From an uncultured bacterium (GTDB lineage Bacteria > Desulfobacterota > GWC2-55-46), in assembly GCA_905339405.1 (NCBI GenBank), contig CAJPGC010000057.1:1-54653 (forward strand): a stretch of DNA of 54,653 nucleotides. Direction: 5' to 3'. Of this stretch, positions 1 through 54,653 are shown one piece after another. Positions within the stretch are counted from its first letter, which is position 1; every line of letters starts with the position of its first letter. The notes beneath the pieces were generated by a model that saw nothing but the letters and a program-made list of their open reading frames with translations, searched no databases and was not told where the DNA came from. The position numbers were made by a program, and so were the translations under genes.

Positions 1-12
1 TGCCCCTTTTTT

Positions 13-183
13 ATTCCCTCTTAGGGTCAAATACCCCGCAGCTTGCTGCGGTTTTTCTCCCTCCCCCTTGATGGGGGAGGGCAGGGGAGAGGGTGAAAAG
101 AACTCACCCTCCCCTTAATCCCCTCCCATCGAGGGAGGGGAGATTATTTAGATACCCTGCTGTTGCGGCGGGGAGGTTCATTA
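13..183 (+). repeat. Dispersed repeat R1, copy 1
   Basis: A roughly 170-bp segment rich in C and G runs that recurs at 3392-3556 in the same orientation with about 90% identity by eye. It contains internal inverted repeats such as the CCCTCCC...GGGAGGG block and a GCAGCTTGCTGCGG hairpin. There is no open reading frame of note. The two copies flank the haem-copper oxidase-like gene cluster. It looks like a non-autonomous dispersed repeat; no transposase is present nearby. Confidence 0.8.
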
Positions 184-273
184 CCCTCTTTCCTAAAGAG
201 GGGTAGGGGGAGATTGACCTGGCCTCTGATAATCCCCCTCACTCCCCCTTTAGAAAAGGGGGAAGACTCAAAT

Positions 274-399
274 CAGATTGCACGCTGCGTTCGCAATGAC
301 CCCCTGTATGCCGTCATTGCGAGGAGCGCAAGCGACGACGCAATCTCAGGGCTGATGTTTAATCCAAAAAATAGATTGCTTCGCTATACTCGCAATGAC
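274..399. repeat. Cluster of three REP-like elements
   Basis: Three copies of a short element with core GTCATTGCGAG...GCAATCT: an inverted copy at 274-300, a direct longer copy at 313-350 and an inverted copy at 373-399. A fourth, closely matching direct copy lies at 37323-37359. Alternating orientation lets neighbours pair into hairpins. Elements of this consensus are widespread between genes in many environmental bacterial genomes. They are non-coding, and a reading frame across them at 163-435 is not a gene. Confidence 0.75.
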
Positions 400-686
400 A
401 CTTCCTTTTCTGAAGAGGGGAATGGCCGTAAATAGTGATACTCCCCTGCTCACCACTCGAAAGAGGGGACACATCTCGATTATGCGCGCCTATATTAATG
501 ATAGCTTGACCGCTTAAACTTATTTTTTACACGTTGCAGCCTCATCCCTTTACATTTATTGACAAAACGGACTTTATGAGGTAAATTCCTTACATTCTCA
601 AATTCTTGTCGCCCGTTCGGGTACTGCCATTCAAAAGGTCTGTTCCTTTGTTTTTTTCTTCGTGAGAGATAAAAGAAGGTAAAAAA
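400..686. other. Gene-free stretch upstream of the reductase cluster
   Basis: No convincing gene. A TTGACA at 559-564 and TAAATT at 582-587 (17-nt spacer) resemble a promoter, with a small hairpin near 607-620 and a T-rich run near 646-656, so a short transcript is possible but unproven. A 70-codon frame on the - strand here has no ribosome binding site or recognisable protein and is treated as chance. Confidence 0.4.
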
Positions 687-735
687 CTGACAAAAGTCAT
701 ATATCACCTTCGATTAACTTATTATATTGTTGCGG
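687..735 (+). promoter_or_regulatory. CRP/FNR-type box plus -10 for the reductase cluster
   Basis: A perfect 12-bp palindrome TGACAAAAGTCA occupies 688-699 (centre 693.5). A -10-like TATATT lies at 723-728, which puts the predicted start near 735 and the box centre at -41.5, the class II activator position known for FNR. A related box with identical spacing stands before the SCO gene at 3593. The first gene starts at 803. Binding by a CRP/FNR-family protein is inference. Confidence 0.6.
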
Positions 736-802
736 ATTGCGCTCAGAGATCGCGGCGGGCGTACCTTTTCCGGCGTGAGTACTTAAATAAGGAGGCTTTT
801 GC

Positions 803-961
803 ATGGTGAACAGGGAAGAAGGGCCTGTGCCGTCCTGGCAGGTGTTCTATGATAACATCTGGCTGCTGCTGATTCTCGGAATAGTCTTGCCTACACTTGT
901 CTACACGGTCTGGGGGCTCATAGAGGTAATGATGGTGCCCCCTCTTCCGGTAGCGCCTTAA
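803..961 (+). CDS. Small single-span membrane subunit of the haem-copper reductase (52 aa)
   Basis: A 52-residue protein, too short for most gene callers, preceded by AAGGAGG at 789-795. It starts MVNREEGPVPSWQVFYDNIW, followed by one hydrophobic span (about residues 19-43) and a short tail. Its stop codon TAA (959-961) sits inside the ribosome binding region of the next gene, so the two are coupled. Tiny single-helix subunits are known in ba3-type oxidases (subunit IIa) and related enzymes; position directly before subunit II supports this role. The family itself is not recognised, so the role rests on context. Confidence 0.7.
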   Translation: MVNREEGPVPSWQVFYDNIWLLLILGIVLPTLVYTVWGLIEVMMVPPLPVAP

Positions 962-974
962 GGAGGAGATGAGA

Positions 975-1511
975 ATGGCGATTTACGAACCCGAAAGAGT
1001 ATGGTGGAACCCCCTCAGCAAGGATGAGAGGATATGGGTCGCCCTCGCGCTTATATGGATGCTTGTCTCCTTCATCTTCATGCCCATCTACCACCTCGTC
1101 GGCGCGCAGAACCCTCCCGCCGAGACATATTCCGTCAGCGCAGAGGACTATGACAAGCTGGTCGAGGGCATGATAGCGAAGTACAAGGTCGGCGAGGAGA
1201 ACGGCTTCCCAGTGGTGCACCCCAGCGCCGATGAGCCCGTCTACATAAGGGCCTCGATGTGGCAGTGGTACCCCATTGTCGAGCTCGAGAAGGGCAAGAC
1301 CTACAAGCTCCACCTCTCGTCGATGGACATCCAGCACGGCTTCTCGCTGCTGCCCATCAACATGAACCTCATGGTATTGCCGGGCTACGATTACGTCGCT
1401 ACCATTACGCCGACGACGTCCGGCGAGTTCCACGTGGTCTGCAACGAATTCTGCGGCGTGGGCCATCACATGATGGTCGGCAAGATGTACGTAAAGGAAC
1501 CTGCCAAGTAG
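975..1511 (+). CDS. Haem-copper reductase subunit II with CuA centre
   Basis: A 178-aa membrane-anchored cupredoxin subunit that takes electrons from a periplasmic donor and passes them to subunit I. An N-terminal span (about residues 23-42) is followed by the cupredoxin fold. CuA ligands are visible: H121 in DIQHGF and the C156-x3-C160-x3-H164-x2-M167 motif, with E158 also present. There is no CxxCH, so no fused cytochrome c. I start at ATG 975 because the AGGAGG at 961-966 is 8 nt away; ATG 969 is only 2 nt from it. It lies between two tiny membrane proteins and before subunit I, as in compact B-type or CuA-type NOR operons. Confidence 0.9.
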   Translation: MAIYEPERVWWNPLSKDERIWVALALIWMLVSFIFMPIYHLVGAQNPPAETYSVSAEDYDKLVEGMIAKYKVGEENGFPVVHPSADEPVYIRASMWQWYPIVELEKGKTYKLHLSSMDIQHGFSLLPINMNLMVLPGYDYVATITPTTSGEFHVVCNEFCGVGHHMMVGKMYVKEPAK

Positions 1512-1536
1512 GCGGGAACTGAAAGGAGAAGCGAAA

Positions 1537-1671
1537 ATGCCTAAACAGGAGCACAGAGATACAGTAGAGGCCCCGGGGGTGTTCGTCCTGGCCCTCATCT
1601 TCCTGGCCGTTTTCATAATCATTTGGTTCGCGCACCTCAAGTGGCTGATGGACATCTGGGGCGTGCAGTAA
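1537..1671 (+). CDS. Second small membrane subunit of the haem-copper reductase (44 aa)
   Basis: A 44-residue protein with a GAAAGGAGAA ribosome binding site about 8 nt upstream. Residues 13-33 form a single membrane helix, followed by a short tail ending DIWGVQ. It is placed 25 nt after subunit II and 60 nt before subunit I. Like the 52-aa product at 803 it resembles the single-helix accessory subunits of haem-copper enzymes, but I do not recognise the family. Its conserved spacing and strong ribosome binding site argue that it is real. Confidence 0.65.
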   Translation: MPKQEHRDTVEAPGVFVLALIFLAVFIIIWFAHLKWLMDIWGVQ

Positions 1672-1731
1672 AGCCCGGCTTTCTTTCCGGCTTCGCAAAA
1701 GAATTGGTAAATCAGAAAGGGGCATTAACTT

Positions 1732-3243
1732 ATGGCGAGTATCTTCAGAACAGACCCTTCGACGGGCCTCAAGATAGATAGGGCGAGCGAGAACCTCATA
1801 AGGTGGAACCTCATCGCGGCCCTGGCTACCCTCGCGGTAGGCGGTCTTCTGGCCCTCGGCGTCGTGCTGACCAGGTGGCCGAGCGTGCACCTGCTGCCGC
1901 TCGACTATTATTACAGGTTCCTGACGCTCCACGGCATCGACGCCCTTCTGGCGTGGATAATCTTCTTCGAGATAGCCCTCGTGCACTTCACGTCGACGGT
2001 CATACTGGGCACGCGCTCTTACGTGCCCTGGCTAGGCTGGCTGGCCTTCGCCCTCATGCTCATCGGCGGCGGCCTCATAAACGTCATCGTCCTCATGGGC
2101 GGCGCGGACGTGATGTTCACCTCCTACGTGCCTTTGAAGGCTGACCCGCTCTATTACATCGGCGTCATCCTCTTCGCCGTGGGCGCGCTGCTGGGCTTCA
2201 TCATCTTCTTCATAAACATCGTCCTTTCCAAGAGGGACGGCGGCTACAAGCGCTCTCTGCCGCTCGGCTCCTTCGGCATGCTGGCGGCGTCCATCATCGG
2301 CGTTCTGACGCTCGCGCACGGCGCGGCCATATTCATCCCGACGCTCCTGTGGGCGCTGGACTTCATACCCTGGGTCGACCCGGCAGCCTACAGGCTCGTG
2401 TTCTGGGGCCTGGGGCACCCCAGCCAGCAGATAAACGTCTCGGCGATGGTCGCCGTGTGGTACATGACGGTCGCGTTCGTCCTCGGCGGCAAGCCGGTGA
2501 ACGAGAAGCTCTCAAGGACGGCTTTCGTCCTCTATATCCTGTTCATCAACGTCGCCTCCGAGCACCATCTCCTCGTCGACCCGGTCCTTTCGACCTGGCA
2601 CAAGATAGTGAACACCAGCTACATGATGCACCTCGCGGTCCTGGCCTCGATGATACACGCCTTCGCCATCCCGGCCTCCATCGAGGTCGCCTTGAGGAAG
2701 CAGGGCTACACGAGGGGCCTGTTTGAGTGGCTCAAGAAGGCCCCCTGGGGCAACCCGGCCTTCTCCGGCATGGCCATATCGATACTGCTCTTCGGCTTCC
2801 TCGGCGGCATCACCGGCGTAATCTTCGGCACAGAGCAGTTCAACATCATCCGCCACAACACCATAGCGATAACCGGCCACTTCCACGGCACCGTCGTTGC
2901 GGGCACCACCGTGGCTTTCATGGGCTTCACCTATCTCCTCATCCCCTACGTCTTCAGGAGGGAGATAATATGGAAGGGCTTCGCCTCAATCCAGCCGTAC
3001 CTGTACGGCACGGGCGTGGCGCTCCTTTCCATAGGCATGATGTCGGCTGGCTCCTTCGGCGTGCCGAGAAGGCACTATGACATAACGTTTTCCGGGGCGC
3101 CTTTCTCCTTCACCTTCGACCCCTCCATCGACATGTTTCTTTCGATGATGGGCGTAGGCGGCCTCCTGGCCGTCACCGGCGGAGTCCTTTACATACTCCT
3201 CGGCTTCGGCTCCATCATCTGGGGAAAGAAGATAGAGCATTAA
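1732..3243 (+). CDS. Haem-copper oxidase superfamily subunit I lacking the active-site Tyr (possible NO reductase)
   Basis: A 503-aa integral membrane subunit I with about 12-13 helices. Low-spin haem ligands are H67 and H385, the high-spin haem ligand is H383 (motif GHFHGT), and CuB ligands are H229, H278 and H279. In oxygen reductases a Tyr cross-linked to a CuB histidine is essential: at His+4 of helix VI in A and B types, or six residues before the His pair in cbb3. Here these positions are Q233 (motif GHPSQQ) and I272, so both tyrosines are missing. That pattern is typical of nitric oxide reductases of this superfamily (eNOR-like groups with a CuA subunit). An oxidase of unknown type cannot be excluded. 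A strong terminator follows. Confidence 0.88.
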   Translation: MASIFRTDPSTGLKIDRASENLIRWNLIAALATLAVGGLLALGVVLTRWPSVHLLPLDYYYRFLTLHGIDALLAWIIFFEIALVHFTSTVILGTRSYVPWLGWLAFALMLIGGGLINVIVLMGGADVMFTSYVPLKADPLYYIGVILFAVGALLGFIIFFINIVLSKRDGGYKRSLPLGSFGMLAASIIGVLTLAHGAAIFIPTLLWALDFIPWVDPAAYRLVFWGLGHPSQQINVSAMVAVWYMTVAFVLGGKPVNEKLSRTAFVLYILFINVASEHHLLVDPVLSTWHKIVNTSYMMHLAVLASMIHAFAIPASIEVALRKQGYTRGLFEWLKKAPWGNPAFSGMAISILLFGFLGGITGVIFGTEQFNIIRHNTIAITGHFHGTVVAGTTVAFMGFTYLLIPYVFRREIIWKGFASIQPYLYGTGVALLSIGMMSAGSFGVPRRHYDITFSGAPFSFTFDPSIDMFLSMMGVGGLLAVTGGVLYILLGFGSIIWGKKIEH

Positions 3244-3262
3244 CCCCAGGGTCGTCTTATGC

Positions 3263-3296
3263 GCGGGGCCGCTTTCAAGCGGCCCCGCTTTTTTTT
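3263..3296 (+). terminator. Rho-independent terminator after subunit I
   Basis: A 12-bp perfect stem GCGGGGCCGCTT / AAGCGGCCCCGC at 3263-3274 and 3277-3288 is followed by eight T residues. It separates the structural subunits from the SCO/cytochrome b unit. Confidence 0.9.
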
Positions 3297-3391
3297 GCCC
3301 GGTTATGGAACCGCCGAGCTGTTTCATGATATAATCTTCAGGAAAAACAACGGAGTATGCTGGATTGACAGGCCGCCGGAACGGGCCGGAT

Positions 3392-3556
3392 ATTCTCTCT
3401 TAGGGGCAAATACCCCTCAGCTTGCTGCGGTTTTTCTCCCTCTCTCTTGATGGGGGAGGGCAGGGGTGAAAAGAACTCACCATCCCCTTAATCCCCTCCC
3501 ATCGAGGGAGGGGAAGATTATTTAGATACCCGCTGTTGAGGCGGGAAGGTTCATTT
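3392..3556 (+). repeat. Dispersed repeat R1, copy 2
   Basis: Second copy of the repeat at 13-183, same orientation, about 90% identical by eye, with an 8-9 bp deletion in the middle relative to copy 1. It occupies most of the 410-bp gap between subunit I and the SCO gene, so the two transcription units have been separated by repeat insertion or the repeats arose together. Confidence 0.8.
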
Positions 3557-3591
3557 TCATAATTTCTAAACAATGCTGTTTTTCCACGCGG

Positions 3592-3640
3592 CTGACAAAA
3601 ATCATTTTTGAGGCGTCTGCCCGTTGGTATCCTGATAAGA
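3592..3640 (+). promoter_or_regulatory. CRP/FNR-type box plus -10 for the SCO/cytochrome b unit
   Basis: TGACAAAAATCA at 3593-3604 (centre 3598.5) matches the palindrome at 688-699 in 11 of 12 positions. TATCCT at 3628-3633 is again 29.5 nt downstream of the centre, giving a start near 3640 and a box at -41.5. The start codon at 3656 would have a leader of about 16 nt. Confidence 0.55.
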
Positions 3641-3655
3641 CCGCGAACGGAGCCT

Positions 3656-4471
3656 ATGAACAAAGCCTTTCTCTTTCTGTTTTTTCTTCTGACGCTGGCG
3701 GCCAGCGCCGGAGCCGCCCAGCTCGACCCTGTCATACTGAAGAACGCCGTGGACGCCTCGGCCAAGGCCGAAGGCACGAAGATAGGCGAGTATTCGCTCG
3801 TCGACCAGGACGGCGTCAGGTTCAACCTGGGCGAGTATTTCAAGGGCAACAAGCCGCTGGTCATCAGCTACATATATACGAGCTGCCCGGTCGTGTGCCC
3901 GACCATCACTGCCGAGTTCAAGAAGGCCGTCGACGGCGCGAAGGAGGCCTTCGGCGACAAGTTCAACGTCCTGACCATCGGGTTCGACCCTGCTAACGAC
4001 ACTCCGGAAAAGCTAAACGAGTACGGCAGGAAGTTTACCGGCAGCTTCGAGGGCTTCAGGTTCGCGAGCTCCGACCCTGAGACTATCGAAAGATTATTGA
4101 ATGCGGCCGGTTTTTTCAGGGTAAGGCAGGACGACGGCAGCTTCGACCACATCGACATGGTGACGACCTTGAGGCCGGACGGCACGATATACAGGCAGGT
4201 GTACTCCTTGCGCACGCAGCCGCAAAACCTCGCCCTGAGGATGGAAGAGCTCTTGACTGGCAAGGCTGGCGGGGCCGCTTCGTTGACGCTCGTGGACAAG
4301 CTCAAGTTCTTCTGCTACAGGTACGACCCCTATTCCGGCAAATACGTGCTCGACTACCCGGTCTTCGTAAGTATCTTCATCCAGGCGCTCATCATAGGCG
4401 GGATATTCTACGCCGTATGGGGGAAGAGGATGATGGCGAGGTTCAAAAGAAGGAAGGAAGGCAACAGATGA
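3656..4471 (+). CDS. SCO1/SenC-type copper chaperone with C-terminal membrane anchor
   Basis: A 271-aa thioredoxin-fold protein that delivers copper to the CuA centre of subunit II. The start at ATG 3656 gives a signal peptide MNKAFLFLFFLLTLAASAGA; a longer frame from 3608 adds only an unlikely leader. The copper motif CPVVCP is present, with the partner His in the FDHIDM segment. Unusually, a membrane helix (about residues 238-260) sits at the C terminus followed by a basic tail. The TGA stop overlaps the next start (ATGA). Its presence next to a CuA enzyme supports cofactor assembly; the FNR-type box upstream suggests regulation with that enzyme. Confidence 0.88.
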   Translation: MNKAFLFLFFLLTLAASAGAAQLDPVILKNAVDASAKAEGTKIGEYSLVDQDGVRFNLGEYFKGNKPLVISYIYTSCPVVCPTITAEFKKAVDGAKEAFGDKFNVLTIGFDPANDTPEKLNEYGRKFTGSFEGFRFASSDPETIERLLNAAGFFRVRQDDGSFDHIDMVTTLRPDGTIYRQVYSLRTQPQNLALRMEELLTGKAGGAASLTLVDKLKFFCYRYDPYSGKYVLDYPVFVSIFIQALIIGGIFYAVWGKRMMARFKRRKEGNR

Positions 4472-6066
4472 AAGAAACTGAAAACGGGGTCGTCTCCGGC
4501 TCCGGCGAGGTAGTAAGAGAGGACAGGGGCGCGTCCCCTTCCAGGGGGTTTGGCGCGGGCGGGCCGCTCCAGCGGCTCTGGCTGAAGATGGAATCCCTCG
4601 TGAACTCGCTCACCACCCCGGCTTTGAACCCCTTTTACTACCTAGGCGCCATCTGCGTCTTTTTCCTCTGGATAATACTCGTCTCGGGCATCTACCTTTT
4701 CCTCTTCTACAGCATAAGCGCAAAGGGCGCGTACCTCTCCATCCAGAACCTGACGGTCAACCAGTGGTACCTGGGAGGCGTAATGAGGAGCCTCCACAGG
4801 TACGCCTCGGACGGTCTCGTCATTTTCATGCTGCTGCACGCCCTCCGGTGCTTCACGCTCGACAGGTACAAGCACTGGAGATGGCTAGCGTGGGTTTCCG
4901 GCATAGTCATAGCCTGGGTCGTCCTCATAGGCGGCATCTTCGGGTACTGGATGGTCTGGGACGAGAAGGCCCGGCTCGTGGCAACCCTTTCGGCCCACCT
5001 CCTCGAGAACGTGCCGATATTCGGCCTTCCGATGTCGCTCAACTTCTCAAGGGTAGCGAACCTCACCGACCAGCTCTTCTACATAGTGCTGTTCATACAT
5101 TTCTCGACCATCTTCTTTCTTTTCATCGCGATACTCGTGCACATCGTGAGGATAACCAAGGCGGTCATAAACCCGCCAAAGGCGCTCGCCTGGGGCATAA
5201 TGGTTATGCTCCTCGCGCTTTCTTTCATAAAGCCGGCCATGAGCATTTCCTCGGCCGAGCTCAAGTGGCTCGCCGACCCCGTACAGTTCGACTGGTTCTT
5301 CATGTTCATCTTCCCGCTCTTGAAATACATGAGCGCGCACATGCTCTGGGCCTTCATCGCCGGGCTCACCGTGATGGCGGCCCTCATACCGTGGATGACT
5401 CGCTCGCAGAGAAAGCCGCCGGTTGAGATAACGCTTTCCAACTGCACCGGGTGCGAGCTGTGCGCCGAGGACTGCCCTTACCAGGCCATACAGATGAGGA
5501 AGAGGACGGACGGAATGCCTTACCCGCTGGAGGCGCTCATAATACCGAAGCGGTGCGCGAGCTGCGGCATATGCGTGGGCTCGTGCGACTACAAGGCGCT
5601 GAACCTGCCGGACATCACCGAGGACGCCGTGAAGGCTTCAGTCAGGAGGCACGCGAAGGCGTTGAACGAGGCCGCCCCTGCGGGCCCGAAGATAATCGTC
5701 TTCGCCTGTGCGAAAGGCGCGTGGCTGGACGGGGCTGACGGGAAGATTCCAGGGTTTGATTCTGCAAGAGTAGTGAACCTGCCGTGCATCGGCATGCTCC
5801 AGCCCTCGATGTTATCCATCCCCTTCGAGAGGTCTGCGGCGATAGACGGCGTCTTCGTCGCCAGCTGCAAGCAGGGCGACTGCCATTACAGGAGGGGAGA
5901 TGAGTGGTTCATGGGCAGGCTCGCGGGCCACAGGCCGCCTGTCGTAAGGAAGGCGGTCGACAGGGCCAGGCTCAAGGTCGTCCACCTCTCCGCCGCAGAG
6001 AAAAAGGAGTTCCTCGAAGAGCTCGCGGCCTTCGGCGCTTCCCTCGGTGAGAGGAGGCAGAGATGA
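4468..6066 (+). CDS. Fusion protein: cytochrome b - 2[4Fe-4S] ferredoxin - MvhD-like domain
   Basis: A 532-aa fusion. Residues 60-315 form a cytochrome b/b6 core with two bis-His haem pairs, H110/H124 and H211/H225. Residues 326-336 and 363-373 hold two 4Fe-4S motifs (CTGCELCAEDC and CASCGICVGSC). The C-terminal part (about 405-515) resembles the MvhD/hydrogenase delta subunit, with C414, C440 and the C467KQGDC472HY signature. The layout suggests electron transfer between a quinone pool and a cytoplasmic iron-sulfur partner, in line with heterodisulfide-reductase or hydrogenase links. Start ATG 4468 overlaps the SCO stop and has AGGAAGGAAGG upstream. Whether it feeds the CuA reductase is inferred from the operon only. 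Confidence 0.85.
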   Translation: MKETENGVVSGSGEVVREDRGASPSRGFGAGGPLQRLWLKMESLVNSLTTPALNPFYYLGAICVFFLWIILVSGIYLFLFYSISAKGAYLSIQNLTVNQWYLGGVMRSLHRYASDGLVIFMLLHALRCFTLDRYKHWRWLAWVSGIVIAWVVLIGGIFGYWMVWDEKARLVATLSAHLLENVPIFGLPMSLNFSRVANLTDQLFYIVLFIHFSTIFFLFIAILVHIVRITKAVINPPKALAWGIMVMLLALSFIKPAMSISSAELKWLADPVQFDWFFMFIFPLLKYMSAHMLWAFIAGLTVMAALIPWMTRSQRKPPVEITLSNCTGCELCAEDCPYQAIQMRKRTDGMPYPLEALIIPKRCASCGICVGSCDYKALNLPDITEDAVKASVRRHAKALNEAAPAGPKIIVFACAKGAWLDGADGKIPGFDSARVVNLPCIGMLQPSMLSIPFERSAAIDGVFVASCKQGDCHYRRGDEWFMGRLAGHRPPVVRKAVDRARLKVVHLSAAEKKEFLEELAAFGASLGERRQR

Positions 6067-6722
6067 TAATCATACTCGTAACCCTTCTGGCCTTCGTCAT
6101 ACCCGTCGGCATATACCTGTTGCGTGAATGGAAGAAGAACAGGGAAAAGGAAGCGAAGGAGGGGCTTCAGCCGAAGAAAAAAGAGCCCCTCTCTATTGCG
6201 GGGCTCGTGAAGGTGTGCGTCCTTCTGTCCGTCTTCGCAGTCCCGGTCTACTTCTTATCGGATACTCCATACTCCTATTACGATAAGGACGACGGTGTGG
6301 TGAAAATTGCGTTCAAGCACTCCGGCACGAGGGTGGCCGACTGCGAAGAGGCCGACCTCATAAAGAAGGAGGGCGACAGGTACAGGCAGCAGCTCAAGGA
6401 CACCAGGCGGGTGCGCATGAGCATAGAAAAGATTGCGAAGTGCCCGCGCGAAAGGCACCCCGTAATGCTCGAGTTCTACGTGGACGGGGAAAAAGTCCTG
6501 GACAGGGCATACTCGCCGACCGGCTTGAAAAAGGACATGGCCTCGTATATATATGACGAGTTCCCCGTCCCGCCGGGAGAGCATTCATTCCGCGCGCTCC
6601 TTTACGACTCCGGCGGGAAAGACACGCCTGCCTACGCGCTCGATACCAGGTCGGTAGTGAAGCCCAGGGAAGTGAAGGTCGTCTGGTTCAGCGACAAGTC
6701 TGATTCACTAGTGATGGAGTGA
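6063..6722 (+). CDS. Membrane-anchored protein of unknown function
   Basis: A 219-aa protein whose ATG overlaps the TGA of the fusion gene. Helix 1 spans about residues 2-18, a basic cytoplasmic stretch follows, and helix 2 spans about residues 44-66, placing a domain of about 150 residues outside. That domain contains two cysteines, in VADCEEAD and IAKCPRER, and a beta-rich second half. No known family is recognised. Translational coupling to the cytochrome b fusion indicates a role in the same complex or in its assembly. Confidence 0.75.
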   Translation: MIIILVTLLAFVIPVGIYLLREWKKNREKEAKEGLQPKKKEPLSIAGLVKVCVLLSVFAVPVYFLSDTPYSYYDKDDGVVKIAFKHSGTRVADCEEADLIKKEGDRYRQQLKDTRRVRMSIEKIAKCPRERHPVMLEFYVDGEKVLDRAYSPTGLKKDMASYIYDEFPVPPGEHSFRALLYDSGGKDTPAYALDTRSVVKPREVKVVWFSDKSDSLVME

Positions 6723-6740
6723 TTTTTTTCTGCCGAGCAG

Positions 6741-6774
6741 GCGGGAGGGTTTTTTCTGCCCTCCCGCTTTTTTT
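6741..6774 (+). terminator. Rho-independent terminator after the cytochrome b unit
   Basis: Stem GCGGGAGGG / CCCTCCCGC (6741-6749 and 6759-6767), then seven or more T residues. Confidence 0.88.
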
Positions 6775-6823
6775 TGTTCAAGACGAATCTCTTTCAACCG
6801 ATATGCCTGTAAGGGAAAAAACC

Positions 6824-6852
6824 TTGTAAAAAGACGTATTTAGTATTAATAT
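6824..6852 (+). promoter_or_regulatory. Possible promoter of the chemoreceptor gene
   Basis: TTGTAA at 6824-6829 and TAATAT at 6847-6852 with a 17-nt spacer. The match is moderate and only positional context supports it. Confidence 0.35.
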
Positions 6853-6906
6853 CCGGTTGTTGCGCACCTTGATGGTTCCATACACGGCCTTTAAATAAAG
6901 GAAACG

Positions 6907-9105
6907 ATGAGATTCGGGATCAGGGTCAAGCTCCTTATCTTCGCAGCCCTCGTCTGGGCTGTCATATTCGGCGTCTATAGCCTTTATATCTACCAGGAGA
7001 GGATAGCCCAGACCCAGAGGATGGCCCTCATGACCGCCGGGTTCCTCTCGAGGAAGACCGCGGCCGACAGGCAGTACTACAACTCCACCATAGTAAAGCG
7101 GGCGCTCGAGTCCGGCCTCACCGTCTCCAGCTCATACCAGCACAAAGACCGCTCTATCCCCGTACATACGACCTTCCTTAAAGAGGCGGGGCAGACCCTC
7201 GGGGTCGAGGGCAGCCTCCAGATGGAGCTCGTGAGCCTCACCCCCATAAACCCGGCCAACGCGCCTCGGGACGAATTTCAGCGAAGGGCCATCGAGCGGT
7301 TCGTGAAGGGGGCTGACACCAGCTCCCACAGCTTCGGGGACTATGCCGGCAAGGAATCTCTCAGGTACATGATCCCCGACATAGCGACCTCCCAGACCTG
7401 CGTCGACTGTCATAACGCGCAGGCGGCAAGCCCCAGGAAGGATTACCGGATAGGCGACGTCCTTGGCGGGCTCGAGATAGTCCTGCCGATAGAGAGCGAG
7501 ATGGCCGCCGCCATGGACGACATCTGGCGCTCCATAGCCTACGGCTTCATAGTCGTCCTGGCGATGGGCCTGGCGGGGCTCGCGTTTATAAGGAAGGTCG
7601 TCACCTCCCCGATATTAGGACTTGTCGAAACCACCAGGCAGCTCGCCTCCGGCGACCTTACCGCCAACGCGGGCCTCATATCCAACGACGAAGTCGGAGA
7701 TCTCGGGCAGCAGACCAACGCGGTTGCGAGAAACCTCCACAGGATGATAGAGGACATAAGGCGCACCTCCGACGAGGCCGCCAGCGTGTCGGCCAGGGTG
7801 AGGGAGATGAGCAGGACGGTGCTCGACGGCTCGAGCAGGCAGGGCAACTCGCTCGACTCCATCGGCTCCACGATGGAAGGCCTCAACGCCTCGATATCCG
7901 GAATTGCCAGCTACACCGAGATGCTGGCGCGCTCGCTTGAGCGCGGCTCCTCGTCCGTCCAGGAGCTCGGGACGAGCATAAAGGAGGTCGTCGGCAGCAT
8001 GGAGGCCCTTTCCATGAGCGTAGACGACACCGCCGCCTCGACCCGCGACATGACCTTCTCCATCAGGGAGATATCCGAGAACATCGAGAGCCTCTCCTCT
8101 GCCGCAACCCAGGTCTCCTCGTCAATCATGCAGATAAACGCGAGGATAAAAGAGGTCGAGTCGAACGCGGCCGAGGCCTCCAGGTTTGCCGAGGACGTCA
8201 TCAGGGACGCCCGCGCCGGCATGGAAACCGTCGAGTCCACGATAGGCGGAATAGTCAAGACCAAGGAGATAACCCGCGAGTCCACGATAATCATCAACAG
8301 CCTCTCGGAAAAGATTAAAGAAATAGGAAAAATACTCGATGTAATACAGGAGGTCGCTGAAGAGACCAACCTGCTGGCCTTGAACGCCGCCATCATAGCG
8401 GCCCAGTCGGGCGACCACGGCAAGAGTTTCTCGGTCGTCTCCAACGAGATAAAAGACCTCGCCGAGAGGACCTCGACTTCGGCGAAGGAAGTCTCCGAGA
8501 TAATCGACGCGGTAGAGATAGAATCGGACAGGGCCGTGAAGGCCATGGAGCGCGGCTTCACGAGCGTCGAGGAGGGAGTGAGGCTCTCGATGGAAGCCGG
8601 TGAGAGCCTCAAGAAGATACTCTCCAGCGCGCAGAGGTCTACCACAAGCGTGCGCGGGATAGCCGACGCCTCACAGGTGCAGGCGAGGGAAGCGAGGATG
8701 CTCGCAGAGAATACCGCCAAGGTCGCGGAGATGGCCAGGAGGATAGCTAACGCCACGCAGGAGCAGGCAAGGGGCTCCGAGCTCATCAACAAGGCCTCCG
8801 AGCGCATGGCCGAGATAGCCTACAGGGTGGGCGCCTCCACCAGGACGCAGGCCGACTCGAACAGGCAGATAACTTCGACCATAGATGACGTCAACAGGAT
8901 GGTCGCGTATGTAAACGACGTCATCAGGGAGCAGAGCAGGAACACCGCCAGGGTTTTGGAAGCCCTCGACGCGGTAAGAAAGGTCTCCGTCGAGAATATA
9001 GAGAAGGCCGTGCTGGCCGACCACGCGGTCGAAGAGCTCTCCAGGCTCGACCGGGACCTCACCGACGGGGTCAAGAAGTTCAAGCTCAGGAAAAACCAGT
9101 CATAA
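6907..9105 (+). CDS. Methyl-accepting chemotaxis protein with haem-binding Tll0287-like (DUF3365) sensor
   Basis: A 732-aa chemoreceptor. Helix 1 is at about residues 7-28, then a periplasmic Tll0287-like sensor that ends with C165-VDC-H169, a c-type haem motif. Helix 2 lies at about 207-227, followed by a HAMP domain (about 228-285) and a long coiled-coil signalling domain. The hairpin tip reads ETNLLALNAAIIAAQSGD, where the usual E and R of the EAARAGE motif are I and Q. Such a haem sensor could respond to redox state, oxygen or NO. No CheA or CheW gene lies in the window, so it acts on proteins encoded elsewhere. Confidence 0.9.
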   Translation: MRFGIRVKLLIFAALVWAVIFGVYSLYIYQERIAQTQRMALMTAGFLSRKTAADRQYYNSTIVKRALESGLTVSSSYQHKDRSIPVHTTFLKEAGQTLGVEGSLQMELVSLTPINPANAPRDEFQRRAIERFVKGADTSSHSFGDYAGKESLRYMIPDIATSQTCVDCHNAQAASPRKDYRIGDVLGGLEIVLPIESEMAAAMDDIWRSIAYGFIVVLAMGLAGLAFIRKVVTSPILGLVETTRQLASGDLTANAGLISNDEVGDLGQQTNAVARNLHRMIEDIRRTSDEAASVSARVREMSRTVLDGSSRQGNSLDSIGSTMEGLNASISGIASYTEMLARSLERGSSSVQELGTSIKEVVGSMEALSMSVDDTAASTRDMTFSIREISENIESLSSAATQVSSSIMQINARIKEVESNAAEASRFAEDVIRDARAGMETVESTIGGIVKTKEITRESTIIINSLSEKIKEIGKILDVIQEVAEETNLLALNAAIIAAQSGDHGKSFSVVSNEIKDLAERTSTSAKEVSEIIDAVEIESDRAVKAMERGFTSVEEGVRLSMEAGESLKKILSSAQRSTTSVRGIADASQVQAREARMLAENTAKVAEMARRIANATQEQARGSELINKASERMAEIAYRVGASTRTQADSNRQITSTIDDVNRMVAYVNDVIREQSRNTARVLEALDAVRKVSVENIEKAVLADHAVEELSRLDRDLTDGVKKFKLRKNQS

Positions 9106-9137
9106 CGGCTTTATTCGGCCGTAAATCATGATTTTTT
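9104..9137 (+). terminator. Possible weak terminator after the chemoreceptor gene
   Basis: A 5-bp stem ACGGC/GCCGT (9104-9108, 9118-9122) followed by AAATCATGATTTTTT. The T tract is good but the stem is short. Confidence 0.35.
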
Positions 9138-9213
9138 GCTCTGTAAACTCTCATTTTAGCGTCTCAAACCCGGAAATGCGCCCCTTTAGGCGGCGGTCTT
9201 ATCCTGAAAAATG

Positions 9214-9242
9214 TTGCAAGGGGGCATTGAATACCTTATAAT
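9214..9242 (+). promoter_or_regulatory. Sigma-70-type promoter upstream of tRNA-Leu and tig
   Basis: TTGCAA at 9214-9219 and a perfect TATAAT at 9237-9242 with a 17-nt spacer. It is about 170 nt upstream of tRNA-Leu; the stretch 9250-9410 between them shows no gene. Confidence 0.6.
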
Positions 9243-9414
9243 ACTTAAAGCTTTTGTGCGGATTTCCCGCTGGTTAGCAGCTAAAAAGACCTCTTCCTAA
9301 GCCGGCACTGTCTTCATCAGGCCCCGCCACTTCACATCTGTAAGGCGGAATTCGTCGCAATCATAAATCACGGGATAATCCCCTTTTATTGCGGCCCATG
9401 GAAGGGGTCATCCT

Positions 9415-9496
9415 GCGAGAGTGGCGGAATGGCAGACGCGCCAGACTTAGGATCTGGTGGGCAACCGTGGGGGTTCAACTCCCCCCTCTCGCACCA
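9415..9496 (+). tRNA. tRNA-Leu (anticodon TAG)
   Basis: The 7-bp acceptor stem GCGAGAG / CTCTCGC closes the molecule and the CCA end is encoded (9494-9496). The anticodon stem CCAGA/TCTGG presents the loop CTTAGGA, giving anticodon TAG, which reads CUA-type leucine codons. An extended variable arm fits a type II tRNA. It may be co-transcribed with tig, 46 nt downstream. Confidence 0.95.
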
Positions 9497-9542
9497 GCTT
9501 TAAGCCTATAAGGACATTCATTTCATATAAAGGGAAGGGACA

Positions 9543-10820
9543 ATGCAGAACATCAGAGTACAAGTAGAAGATCTTACCCCTGTAAAGAAAAAGCTGGATA
9601 TCTCGGTTCCTGCCGAGGCCGTAAAAAGCGAGTTCAAGGCCGCCTACCAGAACATCAGGGCGACCGCTTCCATAGCAGGGTTCAGGAAGGGCGCCGCCCC
9701 GATGAACATCCTGAAGGCGAGGTTCGGCGGACACGTCCAGGAGGACGTGACCAAGAGGCTCATCGAGGCGAGCTACGCGACCGCCTTGAGCGAAAAGCAG
9801 CTCATGCCGGTCGAGGCCCCTCAGGTCGATCTCAAGGGTTCCGAGCTCACCGAAGACAGTGATTTCAACTATATCGTGACCGTCGAGGTTCAGCCCAACG
9901 TGGCCGTTGACGGCTATCGCGGGATGGAACTTAAGAAAGAGGACGTCGCCGTCACAGAAGAGGACGTCGACAAGGGCGTAGAGAACCTCAAGGAGGCCGC
10001 CGCCCAGTTCAAGGAAGTGGAAAGGCCCGCGGCGAACGGCGACCTCGTAGTGGTCGATTTCGAGGCCTTCATGAACGGCGAGCCCATAAAGAACGGCAAG
10101 GGCGAGGGCTATCCCTGCATAATCGGTGAGAAGTCTCTGCTGCCCGGCTTCGACGAGGCCCTGAAGGGCGCCTCGAAGGGCGAAGTGAAGGAAGTCGACA
10201 TCACCTTCCCCGAGAACTACAGCGAAGCCGCCCTGGCGGGCAAGCCCGGCAGGTTCAAGCTGAGCGTAAAGGCCGTGAAGGAAAAAGGCGTGCCCGAGGT
10301 CAACGAGTCGTTCGCCAAGGACATGGGCTGCGAGAGCCTCGAGGCCCTGAGGGCGAAGGTCAGGGAAGAGATCGAAAAGCACAAGACGAGCGAGACCAAG
10401 GAAAGACTGAAGAACGAGATACTCGACAAGCTCATAGCCGCCCACCCGTTCGACGTGCCGGATGCGCTCGTGAACAGGTACATGGGGGTCATCCTCAACA
10501 GGGTTATAGAGAACATGAGGGCTGGAATGACGGCTCCGGAGGACAGGGGCCTCAACATCGACCAGCTCAAGGAGAAGTACCGTCCGGCCGCGATCAGGTC
10601 GGTCAAGGAAGACATAATACTCGACACCATATCGGCGAAGGAAGCGGTCCAGGTGAGCCCGGCCGAGGTCGAGACATCTGTGAGGGGCATAGCCGCGCAG
10701 AGGGGCGTTTCCTACGAATCCCTCATGTCCAGGATACAGACCGAGGGCGCGATGGAAGTCATAAAGGACGGCCTAAAGCACGAGAAGGTTTTCGACATCA
10801 TAATAGAAGCTGGCAAGTAA
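9543..10820 (+). CDS. tig: Trigger factor, ribosome-associated chaperone and prolyl isomerase
   Basis: A 425-aa trigger factor that binds nascent chains at the ribosome exit. The ribosome-docking signature GFRKGAAP is at residues 46-53, an FKBP-type isomerase domain covers about 150-245, and the helical C-terminal arms follow. Length is normal for the family (about 430). GGGAAGGGA lies just before the ATG. It heads the quality-control run tig-clpP-clpX-lon, a classic arrangement in proteobacteria that links folding of new chains to ATP-dependent proteolysis. Confidence 0.96.
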   Translation: MQNIRVQVEDLTPVKKKLDISVPAEAVKSEFKAAYQNIRATASIAGFRKGAAPMNILKARFGGHVQEDVTKRLIEASYATALSEKQLMPVEAPQVDLKGSELTEDSDFNYIVTVEVQPNVAVDGYRGMELKKEDVAVTEEDVDKGVENLKEAAAQFKEVERPAANGDLVVVDFEAFMNGEPIKNGKGEGYPCIIGEKSLLPGFDEALKGASKGEVKEVDITFPENYSEAALAGKPGRFKLSVKAVKEKGVPEVNESFAKDMGCESLEALRAKVREEIEKHKTSETKERLKNEILDKLIAAHPFDVPDALVNRYMGVILNRVIENMRAGMTAPEDRGLNIDQLKEKYRPAAIRSVKEDIILDTISAKEAVQVSPAEVETSVRGIAAQRGVSYESLMSRIQTEGAMEVIKDGLKHEKVFDIIIEAGK

Positions 10821-10873
10821 CCTCATGAGCCCGGTGAGAAAACCCGGGCAAAAAAAGAGATCGGGGAGGGGAT

Positions 10874-11479
10874 ATGAATCTGGTCCCTATGGTAGTAGAG
10901 CAGACGGGAAGGGGAGAGAGGGCCTACGACATATATTCGAGGCTCCTGAAGGACAGGATCATCTTCCTCGGCAGCGCCGTTGACGACATGGTCGCCAACC
11001 TCATCGTCGCCCAGCTCCTTTTCCTCGAGTCGGAAGACCCGGAAAAGGACATACACCTTTACGTAAACTCGCCCGGAGGCCTCGTGACGGCCGGGCTGGC
11101 CATCTACGACACCATGCAGTACGTCAAGCCCGACGTCTCCACCATCTGCATAGGGCAGGCCGCCTCGATGGGCGCTCTCCTCCTGTGCGGCGGGGCCGCC
11201 GGAAAGAGGTACGCGCTGCCGAACTCGAGGATACTCATCCACCAGCCTCTGGGCGGCGCGCAGGGCCAGGCCACCGACATAGACATCCAGGCGAAGGAGA
11301 TCCTGAGGGTAAGGGAAGAGCTCACCGCCATACTCGCGAAACACTCTGGACAGTCGCTGGAGAAGCTCCACAGGGACACCGAAAGGGACTTCTTTATGAC
11401 TGGGCAGCAGGCAATGGAGTATGGTATAATTGACAAGGTCATAGAGAAGAGAGTAGCCACTGAAGCAAGGCCGAAATAG
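10874..11479 (+). CDS. clpP: ATP-dependent Clp protease proteolytic subunit
   Basis: A 201-aa serine peptidase that forms the tetradecameric ClpP barrel. The catalytic triad is S98 (GQAASMGA), H123 (ILIHQP) and D172, matching Escherichia coli S97, H122 and D171. GGGGAGGGGAT precedes the ATG. It is followed after 48 nt by clpX, its unfoldase partner, so both are probably made together. Confidence 0.97.
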
Positions 11480-11527
11480 CGAAATAATTCAATAGGTTCT
11501 GGCCTCAAGGAAGGGTTGGAGGAAAAG

Positions 11528-12778
11528 ATGTCGATAAACAAGAAGGGCGGAAGTTACCTGACTTGCTCGTTCTGCAGCAAAGGCCAGGACGAGGTGAGAA
11601 AGCTAGTCGCCGGTCCCATGGTATACATATGCGACGAGTGCATCGAGCTCTGCAATGACATTATCGCTGAAGAGTACGAGAAAGAGGAGTTCAAGAAGCG
11701 GGAGCACACCATACCCAAGCCCGCCGAGATAAAGAAGATCCTCGACGAGTACGTCATAGGCCAGGACCACGCCAAGAAGGTGCTCTCGGTCGCGGTCCAC
11801 AACCACTACAAGAGGATAGAGTCGAAAATCGCCCTCGGCAACGTCGAGCTGCAGAAGTCGAACATCCTGCTGGTCGGCCCGACCGGCTCGGGCAAGACCC
11901 TTCTCGCGCAGACGCTCGCGAAGATACTGAACGTGCCCTTCACCATAGCCGACGCTACCACTTTGACGGAGGCCGGCTACGTAGGCGAGGACGTCGAGAA
12001 CATAATCCTCTCCCTCCTGCAGAACGCCGAGTACGACATCGAGCGCTGCCAGAAGGGCATAGTCTACATCGACGAGATAGACAAGATATCGAGGAAGTCC
12101 GACAGCCCGTCCATAACAAGGGACGTTTCCGGCGAGGGAGTCCAGCAGGCGCTCCTCAAGATAATCGAGGGCACCGTGGCGAACGTGCCGCCCAAGGGCG
12201 GCAGGAAGCACCCCCAGCAGGAGTTTTTGCAGGTGGACACGACAAACATCCTCTTTATCTGCGGCGGAGCCTTCTCCGGCCTCGATTCCATCGTGGCGCA
12301 GAGGATAGGCAAGAGGGCCGTCGGCTTCAACGTGGACGACAAGAAGCAGGTCGAGCAGAACTACTCCAAGCTCATGCACTCCGTTGAGCCGGGCGACTTC
12401 CTGAGGTACGGCCTCATCCCCGAGTTCATGGGACGCCTGCCGGTCATCGCCACGCTCGAGGAGCTGAGCGAGCAGGACCTCGTGAAGATCCTGATGGAGC
12501 CGAGGAACGCCATAATAAAGCAGTACCAGAAGCTCTTTGAGTTCGAGAACGTGAAGCTCAAGTTCACGGACGGCGCGCTTTCGGCCGTCGCCAGGGAGTC
12601 CATGAGGAGAAAGGCCGGGGCCAGGGGCCTGCGCGCCATCCTCGAGAACGTGATGCTCGAGACGATGTACGAGCTCCCGTCCCAGACGAACATCAAAGAG
12701 TGCATCATAAACGAGGACGTCATCACCGAGAGCGCGAAGCCCATTATCGTCTACGGCAACAGGGCCGAGACTGCCTGA
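11528..12778 (+). CDS. clpX: ATP-dependent Clp protease ATP-binding subunit
   Basis: A 416-aa AAA+ unfoldase. The N-terminal zinc-binding domain shows C13/C16 and C35/C38. The Walker A motif GPTGSGKT lies near residues 116-123 and the Walker B region VYIDEIDKI near 180. The IGF-type loop that docks onto ClpP reads [11 protein letters not shown] here, so verify the loop by alignment. I use ATG 11528, which has GGAGG at 11518-11522; a TTG in frame at 11516 lacks support. Confidence 0.96.
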
Positions 12779-12857
12779 GTCCAGCCTTTCGGATGGATCC
12801 CGGTATTATAGGCCGTGTTTGGTTAAGAAGCGCCGGTTCAGGGAACGGGTGGACAAG

Positions 12858-15305
12858 ATGCTGTCCTTTTTCAAAGGGGGAAGAGAGTTGAAGAAAGACA
12901 AAATGATAATCCCGCTCATACCGTTAAGAGATATAATCATTTTCCCGTACATGGTAGTCCCGCTTTTCGTGGGCAGGGAGAAGTCCATAAAGGCCCTCGA
13001 GAACGCCATGGCGGCCGACAAGTCCATCCTGCTCGCGGCCCAGAAGAAGGCCAAGACTGAAGAGCCGGGCCCGGACGACATCTACGACATCGGCACGCTC
13101 GGCACCATCCTCCAGCTCCTGCGCCTGCCCGACGGCACCGTAAAGGTCCTCGTCGAAGGCAAGCGGAGGGCAAGGATAAAGGAGTTCGTCTCCGAGGACG
13201 AGTGCTTCATGGTCGCCGTCGAGGAAGTGGACGAGCCGGTTGACGAGGCTGTCGAGGCCGAGGCGCTCGTGCGCTCCGCCGTCAAGTCCTTCGAGACTTA
13301 CGTCAAGTTCAACAAGAGGGTCCCGCCCGAGATGATAATGAGCGTCTCCTCCATCGAGGACCCGGGCAGGCTCGCAGATACCATCTCCGCGCACCTCACC
13401 ATAAAGATAGAAGACAAGCAGGCGCTCCTCGCGCTCTCCAGCCCGTCCAAGAGGCTCGAGAGGCTCTACTCCATAATGGAGAGCGAGATAGAGATACTCG
13501 AGGTCGAGCAGAAGATACGCCAGAGGGTCAAGCGCCAGATGGAAAAGACCCAGAAGGAGTACTACCTCTCCGAGCAGATGAAGGCCATCCAGAAGGAACT
13601 CGGCGAGAAGGACGACTTCAAGAGCGAATTGCAGGAGTTCGAGGACAAGCTCAAGACCAAGAAGATGTCCAAGGAGGCCACGAAGAAGGCCAAGCAGGAG
13701 ATAAAGAAGCTCCGTCTCATGTCTCCAATGTCCGCCGAGGCGACGGTCTCCAGGAACTTCATAGACTGGCTCCTGTCGCTTCCCTGGGACGCCGTGACCG
13801 AGGAGAAAAAGGACATAGAAGAGGCAGAAAAGGTCCTCGACGAAGACCACTACGGCCTCAAGACAGTGAAAGAGAGGATAATCGAGTACCTCGCCGTAAG
13901 GGGCCTCGTCGAAGAGATGAAGGGGCCGATACTGTGCCTTGTCGGTCCTCCCGGCGTGGGCAAGACCTCTCTTGCGAAGTCCATCGCCAGGGCTACCGGG
14001 CGTAACTTCGTCAGGCTCTCGCTCGGCGGCGTCAAGGACGAGGCCGAGATAAGGGGCCACAGGAGGACGTACATAGGCTCTATGCCCGGCAAGATAGTCC
14101 AGTCGTTGAAGAAGGCGGGCTCCAACAACCCGGTCTTCCTCCTCGACGAGGTTGACAAGATGAGTCACGACTTCAGGGGAGACCCGGCCTCGGCCCTTCT
14201 CGAGGTCCTGGACCCGGAGCAGAACCATACTTTCAACGACCATTATCTGGACTGCGATTACGACCTGTCCAACATAATGTTCATCACCACGGCCAACTCG
14301 ATACAGGGGATACCCTATCCGCTCCTCGACAGGATGGAGCTCATAAGGATACCCGGCTACACGGAACTTGAAAAGCTCCACATCATCGAGAGGTTCCTGC
14401 TGCCCAAGCAGCTCAAGATGCACGGCCTTACAGAGGCGAACCTCGAGGTCGGAAAGCCCGCGCTCCTGATGGTAATAAGGCGGTACACGAAGGAAGCTGG
14501 CGTAAGGAACCTCGAGCGTCAGGTCGCGACCATCTGCAGGAAGGCCGCCAAGGACATACTGAAGAAGGGCAGGGAGACGAAGGTTGTCGTCACCATGAAG
14601 TCCATGCCCAAGTATCTCGGCGTGCCGCAGTACAGGTACGGCACCGTCGAAGCGAACAACGAGATAGGCGTTGCGACCGGGCTTGCCTGGACGGAAGTCG
14701 GCGGAGAGCTCCTGGCGATAGAGGTCGCGCTCGTGCCCGGCAGGGGCAAGCTCATCATCACCGGAAAGCTCGGCGAAGTCATGCAGGAGTCGGCGCAGGC
14801 TGCCATGACCTACATCAGGAGCCGCGCGACCGAGCTCGGTCTTGAAAAAGACTTCTACCAGAAGTTCGACATACACATACACGTGCCTGAGGGCGCAATC
14901 CCGAAGGACGGCCCTTCCGCCGGTATAACGATGGGCACTGCCATAGCTTCGGCACTCACCAAGATAGCCGTGAGAAAAGACGTGGCAATGACCGGAGAGA
15001 TAACGCTTCGCGGCAAGGTCCTGCCAATAGGCGGCCTCAAGGAGAAGCTCCTGGCGGCCCACAGGGCCGGCATACCGACCGTGCTGGTGCCCAAGGAGAA
15101 CGAGAAGGACCTGAAGGACATACCGGCCCAGATACTGAAGAAGGTCAAGACCGTCCTCGTGGAGCACATGGACGAGGTGCTCATTAACGCCCTCGAAGTG
15201 AAGTCCAGGGAAGAGATCTTCAAGGCAAGGCCCGAGGAGAAAGCGGTAGTAGCTGCCCCTCCGGCCCCGCCCGCGCAGGTCGCCGAAGACCTCTTGAGGC
15301 ACTGA
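12858..15305 (+). CDS. lon: ATP-dependent protease La
   Basis: An 815-aa Lon protease. The N-terminal substrate domain ([19 protein letters not shown]) is followed by coiled coil, an AAA+ module with Walker A GPPGVGKT and Walker [10 protein letters not shown], and the serine-lysine protease domain with S687 (PKDGPSAG) and K730 (43 residues apart, as in E. coli S679/K722). The start is uncertain: TTG 12819, ATG 12858, TTG 12888 and ATG 12903 are all in frame. ATG 12858 is chosen as typical of the family; TTG 12888 has the best purine-rich site upstream. It ends the quality-control run. Confidence 0.96.
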
Positions 15306-15318
15306 CCACTCAAATCCC

Positions 15319-15347
15319 TTGACATACGAAGACAGAACTGGTAAATA
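15319..15347 (+). promoter_or_regulatory. Promoter of the tRNA-Val/tRNA-Asp unit
   Basis: Perfect -35 TTGACA (15319-15324), 17-nt spacer and a modest -10 TAAATA (15342-15347). A small GC-rich hairpin follows near 15358-15374, before tRNA-Val. Confidence 0.55.
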
Positions 15348-15394
15348 ATAAAGCTCCCCGCCGGAAAACGGCGGTGAGTGAAGTTCGCTCCAAC

Positions 15395-15470
15395 GGGCGG
15401 GTAGCTCAGTTGGTAGAGCACTGCCCTTACAAGGCAGGGGTCACAGGTTCGAGCCCTGTTCCGCCTACCA
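15395..15470 (+). tRNA. tRNA-Val (anticodon TAC)
   Basis: Acceptor GGGCGGG pairs with TCCGCCT, using G-U pairs at both ends; the D arm TAGCTCAGTTGGTAGAGCA and T loop TTCGAGC are standard and CCA is encoded. The loop CTTACAA gives anticodon TAC (valine). Confidence 0.95.
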
Positions 15471-15488
15471 AGAAATACTACTTACAAC

Positions 15489-15565
15489 GGGGCCGTAGTT
15501 AAGTCGGTTATAACGCTGGCCTGTCAAGCCAGAGGGCGCGGGTTCGAGTCCCGTCGGCCCCGCCA
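15489..15565 (+). tRNA. tRNA-Asp (anticodon GTC)
   Basis: Acceptor GGGGCCG pairs with CGGCCCC, CCA is encoded, and the anticodon stem CTGGC/GCCAG carries the loop CTGTCAA, anticodon GTC (aspartate). It lies 18 nt after tRNA-Val, in one transcript. Confidence 0.95.
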
Positions 15566-15570
15566 GACAT

Positions 15571-15606
15571 AAAAAGGCCGGATTCTTAAAAGAATCCGGC
15601 CTTTTT
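15571..15606. terminator. Bidirectional terminator between tRNA-Asp and the PLP enzyme gene
   Basis: A symmetrical A5-stem-T5 structure: GCCGGATTCTT pairs with AAGAATCCGGC around a 2-nt loop. It can end both the + strand tRNA transcript and the - strand gene that stops at 15622. Confidence 0.9.
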
Positions 15607-15621
15607 AATTTCCTCTTTTTT

Positions 15622-16794
15622 TCAAACCCCCCTGAACGTCTCTCCTATCCTTCTCACCGCCTCTTCCACGGTCGTCCTCGGGCAGGCCAGGTTCATCCGG
15701 TAGAAGCCTTCCCCGCCGGGGCCGAAGATGCGTCCCGGCGTCATCGCAACGCGGGCCTTTGTAAGGAGCATCTCTTCGACATTGGAATCGGCCAGGCCGA
15801 AGCAATTGAAGTCGAGCCAGCCCAGGTAGGTCCCTTCCATCTCGGCGGTTTTCACGGCGGGAAGCGTTTCCTTCAAATACTTCCTCAGCGTGGTGTAGTT
15901 TTCGTAAAGGTAGGGCACGAGCTCTTCCACCCACTTCTCGCCGTTCGCGTAGGCGGCCTCAGAAGCCGCGAGCCCCATGATATTGGGCCTCGTTATCCCG
16001 GCCTTTGAAAGGGCGAGGTCGAACCTCTCGAAAAGCTCCCTGTCCGGGATGATTATGTTCGCGACGTGCAGCTCTGCGACGTTGAAGGTCTTTGACGGCG
16101 AGGTGCAGGTCAGGGTAATCTTCGCGGCCTTGTCAGATACGCTTGCAGTAGGGATGTGCCTGAAGCCGGGCATAATGAGGTCTGCGTGTATCTCGTCGGA
16201 GACTATGAGTACGCCCCTGTCAAAGCAGAGGTCTACAAGGGCCTTTAATTCCTCTTGAGACCAGACCCTTCCGACCGGGTTGTGCGGGCTCGCCAGTATC
16301 ATCATTTTGGTGCGGCTGTCGATGAGGGATTCAAGCCCTTCGAGGTCCATGCCGTAGCGTCCGCCCTCGTGTCTCAAGGGGTTGTTGACGACTACCCGTC
16401 CGTTGTTCGCAATAGCCGCCCTGAACGGGTGGTAGACGGGCGGCTGTATGACGACTTTGTCGCCGGGCGAGGTGAAGGCCTGCACGCAGAAGTTCAAGGC
16501 CGGGATGACCCCGGGGGAGAACCTTATCCACTCCCGCTTCACTTCCCAGCCGAACCTTTTCATGAGCCATCTTTCAAGAGAATCGTAATAGCTCCCAGGC
16601 ACGACCGTGTAGCCGAAAATACCGTGGCTGACCCTGTTAAAGAGGGCGTCGGTTATGAAGGACGGCGCCTTGAAGTCCATGTCGGCTATGGACATGGGTA
16701 TCATGCCGTCGACCTCGCCCTTCATGTCGAAGTGGTCCCACTTGACCGAGTGGGTGCCGTTCCTGTCGATCAAACTGTTGAAATCGAACTTCAT
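15622..16794 (-). CDS. MalY/PatB-type PLP-dependent C-S lyase or aminotransferase
   Basis: A 390-aa fold-type I PLP enzyme of the MalY/PatB family (cystathionine beta-lyase-like), which cleaves cystathionine or cysteine conjugates to a thiol, pyruvate and ammonia. The N-terminal MKFDFNSLIDRNGTHSVKWD segment and IADMDF motif are typical. The PLP lysine lies in TSPSKTFN and the cofactor-binding Asp in VSDEIHADL. Start is the second of two adjacent ATGs, with GAAGGAGAG 5 nt before it; a longer frame up to 16902 adds no family sequence. It is the only - strand gene between 1 and 34 kb. The exact substrate cannot be read from the sequence. Confidence 0.88.
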   Translation of the reverse strand: MKFDFNSLIDRNGTHSVKWDHFDMKGEVDGMIPMSIADMDFKAPSFITDALFNRVSHGIFGYTVVPGSYYDSLERWLMKRFGWEVKREWIRFSPGVIPALNFCVQAFTSPGDKVVIQPPVYHPFRAAIANNGRVVVNNPLRHEGGRYGMDLEGLESLIDSRTKMMILASPHNPVGRVWSQEELKALVDLCFDRGVLIVSDEIHADLIMPGFRHIPTASVSDKAAKITLTCTSPSKTFNVAELHVANIIIPDRELFERFDLALSKAGITRPNIMGLAASEAAYANGEKWVEELVPYLYENYTTLRKYLKETLPAVKTAEMEGTYLGWLDFNCFGLADSNVEEMLLTKARVAMTPGRIFGPGGEGFYRMNLACPRTTVEEAVRRIGETFRGV

Positions 16795-16895
16795 CATCTC
16801 TCCTTCGCGTTCTCTACGCGGGATTATATCCGGTAAGGGGCTGGAATGGAAAAGAAAACTTGTGCCCGGAACGGGTGTCCCTGACGCATAAACCC

Positions 16896-16924
16896 TTGAC
16901 ATGCCCTTTGTCAGCTGGGATAAT
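16896..16924 (+). promoter_or_regulatory. Promoter of the ftsEX-envC operon
   Basis: TTGACA at 16896-16901 and GATAAT at 16919-16924 with a 17-nt spacer, 83 nt before ftsE. It is a close sigma-70 match. Confidence 0.65.
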
Positions 16925-17006
16925 GGTTGCGCTTTATTCCGCGGCGCAACTGGTTGAAAATCAAAGCTAATCTAATAAGTTCTTCCCTTTTGGAGATGCC
17001 TTTCAA

Positions 17007-17660
17007 ATGATACAGATGTTCCACGTATCGAAAAGCTACGAGGGCGGGGTCCCAGCCCTCGTTGACGTGACCCTGAAGATACCAAAAGGCGACTTTCTGT
17101 TCATAACCGGACCGAGCGGCGCGGGCAAATCGACTCTCCTGAAGATAATGTTCGGCTCAGAGGCCCCCACCGAAGGGCAGATAATCCTCGACGGAAGGAA
17201 CTACGTGAGGATACCCTCTGCCGAGCTCCCTGAATTGAGGAGGAGGATAGGCTTCGTATTCCAGGATTTCAAGCTTCTGCCGAACAAGACCGTCTTCGAG
17301 AACGTCGCCTTGTCGCTGAAGGTCATGGGAGTTGCCCCTTCCGACGTCAAAAGGCGGGTCGCGCGGATGCTCTCCTACGTGAAGCTCCAGCACAGGGCCA
17401 ACTTCAAACCGCTGCAGCTTTCCGGCGGCGAGCAGCAGAGGGTCGCCATCGCCAGGGCTCTGGTCAAAGACCCGGCCATAATCCTCGCCGACGAGCCCAC
17501 GGGCAACCTCGACCCGTCGCTGTCGGTGCAGATAATAGAGCTTTTCCGCGAAGTGTCCAGCCGCGGCACGACCGTCGTCGTTGCTACCCACGACAAGATG
17601 CTCATCGAGAAGTACGCCAGAAGGACCGTCGCGCTCGAAGGCGGGAGGCTCATAGGCTGA
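17007..17660 (+). CDS. ftsE: Cell division ABC ATPase FtsE
   Basis: A 217-aa ATPase that pairs with FtsX at the septum. Walker [10 protein letters not shown] is at residues 35-43, the signature LSGGEQQR at about 138-145 and Walker B with ADEPTGNLD follows. The stop overlaps the ftsX start (TGATG). FtsEX does not transport; it drives shape changes that switch on periplasmic cell-wall hydrolases, which fits the EnvC-type gene two positions downstream. Confidence 0.95.
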
Positions 17661-18556
17661 TGTCAAAAAAAGGTTCCGCAGACCTCGTCTACATATTGGG
17701 TGACGCGTTCAGGTCGCTCCGTGAAAACGTCGGCACGACCATACTCACCTCTTTCACTCTCGCCTTCTCGCTGGCCATATTCTCCCTTTTCGTTTTCGTC
17801 ATCACCAACCTCAATGCCGTCGTCGAGGGCTGGGGCGAAAGGACGCAGATGATAGTCTACGTGAAGGACGCCTCCGTCGCTCAGGCCGACGCCTTGAAAC
17901 AGGCGGTATTGAAAGTACCGGGGGTGAAGTCAGCCGAGTACGTCTCGAAGGAGAAGGCGCTCGCAGAGCTTAAAGAAGAGCTCAAGGGCCACGAGTCGAT
18001 CCTCGACGGGGTCGACGCGAACCCGCTGCCAGCTTCTTTCGAGGTGAGGGTTGCGGACGAGTTCAACCAGCCGGAGCGGATAGCCGAGGTGGCTGGGCGC
18101 ATCAAGGCCCTGGAGTGGGCCGAGGACGTGCAGTACAGCAGGGAGTGGGTCGAGAAACTTTCCTCTTTCATACGCTTCATCCAGTTCGCCGCCATAGCCG
18201 TGGGAGTATTCCTCGGGGCCGCAACTCTCTTTATAATCTCCAACACCATAAGGCTCGCGGTCTACGCCCGCAAGGACGAAATAGAGATAATGAAACTCGT
18301 CGGCGCGTCCGATATGTATGTAAAAGCGCCGTTCGTGCTTGAGGGCCTTCTGCAGGGCTTTTTCGGCGGCCTTCTTGCCTTGTGCGTGCTCGCCCTCGGC
18401 AGGTACGCCGTTTTGGGCGAGATACCGGCATACTTGAGGTTCGCGGTCGAGATGCCGTTCAGCACGCCGGTTTTCCTCGCCTTCCTCATCGGAGCAGGTA
18501 TGCTCATGGGGGTTGCCGGAAGCCTCATCTCCATGAACAGGTTCCTCAAGGTATGA
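17660..18556 (+). CDS. ftsX: Cell division membrane protein FtsX
   Basis: A 298-aa permease-like protein with the FtsX layout: a cytoplasmic N terminus, helix 1 at about 28-50, a periplasmic domain of about 120 residues (the EnvC contact region), then three helices at about 172-194, 220-245 and 265-290. Conserved [21 protein letters not shown] follows helix 2. Start and stop overlap ftsE and envC by 1 and 4 nt, so the three proteins are translated in balance. Confidence 0.94.
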
Positions 18557-19710
18557 AGGGCGCGGCCATTTTTCTATTTGCGCTTTTGCTGATCCAGGGG
18601 GCCGCTTTCGCCGAAAAGCCGCCAAAGCAGGAGCTACTGAGGAAAGAAAAGCGGCTCGAGGACGTACAGAGGCAGATAAGGGAAGAGAAGAAGGCGATAA
18701 AGGAGATATCCGGCAAGGAGACCGACGTCCTCGGCGAGCTCGAGAACATAAACAGGGAGCTCACTGCCAAGAGGGAGGAGCTCTCCGTCCTCAACGGCTC
18801 GGTCGCGGGGCTCCAGAAGGACGTCGCGGCTTCAGACAGGCGCATCTCCTCTTTCGAATCTGACAGGAAAAAGCTTGAGACGCGCCTGAGGGCGCGCCTC
18901 AGGGCAATGTACAAGATGGGCCGGGGAGAGGCGATGGAAGTCCTCTTCTCGTCCGACTCTTCCACACTGGGGCGCAGGCATAAGTACCTCACCATGATAA
19001 TGGACCTGGACGCCGGCCTCATAGAGGGCTATGAAAAGACCATAGCGGGCCTTGACGCCGAGCGGAGGAGAAAAGCCTCCATCCTGAACGAGGCCGACTC
19101 GGCAAGGCGGGCCGCGGCCATGAAGAAGGCCGAGTCCGAGTCGCTTCACAGGACAAAGCTCGCCCTCCTCAACGGAATAAAGCAGGAGAAGGTCAGAAGG
19201 GAAGGCGCGGTTGCCGAGCTCGAGAAGGCGGCTTCCGAGCTCACGAAGCTCATAGACGGGCTGAGGGGCTCAAAGGACGAGCCGGACGTGCCCAGGGGCA
19301 CCGGCTTCGCTTCGATGAAAGGCAGGCTTTCAATGCCGTCAGCCGGGCAGGTCGTCTCCAGGTACGGCAAGGTCAAGCACCCTAAGTTCCAGACCGTGAC
19401 CTTCAACAACGGCGTAGTCATCGAATCTGCGCTGGGCTCTCCGGTCAAGAGCGTTTACGACGGCAAGGTCGTCTACGTTGGCTGGCTCAAGGGCTATGGC
19501 CAGGTCCTTATCGTCGACCACAGGGGGGGCTTCTACACCCTTTACGCCCACCTCGGGAAGGTATTGAAGGACAAGGGCGAGGAAGTAGCAAGGGGGGTCG
19601 AGCTCGGCCTTGTCGGCGACAGCGGCCCGGATGGCAGGCCGGGGCTGTACTTCGAGGTAAGGCACAGGGGGGTCCCCAAGGACCCGATGGACTGGCTTTC
19701 CGGGCGTTGA
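18553..19710 (+). CDS. envC: EnvC-type murein hydrolase activator with degenerate LytM domain
   Basis: A 385-aa periplasmic protein. ATG 18553 overlaps the ftsX stop and gives a signal peptide ending near AAFAEKP. A long coiled coil (about 22-240) precedes an M23/LytM domain (about 265-380). Two of the zinc-site features are lost: the first His-x3-Asp position has VIESALGS, and the usual HLHFE reads GLYFEV; only the YAHLG His remains. The domain should therefore be catalytically inactive and act as an activator of amidases under FtsEX control, as known for E. coli EnvC. No amidase gene lies in this window. Confidence 0.93.
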   Translation: MKGAAIFLFALLLIQGAAFAEKPPKQELLRKEKRLEDVQRQIREEKKAIKEISGKETDVLGELENINRELTAKREELSVLNGSVAGLQKDVAASDRRISSFESDRKKLETRLRARLRAMYKMGRGEAMEVLFSSDSSTLGRRHKYLTMIMDLDAGLIEGYEKTIAGLDAERRRKASILNEADSARRAAAMKKAESESLHRTKLALLNGIKQEKVRREGAVAELEKAASELTKLIDGLRGSKDEPDVPRGTGFASMKGRLSMPSAGQVVSRYGKVKHPKFQTVTFNNGVVIESALGSPVKSVYDGKVVYVGWLKGYGQVLIVDHRGGFYTLYAHLGKVLKDKGEEVARGVELGLVGDSGPDGRPGLYFEVRHRGVPKDPMDWLSGR

Positions 19711-19805
19711 ATTATTTTCTGTTTAAGGCTAAGTACCTTTTTGATATAATATCCGCTGTACGTGCCTGAACCCGCCTTGATGCGGCAATTTAAGGAGGAG
19801 CATTA

Positions 19806-21128
19806 ATGAGAAAATTCTTGAGTCCCAAGCACCTTGGAGGGGCGTTGGCGATAATAGCCGTCTTTTCGTTCTCTTCCTGGGGGCTTACCCAGAGGGCGGC
19901 GTCGGCGCCAAGCAGCGCCTATGAGAACCTGAAGGTGTACACCGATGTCCTCAGCATCGTCCAGGACAACTACGCCGAGCAGGTCGACACGAAGGACGCC
20001 GTATATAACTCCTTGAAGGGCATGGTCAAGAACCTTGACCCCCATTCCAGCTTCATGACGCCCGACGAGTACAAGGAGATGCAGATAGACACCAAGGGCA
20101 GCTTCGGCGGCATCGGCATAGAGATAGGGATGAAGGAAAACATCCTTACCGTCGTCGCTCCCATCGAGGACACTCCGGCCCACAAGGCAGGCCTCCTCGC
20201 GGGTGACAAGATAGTCAAGATAGACGACAAGTCTACGAAAGAGATGCAGCTTACTGAGGCGGTCGGCCTCATGCGCGGTCCGAAAGACACGCCCGTGACC
20301 ATCCACATAATGAGGGACGGCCTGAACGAACCCAAGCCCTATGTCATCACCAGGGCCGTCATAAAGGTCAAGAGCGTTAAATACAAGATGCTCGACGAGG
20401 GCTTCGGCTATATCAAGCTGAACCAGTTCCAGGAGCGCACGACCGAGGAGCTCGACAAGGCGCTTAAAGAACTCGCTTCCAAGAGCGAGGGCAAGAAGCT
20501 CCGCGGCCTCATACTCGACCTCAGGAACAACCCGGGCGGCCTGCTGCAGGAAGCGGTCTCCGTCTCCAACGAGTTCCTCGACTCCGGCCTCATCGTCTAC
20601 ACGAAGGGCAGGGCAGCCGGGCAGAACATGACGTTCAACGCGGACGCCTCCAGGAGCCAGCCCGACTACCCGATGATAGTGCTCGTGAACAACGGCAGCG
20701 CGTCGGCTTCCGAGATCGTGGCGGGCGCCCTCCAGGACCATAAGAGGGCCATAATCCTCGGGGTGCAGACCTTCGGCAAGGGTTCCGTACAGACTATAAT
20801 CCCGCTGTCCGACGGCTCGGCGGTAAGACTTACTACCTCCAAGTACTACACCCCCTCCGGCAGGTCGATACAGGCCAGGGGCATCGAGCCTGACATCGTC
20901 GTCGGCGAGACCCCCAAGGGCCACTTGAAAGAGGCGGACCTCGAAGGCCACCTGGCGCCCGAAGGGCCTGAAGTGAAAAAGTCCGTCAAGCCCGAGGTGG
21001 AAAAGATAAGCGCCCCGGCCGAGCCGGTAAAGCCCGCTGACAACGGCGAGGACGTCCAGCTCAAGAGGGCCGTCGATTACCTGAAAAGCTGGTATATCTT
21101 CAAGGGCAGCACAAAGAAAGTAAGCTGA
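19806..21128 (+). CDS. ctpA: Carboxy-terminal processing peptidase, S41 family
   Basis: A 440-aa periplasmic serine peptidase with an N-terminal signal anchor (about residues 12-32), a PDZ domain (about 90-180) and the S41 core. The catalytic serine lies in GSASASE (residues 297-303) and the general-base lysine is K325 in TFGKGS. The C-terminal tail (about 370-440) is charged and proline-rich. TAAGGAGGAG stands 4 nt before the ATG. It follows envC by 95 nt and precedes a polysaccharide deacetylase, the order seen in many proteobacteria, where such peptidases trim or remove cell-wall hydrolases. TATAAT at 19745-19750 could give it an extra promoter. Confidence 0.94.
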   Translation: MRKFLSPKHLGGALAIIAVFSFSSWGLTQRAASAPSSAYENLKVYTDVLSIVQDNYAEQVDTKDAVYNSLKGMVKNLDPHSSFMTPDEYKEMQIDTKGSFGGIGIEIGMKENILTVVAPIEDTPAHKAGLLAGDKIVKIDDKSTKEMQLTEAVGLMRGPKDTPVTIHIMRDGLNEPKPYVITRAVIKVKSVKYKMLDEGFGYIKLNQFQERTTEELDKALKELASKSEGKKLRGLILDLRNNPGGLLQEAVSVSNEFLDSGLIVYTKGRAAGQNMTFNADASRSQPDYPMIVLVNNGSASASEIVAGALQDHKRAIILGVQTFGKGSVQTIIPLSDGSAVRLTTSKYYTPSGRSIQARGIEPDIVVGETPKGHLKEADLEGHLAPEGPEVKKSVKPEVEKISAPAEPVKPADNGEDVQLKRAVDYLKSWYIFKGSTKKVS

Positions 21129-21150
21129 GAACGATAAATCAATCGACCGC

Positions 21151-21176
21151 AAAGGCCCCGCAAGGGGCCTTTGCTT
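21151..21176 (+). terminator. Terminator after ctpA
   Basis: AAAGGCCCC / GGGGCCTTT stem with a short loop, followed by GCTTT. The T tract is weak. Confidence 0.6.
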
Positions 21177-21196
21177 TAGGCAGGCCCTGAACTTTT

Positions 21197-21348
21197 ATGG
21201 GGGAAACTTTCTGTAGAAAGTTTCCCCCATACCCCCTTCAAAGACTTCAAGTTCCTGAGAGCGCCCCCTTAAGGGGGCGCTCTCAGGAAGAACTGAAAGT
21301 TTTTGGAGAGAGTTTGAGAGGACCTTTTTACAAAAAGGTTCTCTCAAA
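21197..21348. repeat. Triple palindrome between ctpA and the deacetylase gene
   Basis: Three successive inverted repeats: a perfect 16-bp arm pair with a 2-nt loop (21197-21230), a perfect 38-bp palindrome with no loop (21252-21289, arms TTCCTGAGAGCGCCCCCTT), and a 17-bp arm pair with one mismatch (21313-21348). All can form strong hairpins in DNA or RNA. No gene is present. The deacetylase start codon is only 33 nt further on. Confidence 0.85.
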
Positions 21349-21380
21349 AGGTTCAGCACTTTCTAAAGCGGAGACGCCGG

Positions 21381-22280
21381 ATGGCAAAGAAGAAAAAAGG
21401 TGGTTCCTCGTGGCTTTTGCTCCTGCTGGGTTTCATAGCAGGCACCGGGGCCGCGTTGCTGTTTTTCAGGTACATGGGCGGCCCGCAGCCTTCCAAGCCT
21501 GTCGTAAAGCCGCCAGAGGTGGTCGTTCCGGCCCCGGTCGCACCAACGGATGTGCCTCCTGAAGCCCCGGTTCCAGCGCCGCCCGAGGCGGTAGTCCCCA
21601 CGCCGGTGAGGCCCAGGCTCGCCATAATAATCGACGACATGGGCCCTGACATCAAAAAGCTCCGCGAGCTCCTCGAGGTCGGCGGGCCGTTGACCATAGC
21701 GGTCATGCCGCACATGAAGGACTCTGGCCAGATATCGAACCTGGCGAGCTCAAGGGGGCTCGACGTCATCGTGCACATGCCGATGGAGCCCAGGGAACTA
21801 CTCGAGCATAACCCCGGGGGGAGCGCGCTCCTCGTGTCCATGGGGCCTGAAGAGATAAGGGCGAAGGTCGAAGCAGGTCTCAAGACGGTGCCCGGCGCCA
21901 TCGGCATAAATAACCATATGGGCTCGAGGTTCACCGAGGACGAGCAGCGGATGCGGGAAGTCCTGAAGGTCGTGAAGAAAAAGGATATGCTCTTCGTCGA
22001 CAGCCGCACCACCTCCAAATCGGTGGCCGGAAGGGTCGCCAGGGAGCTCGGTGTGCCGAGCGCCGACAGGAACGTATTCCTTGACAACACGAGGGATGTC
22101 GAGTACATTAAGGGCCAGTTGAGGGAAGCCGCCCGGCTCGCGCAAAAGAGCGGCAGTGCGATAGCGATAGGCCATCCGTACCCCGAAACCATAAAGGCCC
22201 TGAGAGAAGCCGTTCCGGGCCTTGCCGCTGGCGGGGTCGACGTGGTCGGCGTTTCAGAGGTCGTGGACCCGGCCAGGTAA
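21381..22280 (+). CDS. Divergent polysaccharide deacetylase family protein (YibQ-like)
   Basis: A 299-aa membrane-anchored protein: a basic start, one helix (about 11-31), a Pro/Val/Ala-rich linker (about 35-78), then a divergent polysaccharide deacetylase domain with ARLAIIIDDMGPD-type start (metal-binding Asp pair) and the segments MPMEPRE, NNHMGS and GHPYPET. YibQ-like proteins commonly follow envC or ctpA, as here, and act on envelope glycans; the substrate is not known. GGAGACGCCGG precedes the ATG. Confidence 0.88.
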   Translation: MAKKKKGGSSWLLLLLGFIAGTGAALLFFRYMGGPQPSKPVVKPPEVVVPAPVAPTDVPPEAPVPAPPEAVVPTPVRPRLAIIIDDMGPDIKKLRELLEVGGPLTIAVMPHMKDSGQISNLASSRGLDVIVHMPMEPRELLEHNPGGSALLVSMGPEEIRAKVEAGLKTVPGAIGINNHMGSRFTEDEQRMREVLKVVKKKDMLFVDSRTTSKSVAGRVARELGVPSADRNVFLDNTRDVEYIKGQLREAARLAQKSGSAIAIGHPYPETIKALREAVPGLAAGGVDVVGVSEVVDPAR

Positions 22281-22318
22281 ACAGAAAGTAACGATTTTTA
22301 GCGCGTGATAAAAAAAGC

Positions 22319-22348
22319 TTGACAACGAATTATTTAAGCTGGTAGTAT
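22319..22348 (+). promoter_or_regulatory. Promoter upstream of the cold shock leader
   Basis: TTGACA at 22319-22324, 18-nt spacer, TAGTAT at 22343-22348. It would start transcription about 130 nt before the csp start codon, giving a long leader. Confidence 0.6.
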
Positions 22349-22354
22349 GCGGGT

Positions 22355-22446
22355 AAATTCTACAAAGGGATTCTTGTTTGCAGTATGGAAGGTAGTAGTC
22401 AGATAGAACCGTGAAGGGAGCGATAGCTCTCCCACGGTTTTTTTTA
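22355..22446 (+). ncRNA. Csp leader ending in an intrinsic terminator, or a small RNA
   Basis: Between the promoter and the cold shock gene lies AACCGTG...CACGGTT (22408-22414 and 22433-22439) enclosing GGGAG/CTCCC and followed by eight T residues. Transcripts would stop near 22446, giving an RNA of about 90 nt, or read through into csp. Long structured leaders are known for cold shock genes, but a strong terminator inside one is unusual. Confidence 0.5.
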
Positions 22447-22483
22447 TGCTGCAAGAGAGTACCAGAAAACAAGGAGGCACGTA

Positions 22484-22687
22484 ATGGCAAGAGGCAGAGT
22501 AAAGTGGTTCAATGACACCAAGGGTTTTGGCTTTATCCAGCAGGAGTCTGGAGAGGACGTTTTCGTCCACTACACGGCCATCACCGGCGAGGGCTTCAAG
22601 ACCCTCAAGGAAGGCGAAGAAGTTGAGTTTGAGATAACCCAGGGCCCCAAGGGTCCCCAGGCCTCGAACGTCGTAAAGGCCGGCTAA
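22484..22687 (+). CDS. Cold shock protein, nucleic-acid chaperone
   Basis: A 67-aa single cold shock domain that binds single-stranded RNA and DNA. The RNA-binding motifs KGFGFIQ (RNP1) and DVFVHY (RNP2) are intact, and length matches the CspA family. AAGGAGG precedes the ATG by 7 nt. Single-gene transcript between a terminator-containing leader and a strong terminator. Confidence 0.96.
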
Positions 22688-22731
22688 AAGTACAGAGGCC
22701 GAAAAGCCTCCTTTGAACCAGGCAAACTAGA

Positions 22732-22764
22732 CCCCCTTCCGCGAAAGCGGAAGGGGGTTTTTTA
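22732..22764 (+). terminator. Terminator after the cold shock gene
   Basis: An 11-bp perfect stem CCCCCTTCCGC / GCGGAAGGGGG with a GAAA tetraloop, then TTTTTT. Confidence 0.93.
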
Positions 22765-22790
22765 GTCCCGGCTCCCCGGAAATCGTTTCC

Positions 22791-22819
22791 TTGTATTTGA
22801 TTTTTTCTTCTGTTATCAT
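22791..22819 (+). promoter_or_regulatory. Promoter of the ispA-dxs operon
   Basis: TTGTAT at 22791-22796 and TATCAT at 22814-22819 with a 17-nt spacer. Confidence 0.45.
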
Positions 22820-22853
22820 TGTATTTTAACGCTATTTTTCGGGCTCAGGCAGG

Positions 22854-23786
22854 GTGCCCTTCTGGGTCAGCCCACCCGGGCCCTTCTATTTGAGCGAGGA
22901 CGCTTTGGACCTGCAGGCATACCTTTCCGGCAAGATAGAATTGGTCAACAAGGGGCTCAAGGAGCTTCTCCACGGCGAGGAGGAGTACCCGCAGAACCTC
23001 CACAGGGCCATGCACTACAGCCTGTTCGCGGGCGGCAAGAGGGTGAGGCCCGTTCTTGTGCTCGCCTCCGCCGAGGCCGTGGGCGGCAGCCCGGCAGAGG
23101 CCCTGAACACGGCCTGCGCCTTCGAATGCATACACACCTATTCCCTTATCCACGACGACCTTCCGGCAATAGACAACGACGACATGCGCCGCGGCAGGCC
23201 GACCTGCCATAAGGCTTTCGGCGAGGCGGCGGCCATACTGGCCGGGGACGCCCTCCTTACTGCGGCTTTCGAGCTGGTTGCGGCCACTAAGACGTCCGAC
23301 CCGGCGAAAGTCATCAAGGTCATCGCGGAGCTTTCCAAGGCGTCCGGCTCCGTCGGCATGATAGGCGGCCAGATGGTCGACATCGAGTCCGAAGGCGCCG
23401 ATGTGCCTTTCCCGGTCCTCGAGTACATCCACATACACAAGACGGGCGAGCTCATACTCGCCGCCGTAAGGTGCGGCGCCATAATGGGCGGGGCTGGCAA
23501 GACTGAGCTCGAGTCCCTTTCGAGGTACGGCAAGAGCATAGGACTCGCCTTCCAGATAGCAGACGACATCCTCGACGTGGAGGGGTCGGCCGCCGAGATG
23601 GGCAAGAACACCGGCGGGGACGAGAAAAAAGGCAAGGCGACTTACCCGGCGCTCATCGGCCTGGACGAGTCGAGGAAGCGGGCCGAGGAGCTCGTGGCGA
23701 TAGCGTTGAAGTCTCTGGAGGGCTTCGACGGGAAGGCCGACCCGCTCCGCGCGATAGCACGCTACATAGTGGAAAGAAGGAAGTAG
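22854..23786 (+). CDS. ispA: Farnesyl/geranylgeranyl diphosphate synthase
   Basis: An all-alpha prenyltransferase of up to 310 aa that condenses isopentenyl diphosphate with allylic diphosphates. The first aspartate-rich motif [10 protein letters not shown] and the second DDILD are present, as is GGKRVRP. The start is unclear: the frame opens at GTG 22854, but TTG 22905 preceded by GCGAGGA gives LDLQAYLSG, a more usual N terminus of about 293 aa. It is followed by dxs 7 nt later, as is common for bacterial ispA. Chain length (C15 or C20) cannot be settled by eye. Confidence 0.93.
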
Positions 23787-23793
23787 GCGCTCC

Positions 23794-25686
23794 GTGACAA
23801 AATTACTCGACGGCATAACGGGGCCCGCTGACCTCAAGAGGCTTTCTCCCGAGGAGCTGGTGAAGCTCTCCTCTGAGATAAGGGAGCTTATAATCGACAC
23901 CGTCTCGGACGTGGGCGGGCACCTGGCCTCTTCCCTCGGTGCGGTCGAGATAGCCGTAGCCCTCCAGTACGTGCTCGACACCCCCGAAGACAAGATAATA
24001 TGGGACGTCGGCCACCAGGCCTATGCCCACAAGATAATAACCGGCAGGAAGGACGAGTTCAGGACGCTCCGCCAGTTCGGCGGCATGAGCGGCTTCCCGA
24101 AGCCTTCAGAGAGCGCCTTCGACGCCTTCATAGCCGGACATTCCTCGACCTCCATTTCCGCTGCCCTCGGCATGGCCGCCGCCCGTGACCTCGCCGGGAA
24201 GAAGAACGCCGTCGTAGCCGTCATCGGCGACGGGTCGCTTACCGCCGGGCTCGCCTTCGAAGGATTGAACCAGGCCGGCCACCTGAAGAAGAACCTCATC
24301 GTCGTCTTGAACGACAACGAGATGTCGATATCGAAGAACGTCGGCGCGCTCTCGCAGTTCTTGAGCAGGAAGCTTACCGGAAGGTTTGCGACCAACCTCA
24401 AGAAGGACGTCGAGAACTTCATAAAGTCGATTCCCAGGATAGGCCACAGGCTCCTGGACATGGCGAGGAAGGCCGAAGACTCCATCATAACGCTACTTAC
24501 GCCGGGCATGCTCTTCGAAGGGCTCGGCTTCCATTACATAGGCCCAATCGACGGCCATGACCTGAACGCGCTCGTGACGGTGCTCAAGGACGTCTCGGCC
24601 CTCGAAGGGCCTGTGCTGCTTCATGTCCTTACGACAAAGGGCAAGGGGTATCTGCCGGCCGAGGCCGACCCGGCCGCCTTCCACGGCGTCGGGCCGTTCA
24701 TAAAAGAGACTGGCAAGCCGAAGAAGGCTTCCAGGCAGTCTTATACCAACGTATTCAGCGACGCCCTCCTGGAGATAGCAGGGGAAGACCGCAGGGTCGT
24801 GGCGATAACCGCGGCCATGCCCGAGGGAACGGGCCTTGCGAGGTTCGCCGAGCGCCACCCGGAGAGGTTTTTCGACGTCGGCATAGCCGAGCAGCACGCG
24901 CTTACTTTCGCGGCAGGGCTCGCGAAGGAAGGCTTCGTGCCGGTCACGGCCATCTATTCTACTTTCTTGCAGAGGGCCTACGACCAGGTATTCCACGACG
25001 TCTGCCTGCAGAACCTGCCGGTCGTGATAGCCATCGACAGGGCTGGGATAGTGGGCCAGGACGGGCCCACCCACCACGGGCTTTTCGACATATCATTCCT
25101 GAGGCACATACCGAACATGATAGTGGCCGCCCCCAAAGACGAGGACGAGCTGAGGCACCTTTTATATTCAGCCGTCCGCTACGGAAGCCCCGTTGCCTTG
25201 AGGTACCCGAGGGGAGTTTGCGTGGGGGCCGACATGACCGGGCCGATGAAGTTCATCCCACCCGGCCAGGCCGAGGTACTGAAAGAGGGCAAGGACGCCG
25301 TAGTACTCGCTCTCGGCACCATGCTCCACCCGGCTCTCGAGGCGGCTGCCGCTCTGGAGAAGTCCGGCATAAACGCCGGGGTCGTCAACTGCAGGTTTGC
25401 CAAGCCGCTGGACGCAGACTGCATACTGAAGGCCGCCTCCGGCGCCGGGTGCGTCGTGACCGTAGAGGAGAACGCGCTGCAGGGCGGCTTCGGAGCGGCC
25501 GTAATGGAACTTCTCGAGGAGCGCGGCGTGCAGGTCCCGTTGAAGCGCGTCGGCGTGCCTGATGAGTTCATAGAGCACGGCGGGCAGGACGAGCTGCGCG
25601 CCAGGGTAGGGCTCGATGCCACCGGCATCGAGAAGGCTGTCAGAGAGCTTGTGGCCCTGAACAAAAAAATGAAGATGGCGTTTTAG
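23794..25686 (+). CDS. dxs: 1-deoxy-D-xylulose-5-phosphate synthase
   Basis: A 630-aa thiamine-diphosphate enzyme that makes DXP from pyruvate and glyceraldehyde 3-phosphate, the first step of the MEP isoprenoid pathway. The ThDP-binding GDGSLTAG...NDNEMSIS region, the DVGIAEQHA motif and [15 protein letters not shown] are all intact. Length fits the family (about 630). The start is GTG 23794, 7 nt after ispA. The TAG stop leads straight into tlyA. Confidence 0.97.
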
Positions 25687-25688
25687 CC

Positions 25689-26435
25689 CTGAAGACGGAA
25701 AAGAAAAAAAAGATAAGGTTAGACATTCTCCTTGTGGAGAAGGGGCTCGCCCCGACGCGCCAAAAGGCGCAGGCCCTCATAATGGCCGGGAAGGTCATGT
25801 CCGGCTCCGAGGTCCTTGACAAGCCGGGCAGGGAAGTAGACCCCGAGGCCGAGATAACCGTGAAGGAGCCGCTGCCGTTCGTCGGCAGGGGCGGGGTGAA
25901 GCTCGCGGGCTTTCTCGACGAGACCGGGATAGACGCCGCCGGGCTCGTCGCGATGGACGTCGGCGCCTCCACGGGCGGCTTTACAGACTGCCTCCTCAAA
26001 AGGGGGGCGCTTCGGGTATACGCGGTCGACGTTGGCAAGGGGCTCATAGACGTTTCCTTGAGGAACGACCCGAGGGTCGTAGTCCTCGAGGAAAAGAACA
26101 TCAGGTACATGGAGCCCGCCGAGATAGGCGAGGCGGTGGACCTCGTGGTGATAGACGTCTCTTTCATATCCCTGGAGAAGGTCCTGCCGAAGGTCAGGGA
26201 GTTCGTGAAGGACGGCGGGCTTGTGCTGGCCCTCATAAAGCCGCAGTTCGAAGTCGGCAAGGGGCAGGTGGGAAAAGGCGGCATAGTGAGGGACCCCCAG
26301 CAGCACAAGGCGGTCGTCGAACGGATAGGGGCTTTTTCGGAGGAGCTGGGTTACGCGGTGCGCTCCACCGGCACATCCCCCATACTCGGGGCCAAGGGCA
26401 ACAGGGAGTTCTGGATCTGCCTTATCAACGGATAA
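25689..26435 (+). CDS. tlyA: TlyA-type rRNA 2'-O-methyltransferase
   Basis: S4 RNA-binding domain plus Rossmann methyltransferase (TlyA/hemolysin A family), which in known cases methylates ribose in 16S and 23S rRNA. SAM motif MDVGASTGGFTD, then VIDVSFISLEKVLP and LIKPQFEVGKG, are typical. The first conventional start is GTG 25734, but that removes the S4 start RLDILL, which is encoded in frame just upstream (25716-25733). No ATG, GTG or TTG lies further up, so I extend to CTG 25689, three nt after the dxs stop, as a possible coupled start (248 aa). The true start needs experiment. Confidence 0.88.
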   Translation: MKTEKKKKIRLDILLVEKGLAPTRQKAQALIMAGKVMSGSEVLDKPGREVDPEAEITVKEPLPFVGRGGVKLAGFLDETGIDAAGLVAMDVGASTGGFTDCLLKRGALRVYAVDVGKGLIDVSLRNDPRVVVLEEKNIRYMEPAEIGEAVDLVVIDVSFISLEKVLPKVREFVKDGGLVLALIKPQFEVGKGQVGKGGIVRDPQQHKAVVERIGAFSEELGYAVRSTGTSPILGAKGNREFWICLING

Positions 26436-26464
26436 TGAACGGCGGAAGTGATCGCCGGAAATGA

Positions 26465-26494
26465 TTGAAAACAGCGATGTTCTTCTGGTATTAT
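26465..26494 (+). promoter_or_regulatory. Promoter of nfnAB
   Basis: TTGAAA at 26465-26470 and TATTAT at 26489-26494, 18-nt spacer. Confidence 0.45.
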
Positions 26495-26549
26495 TCAGCG
26501 GCTTCAAAATAAACCGGGTTCTCAGGGTTAAGCCTCAAAGGAGCGTATC

Positions 26550-27401
26550 ATGTTCGAGATAACCGAAAAAATCGAGCTGGCCCATACGGTCTACCAGTAC
26601 AAGATCAAGGCACCGCTCATAGCCAGGAAGAGGAAGGCCGGGCAGTTCGTCGTCCTCCGTCTGAACGAGATGGGTGAAAGGGTGCCGCTCACGATAGTCG
26701 ATTCCGACAACGCGGATGGCACGATAACCATCATCATGCAGGAAGTCGGCAAGTCCACGGCCATGCTGGGCAACATGGTGCCCGGCGACAACATACTTGA
26801 CGTCGTCGGCCCGCTGGGCAAGCCTACCCACATAGAGAACTTCGGCACCGTCGTGTGCGTTGGCGGCGGGATAGGGACGGCGCCGGTCTACCCCATCGCG
26901 AAGGCGATGAAAGAGGCGGGCAACAAGGTGGTCTCCATTATCGGCGCGAGGAATAAATCTCTCCTCATACTCGAAAAAGAGATGAGGGCGGTAAGCGACG
27001 ACCTCCGCGTCACCACCGACGACGGCAGCTACGGCCACCACGGGTTCGTCACACAGGTCTTGCAGAACCTCATAGACGAGGGCATGAAGATAGGCTGCGT
27101 CGTGGGCATAGGCCCGGTGCCGATGATGAGGGCGGTTTCAAACACCACGAAGCCCTATTCGATACCGACGGTCGTGTCTTTGAACCCCATCATGGTCGAC
27201 GGCACCGGAATGTGCGGAGCGTGCAGGGTCACGGTTTCCGGCAAGACCCAGTTCGTGTGCGTTGACGGCCCGGAGTTCGACGGCCACGGCGTCGATTTCG
27301 GCGAGCTCATTCTGCGCAACAGGAGCTACCTGAAGGAAGAGAAGGCCGCGATGGAGGAGCTCACTTACCACGAAGGCGGCAAGTGCTACGAGAGGAAATA
27401 A
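26550..27401 (+). CDS. nfnA: NADH-dependent ferredoxin:NADP+ oxidoreductase, small subunit
   Basis: A 283-aa FAD/NAD-binding protein of the dihydroorotate-dehydrogenase electron-transfer type. An FAD domain (about 1-100, RVPLTI motif) is followed by an NAD-binding domain (CVGGGIGTAPVYP) and a C-terminal [2Fe-2S] site with cysteines in MCGACR and FVCVDG. AAGGAG lies 6 nt before the ATG. Together with the next gene it forms NfnAB, which bifurcates electrons from NADPH to ferredoxin and NAD+ or the reverse. Pairing and order match the known nfn operons. Confidence 0.9.
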   Translation: MFEITEKIELAHTVYQYKIKAPLIARKRKAGQFVVLRLNEMGERVPLTIVDSDNADGTITIIMQEVGKSTAMLGNMVPGDNILDVVGPLGKPTHIENFGTVVCVGGGIGTAPVYPIAKAMKEAGNKVVSIIGARNKSLLILEKEMRAVSDDLRVTTDDGSYGHHGFVTQVLQNLIDEGMKIGCVVGIGPVPMMRAVSNTTKPYSIPTVVSLNPIMVDGTGMCGACRVTVSGKTQFVCVDGPEFDGHGVDFGELILRNRSYLKEEKAAMEELTYHEGGKCYERK

Positions 27402-27412
27402 ACCGGCCCTGA

Positions 27413-28873
<1,461 letters not shown>

Positions 28874-28894
28874 GTCAGACAGGCCACACACGAA

Positions 28895-28924
28895 GAGGGC
28901 GGCCCAAAGCCGCCCTCTTTTTTT
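28895..28924 (+). terminator. Terminator after nfnB
   Basis: Stem GAGGGCGGC / GCCGCCCTC with a CCAAA-type loop, followed by seven T residues. Confidence 0.92.
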
Positions 28925-29029
28925 GTTTTTGCCTTCCCCGGGCCCTCCCGCCCTCATTAAACTGTTGCCAACGCTTTCCGCCGTATGATAAAAATAAAAG
29001 ATAGACAAAAAACGGATGGAACAAAGACC

Positions 29030-29452
29030 ATGGCAACGAAGATATTGTTCGTATGCGTCGGCAACACCTGCCGCAGCCAGATGGCGGAAGGTTTCGCCAG
29101 GCAGTACGGAAAAGGGAAGATAGAGGTGAGGAGCGCCGGTACTTCGGCCTCGGGCTCGGTCAACAGGAGCACCATCGAGGCCATGAAGGAGGTCGGCATA
29201 GACATCTCCGGCCAGAGCTCTGACCAGCTCACGCTGGAGATGCTCGAGTGGGCGGACGTTGTCGTCACGATGGGCTGTCTGCCAGCTGACCAGCTCTGCC
29301 CGCCGGACTTCAAGGGAAAAAAGTACGACTGGAAGATAGAAGACCCGCTGGGGCGGCCCTGGGCCGTTATGCAGCGCGTCAGGGACGATATAGAAAAGAG
29401 GGTCAAGGAGCTCATAGTTGCAGAAGGCTCACTCGAGGATACTCGTAGTTGA
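29030..29452 (+). CDS. Arsenate reductase of the low-molecular-weight phosphatase type (ArsC-like)
   Basis: A 140-aa protein with the phosphatase loop C9-VGNT-C14-R15-S16 and two further cysteines in MGCLPADQLCPP, matching the Cys relay of thioredoxin-dependent arsenate reductases. DWKIEDPLGRPW ends the active-site fold. ATG 29030 gives the family N terminus MATKILFVC; an ATG at 28985 would add 15 residues and cannot be excluded. There is no arsenite efflux gene nearby. Its 3' end overlaps the PhoB-type regulator by 35 nt, so it may have a role in the phosphate/arsenate response, or act as a tyrosine phosphatase. Confidence 0.85.
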   Translation: MATKILFVCVGNTCRSQMAEGFARQYGKGKIEVRSAGTSASGSVNRSTIEAMKEVGIDISGQSSDQLTLEMLEWADVVVTMGCLPADQLCPPDFKGKKYDWKIEDPLGRPWAVMQRVRDDIEKRVKELIVAEGSLEDTRS

Positions 29453-30113
29453 CGACGAACCTGATATCCTGAACCTGCTCGAGTACAACCTCAGGCGCGC
29501 CGGTTTTCAGGCCCTGCTCGCCAAAGACGGCCCTGAGGCGATAGAGGCCGCAAGGGCCAACAGGCCCGACCTCGTCCTTCTTGATATCATGCTCCCGGAC
29601 ATGGAAGGCACCGAGGTCTTAAGAAGGCTCAAATCAACGGAGGCAACCGCTTCCATCCCCGTCATAATGCTCACTGCGAAGGGCGAAGAGGTCGACAAGA
29701 TTGTCGGCTTCGAGCTCGGCGCGGAAGACTACATCACAAAACCGTTCAGCCCCAGGGAACTGATACTGCGCGTAAAGGCCGTCCTCAAAAGGACTGCCGA
29801 GAAGCCCGAGCCCGTTGAGGCGCCCGTTGCTTTCGGGGAGCTGACTGTTGACCTGTCCCGCCACAAGGTAACTGTCTCCTCCAAACCCGTCGAGCTTTCG
29901 TCCACCGAGTTCAGGCTCCTTACTGAGCTGATGCGCGCCAAGGGCCGGGTCCTCACGAGGGACAACCTCCTTGACCGCGCCTGGGGCCGCGACTGCTTCG
30001 TCATACCGAGGACAGTCGATACCCATGTAAGGCGCTTGCGCTCGAAGCTCGGGGCGGCAGGCGAGTACATCGAGACCGTCAGGGGCGTGGGCTACAGGTT
30101 CAGGGAGGACTGA
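29418..30113 (+). CDS. phoB: PhoB-type response regulator
   Basis: A 231-aa OmpR/PhoB-family regulator. The receiver domain has the acidic pair VVDDEPD, the phosphorylation Asp in LLDIMLPD and the Lys in YITKPFSP; a winged helix follows (about 130-228, with the DTHVRRLRSKLG segment). It starts at TTG 29418 with AAGGAG 7 nt before, inside the end of the ArsC gene. The kinase gene begins directly after its stop. Target genes are unknown; no phosphate transport gene is in the window. Confidence 0.9.
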   Translation: MQKAHSRILVVDDEPDILNLLEYNLRRAGFQALLAKDGPEAIEAARANRPDLVLLDIMLPDMEGTEVLRRLKSTEATASIPVIMLTAKGEEVDKIVGFELGAEDYITKPFSPRELILRVKAVLKRTAEKPEPVEAPVAFGELTVDLSRHKVTVSSKPVELSSTEFRLLTELMRAKGRVLTRDNLLDRAWGRDCFVIPRTVDTHVRRLRSKLGAAGEYIETVRGVGYRFRED

Positions 30114-31139
30114 GTGGGAAAGAACCTTATCCTCGAGACCATAGCCCGCGAGATGCACACCGGCGTCGTCGTCCTGGACAAGAACGGAGCGGCCCTTTAC
30201 GCGAACCCGTTTTTCCTGAAGTCGTTTCCCGTCAACGGCGGCATCGAGGGCAAGAGCGTCTCCGAGAGCATAAAAAGCGAACTGCTGTTGAAGTCGGTCG
30301 AGGCTTTCCTCAAGAAGCGCGGCGGGGCGTCCGAGGACATCGAGATAGCCGAGGGCACGAGGTTCTTCAGCGTCCATATAGTCCCCATTAAAGACAAGGC
30401 GGACTTCAGCCTCATACTCTTCTTGCAGGACATAACCGAGGAAAAACGGGTCGAGACGATAAAGAGGGACTTTGTCGCGAACGTTTCGCACGAGCTCCGC
30501 ACGCCGCTTGCGTCGATAAAAGGATATTCCGAGACGCTCCTGGACGGAGGGATGGACGACAAGAAGACCCTCGCCGAGTTCCTCCGCGTCATCGACAGGC
30601 ACGCAACGCGCATGTCCAGGCTCATTGACGACCTCCTAATCTTATCCAGGCTCGAGTCCCATCAGATGACGATAGTGGCCTCTCCCATCGACCTGGGCGA
30701 GCTCGTCACCTCAACGGTAAAAGGCTTCGAGAAGCAGGCGAGGGACAAGGGCATCACTCTTAGCGCCCTCGTCCCCGAGGAACTCCCGAACGCGCTCGGC
30801 GACAGGGACAGGCTCGAGCAGGTAATGGTCAACCTCCTGGACAACGCGATAAAATACACGCCCTCCGGCGGGAGCGTGAGCGTTTCAGCCTTTCTGGAAG
30901 CGGGATGTGTGCGCGTCGACGTAGGGGACACAGGCATCGGCATACCCGCTGGCGACATATCCCGCATATTCGAGCGCTTCTACAGGGTCGACAAGGCCAG
31001 GAGCCGCGAGCTCGGTGGAACGGGCCTGGGACTGGCGATAGTGAAGCACATCATCCAGGGGCACAACGGCAGGCTGGGCGTCGAGAGCAAGCCGGGCAAG
31101 GGCTCTGTCTTCAGCTTTTCGATAAAGGCCTGCAGGTAG
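30114..31139 (+). CDS. PhoR-like sensor histidine kinase without membrane segments
   Basis: A 341-aa kinase starting at GTG immediately after the phoB stop. A PAS domain (about 8-110) is followed by HisKA with the phospho-His in NVSHELRTPL and an ATPase domain with NLLDNAIKYT, DTGIGI and GGTGLGLAIVK. Typical PhoR has one or two N-terminal membrane helices; none is visible here, so it is probably cytoplasmic and senses an internal signal or a partner protein. Genetic pairing with PhoB is clear from the zero spacing. Confidence 0.9.
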   Translation: MGKNLILETIAREMHTGVVVLDKNGAALYANPFFLKSFPVNGGIEGKSVSESIKSELLLKSVEAFLKKRGGASEDIEIAEGTRFFSVHIVPIKDKADFSLILFLQDITEEKRVETIKRDFVANVSHELRTPLASIKGYSETLLDGGMDDKKTLAEFLRVIDRHATRMSRLIDDLLILSRLESHQMTIVASPIDLGELVTSTVKGFEKQARDKGITLSALVPEELPNALGDRDRLEQVMVNLLDNAIKYTPSGGSVSVSAFLEAGCVRVDVGDTGIGIPAGDISRIFERFYRVDKARSRELGGTGLGLAIVKHIIQGHNGRLGVESKPGKGSVFSFSIKACR

Positions 31140-31450
31140 GCTGGGCGCGTGCGCTGTGCGCACCATCTTGCGCGCTGCCGCGCTTGAGTTTCTTCACCGG
31201 AATACCATGTAACGCGGCTGCCGCCGCTCTCTGTAACATGCTCCACGCGCTTTCATCCTCCACCACCCGCGAAACGCTCCCCCAAGGTCGCTTCGCTCCC
31301 AGCTTCCCCGTCGCGTTTCGCCCTTCCTCCCTGAGGCGCGCTCCGCATGTTACGGCGCATGGGTTAAAGACAAAAAAGAAACACTCCCCTATGTCTTTGC
31401 AAACAACCCCTCTACTTATGTTATAATCCCCCGGTTGTCTAATTAAACCT
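31140..31450. other. Gene-free stretch with nested inverted repeats
   Basis: No gene seen. Nested arms GTAACATGC (31233-31241) with GCATGTTAC (31345-31353), and GCGAAACGC (31269-31277) with GCGTTTCGC (31313-31321), would fold 31233-31353 into one large stem. TATAAT at 31422-31427, with TTGCAA at 31397-31402 (19-nt spacer), may be a promoter for the ABC exporter genes. Confidence 0.6.
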
Positions 31451-32395
31451 ATGCCGATAATCCAGGTCGAAAACCTAATAAAGAAGTACAACGGCACCGA
31501 GGCCGTCAAGGGAGTCTCCTTCGAGGTCAGGGAAGGCGAGACCTTCGGCTTTCTCGGCCCGAACGGTGCGGGCAAAACGACGACCATCAACATCCTGTGC
31601 ACGCTCCTGGGCTTCGATTCGGGGCTTGCCATGGTCAACGGCTTCGATTGCAAGAGGGACCCTCACAAGGTAAGACAAGCCATCGGGCTCGTCTTCCAGG
31701 AGGTCACGCTCGACAACGAGCTTACCGCCTACGAGAACCTCAAATTCCATTGCTATATGTACAACATGGAAAAGAGGCTCACTGAGGAGCGCATAGGCGA
31801 GATACTCGAAGTCGTGGGGCTGGCCGACAGGAGGGACGACATCGTAAAGAAGTTCTCGGGCGGCATGAAAAGAAGGCTCGAGATAGCCCGCGGCCTTCTC
31901 CACAGGCCCAGGGTGCTTTTTCTGGACGAGCCGACTTTGGGCCTCGACCCGCAGACGAGAAGCCACGTCTGGGAGTTCATACAGAAGCTCAAAAAATCAG
32001 AGGGCAACACCGTCTTCATGACGACCCACTACATGGAGGAGGCCGAGGTCTGCGACAGGATAGCCATCATGGACAGGGGCAGGATAATCGCCTGCGACAG
32101 GCCGGACGAGCTGAAAAAGGCGCTTAGAGGCGACACCATCTACCTGAAGACATCTGACAACGACAGGGCCGCCGTTGAGATAGAGGCCAAGTTTTCGTTG
32201 AAGCCCAGGAAGATTGAGGGCGGGCTCGCCCTCCTTGTCGAATCAGGCGAGAAGTTCATCCCCAGGCTCTTCGAGAGACTTGAGACAGGCATAAGCTCCG
32301 TGAACCTAAAGAGGCCGAGCCTCGAGGACGTCTTCATAAACCTCACTGGCAGGGAGATGAGGGACGAGGGGCCATCTCCCAGGCAGAGACCCTAA
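31451..32395 (+). CDS. ABC exporter ATP-binding protein (DrrA-like)
   Basis: A 314-aa ATPase of the ABC-2 export class. Walker A GPNGAGKTT (about residues 38-46), signature FSGGMKRRLEIARGL, Walker B LFLDEPTLGLD and the H-loop TTHYMEE are intact. The extra C-terminal domain (about 225-314) is typical of daunorubicin-resistance-like (DrrA) proteins. Its membrane partner is at 32555, but a MITE-like repeat of about 125 bp lies between the two genes. The substrate cannot be told; drug, lipid or polysaccharide export are all possible. Confidence 0.9.
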   Translation: MPIIQVENLIKKYNGTEAVKGVSFEVREGETFGFLGPNGAGKTTTINILCTLLGFDSGLAMVNGFDCKRDPHKVRQAIGLVFQEVTLDNELTAYENLKFHCYMYNMEKRLTEERIGEILEVVGLADRRDDIVKKFSGGMKRRLEIARGLLHRPRVLFLDEPTLGLDPQTRSHVWEFIQKLKKSEGNTVFMTTHYMEEAEVCDRIAIMDRGRIIACDRPDELKKALRGDTIYLKTSDNDRAAVEIEAKFSLKPRKIEGGLALLVESGEKFIPRLFERLETGISSVNLKRPSLEDVFINLTGREMRDEGPSPRQRP

Positions 32396-32400
32396 AATTG

Positions 32401-32526
32401 AAAATTGCTCTTTTTTCTAATCTCTGTGTCAGGGCGTAAACAAAAATGCTCACATATTATCATATATGCTGCGCTTTTTATTTCCGCCCTTCCTTGACCT
32501 CAGTAAAAATAGCTGATTTTTAGAGA
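32401..32526 (+). repeat. MITE-like repeat R2, long copy A
   Basis: Begins AAAATTGCTC and ends TAGCTGATTTTTAGAG, with related inverted ends. The centre (32431-32490) is a 60-nt hairpin between AGGGCG and CGCCCT. It is about 88% identical by eye to the inverted copy at 45588-45707; short forms without the central hairpin are at 46759-46813 and 54243-54299. It begins 5 nt after the stop of the ABC ATPase gene and separates it from the permease gene. Confidence 0.8.
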
Positions 32527-32554
32527 TAGTTTATAATAAACCATCGAGTAGAAG

Positions 32555-33322
32555 ATGCTCTCGTACAAAGCCATCTACGTCATAACTCTCCGCGAGTTCA
32601 AGAGGTTCTTCCGCCAGAGGGGCAGGCTCATAGTCACGGCCGCGCGCCCCCTCATCTGGCTCTTCATCGTGGGGTCGGGCTTCACCAGGCTCATCGACAC
32701 GAGCGAAGAGGGCGTCCGGTACATACAGTTCATACTGCCCGGGATAGTGGGCATGACGATACTTTTCAGCTCGATATTCTCGACCATCTCGGTAGTCTGG
32801 GACAGGGAGTTCGGCTTCCTCCGTGAGATGCTTGTCTCGCCGGTCTCAAGGGTGACGATAGTCTTTGGCAAGCTCCTTTCGGGCACGGCCCTTTCAGTCT
32901 TTCAGGGCGCGGCACTTCTTATAGTCGCGCCGTTCCTGAGCCTCCACATAGGCGTGATGGACTTCGTCGTCATGGTCTTTCTCATGTTCCTCGTGGCCCT
33001 GGCCATAACGGCCCTGGGCCTGTTCGTCGCTTCGTTCCTCACTTCTCTCGAGGGCTTCAACGTCATAATGAACTTCATAGTATTGCCGATGTTCTTCCTT
33101 TCGGGCGCGCTCTACCCGGTGGGCTCGCTCCCGGAGTACATAAAGGTCTTCGCCTACGTCAACCCGCTCTGCTACGGCGTTGATTCCTTCAAGCACGTGC
33201 TCCTTCCGGGCCAGGGGGCCCTTGTGGCTGAGTTCCCCATGGCTTTGGACATAGCGTTCATAGCGGCCTTCTCGGTCGTCTTCACTTTCCTTTCGGCGCT
33301 CGTCTTCGAGAGGCGCAAATGA
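32555..33322 (+). CDS. ABC-2 type exporter permease
   Basis: A 255-aa membrane protein with six helices and the ABC-2 layout; motifs LPGIVGMTILFSSIF near residue 66 and LPMFFLSGALYPVGSLP near 182 are typical of DrrB/NodJ-like permeases. It is the membrane partner of the ATPase at 31451. TATAAT lies at 32532-32537 next to the repeat, but no -35 is seen. The stop overlaps rsmI by 4 nt (ATGA). Confidence 0.9.
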   Translation: MLSYKAIYVITLREFKRFFRQRGRLIVTAARPLIWLFIVGSGFTRLIDTSEEGVRYIQFILPGIVGMTILFSSIFSTISVVWDREFGFLREMLVSPVSRVTIVFGKLLSGTALSVFQGAALLIVAPFLSLHIGVMDFVVMVFLMFLVALAITALGLFVASFLTSLEGFNVIMNFIVLPMFFLSGALYPVGSLPEYIKVFAYVNPLCYGVDSFKHVLLPGQGALVAEFPMALDIAFIAAFSVVFTFLSALVFERRK

Positions 33323-34158
33323 AGGGGACTCTTTATGTGGTCGCAACCCCTATCGGCAATCTCGAGGACATGACGTTCAGGGCGGTGCGTGTCCTGAAAG
33401 AAGCCGGGCTCATCGCAGCTGAGGACACGAGGCATACTAAAAAGCTCCTTGTCCATTTCGGCATAGACGGCCCGCTTACAAGCTACCATGAGCACAACGA
33501 GAGGGAGAAGGCGGGCCTCATCGTGGAAAAGCTCCTTTCCGGAATTGATGTCGCGCTCGTTTCTGACGCAGGCACTCCCGGCATATCTGACCCGGGCTAC
33601 AGGCTCGTCGGGCTGGCCGTGGAAAAGGGTATAAAAGTCGTCCCGGTGCCTGGAGCGTCGGCCATCGTCTCTCTCGTGTCCGTCTCGGGTCTTCCCACCG
33701 ACGAGTTCTCGTTCAAAGGTTTTCTGCCCGTCAAGGAAGGCGAGCTAAGGCGGGTTTTGCAGGAGCTGAAGGGCGTTGCCGCCACCTCTGTTTTTTACGA
33801 ATCCCCAAGGAGGCTCGCCCGCTCGCTGGAGCTGGTCAAAGAGGTCTTGGGAGATGTCCGCGTTGTAGTGGGCAGGGAGCTCACCAAGATTCACGAAGAG
33901 GTGATGAGGGGGACGGTCAGCGAAGTCCTTGCCTCCATACCGGTTGAGATAAAAGGCGAAGTCACGCTGATTTTGAGGACCGAAGAAGAGAAGGAGTCGG
34001 CCGACTTCAGGGCGCTCCTCGAAGGGCTTTTGTCCTCCGGCGCGAAGCTCAACGACGCTGTAAAGGCTGTTGCGGCTGACACGGGCGTTGCCAGGTCGGA
34101 GGTCTACAAGGAAGCCCTTACCATAAAGGAAAGGCTCAAGGGAAAGGAGCTCGAATGA
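33319..34158 (+). CDS. rsmI: 16S rRNA cytidine-1402 2'-O-methyltransferase
   Basis: A 279-aa tetrapyrrole-methylase-fold enzyme. The N-terminal signature LYVVATPIGNLEDMTFRAV, the AEDTRHTKKLL segment, SDAGTPGISDPG and VPGASAIVSLVSVSGLPTDEFSFKGF are characteristic. It methylates the ribose of C1402 in 16S rRNA at the ribosomal P site. Length is normal (about 280). Start and stop overlap its neighbours by 4 nt each. Confidence 0.96.
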   Translation: MKGTLYVVATPIGNLEDMTFRAVRVLKEAGLIAAEDTRHTKKLLVHFGIDGPLTSYHEHNEREKAGLIVEKLLSGIDVALVSDAGTPGISDPGYRLVGLAVEKGIKVVPVPGASAIVSLVSVSGLPTDEFSFKGFLPVKEGELRRVLQELKGVAATSVFYESPRRLARSLELVKEVLGDVRVVVGRELTKIHEEVMRGTVSEVLASIPVEIKGEVTLILRTEEEKESADFRALLEGLLSSGAKLNDAVKAVAADTGVARSEVYKEALTIKERLKGKELE

Positions 34159-34457
34159 AAAAATTCATACTCGGCGTTCTCATAGGGATACTCGCGCTTG
34201 CCGCGTTCCTCTACTTCGGCGGCCCCAGGTATATGCGCATATTCGGGGCCAAGACTGAGGAAGCTGGCGCGAGGCTGGAGAAGTACGAAAAAGGCCTGAA
34301 GGAGACGGCCGGGGAAGCCGCTGAAAAGGTAAAGGACACGGCCGAGACTGTCAAGGAGAAGGCCGGGGCGGCGAAGGAGTCTGCCGGGGAGGCTTACGAC
34401 AAGACCAAAAAGGCCGTCAACAAGACGACCGGCAAGGTCAAGGAGTATACCCCTTAG
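34155..34457 (+). CDS. Small membrane-anchored protein with amphipathic Lys/Glu/Ala repeats
   Basis: A 100-aa protein with one N-terminal helix (about residues 4-22), then a highly charged alanine-rich segment (about 33-98) with irregular 7- and 11-residue periodicity such as AEKVKDTAETVKEKAGAAKE. This resembles LEA-like or YtxH-like stress proteins by composition, not by proven homology. ATG overlaps the rsmI stop. Its stop codon overlaps that of the convergent lipoprotein gene (34454), so the two messages are complementary at their ends. Confidence 0.75.
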   Translation: MKKFILGVLIGILALAAFLYFGGPRYMRIFGAKTEEAGARLEKYEKGLKETAGEAAEKVKDTAETVKEKAGAAKESAGEAYDKTKKAVNKTTGKVKEYTP

Positions 34458-35023
34458 TAGGGGGTGGACTTGAACTGGAACGGCAGAGAGAAAGTCATGG
34501 TATCTGTGCCCACGTAGAACTCGCGGACCTCGATGGCGGCTTTTTTCGCTTCTTTTGAGACCTTGGTGAATATCAGCAGCCCTGTCGTCCTCCCGCCGGG
34601 CGGGATTTGCGCGTCGAGGTCAAAGAACTTGCCCTTCAGGCTGTCCACGGACTCTCCGCCGAGCTCGTACAGATCGGTATAGTCCAGAGGCCTCAGGTAG
34701 TCGACCGAGTTGACGAGGGCAGTGTAATTGGGCTTGTAAATGGCTTTCGAGGCAGACCTGTTCTCGATGGTCATCATCAATACCAGGTAGTCTTTCTCGA
34801 GGAGCGAGACAATGAGCTCGTTTGAGACTTCGCCCTTTCTCACCTGCCTTGCCGAGGCGGCTATGGCCTTGTTTTCGTAAACGCTCTCCGCGCCCCTTGT
34901 GCTGTAGCCGGCCGTTTTGGAGCTGTCCGGCACTAGATACGAAACGCGCGGCTTCGGCTGGCATGAAGGCAGACAAGCGGCAACAAAAAGCATGAGCGCG
35001 AGAAAACAGGTTTTTTTCATCAT
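34454..35023 (-). CDS. Predicted lipoprotein of unknown function
   Basis: A 189-aa protein with signal peptide and lipobox (VAAC or LPSC near residues 14-21), so a lipid-anchored envelope protein. The mature part contains a beta-rich domain with ENRSASKAIYKPNY and LDAQIPPGGRTTGLLIF segments, like small Ig-like or DUF4352-type folds, but no family is firmly recognised. Start is ATG 35023 (a second ATG follows directly). It lies 2 nt after the acylphosphatase stop, so the two form a - strand pair. Confidence 0.72.
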   Translation of the reverse strand: MMKKTCFLALMLFVAACLPSCQPKPRVSYLVPDSSKTAGYSTRGAESVYENKAIAASARQVRKGEVSNELIVSLLEKDYLVLMMTIENRSASKAIYKPNYTALVNSVDYLRPLDYTDLYELGGESVDSLKGKFFDLDAQIPPGGRTTGLLIFTKVSKEAKKAAIEVREFYVGTDTMTFSLPFQFKSTPY

Positions 35024-35025
35024 CG

Positions 35026-35322
35026 TCAATATACCGTATAACGCGTGTGCGCGGTGAAGTCGTCGAACTCGTTCCTGAACGGCTCCCAGCTGAGGTTGAC
35101 CCTTTCGACCCTGGCCATCGGTGGGCCGATGCGGCACCATTCGATGAGTTTATTGACCTGGGTTTCTTCGCCTTCGAGAACGGCCTCGACAGCGCCGTTC
35201 GGGTTGTTCCTTACCCAGCCGGACACGTCCCTGGCCCTCGCGGCCTCGACGGTGCTCGCGCGGAAGGAGACACCCTGGACGAGCCCCTCGATAATAAGGT
35301 GCGCCCTGACCATTTTGCCCAT
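35026..35322 (-). CDS. acyP: Acylphosphatase
   Basis: A 98-aa enzyme that hydrolyses acyl phosphates such as 1,3-bisphosphoglycerate or carbamoyl phosphate. The phosphate loop GLVQGVSFR with catalytic R21 and the GWVRNNPNG motif with catalytic Asn (N39) are intact. ATG 35322 is used; ATG 35313 (MVRAHLII) is possible. It is divergent from trmFO, whose start is 90 nt away. Confidence 0.94.
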   Translation of the reverse strand: MGKMVRAHLIIEGLVQGVSFRASTVEAARARDVSGWVRNNPNGAVEAVLEGEETQVNKLIEWCRIGPPMARVERVNLSWEPFRNEFDDFTAHTRYTVY

Positions 35323-35412
35323 TTCCTGAACCTACCATAAAAAAAGCCTTTACGCAAGGCGAGCCGAAAAAGGCGCAGCGGGATTTAACAATGAAATTTT
35401 TCCGGAGAGAAG

Positions 35413-36705
35413 ATGCCTGAAAAGATAACCATCATAGGCGGCGGGCTTGCCGGTTGCGAGGCCGCCTGGCAGGTAGCCCGGGCAGGCGGCAGGGCCGCCA
35501 TACTGGAGATGAAGCCGGTAAAACACAGCCCGGCGCATACGACGGACGCGCTTGCCGAACTCGTCTGCAGCAACTCCCTTAAATCAGAGAGCCTCGAGAA
35601 CGCCTCGGGGATATTGAAGGAGGAGATGGCCGCCCTCGGCTCTCTCGTCGTCAGGGCCGCCCTGTTCAGCCGCGTGCCTGCCGGAGGCACCCTTGCCGTC
35701 GACAGGACTGCTTTTTCCGCCTTCATAACGTCGGCGCTTTTAGATGCCGGGGTCGAGGTCGTAAGGGACGAGGTAACTGAGCTTCCAGAGGCCAGGCCTC
35801 TCGTCATAGCCTCTGGCCCGCTCACCTCCGATTCTCTCGCCGCTTCGATACAGGCGCTCATAGGCGCCGCGAGCCTCAACTTCTATGACGCGGTAGCGCC
35901 AATCGTCTACAAGGAATCGATAGACATGGAAAGCGCCTTTTCAGCCTCGAGGTACGGCAAGGGCGGGGACGACTACATCAACTGCCCGATGACGAAGGAA
36001 GAGTACGAAGCCTTCTACGCCGAGCTTGTAAAGGCCGACACAGCGAGGGCGCGCGAGTTTGAGGAGATGAAGAGTTTCGAGGCCTGCATGCCGATAGAGG
36101 TCATGGCCCAGAGGGGCCAACAGACGCTCCTGTTCGGGCCGATGAAGCCCGTGGGCCTCACAGACCCCCGGACAGGAAAGAGGCCCTTCGCTGTCGTCCA
36201 ACTCAGGCGGGAGAACCGGGAGGACACTCTTTACAACATCGTCGGCTTTCAGACGAGGCTCACCTTCGCAGAGCAGAAGAGGATATTCCCGATGATACCG
36301 GCCCTCAGGCGGGCCGAGTTCGCAAGGCTCGGGAAACTCCACAGGAACAGCTATATCGACTCTCCACGGCTACTGACCGAGTTCCAGCAGCTCCGGAAAG
36401 AGCCGTCCATCATCTTCGCGGGGCAGATAACAGGCGTCGAGGGCTACTGCGAGTCGGCCGCCTCCGGCATACTCGCTGGGATGAACGCGTTGAGGCTCGC
36501 GAGAGGGAAGTCTCCTGTATGCCCGCCGGAGGAGACCATCATGGGCGCGCTCATGAGGCACATCTCCAAGGCCGAAGGCCCGTTTACGCCCATGAACGCG
36601 AACATGGGCCTGCTGCCGCCAGAAAAAGGCAAGGACAGGCGGGCCAAACAGTCGAAGAAGGCCATAGAGGCAATGGCCGCCTGGACTGAAAGCCTTGCAA
36701 ATTGA
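35413..36705 (+). CDS. trmFO: Folate-dependent tRNA (uracil-54-C5)-methyltransferase
   Basis: A 430-aa flavoenzyme that forms m5U54 in the tRNA T loop using methylene-tetrahydrofolate. It opens with the FAD motif IIGGGLAGCEAAWQ and shows AELVCSNSLKSE, YINCPMTKEEYEAFYAEL, FEACMPIEVMA and the C-terminal NANMGLLPP motif. TrmFO occurs in Gram-positives, deltaproteobacteria, alphaproteobacteria and related groups in place of TrmA, useful for placing the organism. GGAGAG precedes the ATG. Confidence 0.95.
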   Translation: MPEKITIIGGGLAGCEAAWQVARAGGRAAILEMKPVKHSPAHTTDALAELVCSNSLKSESLENASGILKEEMAALGSLVVRAALFSRVPAGGTLAVDRTAFSAFITSALLDAGVEVVRDEVTELPEARPLVIASGPLTSDSLAASIQALIGAASLNFYDAVAPIVYKESIDMESAFSASRYGKGGDDYINCPMTKEEYEAFYAELVKADTARAREFEEMKSFEACMPIEVMAQRGQQTLLFGPMKPVGLTDPRTGKRPFAVVQLRRENREDTLYNIVGFQTRLTFAEQKRIFPMIPALRRAEFARLGKLHRNSYIDSPRLLTEFQQLRKEPSIIFAGQITGVEGYCESAASGILAGMNALRLARGKSPVCPPEETIMGALMRHISKAEGPFTPMNANMGLLPPEKGKDRRAKQSKKAIEAMAAWTESLAN

Positions 36706-36729
36706 GGCGTCTTTTGGTATAGGTACAAA

Positions 36730-37293
36730 ATGAGCAATCGCAGGGAAATACTGCTCGGCGCCCTGAAGGACCCCGACAGCCAGGTGAAAAAGGCGGCAGC
36801 AGAGGCGCTGGAGAAGCTCCAGGCCAGGGAGCGCATCGGCGCCCTGGCAGAGAAGATAGCAACCGGCGAGATGATCGAGAAGATAAAGGTCATCTACGCC
36901 CTTTCTGATTTGCGTGGGCCGGCAATCGCGGAAGTCCTTACAAAGTCGCTTAAAGACCCTGTCGAGGACGTAAGGGCGGCAGGTGTGAGGGCGCTCGCCA
37001 ATCTCGGCGACCCGGCAACGCTCCCGCAGCTCGTGGAGAGCCTCAAGGACACGAGCCCCATCGTGGCGAGGGCTGCGGTAGAGGCCCTTTCGACCTTCAA
37101 AGACCCGAGGCTCCTTGGGCCTTTCATGCAGATGCTCAAGCACCAGGACTCCGGCGTGGTGGAACGCGCGCTCGAAGCCGTCGCCAACATAGGTGACAAG
37201 AGGGCCGAAGAGGCTTTCACGTACTTCGCAGCCAAAGGCAACCCGAAGATGAAGGCTATCGCGCTGAAGGGACTTGGGGCGATGGACGTTTGA
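36730..37293 (+). CDS. HEAT-repeat protein
   Basis: A 187-aa all-helical protein built of about five HEAT/PBS-lyase-like repeats of about 31 residues (for example VEDVRAAGVRALANLGDPATL and PIVARAAVEALSTFKDPRLL). No catalytic motif. Such proteins act as binding scaffolds. It follows trmFO by 24 nt with a weak ribosome binding site; function unknown. Confidence 0.82.
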   Translation: MSNRREILLGALKDPDSQVKKAAAEALEKLQARERIGALAEKIATGEMIEKIKVIYALSDLRGPAIAEVLTKSLKDPVEDVRAAGVRALANLGDPATLPQLVESLKDTSPIVARAAVEALSTFKDPRLLGPFMQMLKHQDSGVVERALEAVANIGDKRAEEAFTYFAAKGNPKMKAIALKGLGAMDV

Positions 37294-37322
37294 GAAGGCT
37301 CTGATTGATTACTGTTTCTGCT

Positions 37323-37359
37323 GTCATTGCGAGTAGCGAAGCGACGAAGCAATCTCAGG
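37323..37359 (+). repeat. REP-like element, isolated copy
   Basis: GTCATTGCGAGTAGCGAAGC-type element matching the cluster at 274-399. Confidence 0.75.
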
Positions 37360-37390
37360 CGCTTGAAAATAAATAAGAGCGAATAGAACA

Positions 37391-37424
37391 AAAAAAGGGC
37401 AAGCCGTTCGGCTTGCCCTTTTTT
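37391..37424. terminator. Bidirectional terminator
   Basis: AAAAAAGGGCAAGCC / GGCTTGCCCTTTTTT with a GTTC loop, between the convergent HEAT gene and the HD-GYP gene. Confidence 0.93.
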
Positions 37425-37442
37425 ATTCGATTATGGGATTTT

Positions 37443-38777
37443 CTATTCGGCCGCTTCTTTTTCGAAGAAGGAACCCAGGTCGATGGATGTCGTGGCCGGG
37501 TTGACGTTCGTCACTATCTCCCTGGTCCCGTCGGTCTTGAGGTCGGCTTCGAAGGGGCTTGCCACCTCCGTGCCGTCCTCTCCGTAAAGTATCTTCACGA
37601 CGGGTCTGTCGGGCGTGCCTTCGTTGAGCCTCGTGACGACGCCTATCTCCCCCGTGGTGAGGCGCACCATCGTGCCCACCGGGTACAGGCCCATCATGTC
37701 CATGAAGGTCTTGAGCATGTCCGGGTTGAAGTGCCTTCCGGAGAAGTTGCTCATGACCTTTATGGCCTCTACCGGGTCGTGCGGCTTCTGGTAGACCCGG
37801 AGCGTCGTCAGCGCGTCGTAGGCGTCGCAGATGGTTATGACCTGGCTCAGCGGGTGGAGGCTGTCGACCGTCTCGGGGTAGCCGGAGTGGTCGAACTTTA
37901 TGTGGTGCTCGTAAATGAGGCGGCCTATCGTGGCGTCTATGCCTTCCATCCTCTTTATGATGTTCGAGCCGAGCTGGGGGTGCTGTTTTATCTTGTCCCA
38001 TTCCTCCGAGCTGAGGCCGCCGGGCTTCCTTATTATCTGCTCGGAGACGCCTGTCTTGCCGATGTCATGCAGGAGCGCCCCGATGCCCACGGCGCGGACG
38101 TCCTCTTCGCCGAGACCGAGGGCCTTGGCGAGAGAGAGGGCCATGATGGAGACGTTCACGGAGTGGTTGTACAGGTAGTTGTCGTAGTTCTTTATCATCG
38201 TCAGGCCGAGTATGGCGTGAGGGTCGGAGAAGACCGACTCTGTCATCTCGTTGACGATGTCGGAGACGGGCCCGGTCTTGGGGATCTTCCCCATGCGCAC
38301 TTCGCCCATGACGTTCTCGACTATCTCGACCGCGCCGTTGTATATCTCCAGGGCGTTCCTCTTGCCCGTAGGCATGCTCCTCAGCGTGATGCGCAGCACC
38401 CCCTTCGAGCTGAGCTCCTTCTGGAGCTCATGGCCTTCCATCTGGGCGCCCGAGAGTATCTCGAAGACGTCGGTAAGTTCTTTCCCTGAAAAGCCCTTCT
38501 CGAAGACGACCGCGTCGATCTTTTTTTCGGCCATGTACTGGATGAGCTCGGGATAGAGCTTCTCGCCGTCCTGCACCATATCGTCCTCGAAGACGAGCGT
38601 TTCGTTGACGAGGCCTACGGCAATGTTGTGGCTGCCCTTGAGCTCTTCGGTAAGAAGCGAGTGGGTTTTGTTGACCGGGGCGGAGATGGCCGGGTGCCCC
38701 GGCGGGTAGAGCTTCCTGCTCTTGAGGGCGGCGTTCATGTTCTTCAGTATGGCGTCCCTGCTATCGGGTCCGTTCAT
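37443..38777 (-). CDS. HD-GYP domain protein, putative cyclic-di-GMP phosphodiesterase
   Basis: A 444-aa cytoplasmic protein. Residues 1-50 form a helical module with KLYPPGHPA shared with the neighbouring HEAT protein. The HD-GYP domain (about 200-365) has LLHDIGK, the HHIKFDHSGYPE signature (GYP present) and ICDAYDALTT, so metal ligands for c-di-GMP hydrolysis appear intact. A C-terminal beta-rich domain (about 370-430, MVRLTTGEIGVVTRLNEG) is PilZ-unlike but common after HD-GYP. Its ATG overlaps the stop of the upstream HEAT gene. Confidence 0.9.
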   Translation of the reverse strand: MNGPDSRDAILKNMNAALKSRKLYPPGHPAISAPVNKTHSLLTEELKGSHNIAVGLVNETLVFEDDMVQDGEKLYPELIQYMAEKKIDAVVFEKGFSGKELTDVFEILSGAQMEGHELQKELSSKGVLRITLRSMPTGKRNALEIYNGAVEIVENVMGEVRMGKIPKTGPVSDIVNEMTESVFSDPHAILGLTMIKNYDNYLYNHSVNVSIMALSLAKALGLGEEDVRAVGIGALLHDIGKTGVSEQIIRKPGGLSSEEWDKIKQHPQLGSNIIKRMEGIDATIGRLIYEHHIKFDHSGYPETVDSLHPLSQVITICDAYDALTTLRVYQKPHDPVEAIKVMSNFSGRHFNPDMLKTFMDMMGLYPVGTMVRLTTGEIGVVTRLNEGTPDRPVVKILYGEDGTEVASPFEADLKTDGTREIVTNVNPATTSIDLGSFFEKEAAE

Positions 38778-40369
38778 GTGGTCCTCTCCCTCCCATCGAG
38801 CACTCGTTTACAGGCCGTCTGCAGCTCCCCGGCGGCCGATAAGGACGCTTCCTTAACGGCTTTCAAGGCATCAGGCGTGCCTATCATGCCGAGCGAGAGC
38901 GCGGCAAGGAGCCGCAACTCGTCGTTGGCCTTTCTTCCAAACCAGACTTTCCTGAAAAGTATCCTCACGAGGTGCGGTACTGCCCTGGCGTCGCCTATGA
39001 TGCCGAGCGCCTTTACGGCTTCCTTCTGTGTCTCCATAAGGTCAGAGAAGTTCTCCCGCTTGGCTGCAATCGCCGCCAGCGGCTCTATGGAGGCCGGGTC
39101 CTTGAGCATGCCAAGAGATATTATAGCCTGCGCCATGAGGGAAGGGTCCTGCTCGTGGAGCTTGTCCGTAAGGAAAGAAGTGGCCCTCTGCGTGCCGATC
39201 TTCACGAGGCTCTTCATGACTTCTTTTTTGACCCTCGGCTCTTCGTGCCTATACGAGGCTTCGAGCGCGGGGATGGACTCGGGGCCGCCCACGTCCCCGA
39301 GGAGCGAGACCATCTGCCTGCATACGAACCACGCCTGGTGCTTGAGGCGCGCCTCGGCCAGCGGGCGAAGGCGCGTGCCGAAACGCACCAGGGCGTTGAA
39401 GAGGTGGCGTCTCGTGGCGGCCTCCGGGGCCTCTATTATGGCGTCGAGCAGGGCCTCTGCGCCCGGGTCGCCTGAGTAGACCAGGATGCTCTGGGTCGCG
39501 CCCCTCTGCTGGTTCTCCTTGTCCCCGGCCTTCCTGGCGAGGTGGGCCAGTACTTCTTTGGTGAGCAGCCCCTTGAGCTTATCTAGCGCGGTGGTGCGTA
39601 TGCCGTCGGTCTTCCCGGAGGACGGGACCGCGTGGGAGTAGAAGGTCATGAGAGCGGTGTGGACCTGCTCCAGCTCTTTTTCGGCGAGCAGCGCGTCGAG
39701 CTTCTCTCCTATCCTTACTGCAAGGTCGTTGTATTTGAGGAGGTCGTTCTCCCTGTTGGCGCGCGAAAGGAGCTCCTTGAGGGAGGCGTCCTCCTTCTCG
39801 TCGCCGGGCTTTTCCTCGGGGTTCTCCTCCATTGCGGCTTCGGAGGCCCCGGCCGCCTCTTCCTCGAGCCTTTTGGCCTCGGCTGCGGCCCGCTCTTCCT
39901 CTTCCTTCTGCCTCTGGATTTCGGCCTTCAGTTTTTTGAGGTCTTCGTAACTTAGCTCGTTCAGCAGGATGCCCTGCACGTCAAGCAGGGCGAACATGGC
40001 CTCGACCCCGCCCTTTGCCGCAACGTCTTCGGGCTCGGCCTTGACGACTGTGAGCAGGGCCCTCAGGTCGTTCATGGAAAGCGACGGAGTGAACGTAAGC
40101 TCTTTTACTTTCTTGAAAAAAAGCTTCTTTGCCATTGCAGCGCCGTCGGCGTTTCCGGCCGCTATCAGGGCCTTGCCGTCATAGAAGCCCTTCTGGTCGA
40201 GCCGCCATTTGAACTCCCCCTGGGTCTCGGCGCATTTTTTCAGCTGGAGGTATGCTTTTGTGAGCGTGCTGTCGAGTTGAGGGTGGCCCTCAGGGTAGAA
40301 ATTATGCATCTTGACAGCCTTGATGAGTTCAATTAGTATGTTAGCGTAATTTACGATTTCTACAGACAT
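38774..40369 (-). CDS. HEAT-repeat protein with YPxGHP N-terminal module
   Basis: A 531-aa protein. The N terminus (about 10-60) carries MHNFYPEGHPQLDSTL, matching the module of the adjacent HD-GYP protein. A Glu/Ala/Lys-rich coiled coil lies at about 145-205, and HEAT repeats fill about 280-525. No enzyme motif. Coupled (ATGA) to the HD-GYP gene, it may act as scaffold or adaptor for it. A TTGACA/TATCAT promoter lies upstream. Confidence 0.85.
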   Translation of the reverse strand: MSVEIVNYANILIELIKAVKMHNFYPEGHPQLDSTLTKAYLQLKKCAETQGEFKWRLDQKGFYDGKALIAAGNADGAAMAKKLFFKKVKELTFTPSLSMNDLRALLTVVKAEPEDVAAKGGVEAMFALLDVQGILLNELSYEDLKKLKAEIQRQKEEEERAAAEAKRLEEEAAGASEAAMEENPEEKPGDEKEDASLKELLSRANRENDLLKYNDLAVRIGEKLDALLAEKELEQVHTALMTFYSHAVPSSGKTDGIRTTALDKLKGLLTKEVLAHLARKAGDKENQQRGATQSILVYSGDPGAEALLDAIIEAPEAATRRHLFNALVRFGTRLRPLAEARLKHQAWFVCRQMVSLLGDVGGPESIPALEASYRHEEPRVKKEVMKSLVKIGTQRATSFLTDKLHEQDPSLMAQAIISLGMLKDPASIEPLAAIAAKRENFSDLMETQKEAVKALGIIGDARAVPHLVRILFRKVWFGRKANDELRLLAALSLGMIGTPDALKAVKEASLSAAGELQTACKRVLDGRERTT

Positions 40370-40402
40370 TTCCTTGCTTTCCGCCGATCCGGCTTTGAAA
40401 AT

Positions 40403-40430
40403 ATGATAACAAAACTGCCGTCTTTGTCAA
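40403..40430 (-). promoter_or_regulatory. Promoter of the HEAT/HD-GYP operon
   Basis: Read on the - strand: TTGACA (40430-40425), 16-nt spacer, TATCAT (40408-40403), 34 nt before the start codon. Confidence 0.65.
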
Positions 40431-40487
40431 TCTGTAAACGCCTCACTGTTTCTTCGCATTTTAAGCCCCGGAGTTGAGCTGAATCTG

Positions 40488-41843
40488 ATGGCACGGACAA
40501 AGACAATATACGCTTGCCAGGGCTGCGGCAACACTTCCCATAAATGGCTCGGCAAGTGCCCTGACTGCGGCGGCTGGAACACCTTTGTCGAGGAAAAGGT
40601 CGAGCCCGAAAGGAAGTCCTCTGCTTCCTCGTTCGGCCCCTCGACTCCGCCCAGGCCCATATCGACCCTTAACATGGCCGAAGAGGACAGGATTTCCACC
40701 AGCATCTCGGAGCTCGACAGGGTCCTCGGGGGCGGGCTCGTGCCCGGTTCCGCCGTCCTTATCGGCGGCGACCCCGGCATAGGCAAATCCACCCTCCTTC
40801 TCCAGGCGATGGGCGAGCTCGCCAAAAGCCGAAAGGTCCTCTACGTCACGGGCGAAGAGTCGATGCGCCAGATACGCCTTCGGGGAGAGCGCCTCGGCGC
40901 GCTCTCCGACGGGCTACTGGTGTACGCCGAGACTTCCCTCGAGCGCATACTCGACGCGATAAAGGAGATAGGCCCGGGCGTAATCGTCATAGATTCGGTC
41001 CAGACAATCTCGTCTGAGACGCTGGAGTCTTCCCCCGGGAGCGTAAGCCAGGTCAGGGAGATATCCCACAAGCTCATATCCAACGCGAAGGCGATGGACG
41101 TGCCTGTCTTTCTCGTGGGTCACGTCACAAAGGACGGGGCCATAGCCGGGCCGAAGGTGCTGGAGCACATGGTCGATACCGTCCTTTATTTCGAGGGCGA
41201 AAGGGGACACGCCTTCAGGGTCTTGAGGGCGGTCAAGAACCGTTTTGGGTCGGTCATGGAGATAGGCGTCTTCGAGATGAAAGAAGAGGGCCTCCGTGAG
41301 GTTGTAAACCCTTCCGAGATATTCCTTGCAGAGCGGCCCGAGGGCGCGTCAGGCTCTGCGGTCGTCTCAAGCCTGGAGGGCACCCGGACGATACTTGTAG
41401 AGGTGCAGTCGCTCGTGTGCCCGACGCTCTTCGGCGTCCCGAGGAGGACCGTCGTCGGGGTCGATTACAACAAGGTCATACTCCTTGCGGCAGTGCTCGA
41501 GAAAAAGGCGGGAATAGGGCTTTCCAACCACGACATCTTTTTGAAGGTCGCGGGAGGCATGAGGCTCGAGGAACCGGCCATAGACCTGGGCGTCCTCGGG
41601 GCCATAACCTCGAACTGCCTGGACAAGCCCATAGACTCCTCTACCGTCATCTTCGGTGAGGTCGGCCTTGCCGGAGAGGTAAGGGCGATAAGCCAGGTCG
41701 AGCCCAGGGTAAGGGAAGCGGCGAAGCTCGGCTTCAAAAGGTGTATAATGCCAAAGGACAACCTCAAGGGGTTGAAGGCCCCGGGCGGCATGGCCCTCGA
41801 GGGAGTTTCCACAATAAAAGAAGCCATAGCGAAGTTCTTCTGA
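40488..41843 (+). CDS. radA: DNA repair protein RadA
   Basis: A 451-aa RecA-like branch-migration helicase. A zinc finger (C10, C13, C24, C27), a RecA core with Walker A GGDPGIGKST, the RadA-specific KNRFG motif and a C-terminal Lon-like domain (about 340-450) are all present. Length matches the family (about 455). It is divergent from the HEAT/HD-GYP operon and needs its own promoter. Confidence 0.96.
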   Translation: MARTKTIYACQGCGNTSHKWLGKCPDCGGWNTFVEEKVEPERKSSASSFGPSTPPRPISTLNMAEEDRISTSISELDRVLGGGLVPGSAVLIGGDPGIGKSTLLLQAMGELAKSRKVLYVTGEESMRQIRLRGERLGALSDGLLVYAETSLERILDAIKEIGPGVIVIDSVQTISSETLESSPGSVSQVREISHKLISNAKAMDVPVFLVGHVTKDGAIAGPKVLEHMVDTVLYFEGERGHAFRVLRAVKNRFGSVMEIGVFEMKEEGLREVVNPSEIFLAERPEGASGSAVVSSLEGTRTILVEVQSLVCPTLFGVPRRTVVGVDYNKVILLAAVLEKKAGIGLSNHDIFLKVAGGMRLEEPAIDLGVLGAITSNCLDKPIDSSTVIFGEVGLAGEVRAISQVEPRVREAAKLGFKRCIMPKDNLKGLKAPGGMALEGVSTIKEAIAKFF

Positions 41844-41881
41844 TTTTTTTCCTCTATGGCCATGACGGGGTATTTGATATA

Positions 41882-43426
41882 ATGTTTTCAGGTATTTACA
41901 GAAGATTGAGCGGCCTTGTCCCAAAGGTTGTCGCGGCGGTTTTTACGCTCTGGCTCGCGCTCGGCCCATCTACGGGCCGCGCGTCGGAGCTGAGCCCGTA
42001 TTTCACCGACCTCGGGCAGTTCAATTACGCCAGGTTCCTCATGGACGAGGGAGACTACCGCAGCGCGGCAAGGGAGTTCTCCAGGCTCATAGAGAGTTTT
42101 CCGGCGAGCCCTCTCATCTCGGAAGCCCAGTTCAAGATGGGCGAGGCATACCTTTACTCGGGCAGGTACGCAGACGCGGAGACCCAGTTCAGGCTCTTCA
42201 TCTCGAACTTCCAGGACAGCCCGTATTCGGTCGTCGCCGAGGTGAAGCTGCAGGAGGCAAGGGAGAGGGGGAAGAAGTACATCCCGCAGCCCCTGCCGGA
42301 ACGCCTGCGCGAGATGAGGCCGGGCCTGCGCGCCGTTCAGGTCATGTTCTTCGAGGGCAGGACCTACGCCGAGGTTGAAAACGAGATAAAGGCCCTGAAG
42401 AGCTCGGGGGTGGATACCGTCATCCTGAGGGTCTTCCACAACAAGGGCGACAGGTACTACCCGGCGGCGAAGCAGGGGGCCGACAGGGGCGTATATTTTT
42501 CGACCAAAAGCGCCCCGGTTGTCGACGACATGCTGCCCGCGGTGCTCGACATAGCCCACAGGAACGGGATAAAGGTTTTCGCCTGGATGACGACCAGGTA
42601 TGCCGACTACGGCATTGAGGGGCAGATGCCGTGTTCTTCCTACGACATCTCCGGAAGGCTGTACGGCAGGTGCAAGGGGCTCGACATTTTCAGCGACGCC
42701 GCGATGGAGCGGCTCGTATCACTGTACTCTGATCTTGCGGAATACGATATAGACGGCGTCCTTTTTCAGGACGACCTCGTCCTGAGGCATAACGAGGGTT
42801 TTGGGAGGGCGGCTTCAGCCGCCTTCGCGAGGGACACCGGGGTCGAGCTCGACCCGGAAGCGCTGTACATCCGGGGCGGCGCCGGGCAGGTGCATTACAC
42901 GAGGCTTTTCTGGAAATGGTCCTCCTGGAAGAACAGGAAGCTCGTGAGCGTGGCGGAAAAGCTCATGCACGTCGTAAAGAGGAAGAGGCCCGGGGCGATG
43001 TTCGCCATCAACCTCATGTACGAGTCCGTCACGAACCCGCCTTACGCTCTGGCGTGGCTCTCGCAGGACATCGACGAGGCGTTGAAGGCCGATTTCGATT
43101 ATTACTCCATAATGGCCTATCACAGGCAGATGGGCCAGGAGCTCCGGAAGGACGGCCCGGAAGTAAGGGACATGATAGCAAGGATGGTCGCTGACGCTGC
43201 CATGACCATAGGCGAGCCCAGGCGGGTCCTCATGAAGGTTCAGACAATCGACTGGAAGACCGGAGAGCCCCTCGAGGACGGCGAAGTGGTGGACCTCATA
43301 AGGGAGATAAAGAGCGTAAGGGACGTTTCCCTTGCCGTCGTGCCCTACAGGGGAGGCTTCCCCTTCACAGCCCTTTCCGGCGGGGTCGCGGGGCTGGACC
43401 TGCCGATAAAAACAGGGAGATATTGA
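41882..43426 (+). CDS. Exported TPR protein fused to a PgaB-type polysaccharide hydrolase domain
   Basis: A 514-aa protein with a signal peptide (about 1-34), two or three TPR-like repeats (about 42-125, BamD/YbgF-like) and a barrel domain (about 150-505). The barrel resembles the C-terminal hydrolase half of PgaB (GH153-like): GVDTVILRVFH, VYFSTKSAPVVDDMLPAVL, GIKVFAWMTTRY and DGVLFQDDLVL with paired Asp. The deacetylase half of PgaB is absent. It may cut an exopolysaccharide such as poly-GlcNAc. ATG 41882 has no good ribosome binding site and overlaps a TATAAT (41877-41882), so TTG 41906 is an alternative start. Confidence 0.75.
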   Translation: MFSGIYRRLSGLVPKVVAAVFTLWLALGPSTGRASELSPYFTDLGQFNYARFLMDEGDYRSAAREFSRLIESFPASPLISEAQFKMGEAYLYSGRYADAETQFRLFISNFQDSPYSVVAEVKLQEARERGKKYIPQPLPERLREMRPGLRAVQVMFFEGRTYAEVENEIKALKSSGVDTVILRVFHNKGDRYYPAAKQGADRGVYFSTKSAPVVDDMLPAVLDIAHRNGIKVFAWMTTRYADYGIEGQMPCSSYDISGRLYGRCKGLDIFSDAAMERLVSLYSDLAEYDIDGVLFQDDLVLRHNEGFGRAASAAFARDTGVELDPEALYIRGGAGQVHYTRLFWKWSSWKNRKLVSVAEKLMHVVKRKRPGAMFAINLMYESVTNPPYALAWLSQDIDEALKADFDYYSIMAYHRQMGQELRKDGPEVRDMIARMVADAAMTIGEPRRVLMKVQTIDWKTGEPLEDGEVVDLIREIKSVRDVSLAVVPYRGGFPFTALSGGVAGLDLPIKTGRY

Positions 43427-44142
43427 TGACTATAGTCGCCGACAAGGAATCGGTCTGCTCGCTCTGCAGATGCCACATAAAGGAGAACACGCTTTTCACC
43501 GGGCTCAACGACGCCCAGCTCGACGCCTTCAAGGAGGCAGTCGTCATAAACCACCACAAGAAGCGCGAGCTGGTCTTCATGGAAGGCGACGAGTGCTCCG
43601 GCTTGTACATAATACGCACCGGCAGGGTCAAGGTGGTTAGGTCGTCCTCGACCGGCAAGGAGCAGATAATAAACATAATGAACCCCGGCGACCTGCTGGG
43701 CTTCGAGGTCTTCTACAACGGCCGCGTCTACAAGAACAGCGCGGTGGCTATGGAGGACTGCGAGCTGTGCTACATAGAAAGGCACTCCTTCTTCAAGATA
43801 CTCGAAAGCGAGCCCGCGATAGCAAGAAAGCTCATTCTTTCTCTCGGCAGGGAACTGAACCACGCCTATGAGAGGATAGGCTACCTGGGCCTTTTGAACG
43901 CCCGCGAGAAGCTCGCGCACCTCCTCTATACGCTCGCCGCGCAGTACGGCGTGAAAGAGGAAGACGGCGGAGTGAAGCTCAACCTCACCCTCTCGAGGCT
44001 CGAGATAGCCGAGCTCCTGGGCATAACCCAGGAGACCTCCATAAGGCTCCTGAAGAGCTTCAAGGAGGAAGGCGTTATCGAGATAAAGAGGAAGGAGATA
44101 ATAATCAAGTCCCTGGCCAGGTTGAAGGCCCTGGGCGAATAG
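43426..44142 (+). CDS. CRP/FNR-family transcription regulator
   Basis: A 238-aa regulator: cyclic-nucleotide-binding-type beta barrel (about 25-145), dimer helix and a winged helix-turn-helix (about 180-225). Cysteines C11, C14 and C16 in the N terminus (CSLCRC) and more in MEDCELC could hold an Fe-S cluster as in FNR, though spacing differs. The recognition helix reads ITQETSIRLL; Glu and Arg match the base-reading residues of CRP/FNR. It is a candidate reader of the TGAC-N4-RTCA boxes at 688 and 3593. ATG overlaps the upstream stop by 1 nt. Confidence 0.88.
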   Translation: MTIVADKESVCSLCRCHIKENTLFTGLNDAQLDAFKEAVVINHHKKRELVFMEGDECSGLYIIRTGRVKVVRSSSTGKEQIINIMNPGDLLGFEVFYNGRVYKNSAVAMEDCELCYIERHSFFKILESEPAIARKLILSLGRELNHAYERIGYLGLLNAREKLAHLLYTLAAQYGVKEEDGGVKLNLTLSRLEIAELLGITQETSIRLLKSFKEEGVIEIKRKEIIIKSLARLKALGE

Positions 44143-44170
44143 GGCCTTTTGGCCCTCGAAAGAACCCTTA

Positions 44171-45571
44171 ATGGCGTTTTCGATAAGGACAAGGCTCACC
44201 TTCTGGTACACGGCGCTCCTGTTCGTAAGCCTCCTGGCTTTCGGCGCTGTGTTCTCGTACTCTCTGTTGAAGACGTTCGTCTACCGCATGGACAACCAGA
44301 TAATCTCGATCGCGGACATGATGGTCCATAGCGTCATCAGGCCCTCGGGGCAGATATTCATCCCGAAGGACTTCGACATAATGCTCGAGAGGCACTTCGG
44401 CGTCAGGACCGCCGGGAGCTACATACAGGTCCTGGAGCCGCACGGCAACGTGATCGCGAAATCGTCGAACCTCGACTTCAGTTTGAACGTCCCTCCGCCC
44501 ACGTACCGCGCCGCCATAGACGGGGCCACCACCTATGAGGTCGTGAAGACCGTAGGCAAGTACCCCATGCGCGTGGTCACGAAACCCATCGTGCTCGACG
44601 GCAAGCTCATAGCCATAGTCCAGGTCGGCTCGTCCTTCGAGGGCATGGACGAGATATTCCATTCGCTCGCCTTCATCCTCATACCCGGCATCCTCGCCTC
44701 CGTCGTCGTGGCCGGGGCGGTCGGCTGGTTCCTCGCCAGAAAGGCGTTGAAGCCGGTGACCGAGATAACCGCCACGGCCCGCAAGATAACGGCGGAAAAC
44801 CTTGACGAGCGGATACGCTCCGACGTCCCGCAGGACGAGCTCGGAAGGCTTGCCGCTACGATGAACGAGATGATAGAGAGGCTCGAGAAGTCGTTCAAGC
44901 AGATAAGGCAGTTCACCGGGGACGCCTCCCATGAGCTCAAGACCCCGCTTACCATTTTGAAGGGCGAGATCGAGATGGCGTTGAGGTCGAAGGACGACGT
45001 CAGGTACATGAAGGAAGTGCTCGCCTCCAGCCTCGAGGAAATAGACCGGATGAGCTACATAGTAAAAAGTCTTCTGGACCTGGCGAAGATGGACGTGGAA
45101 AAGGGGGCCCTTGCCAAAGAGCCGGTGCGCCTCGACAAGGTCGTCTCCGACAGGTACGAGCACCTCAGGAAGCGCGCTTTTGACAGCGCAGTCCAGTTGG
45201 ATATACTTGAGAATAAGCCGGTCACGGTTTTGGGCGACCAGGTAAGGCTCTCTCAGCTGGTATATAACCTCATAGACAATGCCATCAAGTACACTCACAA
45301 GGGAGGCAGGGTCGAGCTCAGCCTTGCACAGGAAGGGCAAACGGCGCTGTTCAAAGTCAAGGACACCGGGGTCGGCATCTCAGCCGAGGACCTGCCCTTC
45401 ATATTCGACAGGTTCTACCGTGTCGACAAGGCGCGCACAAGGGAAGTCGGCGGCGCGGGCCTAGGCCTCAGTATATGCAAGGAGATAGCGGAGGCCCACG
45501 GCGGCACGCTTTCAGTCGTCAGCCAGACAGGGACGGGAACCACTTTCACGGCGAGCTTCCCGTCGGCTTGA
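44171..45571 (+). CDS. Membrane sensor histidine kinase
   Basis: A 466-aa kinase of the heavy-metal-sensor (CusS-like) type: helix 1 (about 12-34), a periplasmic domain (about 35-165), helix 2 (about 167-190), HAMP (about 190-245), HisKA with the phospho-His in DASHELKTPL, and ATPase motifs NLIDNAIKYT, DTGVGI and GAGLGLSICK. It starts 28 nt after the CRP/FNR gene. No response regulator is adjacent, so its partner is elsewhere or is the PhoB-type protein at 29418. Confidence 0.9.
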   Translation: MAFSIRTRLTFWYTALLFVSLLAFGAVFSYSLLKTFVYRMDNQIISIADMMVHSVIRPSGQIFIPKDFDIMLERHFGVRTAGSYIQVLEPHGNVIAKSSNLDFSLNVPPPTYRAAIDGATTYEVVKTVGKYPMRVVTKPIVLDGKLIAIVQVGSSFEGMDEIFHSLAFILIPGILASVVVAGAVGWFLARKALKPVTEITATARKITAENLDERIRSDVPQDELGRLAATMNEMIERLEKSFKQIRQFTGDASHELKTPLTILKGEIEMALRSKDDVRYMKEVLASSLEEIDRMSYIVKSLLDLAKMDVEKGALAKEPVRLDKVVSDRYEHLRKRAFDSAVQLDILENKPVTVLGDQVRLSQLVYNLIDNAIKYTHKGGRVELSLAQEGQTALFKVKDTGVGISAEDLPFIFDRFYRVDKARTREVGGAGLGLSICKEIAEAHGGTLSVVSQTGTGTTFTASFPSA

Positions 45572-45587
45572 TTTTAAAATATTAATG

Positions 45588-45707
45588 AAAATTAGATATT
45601 TTTTCTGAAGTCAAGGAAGGGCGGAAATAAAAAGCGCAGCATATATGAGAATATGTGAGCATTTTTATTTTCGCCCTGACGCAGAGGTCAGGAAAAATAG
45701 CAATTTT
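45588..45707 (-). repeat. MITE-like repeat R2, long copy B (inverted)
   Basis: Reverse complement of copy A, including the central hairpin AGGGCGAAAATAAAAA...GCCCT. It fills the gap between the kinase gene and the phosphofructokinase gene. Confidence 0.8.
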
Positions 45708-45725
45708 ACTCTCGGGGGTGAATAG

Positions 45726-46754
45726 ATGAACATTGGGATACTGACCGGCGGCGGCGACTGTCCGGGCCTCAACGCGGTCATCAGGGCGGTCGTGAAAAGA
45801 GGGCTTCAGCTCGGCCACGAGTTCACCGGCATAAAAGAGGGCTGGCGCGGCCTACTCGACCAGAAGACCGTGAAGCTGGCGCGCGGCTCGGTCTCCGGTC
45901 TTCTGCCTCTCGGCGGCACCATACTCGGCACTTCCAGGACTAACCCCTTCAAGAACGAGAAGGACGCCGAAAAGCTCCTTCGCAACATAGACGAATTGAA
46001 GCTCGACGCGCTCGTCTGCATAGGCGGCGACGATACGTTGAGCGTCGCCTCCAAGCTCCACGACAGGGGCATCAAGACAGTTGGCGTCCCCAAGACCATA
46101 GACAACGACCTTTCCGGCACGGACTTCACGTTCGGCTTCGACACCGCCGTGAGCATAGTGACATGGGCGCTGGACAGGCTCCATTCAACGACCGAGGCGC
46201 ACCAGAGGGTCATGGTAGTCGAGGTGATGGGCAGGCACGCAGGCTGGATAGCCGTCTACGGCGGGCTCGCGGGCGGCGCGGACGTCATCCTCATACCCGA
46301 GCAGCCCTTTGACGTCGACGAGGTCTGCGGCTACATCAAAAAGAGGAGGGAGGCCGGCAAGTACTTCAGCCTCGTAGTAGCCGCCGAGGGGGCCTATCCC
46401 AAGGAAGCGCCCGGCATGATAACGAAGGAAAAGGAGCTCGACGCTTTCGGGCACGTCAGGCTCGGTGGCGTCGGCGAGTTCCTCGCAGGTGAGATAGAAA
46501 AAAGGCTCAATGTCGAATCACGCTTCGTCGTGCTCGGCCACCTGCAAAGGGGCGGGACACCGACGGCCTACGACAGGGTGCTGGCGACCCGCTTCGGCCT
46601 GAAGGCCATAGAGATGCTTGATGCGGGCGTCTTCGGCAGGATGGTCGCGCTCCAGGGCAATAAGATTGTCGACGTGTCGCTCCACGAGGCGACCTCGAAG
46701 CTCAAAACCGTCGACCTGGAGATGCTGAGGACGGCCCAGATATTCTTCGGGTAA
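45726..46754 (+). CDS. pfkA: 6-phosphofructokinase, probably pyrophosphate-dependent
   Basis: A 342-aa glycolytic enzyme converting fructose 6-phosphate to the 1,6-bisphosphate. The motif GGDDT (100-104) carries Asp where ATP enzymes have Gly, and PKTIDND (122-128) carries Lys where ATP enzymes have Gly; both changes are established marks of PPi-dependent PFK. That would make the step reversible and save ATP. Other parts, such as MGRHAGWIA and PEQPFD, are standard. GGGGGTG precedes the ATG. Confidence 0.92.
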   Translation: MNIGILTGGGDCPGLNAVIRAVVKRGLQLGHEFTGIKEGWRGLLDQKTVKLARGSVSGLLPLGGTILGTSRTNPFKNEKDAEKLLRNIDELKLDALVCIGGDDTLSVASKLHDRGIKTVGVPKTIDNDLSGTDFTFGFDTAVSIVTWALDRLHSTTEAHQRVMVVEVMGRHAGWIAVYGGLAGGADVILIPEQPFDVDEVCGYIKKRREAGKYFSLVVAAEGAYPKEAPGMITKEKELDAFGHVRLGGVGEFLAGEIEKRLNVESRFVVLGHLQRGGTPTAYDRVLATRFGLKAIEMLDAGVFGRMVALQGNKIVDVSLHEATSKLKTVDLEMLRTAQIFFG

Positions 46755-46758
46755 ATTT

Positions 46759-46813
46759 AAAAATTGCTCTTTTTACTGACCTTGACTTCAGAAAAAATAT
46801 CTGATTTTTAGAG
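46759..46813 (+). repeat. MITE-like repeat R2, short copy C
   Basis: AAAATTGCTC...TTGACTTCAG...TATCTGATTTTTAGAG without the central hairpin, 4 nt after the pfkA stop. Confidence 0.72.
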
Positions 46814-46828
46814 GCAGCAGAGGGAAGA

Positions 46829-46860
46829 GGCCGTACCCATTAGGGGACGGCCCTTTTTTT
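46829..46860 (+). terminator. Terminator after pfkA
   Basis: GGCCGT / ACGGCC stem with an inner CCC/GGG pairing, followed by eight T residues. Confidence 0.75.
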
Positions 46861-46873
46861 GTCGGGGGCGTCT

Positions 46874-47332
46874 ATGGAAACCAGATTCTTCGCCGACGCG
46901 ATGCTCGGGAAGCTTGCCAGGTGGATGAGGACGCTCGGGTACGACGTCCTGTACGAGACTGGCATAGACGACACGGAACTCCTGTTGAAGGCCGCTGAGG
47001 AGGGCAGGATTGTGCTCACGAGGGACACTCTTCTGATGAAGAGACGGCTTGCGAAAGGGCGCGCCGTGTTCATCGAGAGCGGGGATTTGAGCGGCCAGTT
47101 GAGGCAGGTTGCGGAGATGTTCCCGATAGAAAAAGACAAGCTCCTTACGAGGTGCCTGCGCTGTAACGCCCTGCTTTCGCGGGTAGCGAAAGAGGCTGTC
47201 AAAGAGAAAGTCCCGTCCTATGTCTTCAGCACGCAAAACGAGTTTTCAATATGCCCGGCGTGCAATAGGGTCTACTGGGGAGCAACCCACAGGGAGAGGA
47301 TGCTGGAGGAGCTGAAGCGGATGTTGGGGTAA
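46874..47332 (+). CDS. Mut7-C RNAse-domain protein
   Basis: A 152-aa protein of the Mut7-C family: a PIN-like N-terminal half (ETRFFADAMLGKLARWMR and GRIVLTRDTLLMKR with acidic residues) and a zinc ribbon with CLRC and CPAC. Proposed to be an RNA nuclease, not proven. ATG 46874 is used with GGGGGCG upstream; TTG 46859 is less likely. Short, stand-alone gene after the pfkA terminator. Confidence 0.87.
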   Translation: METRFFADAMLGKLARWMRTLGYDVLYETGIDDTELLLKAAEEGRIVLTRDTLLMKRRLAKGRAVFIESGDLSGQLRQVAEMFPIEKDKLLTRCLRCNALLSRVAKEAVKEKVPSYVFSTQNEFSICPACNRVYWGATHRERMLEELKRMLG

Positions 47333-47422
47333 AAGCCCGAAGGCATTTTCACGGATTGATTTATCCTCCCGAATCTGATAGTTTTCCCTTTTGACACAGA
47401 CCCCCGAAAAGGAGGTTTTCGC

Positions 47423-47749
47423 ATGGACGGGCACATAGTCGTGTTCACCACCGTCACCGACGTGGATGCCGCCGTCGAGATAGCCGACGCCGTCGTCAAC
47501 GAAGGGCTCGCGGCCTGCTGCAACATCGTCCCCGGCTTGAGGTCGATATACATGTGGAAGGGCGAGAGATACGACGAGGACGAGGTGCTCTGCATCATGA
47601 AGACCAGGGCCGAGCTCTTCGAGGAACTGAAGGGTCGGATACTGGAGCTGCACAGCTACGAGGTGCCGGAGGTCATCGCCGTCGACATCAAGGCAGGGCA
47701 CGCCGACTACCTCAAATGGGTCGACCACGCCACCGGCAAAAAAAGGTGA
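47423..47749 (+). CDS. cutA: Divalent-cation tolerance protein CutA
   Basis: A 108-aa trimeric ferredoxin-like protein. The motifs VNEGLAACCNIVPG, SIYMWKGE and HSYEVPEVIAV are diagnostic. Known family members bind copper and other metals; the physiological role is unclear. AAAAGGAGG is 8 nt before the ATG. A strong terminator follows. Confidence 0.95.
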   Translation: MDGHIVVFTTVTDVDAAVEIADAVVNEGLAACCNIVPGLRSIYMWKGERYDEDEVLCIMKTRAELFEELKGRILELHSYEVPEVIAVDIKAGHADYLKWVDHATGKKR

Positions 47750-47760
47750 TCTGCCTCAAA

Positions 47761-47792
47761 AACCCCGGCCTTTTCAAGGCCGGGGTTTTCTT
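47761..47792 (+). terminator. Terminator after cutA
   Basis: AACCCCGGCCTT / AAGGCCGGGGTT around TTC, then TTCTTTT. Confidence 0.9.
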
Positions 47793-47821
47793 TTGACAAA
47801 GCTCTGCCGATTCTTTAAAAT
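47793..47821 (+). promoter_or_regulatory. Promoter of lepA-lepB
   Basis: TTGACA (47793-47798), 17-nt spacer, TAAAAT (47816-47821); 46 nt before the lepA start codon. Confidence 0.7.
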
Positions 47822-47867
47822 GTTATGTTACATCAGGTCTTTTCAAACATAAGGATTAAGGAGCACA

Positions 47868-49670
47868 GTGGCTACAGACATACGGAAGATACGTAATTTT
47901 TCCATCATAGCGCATATAGACCACGGAAAATCCACCCTTTCCGACAGGCTCCTCGAATTCACCGGGACCATCACGAAAAGGGAGATGATGGACCAGTTCC
48001 TCGACAAGATGGACCTCGAGCGCGAGCGCGGCATCACCATCAAGGCACAGACCGCCAGGCTCGTCTACACTGCCGAGGACGGGAACACCTACGTTTTGAA
48101 CCTCATCGACACGCCGGGGCACGTCGATTTCAGCTACGAGGTCTCCAGGTCATTGACCGCCTGCGAGGGCGCGCTCCTTATCGTCGACGCTTCCCAGGGC
48201 GTTGAGGCGCAGACGCTGGCGCACCTGTACACGGCCGTCGACGTAGGCCTGGACATCTTCCCGGTACTGAACAAGATAGACCTCCCCTCCGCGGAGCCGG
48301 AGAGGATAAAGGAAGAGATAGAAGAGGTCTGCGGCATAGACGCCTCCGAAGCCGTCCTCACCAGCGCCAAGGCGGGCATAGGCATCAAGGACGTGCTCGA
48401 GGCGATAGTCAAGCGCATACCTCCCCCGGAAGGCGACATCAACAAGCCTTTGAAGGCCCTTGTCTTCGACTGCTGGTATGATACCTACCAGGGCGTCATC
48501 GTCCAGATAAGGGTCATGGACGGGGTCATAAAGAAGGGCACGCGCCTTCGCTTCATGGCCAACGGCAAGGAGTTCGACGTAGACAAGGTCGGCGTCTTTA
48601 CGCCCAACCCGAAGGAGACGGCCGAGCTCGGCCCCGGAGAGGTCGGTTTCGTCATCGCCGGAATAAAAGAGGTGAGGGACACGAGCGTCGGAGACACGAT
48701 TACCGACGCGGCCAACCCCGCGCCAGAGCCGCTGCCTGGCTACAAGCCGGCAAAGTCGATGGTCTTCAGCGGCCTTTACCCTGTCGATTCATCTCAATAC
48801 GAAGACCTGAAGGAAGCGGTACAGAAGCTTCGCCTGAACGATTCGTCCTTCACCTTCGAGCCCGAGACTTCTCTGGCGCTCGGCTTCGGCTTCAGGTGCG
48901 GCTTCCTGGGCCTCTTTCACATGGAGATAATCCAGGAGAGGCTTGAAAGGGAATATAACCTTTCGCTCATAACCACGGCACCGACGGTCGCGTACAGGGT
49001 CACGAAGACCGACGGCGAAGTGCTGATGGTCGAGAACCCCTCGGAGCTGCCGACCCCGCAGTACATAGACATGATAGAGGAGCCTTTCATCATCGCCACC
49101 TTGCATATGCCTTCCGAGTACCTCGGTGCCGTGCTCGGCCTCTGCGAGGGAAAAAGGGGCATACAGAAAGAGATAAAGTTCATCTCGACCACGAGGGCGA
49201 TGGTCACTTACGAGATACCATTGAACGAGATAGTCCTGGACTTCTACGACAAGCTGAAGACCCTCACGAAGGGCTATGCCTCGATGGACTATGAGTACCT
49301 CGACTTCAGGGAGTCAGACCTCGTGAAGCTCGACATACTCATAAACGGCGAGGGCGTGGACGCTCTTTCGCTCATCGTCCCCAGGGAGCGGGCCTTCTCC
49401 AGGGGCAAGGAGCTGGCCGAGAAGATGAAGGAGATAATCCCCAGGCAGATGTTCGAGGTCATCATACAGGCGGCCATAGGCACGAAGGTCATCGCCAGGG
49501 AGACCATAAAGGCCCTTCGCAAGAACGTCACGGCCAAGTGCTACGGCGGAGACATATCGAGGAAGAGAAAGCTTCTTGAAAAGCAGAAGGAAGGAAAAAA
49601 GAGGATGAAGCAGGTCGGCAGGGTGGAACTCCCACAGGAAGCCTTCCTCGCCGTCCTGAAGGTAAGCTAA
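47868..49670 (+). CDS. lepA: Elongation factor 4 (ribosome back-translocase LepA)
   Basis: A 600-aa translational GTPase. G motifs [17 protein letters not shown] and NKIDLPSA are intact; domains II, III and V and the LepA-specific C-terminal domain ([23 protein letters not shown]) follow. Length matches the family. It starts at GTG 47868 with AAGGAG 5 nt before. lepB follows 6 nt downstream, the order seen in many bacteria. Confidence 0.97.
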
Positions 49671-49676
49671 AAGACA

Positions 49677-50357
49677 ATGACGACAGAAGAAAAGAACAAG
49701 AAGCAGGAAAAAGCCAAAAAAGGCCATTTCAGGGAGATAGCCGAGGCGGTGATAGTCGCCCTCGTGCTGGCTATCCTCATACGGACCTTTTTCATACAGG
49801 CGTTCAAGATCCCTTCCGGCTCGATGGAAGACACGCTCCTCATCGGCGACCACATAATCGTGAGCAAGCTCTCCTACGGCCTCCAGGTGCCAAAGCCGGC
49901 TATGGTCAAGATAATGGGCACTTCAGTGCCTTTCCTCGAGACCAGGCTCGTCCCCGCATGGGGGAGCATAGAAAGGGGAGACGTCGCGGTCTTCCGCTTC
50001 CCCGGCGACAGGTCGAAGGACTACATTAAGAGGATAGTGGGCCTGCCAGGTGACAAGGTCGAGGTCCGCGACAAGAAGATATTCGTCAACGGCGAGAAGT
50101 GGGACGACCCCTACGGCGTGAACAAGGGCGGACAGTACGGCGAAGAGGTCGAGAAAAACGTCACCTTCGGCCCCTATAACGTACCTGAAGGCACCGTCTT
50201 CGCCATGGGCGACAACCGCGACAGGAGCTATGATTCACGGTATTGGGGGCCGGTGCCCATCGAGGACATAAAGGGCAAGGCGATAATGATATACTGGTCC
50301 TGGGACAGGGACAGCAAATGGGTCAGGTTCGGCCGCATCGGCGACATAATAAAGTAG
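49677..50357 (+). CDS. lepB: Signal peptidase I
   Basis: A 226-aa inner-membrane peptidase that removes signal peptides. One helix (about 22-42) precedes catalytic S49 (PSGSM) and the lysine K118 in YIKRIVGLPGD. The later boxes GDNRDRSYDSRYWG are typical. It is short, with one membrane span, unlike the two of E. coli LepB. It starts 6 nt after lepA. Confidence 0.96.
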   Translation: MTTEEKNKKQEKAKKGHFREIAEAVIVALVLAILIRTFFIQAFKIPSGSMEDTLLIGDHIIVSKLSYGLQVPKPAMVKIMGTSVPFLETRLVPAWGSIERGDVAVFRFPGDRSKDYIKRIVGLPGDKVEVRDKKIFVNGEKWDDPYGVNKGGQYGEEVEKNVTFGPYNVPEGTVFAMGDNRDRSYDSRYWGPVPIEDIKGKAIMIYWSWDRDSKWVRFGRIGDIIK

Positions 50358-50420
50358 CCGTTTTTTGTTGCAGCTTTCGGGTTTTGGTGTTATAAGCAAT
50401 TTTTTGGTCCTCCAGGGATT

Positions 50421-51365
50421 ATGCCTGAAAAAGACGGCCCCAAAAGCCCGGACGCGCCCATTTTCCCAGCCCTCGCGGGCGAGTTCATGGACTACCTCGC
50501 TGTGGAGAGGAACTACTCCGTTCACACGAGGGCCGGGTACGAAAGCGACCTCAGGCAGTTCTACGAATTCCTGAAGGAAGAAGGCAGGTGGGGAGAAGAG
50601 CCCGCCCCAACAGATGTGACCGAAGCCGCAGTCACTTCGTTCGTCTACAGGCTTCACGGCGGCTGCCGGAAAGTGTCGATAGCGAGGAAGCTTTCTTCCA
50701 TCAGGTCTTTTTTCAGGTTCCTGATAAGGAAAGGGCTCGCGGCTTCAAACCCGGCGGAGCTTGTAGCCACTCCGAAAGCGGAAAAATACCTTCCGGCAGT
50801 ATTGACTGCCGAGGAGGCTAAAAGCCTCGTAGAGGCGCCTGCCCTGAGACACAAGGGTGGAGAAGACAGGAACGCATTGAGGGACCTCGCCGTACTGGAG
50901 GTCCTTTATTCGTCGGGAATAAGGGTCTCCGAGCTCACCGGGCTCGACATGAAAGACGTCGACCTCGGCGCGGGCACGTTGAAGGTGCTCGGCAAGGGCG
51001 GCAAGGAGCGCATGGCCTTTCTCGGAGAATACGCGAAAGGCTCTCTCAAGGCTTATATCGAAAAGAGGGGAGCGGAGCCCGGGCCGGTATTTCTCGGCAA
51101 GGGGCAAAAGAGGATGACCCCGAGGACGGTCCAGAGGCTCGTTAAGGGCTCGAGCGCCTTGAGCGGCATCACAAAAGACCCGACCCCGCACGCGTTGAGG
51201 CATTCTTTCGCCACGCACCTCCTGGACGCCGGGGCTGACCTCCGCGCCATACAGGAGCTTCTGGGCCACGCGAAGCTCTCGACGACGCAGAGGTACACGA
51301 AAGTCGGCATCCAGAAGATGATGGAAGCCTACGACAGCGCCCACCCCAGGGCGAAGAAGAAATGA
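50421..51365 (+). CDS. xerC: Tyrosine recombinase XerC
   Basis: A 314-aa site-specific recombinase that resolves chromosome dimers at dif. The N-terminal SAM-like domain is followed by a catalytic domain with Arg in [16 protein letters not shown] (His-x2-Arg), GHAKL and the nucleophile Tyr in TTQRYTKV. The first 20 residues are longer than usual. It heads xerC-hslV-hslU, a widespread gene order. Its stop overlaps the hslV start by 4 nt. XerD is not in the window. Confidence 0.93.
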
Positions 51366-51922
51366 AAGAGGAGAAGCCCTTGTCAGGGATAACTTTCCAC
51401 GGCACGACGATCATCTCGATACGCAGGGACGGCAAGGTCGCCATCGCTGGCGACGGCCAGGTGACGCTCGGCAGCACGGTCATGAAAAAAGGGGCCGTCA
51501 AGGTGCGCCGCATGCTCGAGGGCAGGGTCATCGCCGGGTTCGCGGGCTCCACGGCCGACGCCATGACCCTGTTCGACAAGTTCGACGCCAAGCTCGAGGC
51601 CACGAGGGGTAACATAACCAGGGCCGTCATAGAGCTGGCCAAAGACTGGCGCACCGACAGGATACTGAGGAAGCTCGAGGCCCTCTTAATAGTTGCCGAC
51701 AGGGAGCATACTTTCATAATATCCGGCAACGGCGACGTCATTGAGCCCGAAGAAGGGATAGCCGCCATAGGCTCAGGCGGGGCTTTCGCGCTCGCGGCGG
51801 CGAAGATGCTGCTGCGCCATACCACGCTTGACGCGAGGACCATAGCAGAAGAGTCTTTGAAGGCGGCAGCAGAGATATGCATCTACACTAACGACAGCAT
51901 CTCCGTCGAGGAGCTTTCCTAG
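51362..51922 (+). CDS. hslV: ATP-dependent protease peptidase subunit HslV
   Basis: A 186-aa proteasome-like peptidase. The catalytic Thr is the first T of GTTIISIRR; as annotated from ATG 51362 it is preceded by a 14-residue leader, longer than the 1-4 residues usual in the family. TTG 51380 with AGAGGAG upstream would shorten this to 8. GDGQVTLG and AKDWRTDR are typical. Mature enzyme needs removal of the leader. It directly precedes hslU, the ATPase partner. Confidence 0.95.
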
Positions 51923-53281
51923 ATGAAGAGTTTTACCCCGAGAGAGATAGTCTCCGAGCTCGACAAGTACATAATCGGGCAGAAGAAGGCCAAGAGGGCC
52001 GTCGCCATAGCTCTGCGCAACCGCTGGAGGCGCCAGCAGGTCCATGCCGGTCTCAAGGAAGAGATATACCCCAAGAACATAATAATGATCGGCCCCACGG
52101 GCGTGGGCAAGACCGAGATATCCAGAAGGCTCGCCAAGCTCGCGCAGGCGCCTTTCATAAAGGTCGAGGCGAGCAAGTTCACTGAAGTCGGCTACGTCGG
52201 CCGCGACGTGGAGTCGATCATAAGGGACTTGACCGAATTGGCCGTCAAGATGGTCAAGGACGAGGAGAAGGTAAGGGTCAGGGTCAAGGCAAAGGACATG
52301 GCAGAGGAGAGGGTATTGGACTACCTCCTGCCTCCAGTGACCTCCGCGCCGTTCCAGGCGCAGGACCAGGAGAGGCTCGCAAAGGAAAGGGAGCTGCAGA
52401 AGTCCACCAGGGAGAAGCTCAGGGCCCTTTTCAAGGAAGGCAAGCTCGACGACAAGACCATAGAGGTCGAGACGACCGAGCAGCAGAAGATGCCGTCTAT
52501 CGAGATACTTTCCTCCGGAGGGGTCGAGGAGATGGACATGAACCTCAAGGACATGTTCTCCAACATCTTCCCGAAGAAGACGAGGAAGAGGAAGGTGCGC
52601 GTGCCCGAGGCCTACGAGCTCCTCATCCAGGAGGAGACCCAGCGCCTCATAGACATGGAGAAGGTCCAGAGGGAAGCCGTCGAGAGGGTAGAGCAGTCGG
52701 GCATAGTTTTTATCGACGAGATAGACAAGATAGCCGGGCGTCAGTCCGGCGCGAGCCCGGACGTATCGAGGGAAGGCGTCCAGAGGGACCTCCTGCCCAT
52801 AGTCGAAGGTTCGACCGTGAACACCAAGTACGGCATGGTAAAGACGGACCACATACTTTTCATCGCTTCCGGCGCGTTCCACGTGGCAAAGCCCTCTGAC
52901 CTCATACCCGAGTTCCAGGGCCGCTTCCCCATAAGGGTTGAGCTCGAACCGCTCGGCGAAGACGACTTCATCCGCATATTGACCGAGCCGGAGAACGCCC
53001 TTTTGAAGCAGTACAAGGCCCTTCTCGAAACCGAGGGGATAGATGTCACCTACACGGACGACGGCGTCAGGGAGATAGCTTCGATAGCGACCATCGTGAA
53101 CGAGAGGATGGAGAACATCGGCGCCAGGCGCCTTCACACAGTGATGGAGAGGGTCTTTGACGAGATATCTTTCGACGCGCCGGACATGGTCGAAAAGAAG
53201 GTAACGATAGATAAGGAGTACGTTTCCAAGAGGCTTTCAGAAATTGTAAAAGACGAGGACCTCTCCAGGTATATTTTATAA
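51923..53281 (+). CDS. hslU: ATP-dependent protease ATPase subunit HslU
   Basis: A 452-aa AAA+ unfoldase that feeds HslV. It opens with [17 protein letters not shown], has Walker [10 protein letters not shown], Walker [12 protein letters not shown] and a C-terminal LSRYIL tail of the kind that docks into HslV. The I domain (about 110-230) is present. It starts right after the hslV stop (TAGATG). Confidence 0.97.
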
Positions 53282-53290
53282 AGGATCGAG

Positions 53291-53370
53291 GCCGCTGGTC
53301 TTTCCAGCGGGCCTGAATAATGGCCGTGGCGGCCATGCGGGTCAACTCCCCAACGCCACGGTATTTTTTA
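53291..53370 (+). terminator. Two hairpins, the second attenuator-like, between hslU and argB
   Basis: CCGCTGG/CCAGCGG near 53292-53310, then CCGTGGCG (53324-53331) with CGCCACGG (53354-53361) and TATTTTTTA. Readthrough would be needed for argB unless a promoter lies within; it could limit arg expression. Confidence 0.55.
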
Positions 53371-53380
53371 TGGAGCGAAA

Positions 53381-54238
53381 GTGCAGAAAAACATCGAAAA
53401 AATAAGAACGCTCTTCGAGTCTCTCCCGTACATCAGGAAGTTCTTCAACAAGACCATCGTCATCAAGTACGGCGGCCATGCCATGGTCGACGACGAGCTC
53501 AAGAAGGACTTCGCCAGGGACATAGTCCTGATGAAGTACGTCGGCATAAACCCGGTCATCGTGCACGGCGGAGGGCCCCAGATAGGCGGGCTCCTTGCCA
53601 GGCTCGGCAAGGAATCGAGGTTCGTCAAGGGCATAAGGGTCACTGATAACGAGACGATGGACGTAGTCGAGATGGTCCTCGTCGGCAAGATAAATAAAGA
53701 GATAGTCGGCCTCATAAACCATTTCGGCGGAAAGGCCGTTGGCCTCGGCGGCAAGGACGGCGGGCTCATAAACGCCAAGAGGATGCAGATAAAGGGCGAG
53801 GAGATGGGTTACGTCGGAGACGTCGAATCCATCGACCCTTCCGTCATACGCACGCTCGAGGCGAGCGACTTCATTCCGGTCATTGCGCCCGTGGGCGGCG
53901 GGGCCGAGAGCGCGAGCTACAACATAAACGCGGATACCGTCGCCGGCAAAATTGCCTCGGCCCTGAAGGCCGAAAAGCTCATCCTCCTCACTGACGTCAC
54001 CGGGGTGCTCGACAAAAACAAGAAGCTCATATCTTCCCTGACGCTTTCTGAAGCTCGCTCGCTCATCACGAAGAAGGTCGCAGTGGGCGGCATGATACCA
54101 AAGCTCCAGTGCTGCATGGAGGCGGTGGCCTCCGGCGTGAACAGGGCGCACATAATAGACGGCAGGGTCGAGCACGCTGTCCTGCTGGAAGTCTTTACCG
54201 ACGCCGGGGTGGGCACCGCCATAGGACTTAAAAAGTGA
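53381..54238 (+). CDS. argB: N-acetylglutamate kinase
   Basis: A 285-aa amino-acid kinase that phosphorylates N-acetyl-L-glutamate, the second step of arginine synthesis. [18 protein letters not shown] and NINADTVAG motifs are intact. The extra N-terminal helix (residues 1-20, [18 protein letters not shown]) is the known mark of arginine-inhibited hexameric enzymes, so feedback control is likely. It starts at GTG 53381. argD follows after 83 nt, with repeat R2 copy D between. Confidence 0.96.
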
Positions 54239-54242
54239 TTTG

Positions 54243-54299
54243 AAAAATTGCTTTTTTTCTCGAACTCTGACCTCGGAAAAAATAGCTGATTTTTTGAGA
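54243..54299 (+). repeat. MITE-like repeat R2, short copy D
   Basis: AAAAATTGCTTTTTTTCTC...CTGACCTCGG...AATAGCTGATTTTTTGAG, the short form, starting 5 nt after the argB stop. Confidence 0.72.
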
Positions 54300-54321
54300 T
54301 ACTGAAAGTGAGGATACCAGT

Positions 54322-54653
54322 TTGACCAATTCTGAAATTATAGGCCTCACCTCGAAGCACGTAGCCAACACCTACGGCAGGTTCCCCATAGCCATAGTAC
54401 GCGGCAAGGGCACAAGGGTATGGGACGCGGACGGGCGCGAGTACCTCGACTTCGTCTCGGGCCTCGCGGTCTGCAACCTGGGCCACTGCCACCCGAAGGT
54501 GGTCGGCGCGATAAAGGAGCAGGCAGAAAAGCTCATACACGTTTCGAACCTCTACCATATCGAGACCCAGTCGCTTCTGGCGAAGATGCTGACTGAAAAC
54601 TCTTTCGGCGATCGCGTGTTTTTCTGCAACTCCGGGGCTGAGGCCAACGAGGC
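54322..54653 (+). CDS. argD: Acetylornithine aminotransferase (5' part, cut by window end)
   Basis: The first 110 residues of a class III PLP aminotransferase: [43 protein letters not shown] and [12 protein letters not shown] are typical of ArgD, which makes N-acetylornithine. The start is TTG 54322 with GAGG 8 nt upstream. The PLP lysine lies beyond the window. Placement after argB supports ArgD rather than other class III enzymes. Confidence 0.92.

Follow-up and report, generated by a model that had tools for sequence, protein, structure and literature searches.

The window, by which we mean the whole stretch of 54,653 nucleotides analysed here, encodes a haem-copper enzyme that we very probably have to regard as a nitric oxide (NO) reductase: by sequence it belongs to the eNOR family, and the reaction that we infer for it is the reduction of NO. 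It is a further member of a family that is already known and has been characterised elsewhere. Reportedly, a PNAS study of 2024 defined eNOR and characterised a member from Rhodothermus marinus, and it is this Rhodothermus marinus enzyme that we take to be the characterised representative. N2O, the product of NO reductases, is a strong greenhouse gas. Standard annotation would file the window enzyme as an O2-consuming oxidase, so that the metabolism of the organism would be misread. Some genomes of the host's class that hold nitrite and N2O reductases would seem to be short of the NO step, and recognising eNOR fills this gap.

The active site of subunit I

The catalytic subunit I of 503 residues is encoded at 1732-3243 (forward strand, like all features of the window described below) and was recognised by its COX1 match, its ligands, a tree, an alignment and a structural model. 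Its reading frame matches Pfam COX1 at E=1.2e-58 and contains all six histidines for the haems and CuB (H67, H229, H278, H279, H383 and H385), as had been noted in a preliminary description of this DNA. That description had also pointed out the lack of a Tyr at both known sites, an observation that turns out to hold for all 64 eNOR-type sequences compared. Four residues after His229, in helix VI, the active-site Tyr of B-type oxidases is replaced by Gln233 (GHPSQQ), and the cbb3-type position, six residues before the His278-His279 pair, is occupied by Ile272. When 64 Gln-bearing eNOR-type sequences were aligned with eight Tyr-bearing B-type oxidases, Q233 was present in 64/64 of the former, whereas the aligned residue was Tyr in 8/8 of the latter; the cbb3-type position was Ile or Leu in 64/64 eNOR-type sequences. 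Sequencing error, frameshift or chance can be ruled out as the source of Q233, because the residue is common to all relatives, and Ile272 rules out an oxidase whose Tyr has moved to the cbb3 site. Gln232, Gln233, Asn235, Glu80, Tyr297 and His309 are each invariant among the 64 eNOR-type sequences and missing at the aligned positions of the eight B-type oxidases, and Tyr244 and Ser306 are, like Glu80 and His309, invariant throughout the 64.

Among solved structures, subunit I is closest in sequence to the Aquifex B-type oxidase (7deg) and to Thermus ba3. Its AlphaFold2 model (mean pLDDT 83.9, pTM 0.87) matches 7deg with a Z score of 36.9 and an rmsd of 2.3 over 477 aligned residues; A-type oxidases equal 7deg in Z, at lower sequence identity. 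B-family oxygen reductases (PDB 1ehk and 7deg) thus resemble the window enzyme in fold (Z about 36-37), in the CuA subunit, in a IIa-like peptide and in the six histidines, but are only 23-24% identical to it over the structural alignment. Moreover, Tyr237, Tyr244 and Thr312 of the oxidase correspond to Gln, to Val or Ile, and to His in eNOR, respectively, and Glu80 is an invariant residue of eNOR.

How might such an enzyme reduce NO? We envision a CuA-containing haem-copper NO reductase, akin to the B-family (ba3-like) oxygen reductases, in which a periplasmic donor would feed electrons into the CuA site of subunit II; they would then move to the low-spin haem (His67/His385) and on to a binuclear centre composed of the high-spin haem (His383) and CuB (His229, His278 and His279). 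At this centre, two NO molecules would be converted to N2O and water (2 NO + 2 e- + 2 H+ -> N2O + H2O). In oxidases, the cross-linked Tyr supplies an electron and a proton for cleavage of the O-O bond; in the window enzyme, Gln233 takes its place. Since the two-electron reaction of NO splits no O-O bond, a Tyr would not be needed, and a Gln could be accommodated at this position. Protons may arrive by a modified K-type path, in which Tyr244, Ser306 and His309 are invariant and the equivalent of ba3 Tyr244 is lost. The K-path of ba3 is made of Tyr237, Tyr244, Tyr248, Ser309 and Thr312, and the aligned residues of the window family are Gln233, Val/Ile240, Tyr244, Ser306 and His309; judged from this alignment, a modified K-type path is likely in eNOR. 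Reaction, haem type, electron donor and proton delivery are, for the window enzyme, what we infer.

Gene neighbourhood and class-wide co-occurrence

The preliminary description had posited a CuA subunit and two tiny membrane peptides, all of which are borne out by conservation. Subunit II (180 residues, 969-1511) has a weak COX2 match, together with matches to CoxB and to the C-terminal CuA domain of NosZ, and carries the full set of CuA ligands (H123, C158, C162, H166 and M169), which is kept in 67/67 homologues. Only the gene of a 44-residue single-helix membrane peptide (1537-1671) lies between it and the gene of subunit I. This peptide has one hydrophobic stretch and homologues in 43 loci, where they sit either before or after subunit I. 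A second single-helix membrane peptide, of 52 residues (803-961), also has one hydrophobic stretch, and its homologues, found in 62 loci, are mostly encoded directly upstream of the CuA gene. In ba3-type enzymes, the gene of subunit IIa directly precedes that of subunit II (PMC3128077), and in size, position and hydrophobic stretch the 52-residue peptide resembles the subunit IIa that B-type haem-copper enzymes have.

Downstream of subunit I follows a Sco/SenC copper chaperone (3656-4471; PF02630, E=4.4e-17), whose homologue cluster is present in 41 eNOR loci and which probably loads copper for the CuA site. The next gene encodes a fused di-haem cytochrome b/2[4Fe-4S] ferredoxin/FlpD protein (4468-6066; PF00033, PF12838 and PF02662) with homologues at about 39 eNOR loci from several phyla; we conjecture that it is a candidate electron-supply partner of eNOR. 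It is accompanied, in an order kept at many eNOR loci, by the adjoining gene of a membrane-anchored protein of 219 residues (6063-6722), for which a family search gave no confident family. A direct repeat of about 150 nucleotides (12-165 and 3391-3538, 91% identical) flanks the eNOR gene block; since the genome contains 14 copies of it, some complete and some partial, it is a dispersed intergenic repeat.

The host is an uncultured groundwater-type Deltaproteobacterium, and the window is one contig of its metagenome-assembled genome (MAG) of 2.65 Mb. This genome holds a haem d1 cluster with NirF, NirJ and NirN, the cd1 nitrite reductase NirS (606-residue frame), a cNOR whose NorB has the motif HLWVEGVWE, and two A-family oxidases; two models found no N2O reductase in it. 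In the host, NirS would make NO, which eNOR and the co-encoded cNOR probably convert to N2O. Given the presence of this cNOR, eNOR is not the sole NO sink of the host.

From a wider perspective, eNOR is found in 35/63 genomes of the host's class. It occurs in 20/25 genomes with full-length NirS versus 15/38 others (p=0.002) and in 13/15 genomes with N2O reductase versus 22/48 others (p=0.007), and at the level of genera, collapsing to which is how kinship was handled in these tests, in 12/12 with N2O reductase versus 9/26 without (p=2e-4). cNOR is inversely related to eNOR across the class (p=0.015) and is present in 0/15 of the genomes with N2O reductase. The co-occurrence with nirS and N2O reductase lends extra support to the reading of the window enzyme as an NO reductase. 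Gene calls were threshold-based; one NirS was in two pieces, one lactonase-type NosZ was truncated, and several lactonase-type NosZ scored slightly below the curated cut-off. For the NosZ of G244, the score is 500 bits where the cut-off is 625. Four NirS genomes of the class have neither eNOR nor cNOR, which may in some cases be explained by incomplete MAGs. The N2O reductase of the class is mostly of the lactonase type (NF052460); this clade III enzyme (e.g. at L110 and L111) was seen in 13 class genomes plus one truncated copy, never together with cNOR.

Linkage and physiology in relatives point in a similar direction. At two loci (L039 and L040), nirS-nirN is divergent from the eNOR operon and less than 1.5 kb away. 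In the isolated Verrucomicrobium Verruconatronum alginivorum, NirK lies beside an eNOR homologue, which is the reported NO reductase, and 4 mM nitrite was turned into 1.5-1.7 mM N2O (PMC13274419). The Rrf2 and DUF542 genes close to eNOR in Thermus, and the hemerythrin gene close to it in Defluviimonas, likewise speak for an NO reductase.

Is this chemistry respiratory? Conceivably, eNOR carries out the same reaction in another role, namely to remove NO in microoxic surroundings, perhaps reducing O2 as a side activity and contributing little to energy conservation. We regard this as possible, if the less probable assignment; it overlaps with our preferred explanation, in which the role stays open. 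It would accord with the genes related to NO or iron-sulfur stress near eNOR in Thermus (Rrf2 and DUF542) and Defluviimonas (hemerythrin, which follows the eNOR homologue along with CyoE, Sco and the cytochrome b protein), with the occurrence of eNOR in 15/35 eNOR genomes of the class that are without full-length NirS, and with the statement that eNOR works under microoxic conditions (PMC11388526). In five class genomes (G016, G244, G245, G246 and G252), however, NirS and N2O reductase are accompanied by eNOR as the only NO reductase found, with no cNOR, qNOR-length frame or Asn-type reductase among the matches listed, and eNOR would there be the sole link between the two enzymes, i.e., respiratory; a qNOR-length frame (about 750 residues) was likewise absent from the class genomes among the COX1 matches listed. 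Nitrite respiration also doubled the growth yield of V. alginivorum (PMC13274419), which argues against a role confined to NO removal.

Alternatively, the window enzyme may be an oxygen reductase that has given up the canonical Tyr, relies on another residue or mechanism and still has O2 as its main substrate. Such an enzyme would share the oxidase-like fold and ligand set, its relatives are indeed annotated as oxidases, and several further Tyr that might serve instead are invariant in eNOR-type subunit I (Y61, Y132, Y142, Y244, Y268, Y297 and Y401). We nevertheless consider this highly improbable, because none of the 64 sequences has a Tyr at either of the two known positions, because the host has its two A-family oxidases besides, and because eNOR goes together with nirS and N2O reductase and is inverse to cNOR.

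Placement within the eNOR family

The assignment as eNOR follows from the residue at the Tyr site and from phylogeny. The active-site residue is Gln in eNOR, Asn in sNOR and CuANOR, Asp in gNOR, Glu in cNOR and qNOR, and Tyr in oxygen reductases (PMC8756737, Table A4). Relatives of the window enzyme were collected by a scan with one genome per species, which yielded 65 related loci; a plasmid collection yielded further ones from Defluviimonas, Thermomicrobium and Thermus, the sole Gln-type matches there among the loci read. In a maximum-likelihood tree, which was computed without the biochemically proven eNOR (Rhodothermus), the Natronomonas eNOR and bNOR/sNOR sequences, the Gln-bearing sequences form one clade (97/93) that takes in the Thermus, Thermomicrobium and Opitutia homologues and within which the window subunit I stands beside its Deltaproteobacterial kin. 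The sister of this clade is a CuB-less group (100/99), and the B-type oxidases come next (100/99) and are separate. Some long branches were flagged, none of them within the eNOR clade. Placement deep within an oxygen-reductase clade, together with a Tyr at an equivalent site, had been named beforehand as the result that would speak against an NO reductase; tree and alignment put the enzyme among Gln-bearing sequences instead.

Other haem-copper classes can be set aside on similar grounds. Gln233 stands where a B-family oxygen reductase has Tyr (His+4 of helix VI), Ile272 where a C-family (cbb3) enzyme has it, and the helix VI sequence GHPSQQINV is unlike the HLWVEGVWE-like helix of cNOR and qNOR; the separate cNOR of the same genome (L003), which does have HLWVEGVWE, is far from the window subunit I in the tree. 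The preliminary description had left the choice between eNOR and bNOR, of which the former stood, by virtue of Gln, clade and context, and the latter did not. CuA NO reductases of the bNOR (CuANOR) and sNOR type resemble eNOR in B-type origin and in a similar operon layout with Sco, and Bacillus has the same gene order of small peptide, CuA subunit, subunit I and Sco (PMC3475470), but that the window encodes such a Bacillus-type enzyme is barely credible, as these carry Asn at the Tyr site (PMC8756737, PMC3475470), whereas Gln marks eNOR and the window enzyme groups with Gln-bearing sequences in tree and alignment.

The NO reductases that have been characterised biochemically include eNOR (PMC11388526), and Deltaproteobacterial eNOR, along with its misannotation as cytochrome oxidase, has been reported earlier (PMC8756737). 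Relatives of the window enzyme are annotated 'cbb3-type cytochrome c oxidase subunit I', much as the label cytochrome c oxidase had been predicted. With the family as described (PMC11388526, PMC13274419), the window enzyme shares its descent from B-type enzymes, the Gln that replaces the Tyr, the CuA subunit II and the six histidines. It differs in belonging to a subgroup with Glu277, His290 and His300 and in a neighbourhood that adds the cytochrome b-ferredoxin-FlpD protein and the 44-residue peptide, a comparison that leaves the Rhodothermus sequence and operon aside. The eNOR homologue on Thermus thermophilus plasmids (L075, L076) is 46% identical to the window enzyme, has the motif GHGAQQ and an adjacent CuA gene, but carries, at both loci, Lys for His at the low-spin haem ligand 385 in helix X (GHFK versus GHFH) and is followed by the Rrf2 and DUF542 genes.

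Positions 277, 290 and 300 co-vary within eNOR: Glu/His/His occurs in 35 sequences, the window included, and Ala/Trp/Tyr in 25, with four exceptions. Residue 277 adjoins a CuB histidine, and the presence of the Glu277/His290/His300 triad next to CuB in one eNOR lineage looked unreported in searchable papers.

Some loci hold more than one haem-copper subunit. Tandem duplicated genes for eNOR subunit I, with one CuA gene directly upstream, were found at L020 (3820-5343 and 5980-7506) and L112 (104-1615 and 2267-3778). A further haem-copper subunit I, in which Asn occupies the Tyr site (GHIVMN), adjoins the eNOR genes at L112 (4597-6042), L113, L114 and L118; it is probably an NO reductase of the nNOR/sNOR type, such that two kinds of NO reductase would be encoded next to each other. 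In one MAG (L068), the genes of eNOR subunit I and cytochrome b are split over several frames, probably by assembly indel errors.

A CuB-less sister protein

The sister group of eNOR consists of a haem-copper subunit-I paralogue that we call HCO2. It keeps His67, His229, His383 and His385 and is without His278 and His279, two of the three CuB histidines, in 10/10 sequences counted in the alignment, a loss also seen in every other HCO2 copy looked at. The host encodes HCO2 on contig 36, on the reverse strand (L005 / L085:8463-9881; G000:C36:13489-14850). The protein is modelled confidently, as a mostly helical membrane protein (pLDDT 87.9). Within the fetched flanks, HCO2 lies near eNOR in 19 loci (e.g. 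L025:7712-9190) from Deltaproteobacteria, Nitrospirota, Nitrospinota, Burkholderiales and Verrucomicrobiota, and it is often followed by CyoE. Genomes that have cNOR or NirS but no eNOR also contain it, so HCO2 is not specific to eNOR. No report of a CuB-less haem-copper paralogue was found in the titles and abstracts searched, which is weak evidence of novelty.

What might HCO2 contribute? A speculative and rather doubtful proposal is that it serves as a regular partner of eNOR, be it in electron transfer, NO binding or assembly; the same proposal includes the triad next to CuB in the eNOR lineage to which the window enzyme belongs. Within the class, CuB-less HCO2 occurs in 34/35 eNOR genomes versus 12/28 others (p=1e-6), which makes it a concrete, testable lead.

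Follow-up and report, generated by a model that had tools for sequence, protein, structure and literature searches.

A cytochrome b-ferredoxin-MvhD fusion encoded with SCO and a membrane protein beside a predicted eNOR-type nitric oxide reductase

Gene layout, shared control and the CuA enzyme

The window (the whole 54,653-nucleotide stretch of DNA that was analysed, from an uncultured bacterium of the Desulfobacterota) carries two neighbouring gene groups on one strand, as listed in Table 1. The upstream group encodes a CuA-containing HCO and two small proteins. The downstream group encodes an SCO1/SenC protein (SCO), a fusion of cytochrome b, ferredoxin and MvhD domains, and a membrane protein that we call MEM. 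The fusion ORF, 532 aa long, is open and correctly placed. Both the SCO/fusion and the fusion/MEM junctions are ATGA overlaps, and the three genes are predicted to be translationally coupled. The SCO-fusion-MEM cassette is flanked by two strong terminators, which set it apart from the CuA operon; on this evidence we predict that it is transcribed independently of the structural genes of the enzyme.

Table 1. Positions of the genes and signals at the locus, with the basis of each assignment
Feature	Position	Strand	Basis or remark
Palindromic regulator box TGACAAAAGTCAT	688..700	+	Upstream of CuA/eNOR operon; TGAY-N4-RTCA in 16/21 loci, ~0.55 expected
Small membrane protein, 52 aa, possible eNOR small subunit	803..961	+	Read from sequence
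HCO subunit II, complete CuA site (H, C, E, C, H, M)	969..1511	+	COX2 score just below Pfam cut-off
Small single-TM protein between subunits II and I	1537..1671	+	Read from sequence; homologues in 20 loci
HCO subunit I, Gln replacing cross-linked Tyr (GHPSQQ), eNOR-type	1732..3243	+	COX1 (Pfam)
Intrinsic terminator	3263..3290	+	Between eNOR and SCO operons; 11-pair stem and T-run
Palindromic regulator box TGACAAAAATCAT	3593..3605	+	Upstream of SCO operon; 16/22 loci, ~0.45 expected
SCO1/SenC copper-assembly protein	3656..4471	+	PF02630; CxxxC and His invariant in 21/21
Cytochrome b-2x[4Fe-4S]-FlpD/MvhD fusion	4468..6066	+	Pfam, invariant ligands, bc1 cytochrome b profile alignment
MEM, two hydrophobic helices and predicted extracytoplasmic beta-sandwich	6063..6722	+	No Pfam family; modelled
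Intrinsic terminator	6739..6769	+	After MEM; 12-pair stem and T-run
Chemotaxis receptor, Tll0287-like sensor, CVDCH haem-c motif	6907..9105	+	Pfam; downstream neighbour outside core cassette

The CuA and SCO operons are both preceded by the conserved TGAY-N4-RTCA palindrome, which supports their putative shared control. This palindrome resembles the boxes of CRP/FNR-type regulators. The 2.65-Mb genome has only four copies of the 13-base pattern TGAYAAANRTCAT, and the boxes of the window account for two. Another copy, at L137 (G000:C14 118400-118412), is found 132 bases ahead of the start codon side of ftsH, the gene of a membrane protease; the regulon may include ftsH as a third member, or the box may stand there by chance. 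We also noticed a direct repeat of about 180 bases at 12-197 and 3391-3570 of the window, the pieces of which are 79-98% identical and have palindromic GC-rich parts. Its copies flank the CuA operon and are located upstream of both regulated operons, and recombination between them could delete the genes of the CuA enzyme. The chemotaxis receptor gene follows MEM in several family members, G322, G054 and G242 being exceptions, and its product may use its haem to sense NO or redox state.

Small proteins similar in sequence to the 52-aa protein precede subunit II in the Defluviimonas, Thermus and G016 loci. The CuA ligands of subunit II are invariant in 22 sequences. In subunit I, the Gln is kept as GH(P/S/A)SQQ in 25 of 25 window-type sequences, a position at which oxygen reductases have Tyr, and Gln instead of the active-site Tyr is given as the eNOR signature in a published table (PMC8756737). 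The initial annotation had placed the fusion next to a CuA enzyme; the neighbour is indeed an HCO with a CuA site, and since Gln replaces the oxygen-reductase Tyr we now predict that, very probably, it reduces nitric oxide as an eNOR-type enzyme and is no oxidase. Its best PDB matches are ba3 oxidases. In our tree, subunit I formed a clade with the Gln-type proteins of a Defluviimonas plasmid, Thermus and Thermomicrobium, and the Tyr-type B-family enzymes lay outside this clade, the eNOR side being represented by Gln-type relatives of which none is biochemically characterised. On both of two Thermus plasmids a cytochrome c and an Rrf2-family regulator are encoded near the Gln-type HCO, and on one of them nirS as well. 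The genome under study has cytochrome d1-type genes, one with the length of a nitrite reductase.

As in the eNORs tabulated in PMC8756737, the active-site Tyr is replaced by Gln and the CuA subunit II gene stands immediately upstream. The difference lies in the cassette: the Thermus and Thermomicrobium neighbourhoods, about 8 kb each, have no SCO-fusion-MEM, and the parts of the eNOR literature available to us make no mention of such a cassette.

Two further observations concern COX1-family genes. G242 and G412, members of the same order, carry two tandem Gln-type subunit I genes (L075 60-3815; L086 104-3772), 71-76% identical to that of the window, with one closely related CuA subunit alongside. 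A second COX1-family protein of about 465-490 aa, with the motif GGGHxxQFAN, lacks the CuB His-His pair and has Phe at the Tyr/Gln position. Its loci are G000:C36 13579-14817, L082 7088-8485, L080 11533-13011, L065 7446-8849, L063 8784-10178 and L059 2550-3905; the residues were read in the L-loci, and the G000:C36 protein is known from its COX1 score alone. These proteins form a clade adjoining the eNOR-type enzymes, and their genes are often near ctaB, a short COX1-like ORF, a NifU-like gene or a DUF1858-like gene.

Domains and ligands of the fusion protein and MEM

In Pfam searches, the fusion matched Cytochrome_B at residues 46-230 (1.1e-16), Fer4_7 with two [4Fe-4S] motifs at residues 325-377 (5.5e-8) and FlpD/MvhD at residues 409-525 (4.5e-16). 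The four haem ligands H110, H124, H211 and H225 are invariant in 26 homologues. In the 25 homologues that reach that far, all eight ferredoxin cysteines (C326/329/332/336 and C363/366/369/373) and the four MvhD cysteines (C414, C440, C467 and C472) are invariant too. Chance cannot explain these domains and invariant ligands, and the three-domain fusion is real. The initial annotation had described a two-haem cytochrome b core, two 4Fe-4S motifs and a hydrogenase/heterodisulfide-reductase delta-type domain. The Fe-S motifs and the delta-type domain were correctly recognised, and the four histidines agree with a two-haem cytochrome b; the word core falls short, as the cytochrome part runs on through helices E and F.

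This extension was found by profile alignment with the bc1 cytochrome b of the same genome (98.6% probability). In the alignment, the invariant Asp275 and the nearly invariant Trp276 fall on the Glu-Trp of PEWY; across the homologues the position is aligned as (F/L/I)DWF, with Asp invariant and Pro and Tyr not retained. The Asp-Trp pair at this place suggests a quinone site. The fusion thus shares with bc1/b6f cytochrome b a homologous four-His, two-haem core, helices E/F and Asp-Trp at the PEWY position. It differs from bc1/b6f in that its cassette has no Rieske or cytochrome c1/f partner and in that Fe-S domains, placed in the cytoplasm, are fused at its C-terminus. Among NCBIfam models, the neighbours of the cytochrome part are the b-type cytochrome ExtP and cytochrome b6, and cytochrome b6 also gave the best matches among PDB relatives.

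The ferredoxin-MvhD part adjoins the C-terminus of HdrA2 (98.8 bits, NCBIfam) and has MvhD structures among its PDB relatives. Unlike HdrA2/MvhD systems, the fusion has a cytochrome b attached in place of a flavin domain, and no Hdr or hydrogenase genes belong to the cassette. No flavin domain, such as the bifurcating FAD domain of HdrA in flavin-based Hdr systems, was detected in the fusion or its cassette partners with Pfam and NCBIfam. A Pfam scan of six proteins found no Rieske protein, c-type haem or cupredoxin in the cassette by which CuA could be reached.

MEM has no curated family in Pfam or NCBIfam, and none in Pfam at E 10 either. Its model consists of two helices and a beta-sandwich (pLDDT 75.5). 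Structure matches (Foldseek/VIA-align) were common beta-sandwich rows too weak for naming any family, and the CcoG domain was not among the matches listed. The MEM homologues have no invariant Cys, His or Met, that is, no invariant metal or redox ligand; C94 and C127 are usually present, and both are missing together in four homologues. We therefore ruled out MEM as a substitute Rieske or cupredoxin carrier. In five distant homologues (L013/G173, L014, G016, G061 and G096), fusion and MEM are one chain of 677-703 aa, in which a single hydrophobic helix joins the MEM domain to the C-terminus of the cytochrome protein. These single chains run from the membrane module through the double [4Fe-4S] and a TM segment to the extracytoplasmic beta domain. 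A model of a 689-aa fused protein had a mean pLDDT of 60 and was too poor over the cytochrome b and ferredoxin parts.

Distribution of the fusion and the eNOR-type enzyme

The fusion occurs in 14 of the 395 genomes of the phylum sample, and a profile search placed MEM in exactly these 14. The initial annotation had named a fusion occurring mainly without HCO genes as an outcome that would refute its reading. We found the reverse: all 12 genomes with the Gln-type HCO (eNOR) have the fusion, and two fusion genomes, G173 (99% complete) and G096 (86% complete), are without it (Fisher p 4e-21, shared ancestry ignored). Among 40 relatives, 18 have fusion and HCO, 2 the HCO alone, 3 the fusion alone and 17 neither (p 2e-6, shared ancestry ignored). 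The five mismatches are all fragmented assemblies of 140 to 350 contigs; the contig of G398 ends within SCO. Fusion and eNOR are present or absent together within one family and even within one genus (G408 versus G402). Pairwise identities of the fusion and the HCO correlate with r = 0.95, a value obtained with no control gene. In G061 the two lie on different contigs.

In the fusion profile search, E drops from 1e-213 to 1e-41 at the next match among those listed; no other protein listed covers all three domains, and nearly all later matches listed have the ferredoxin-MvhD part only. A contig scan of genomes with one query sequence reached close relatives only, and outside the phylum the search covered plasmids. 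A Defluviimonas plasmid, from a different phylum, has the order CuA-HCO-ctaB-SCO-fusion-MEM-hemerythrin, with 35% identity in the fusion; its hemerythrin-family gene directly follows MEM (L093 12101-12505).

Where genomes were scanned for HCOs, the fusion is mostly missing from those that have other HCOs and no eNOR, which rules out a general role of the fusion in CuA assembly. Full-length genes of the cytochrome d1 nitrite reductase type are enriched with the fusion (9 of 15 fusion-positive genomes versus 1 of 13), and no scanned genome had a Cu-type nitrite reductase above the curated cut-off. The genome under study has a complete bc1 complex, whose Rieske protein, cytochrome b and c-type cytochrome are encoded together in a separate operon; therefore, no further quinol:cytochrome c enzyme is required, and the fusion as a stand-in for a missing bc1 was ruled out.

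Taken together, a functional link of the fusion to the CuA enzyme, SCO and MEM is supported. Since the fusion is kept almost only in eNOR-carrying bacteria, and there with SCO and MEM, it probably supplies electrons for building or running the eNOR-type enzyme. The initial annotation had seen a coupling to SCO and an unknown membrane protein and control like that of the CuA enzyme, both of which hold, and had proposed an electron-input or bifurcating module for this enzyme. The link and the shared control stand; speaking against the electron-input or bifurcating role are the lack of Rieske, flavin and c-haem in the cassette, the ligand-free MEM and the complete bc1. In the literature searched, which excluded most subscription journals, we met no account of the fusion or its bond to eNOR: the separate parts are already known, and the combination and the link are undescribed there.

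Candidate roles of the fusion protein

We tentatively favour the idea that the fusion is an accessory transmembrane reductase, which would carry cytoplasmic electrons outward and reduce copper, or the thiols of SCO and CuA, for eNOR. On this reading, our best guess is that it assists the enzyme, helping its copper centres to mature or to be maintained, and takes no part in catalysis as a subunit. We infer the direction of the electrons and the acceptor at each step as follows. A cytoplasmic donor would reduce the [2Fe-2S] centre of the MvhD domain, from which electrons would pass to the two [4Fe-4S] clusters and on to the two b haems, thereby crossing the membrane. On the periplasmic face, beside the MEM domain and SCO, they would hold copper as Cu(I) and/or reduce the cysteines of SCO and CuA. 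The CuA and CuB sites of eNOR would then be built or repaired. The fusion would act like CcoG, with haem b and MvhD modules in addition.

CcoG, which serves cbb3 assembly as a cupric reductase, carries two [4Fe-4S] clusters, ends in an Ig-like periplasmic domain and has HCO-linked genes (PMC7558416). The fusion is like CcoG/RdxA/FixG in having a double [4Fe-4S] on a membrane protein and an HCO-linked gene (PMC7558416). It differs in its two b haems, its MvhD domain and its association with an eNOR-type enzyme, and MEM, compared with the Ig-like domain, is only modelled as a beta-sandwich whose matches are too weak for a family name. The CcoG model TIGR02745 gave no match in G000 at E 0.001; CcoG itself was found with it in a few of the same genomes. 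For CrpH, a PepSY_TM haem protein, it has been proposed that it reduces copper in the periplasm on behalf of HCOs, this activity being unproven (PMC13038864). Both CrpH and the fusion are membrane haem proteins; they differ in fold family, and no ferredoxin or MvhD domain is reported for CrpH.

We favour the accessory reductase because the CcoG-like domain order, the coupling to SCO and the HCO-specific co-occurrence all agree with it, with CrpH as a precedent for haem-based copper reduction. MEM accompanies the fusion in 14 of 14 genomes and is one chain with it in distant relatives, and the metal and thiol ligands of the coupled SCO are invariant. On the Defluviimonas plasmid, structural genes followed by ctaB-SCO-fusion-MEM resemble an assembly block. 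The cassette is a separate transcription unit, yet its regulator box is common with the structural genes. The fusion also tracks eNOR (12/12 eNOR genomes among the 395, 18/20 among the relatives) and is mostly missing where other HCOs occur without eNOR. Several observations fit less well. Asp275 and Trp276 suggest a quinone site, for which a pure copper reductase would have no use, MEM lacks an invariant Cys, His or Met that would mark a copper site, and G173 has fusion and MEM and no eNOR. The Gln-type enzymes of Thermus and Thermomicrobium do without a fusion within about 8 kb, and CcoG itself is thought to be active on the cytoplasmic side.

It is possible, if rather doubtful, that the fusion instead oxidises quinol and/or a cytoplasmic donor and feeds CuA of the nitric oxide reductase directly, as a private donor complex. 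The near-perfect co-occurrence, the common regulator box, the correlated identities (r = 0.95, no control gene) and the conserved Qo-like Asp-Trp with two b haems would suit such a complex. The cassette, however, offers no Rieske, c-haem or cupredoxin reaching CuA and no invariant redox ligand in MEM, bc1 is present, and the cassette is transcribed separately and in G061 lies on a contig other than that of eNOR.

We consider it unlikely that the fusion links the quinone pool, through a Qo-like site, with an Fe-S partner in the cytoplasm, the electrons exchanged between the two keeping low-potential reductant and the pool in balance during nitrite/NO respiration. Such an exchange would account for the invariant Asp275 at the PEWY position, the helices through E/F, the kinship with HdrA2 and the enrichment of cytochrome d1 genes. 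It would leave the SCO coupling and the periplasmic domain of MEM unexplained; moreover, the cassette has no Hdr, hydrogenase or flavoprotein partner, and the MvhD domain is retained in an alphaproteobacterium.

A function in NO/nitrite stress apart from eNOR, such as detoxifying NO or repair, which any NO-producing cell would retain, seems improbable to us: G173, where fusion and MEM occur with a full-length cytochrome d1 protein and without eNOR, and the hemerythrin gene after MEM on the Defluviimonas plasmid point that way, but the fusion is tied far more tightly to eNOR than to cytochrome d1 proteins, and the coupling to SCO points to copper. Highly improbable is Qo-type quinol oxidation by a Rieske-less cytochrome b, with electrons split between the nitric oxide reductase and, via the ferredoxin-MvhD arm, a low-potential Fe-S carrier; if true, NO reduction would drive the formation of low-potential reductant.

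The eNOR-type enzymes are recently recognised nitric oxide reductases and as such give rise to N2O; annotations often call them cytochrome oxidases. The SCO-fusion-MEM cassette provides a genomic marker for one eNOR clade, which it probably serves, and a list of accessory factors for co-expression when eNOR is purified. It also gives a direct test of copper-centre reduction and assembly in nitric oxide reductases, and its haem b/Fe-S/MvhD architecture would join the known transmembrane reductases.
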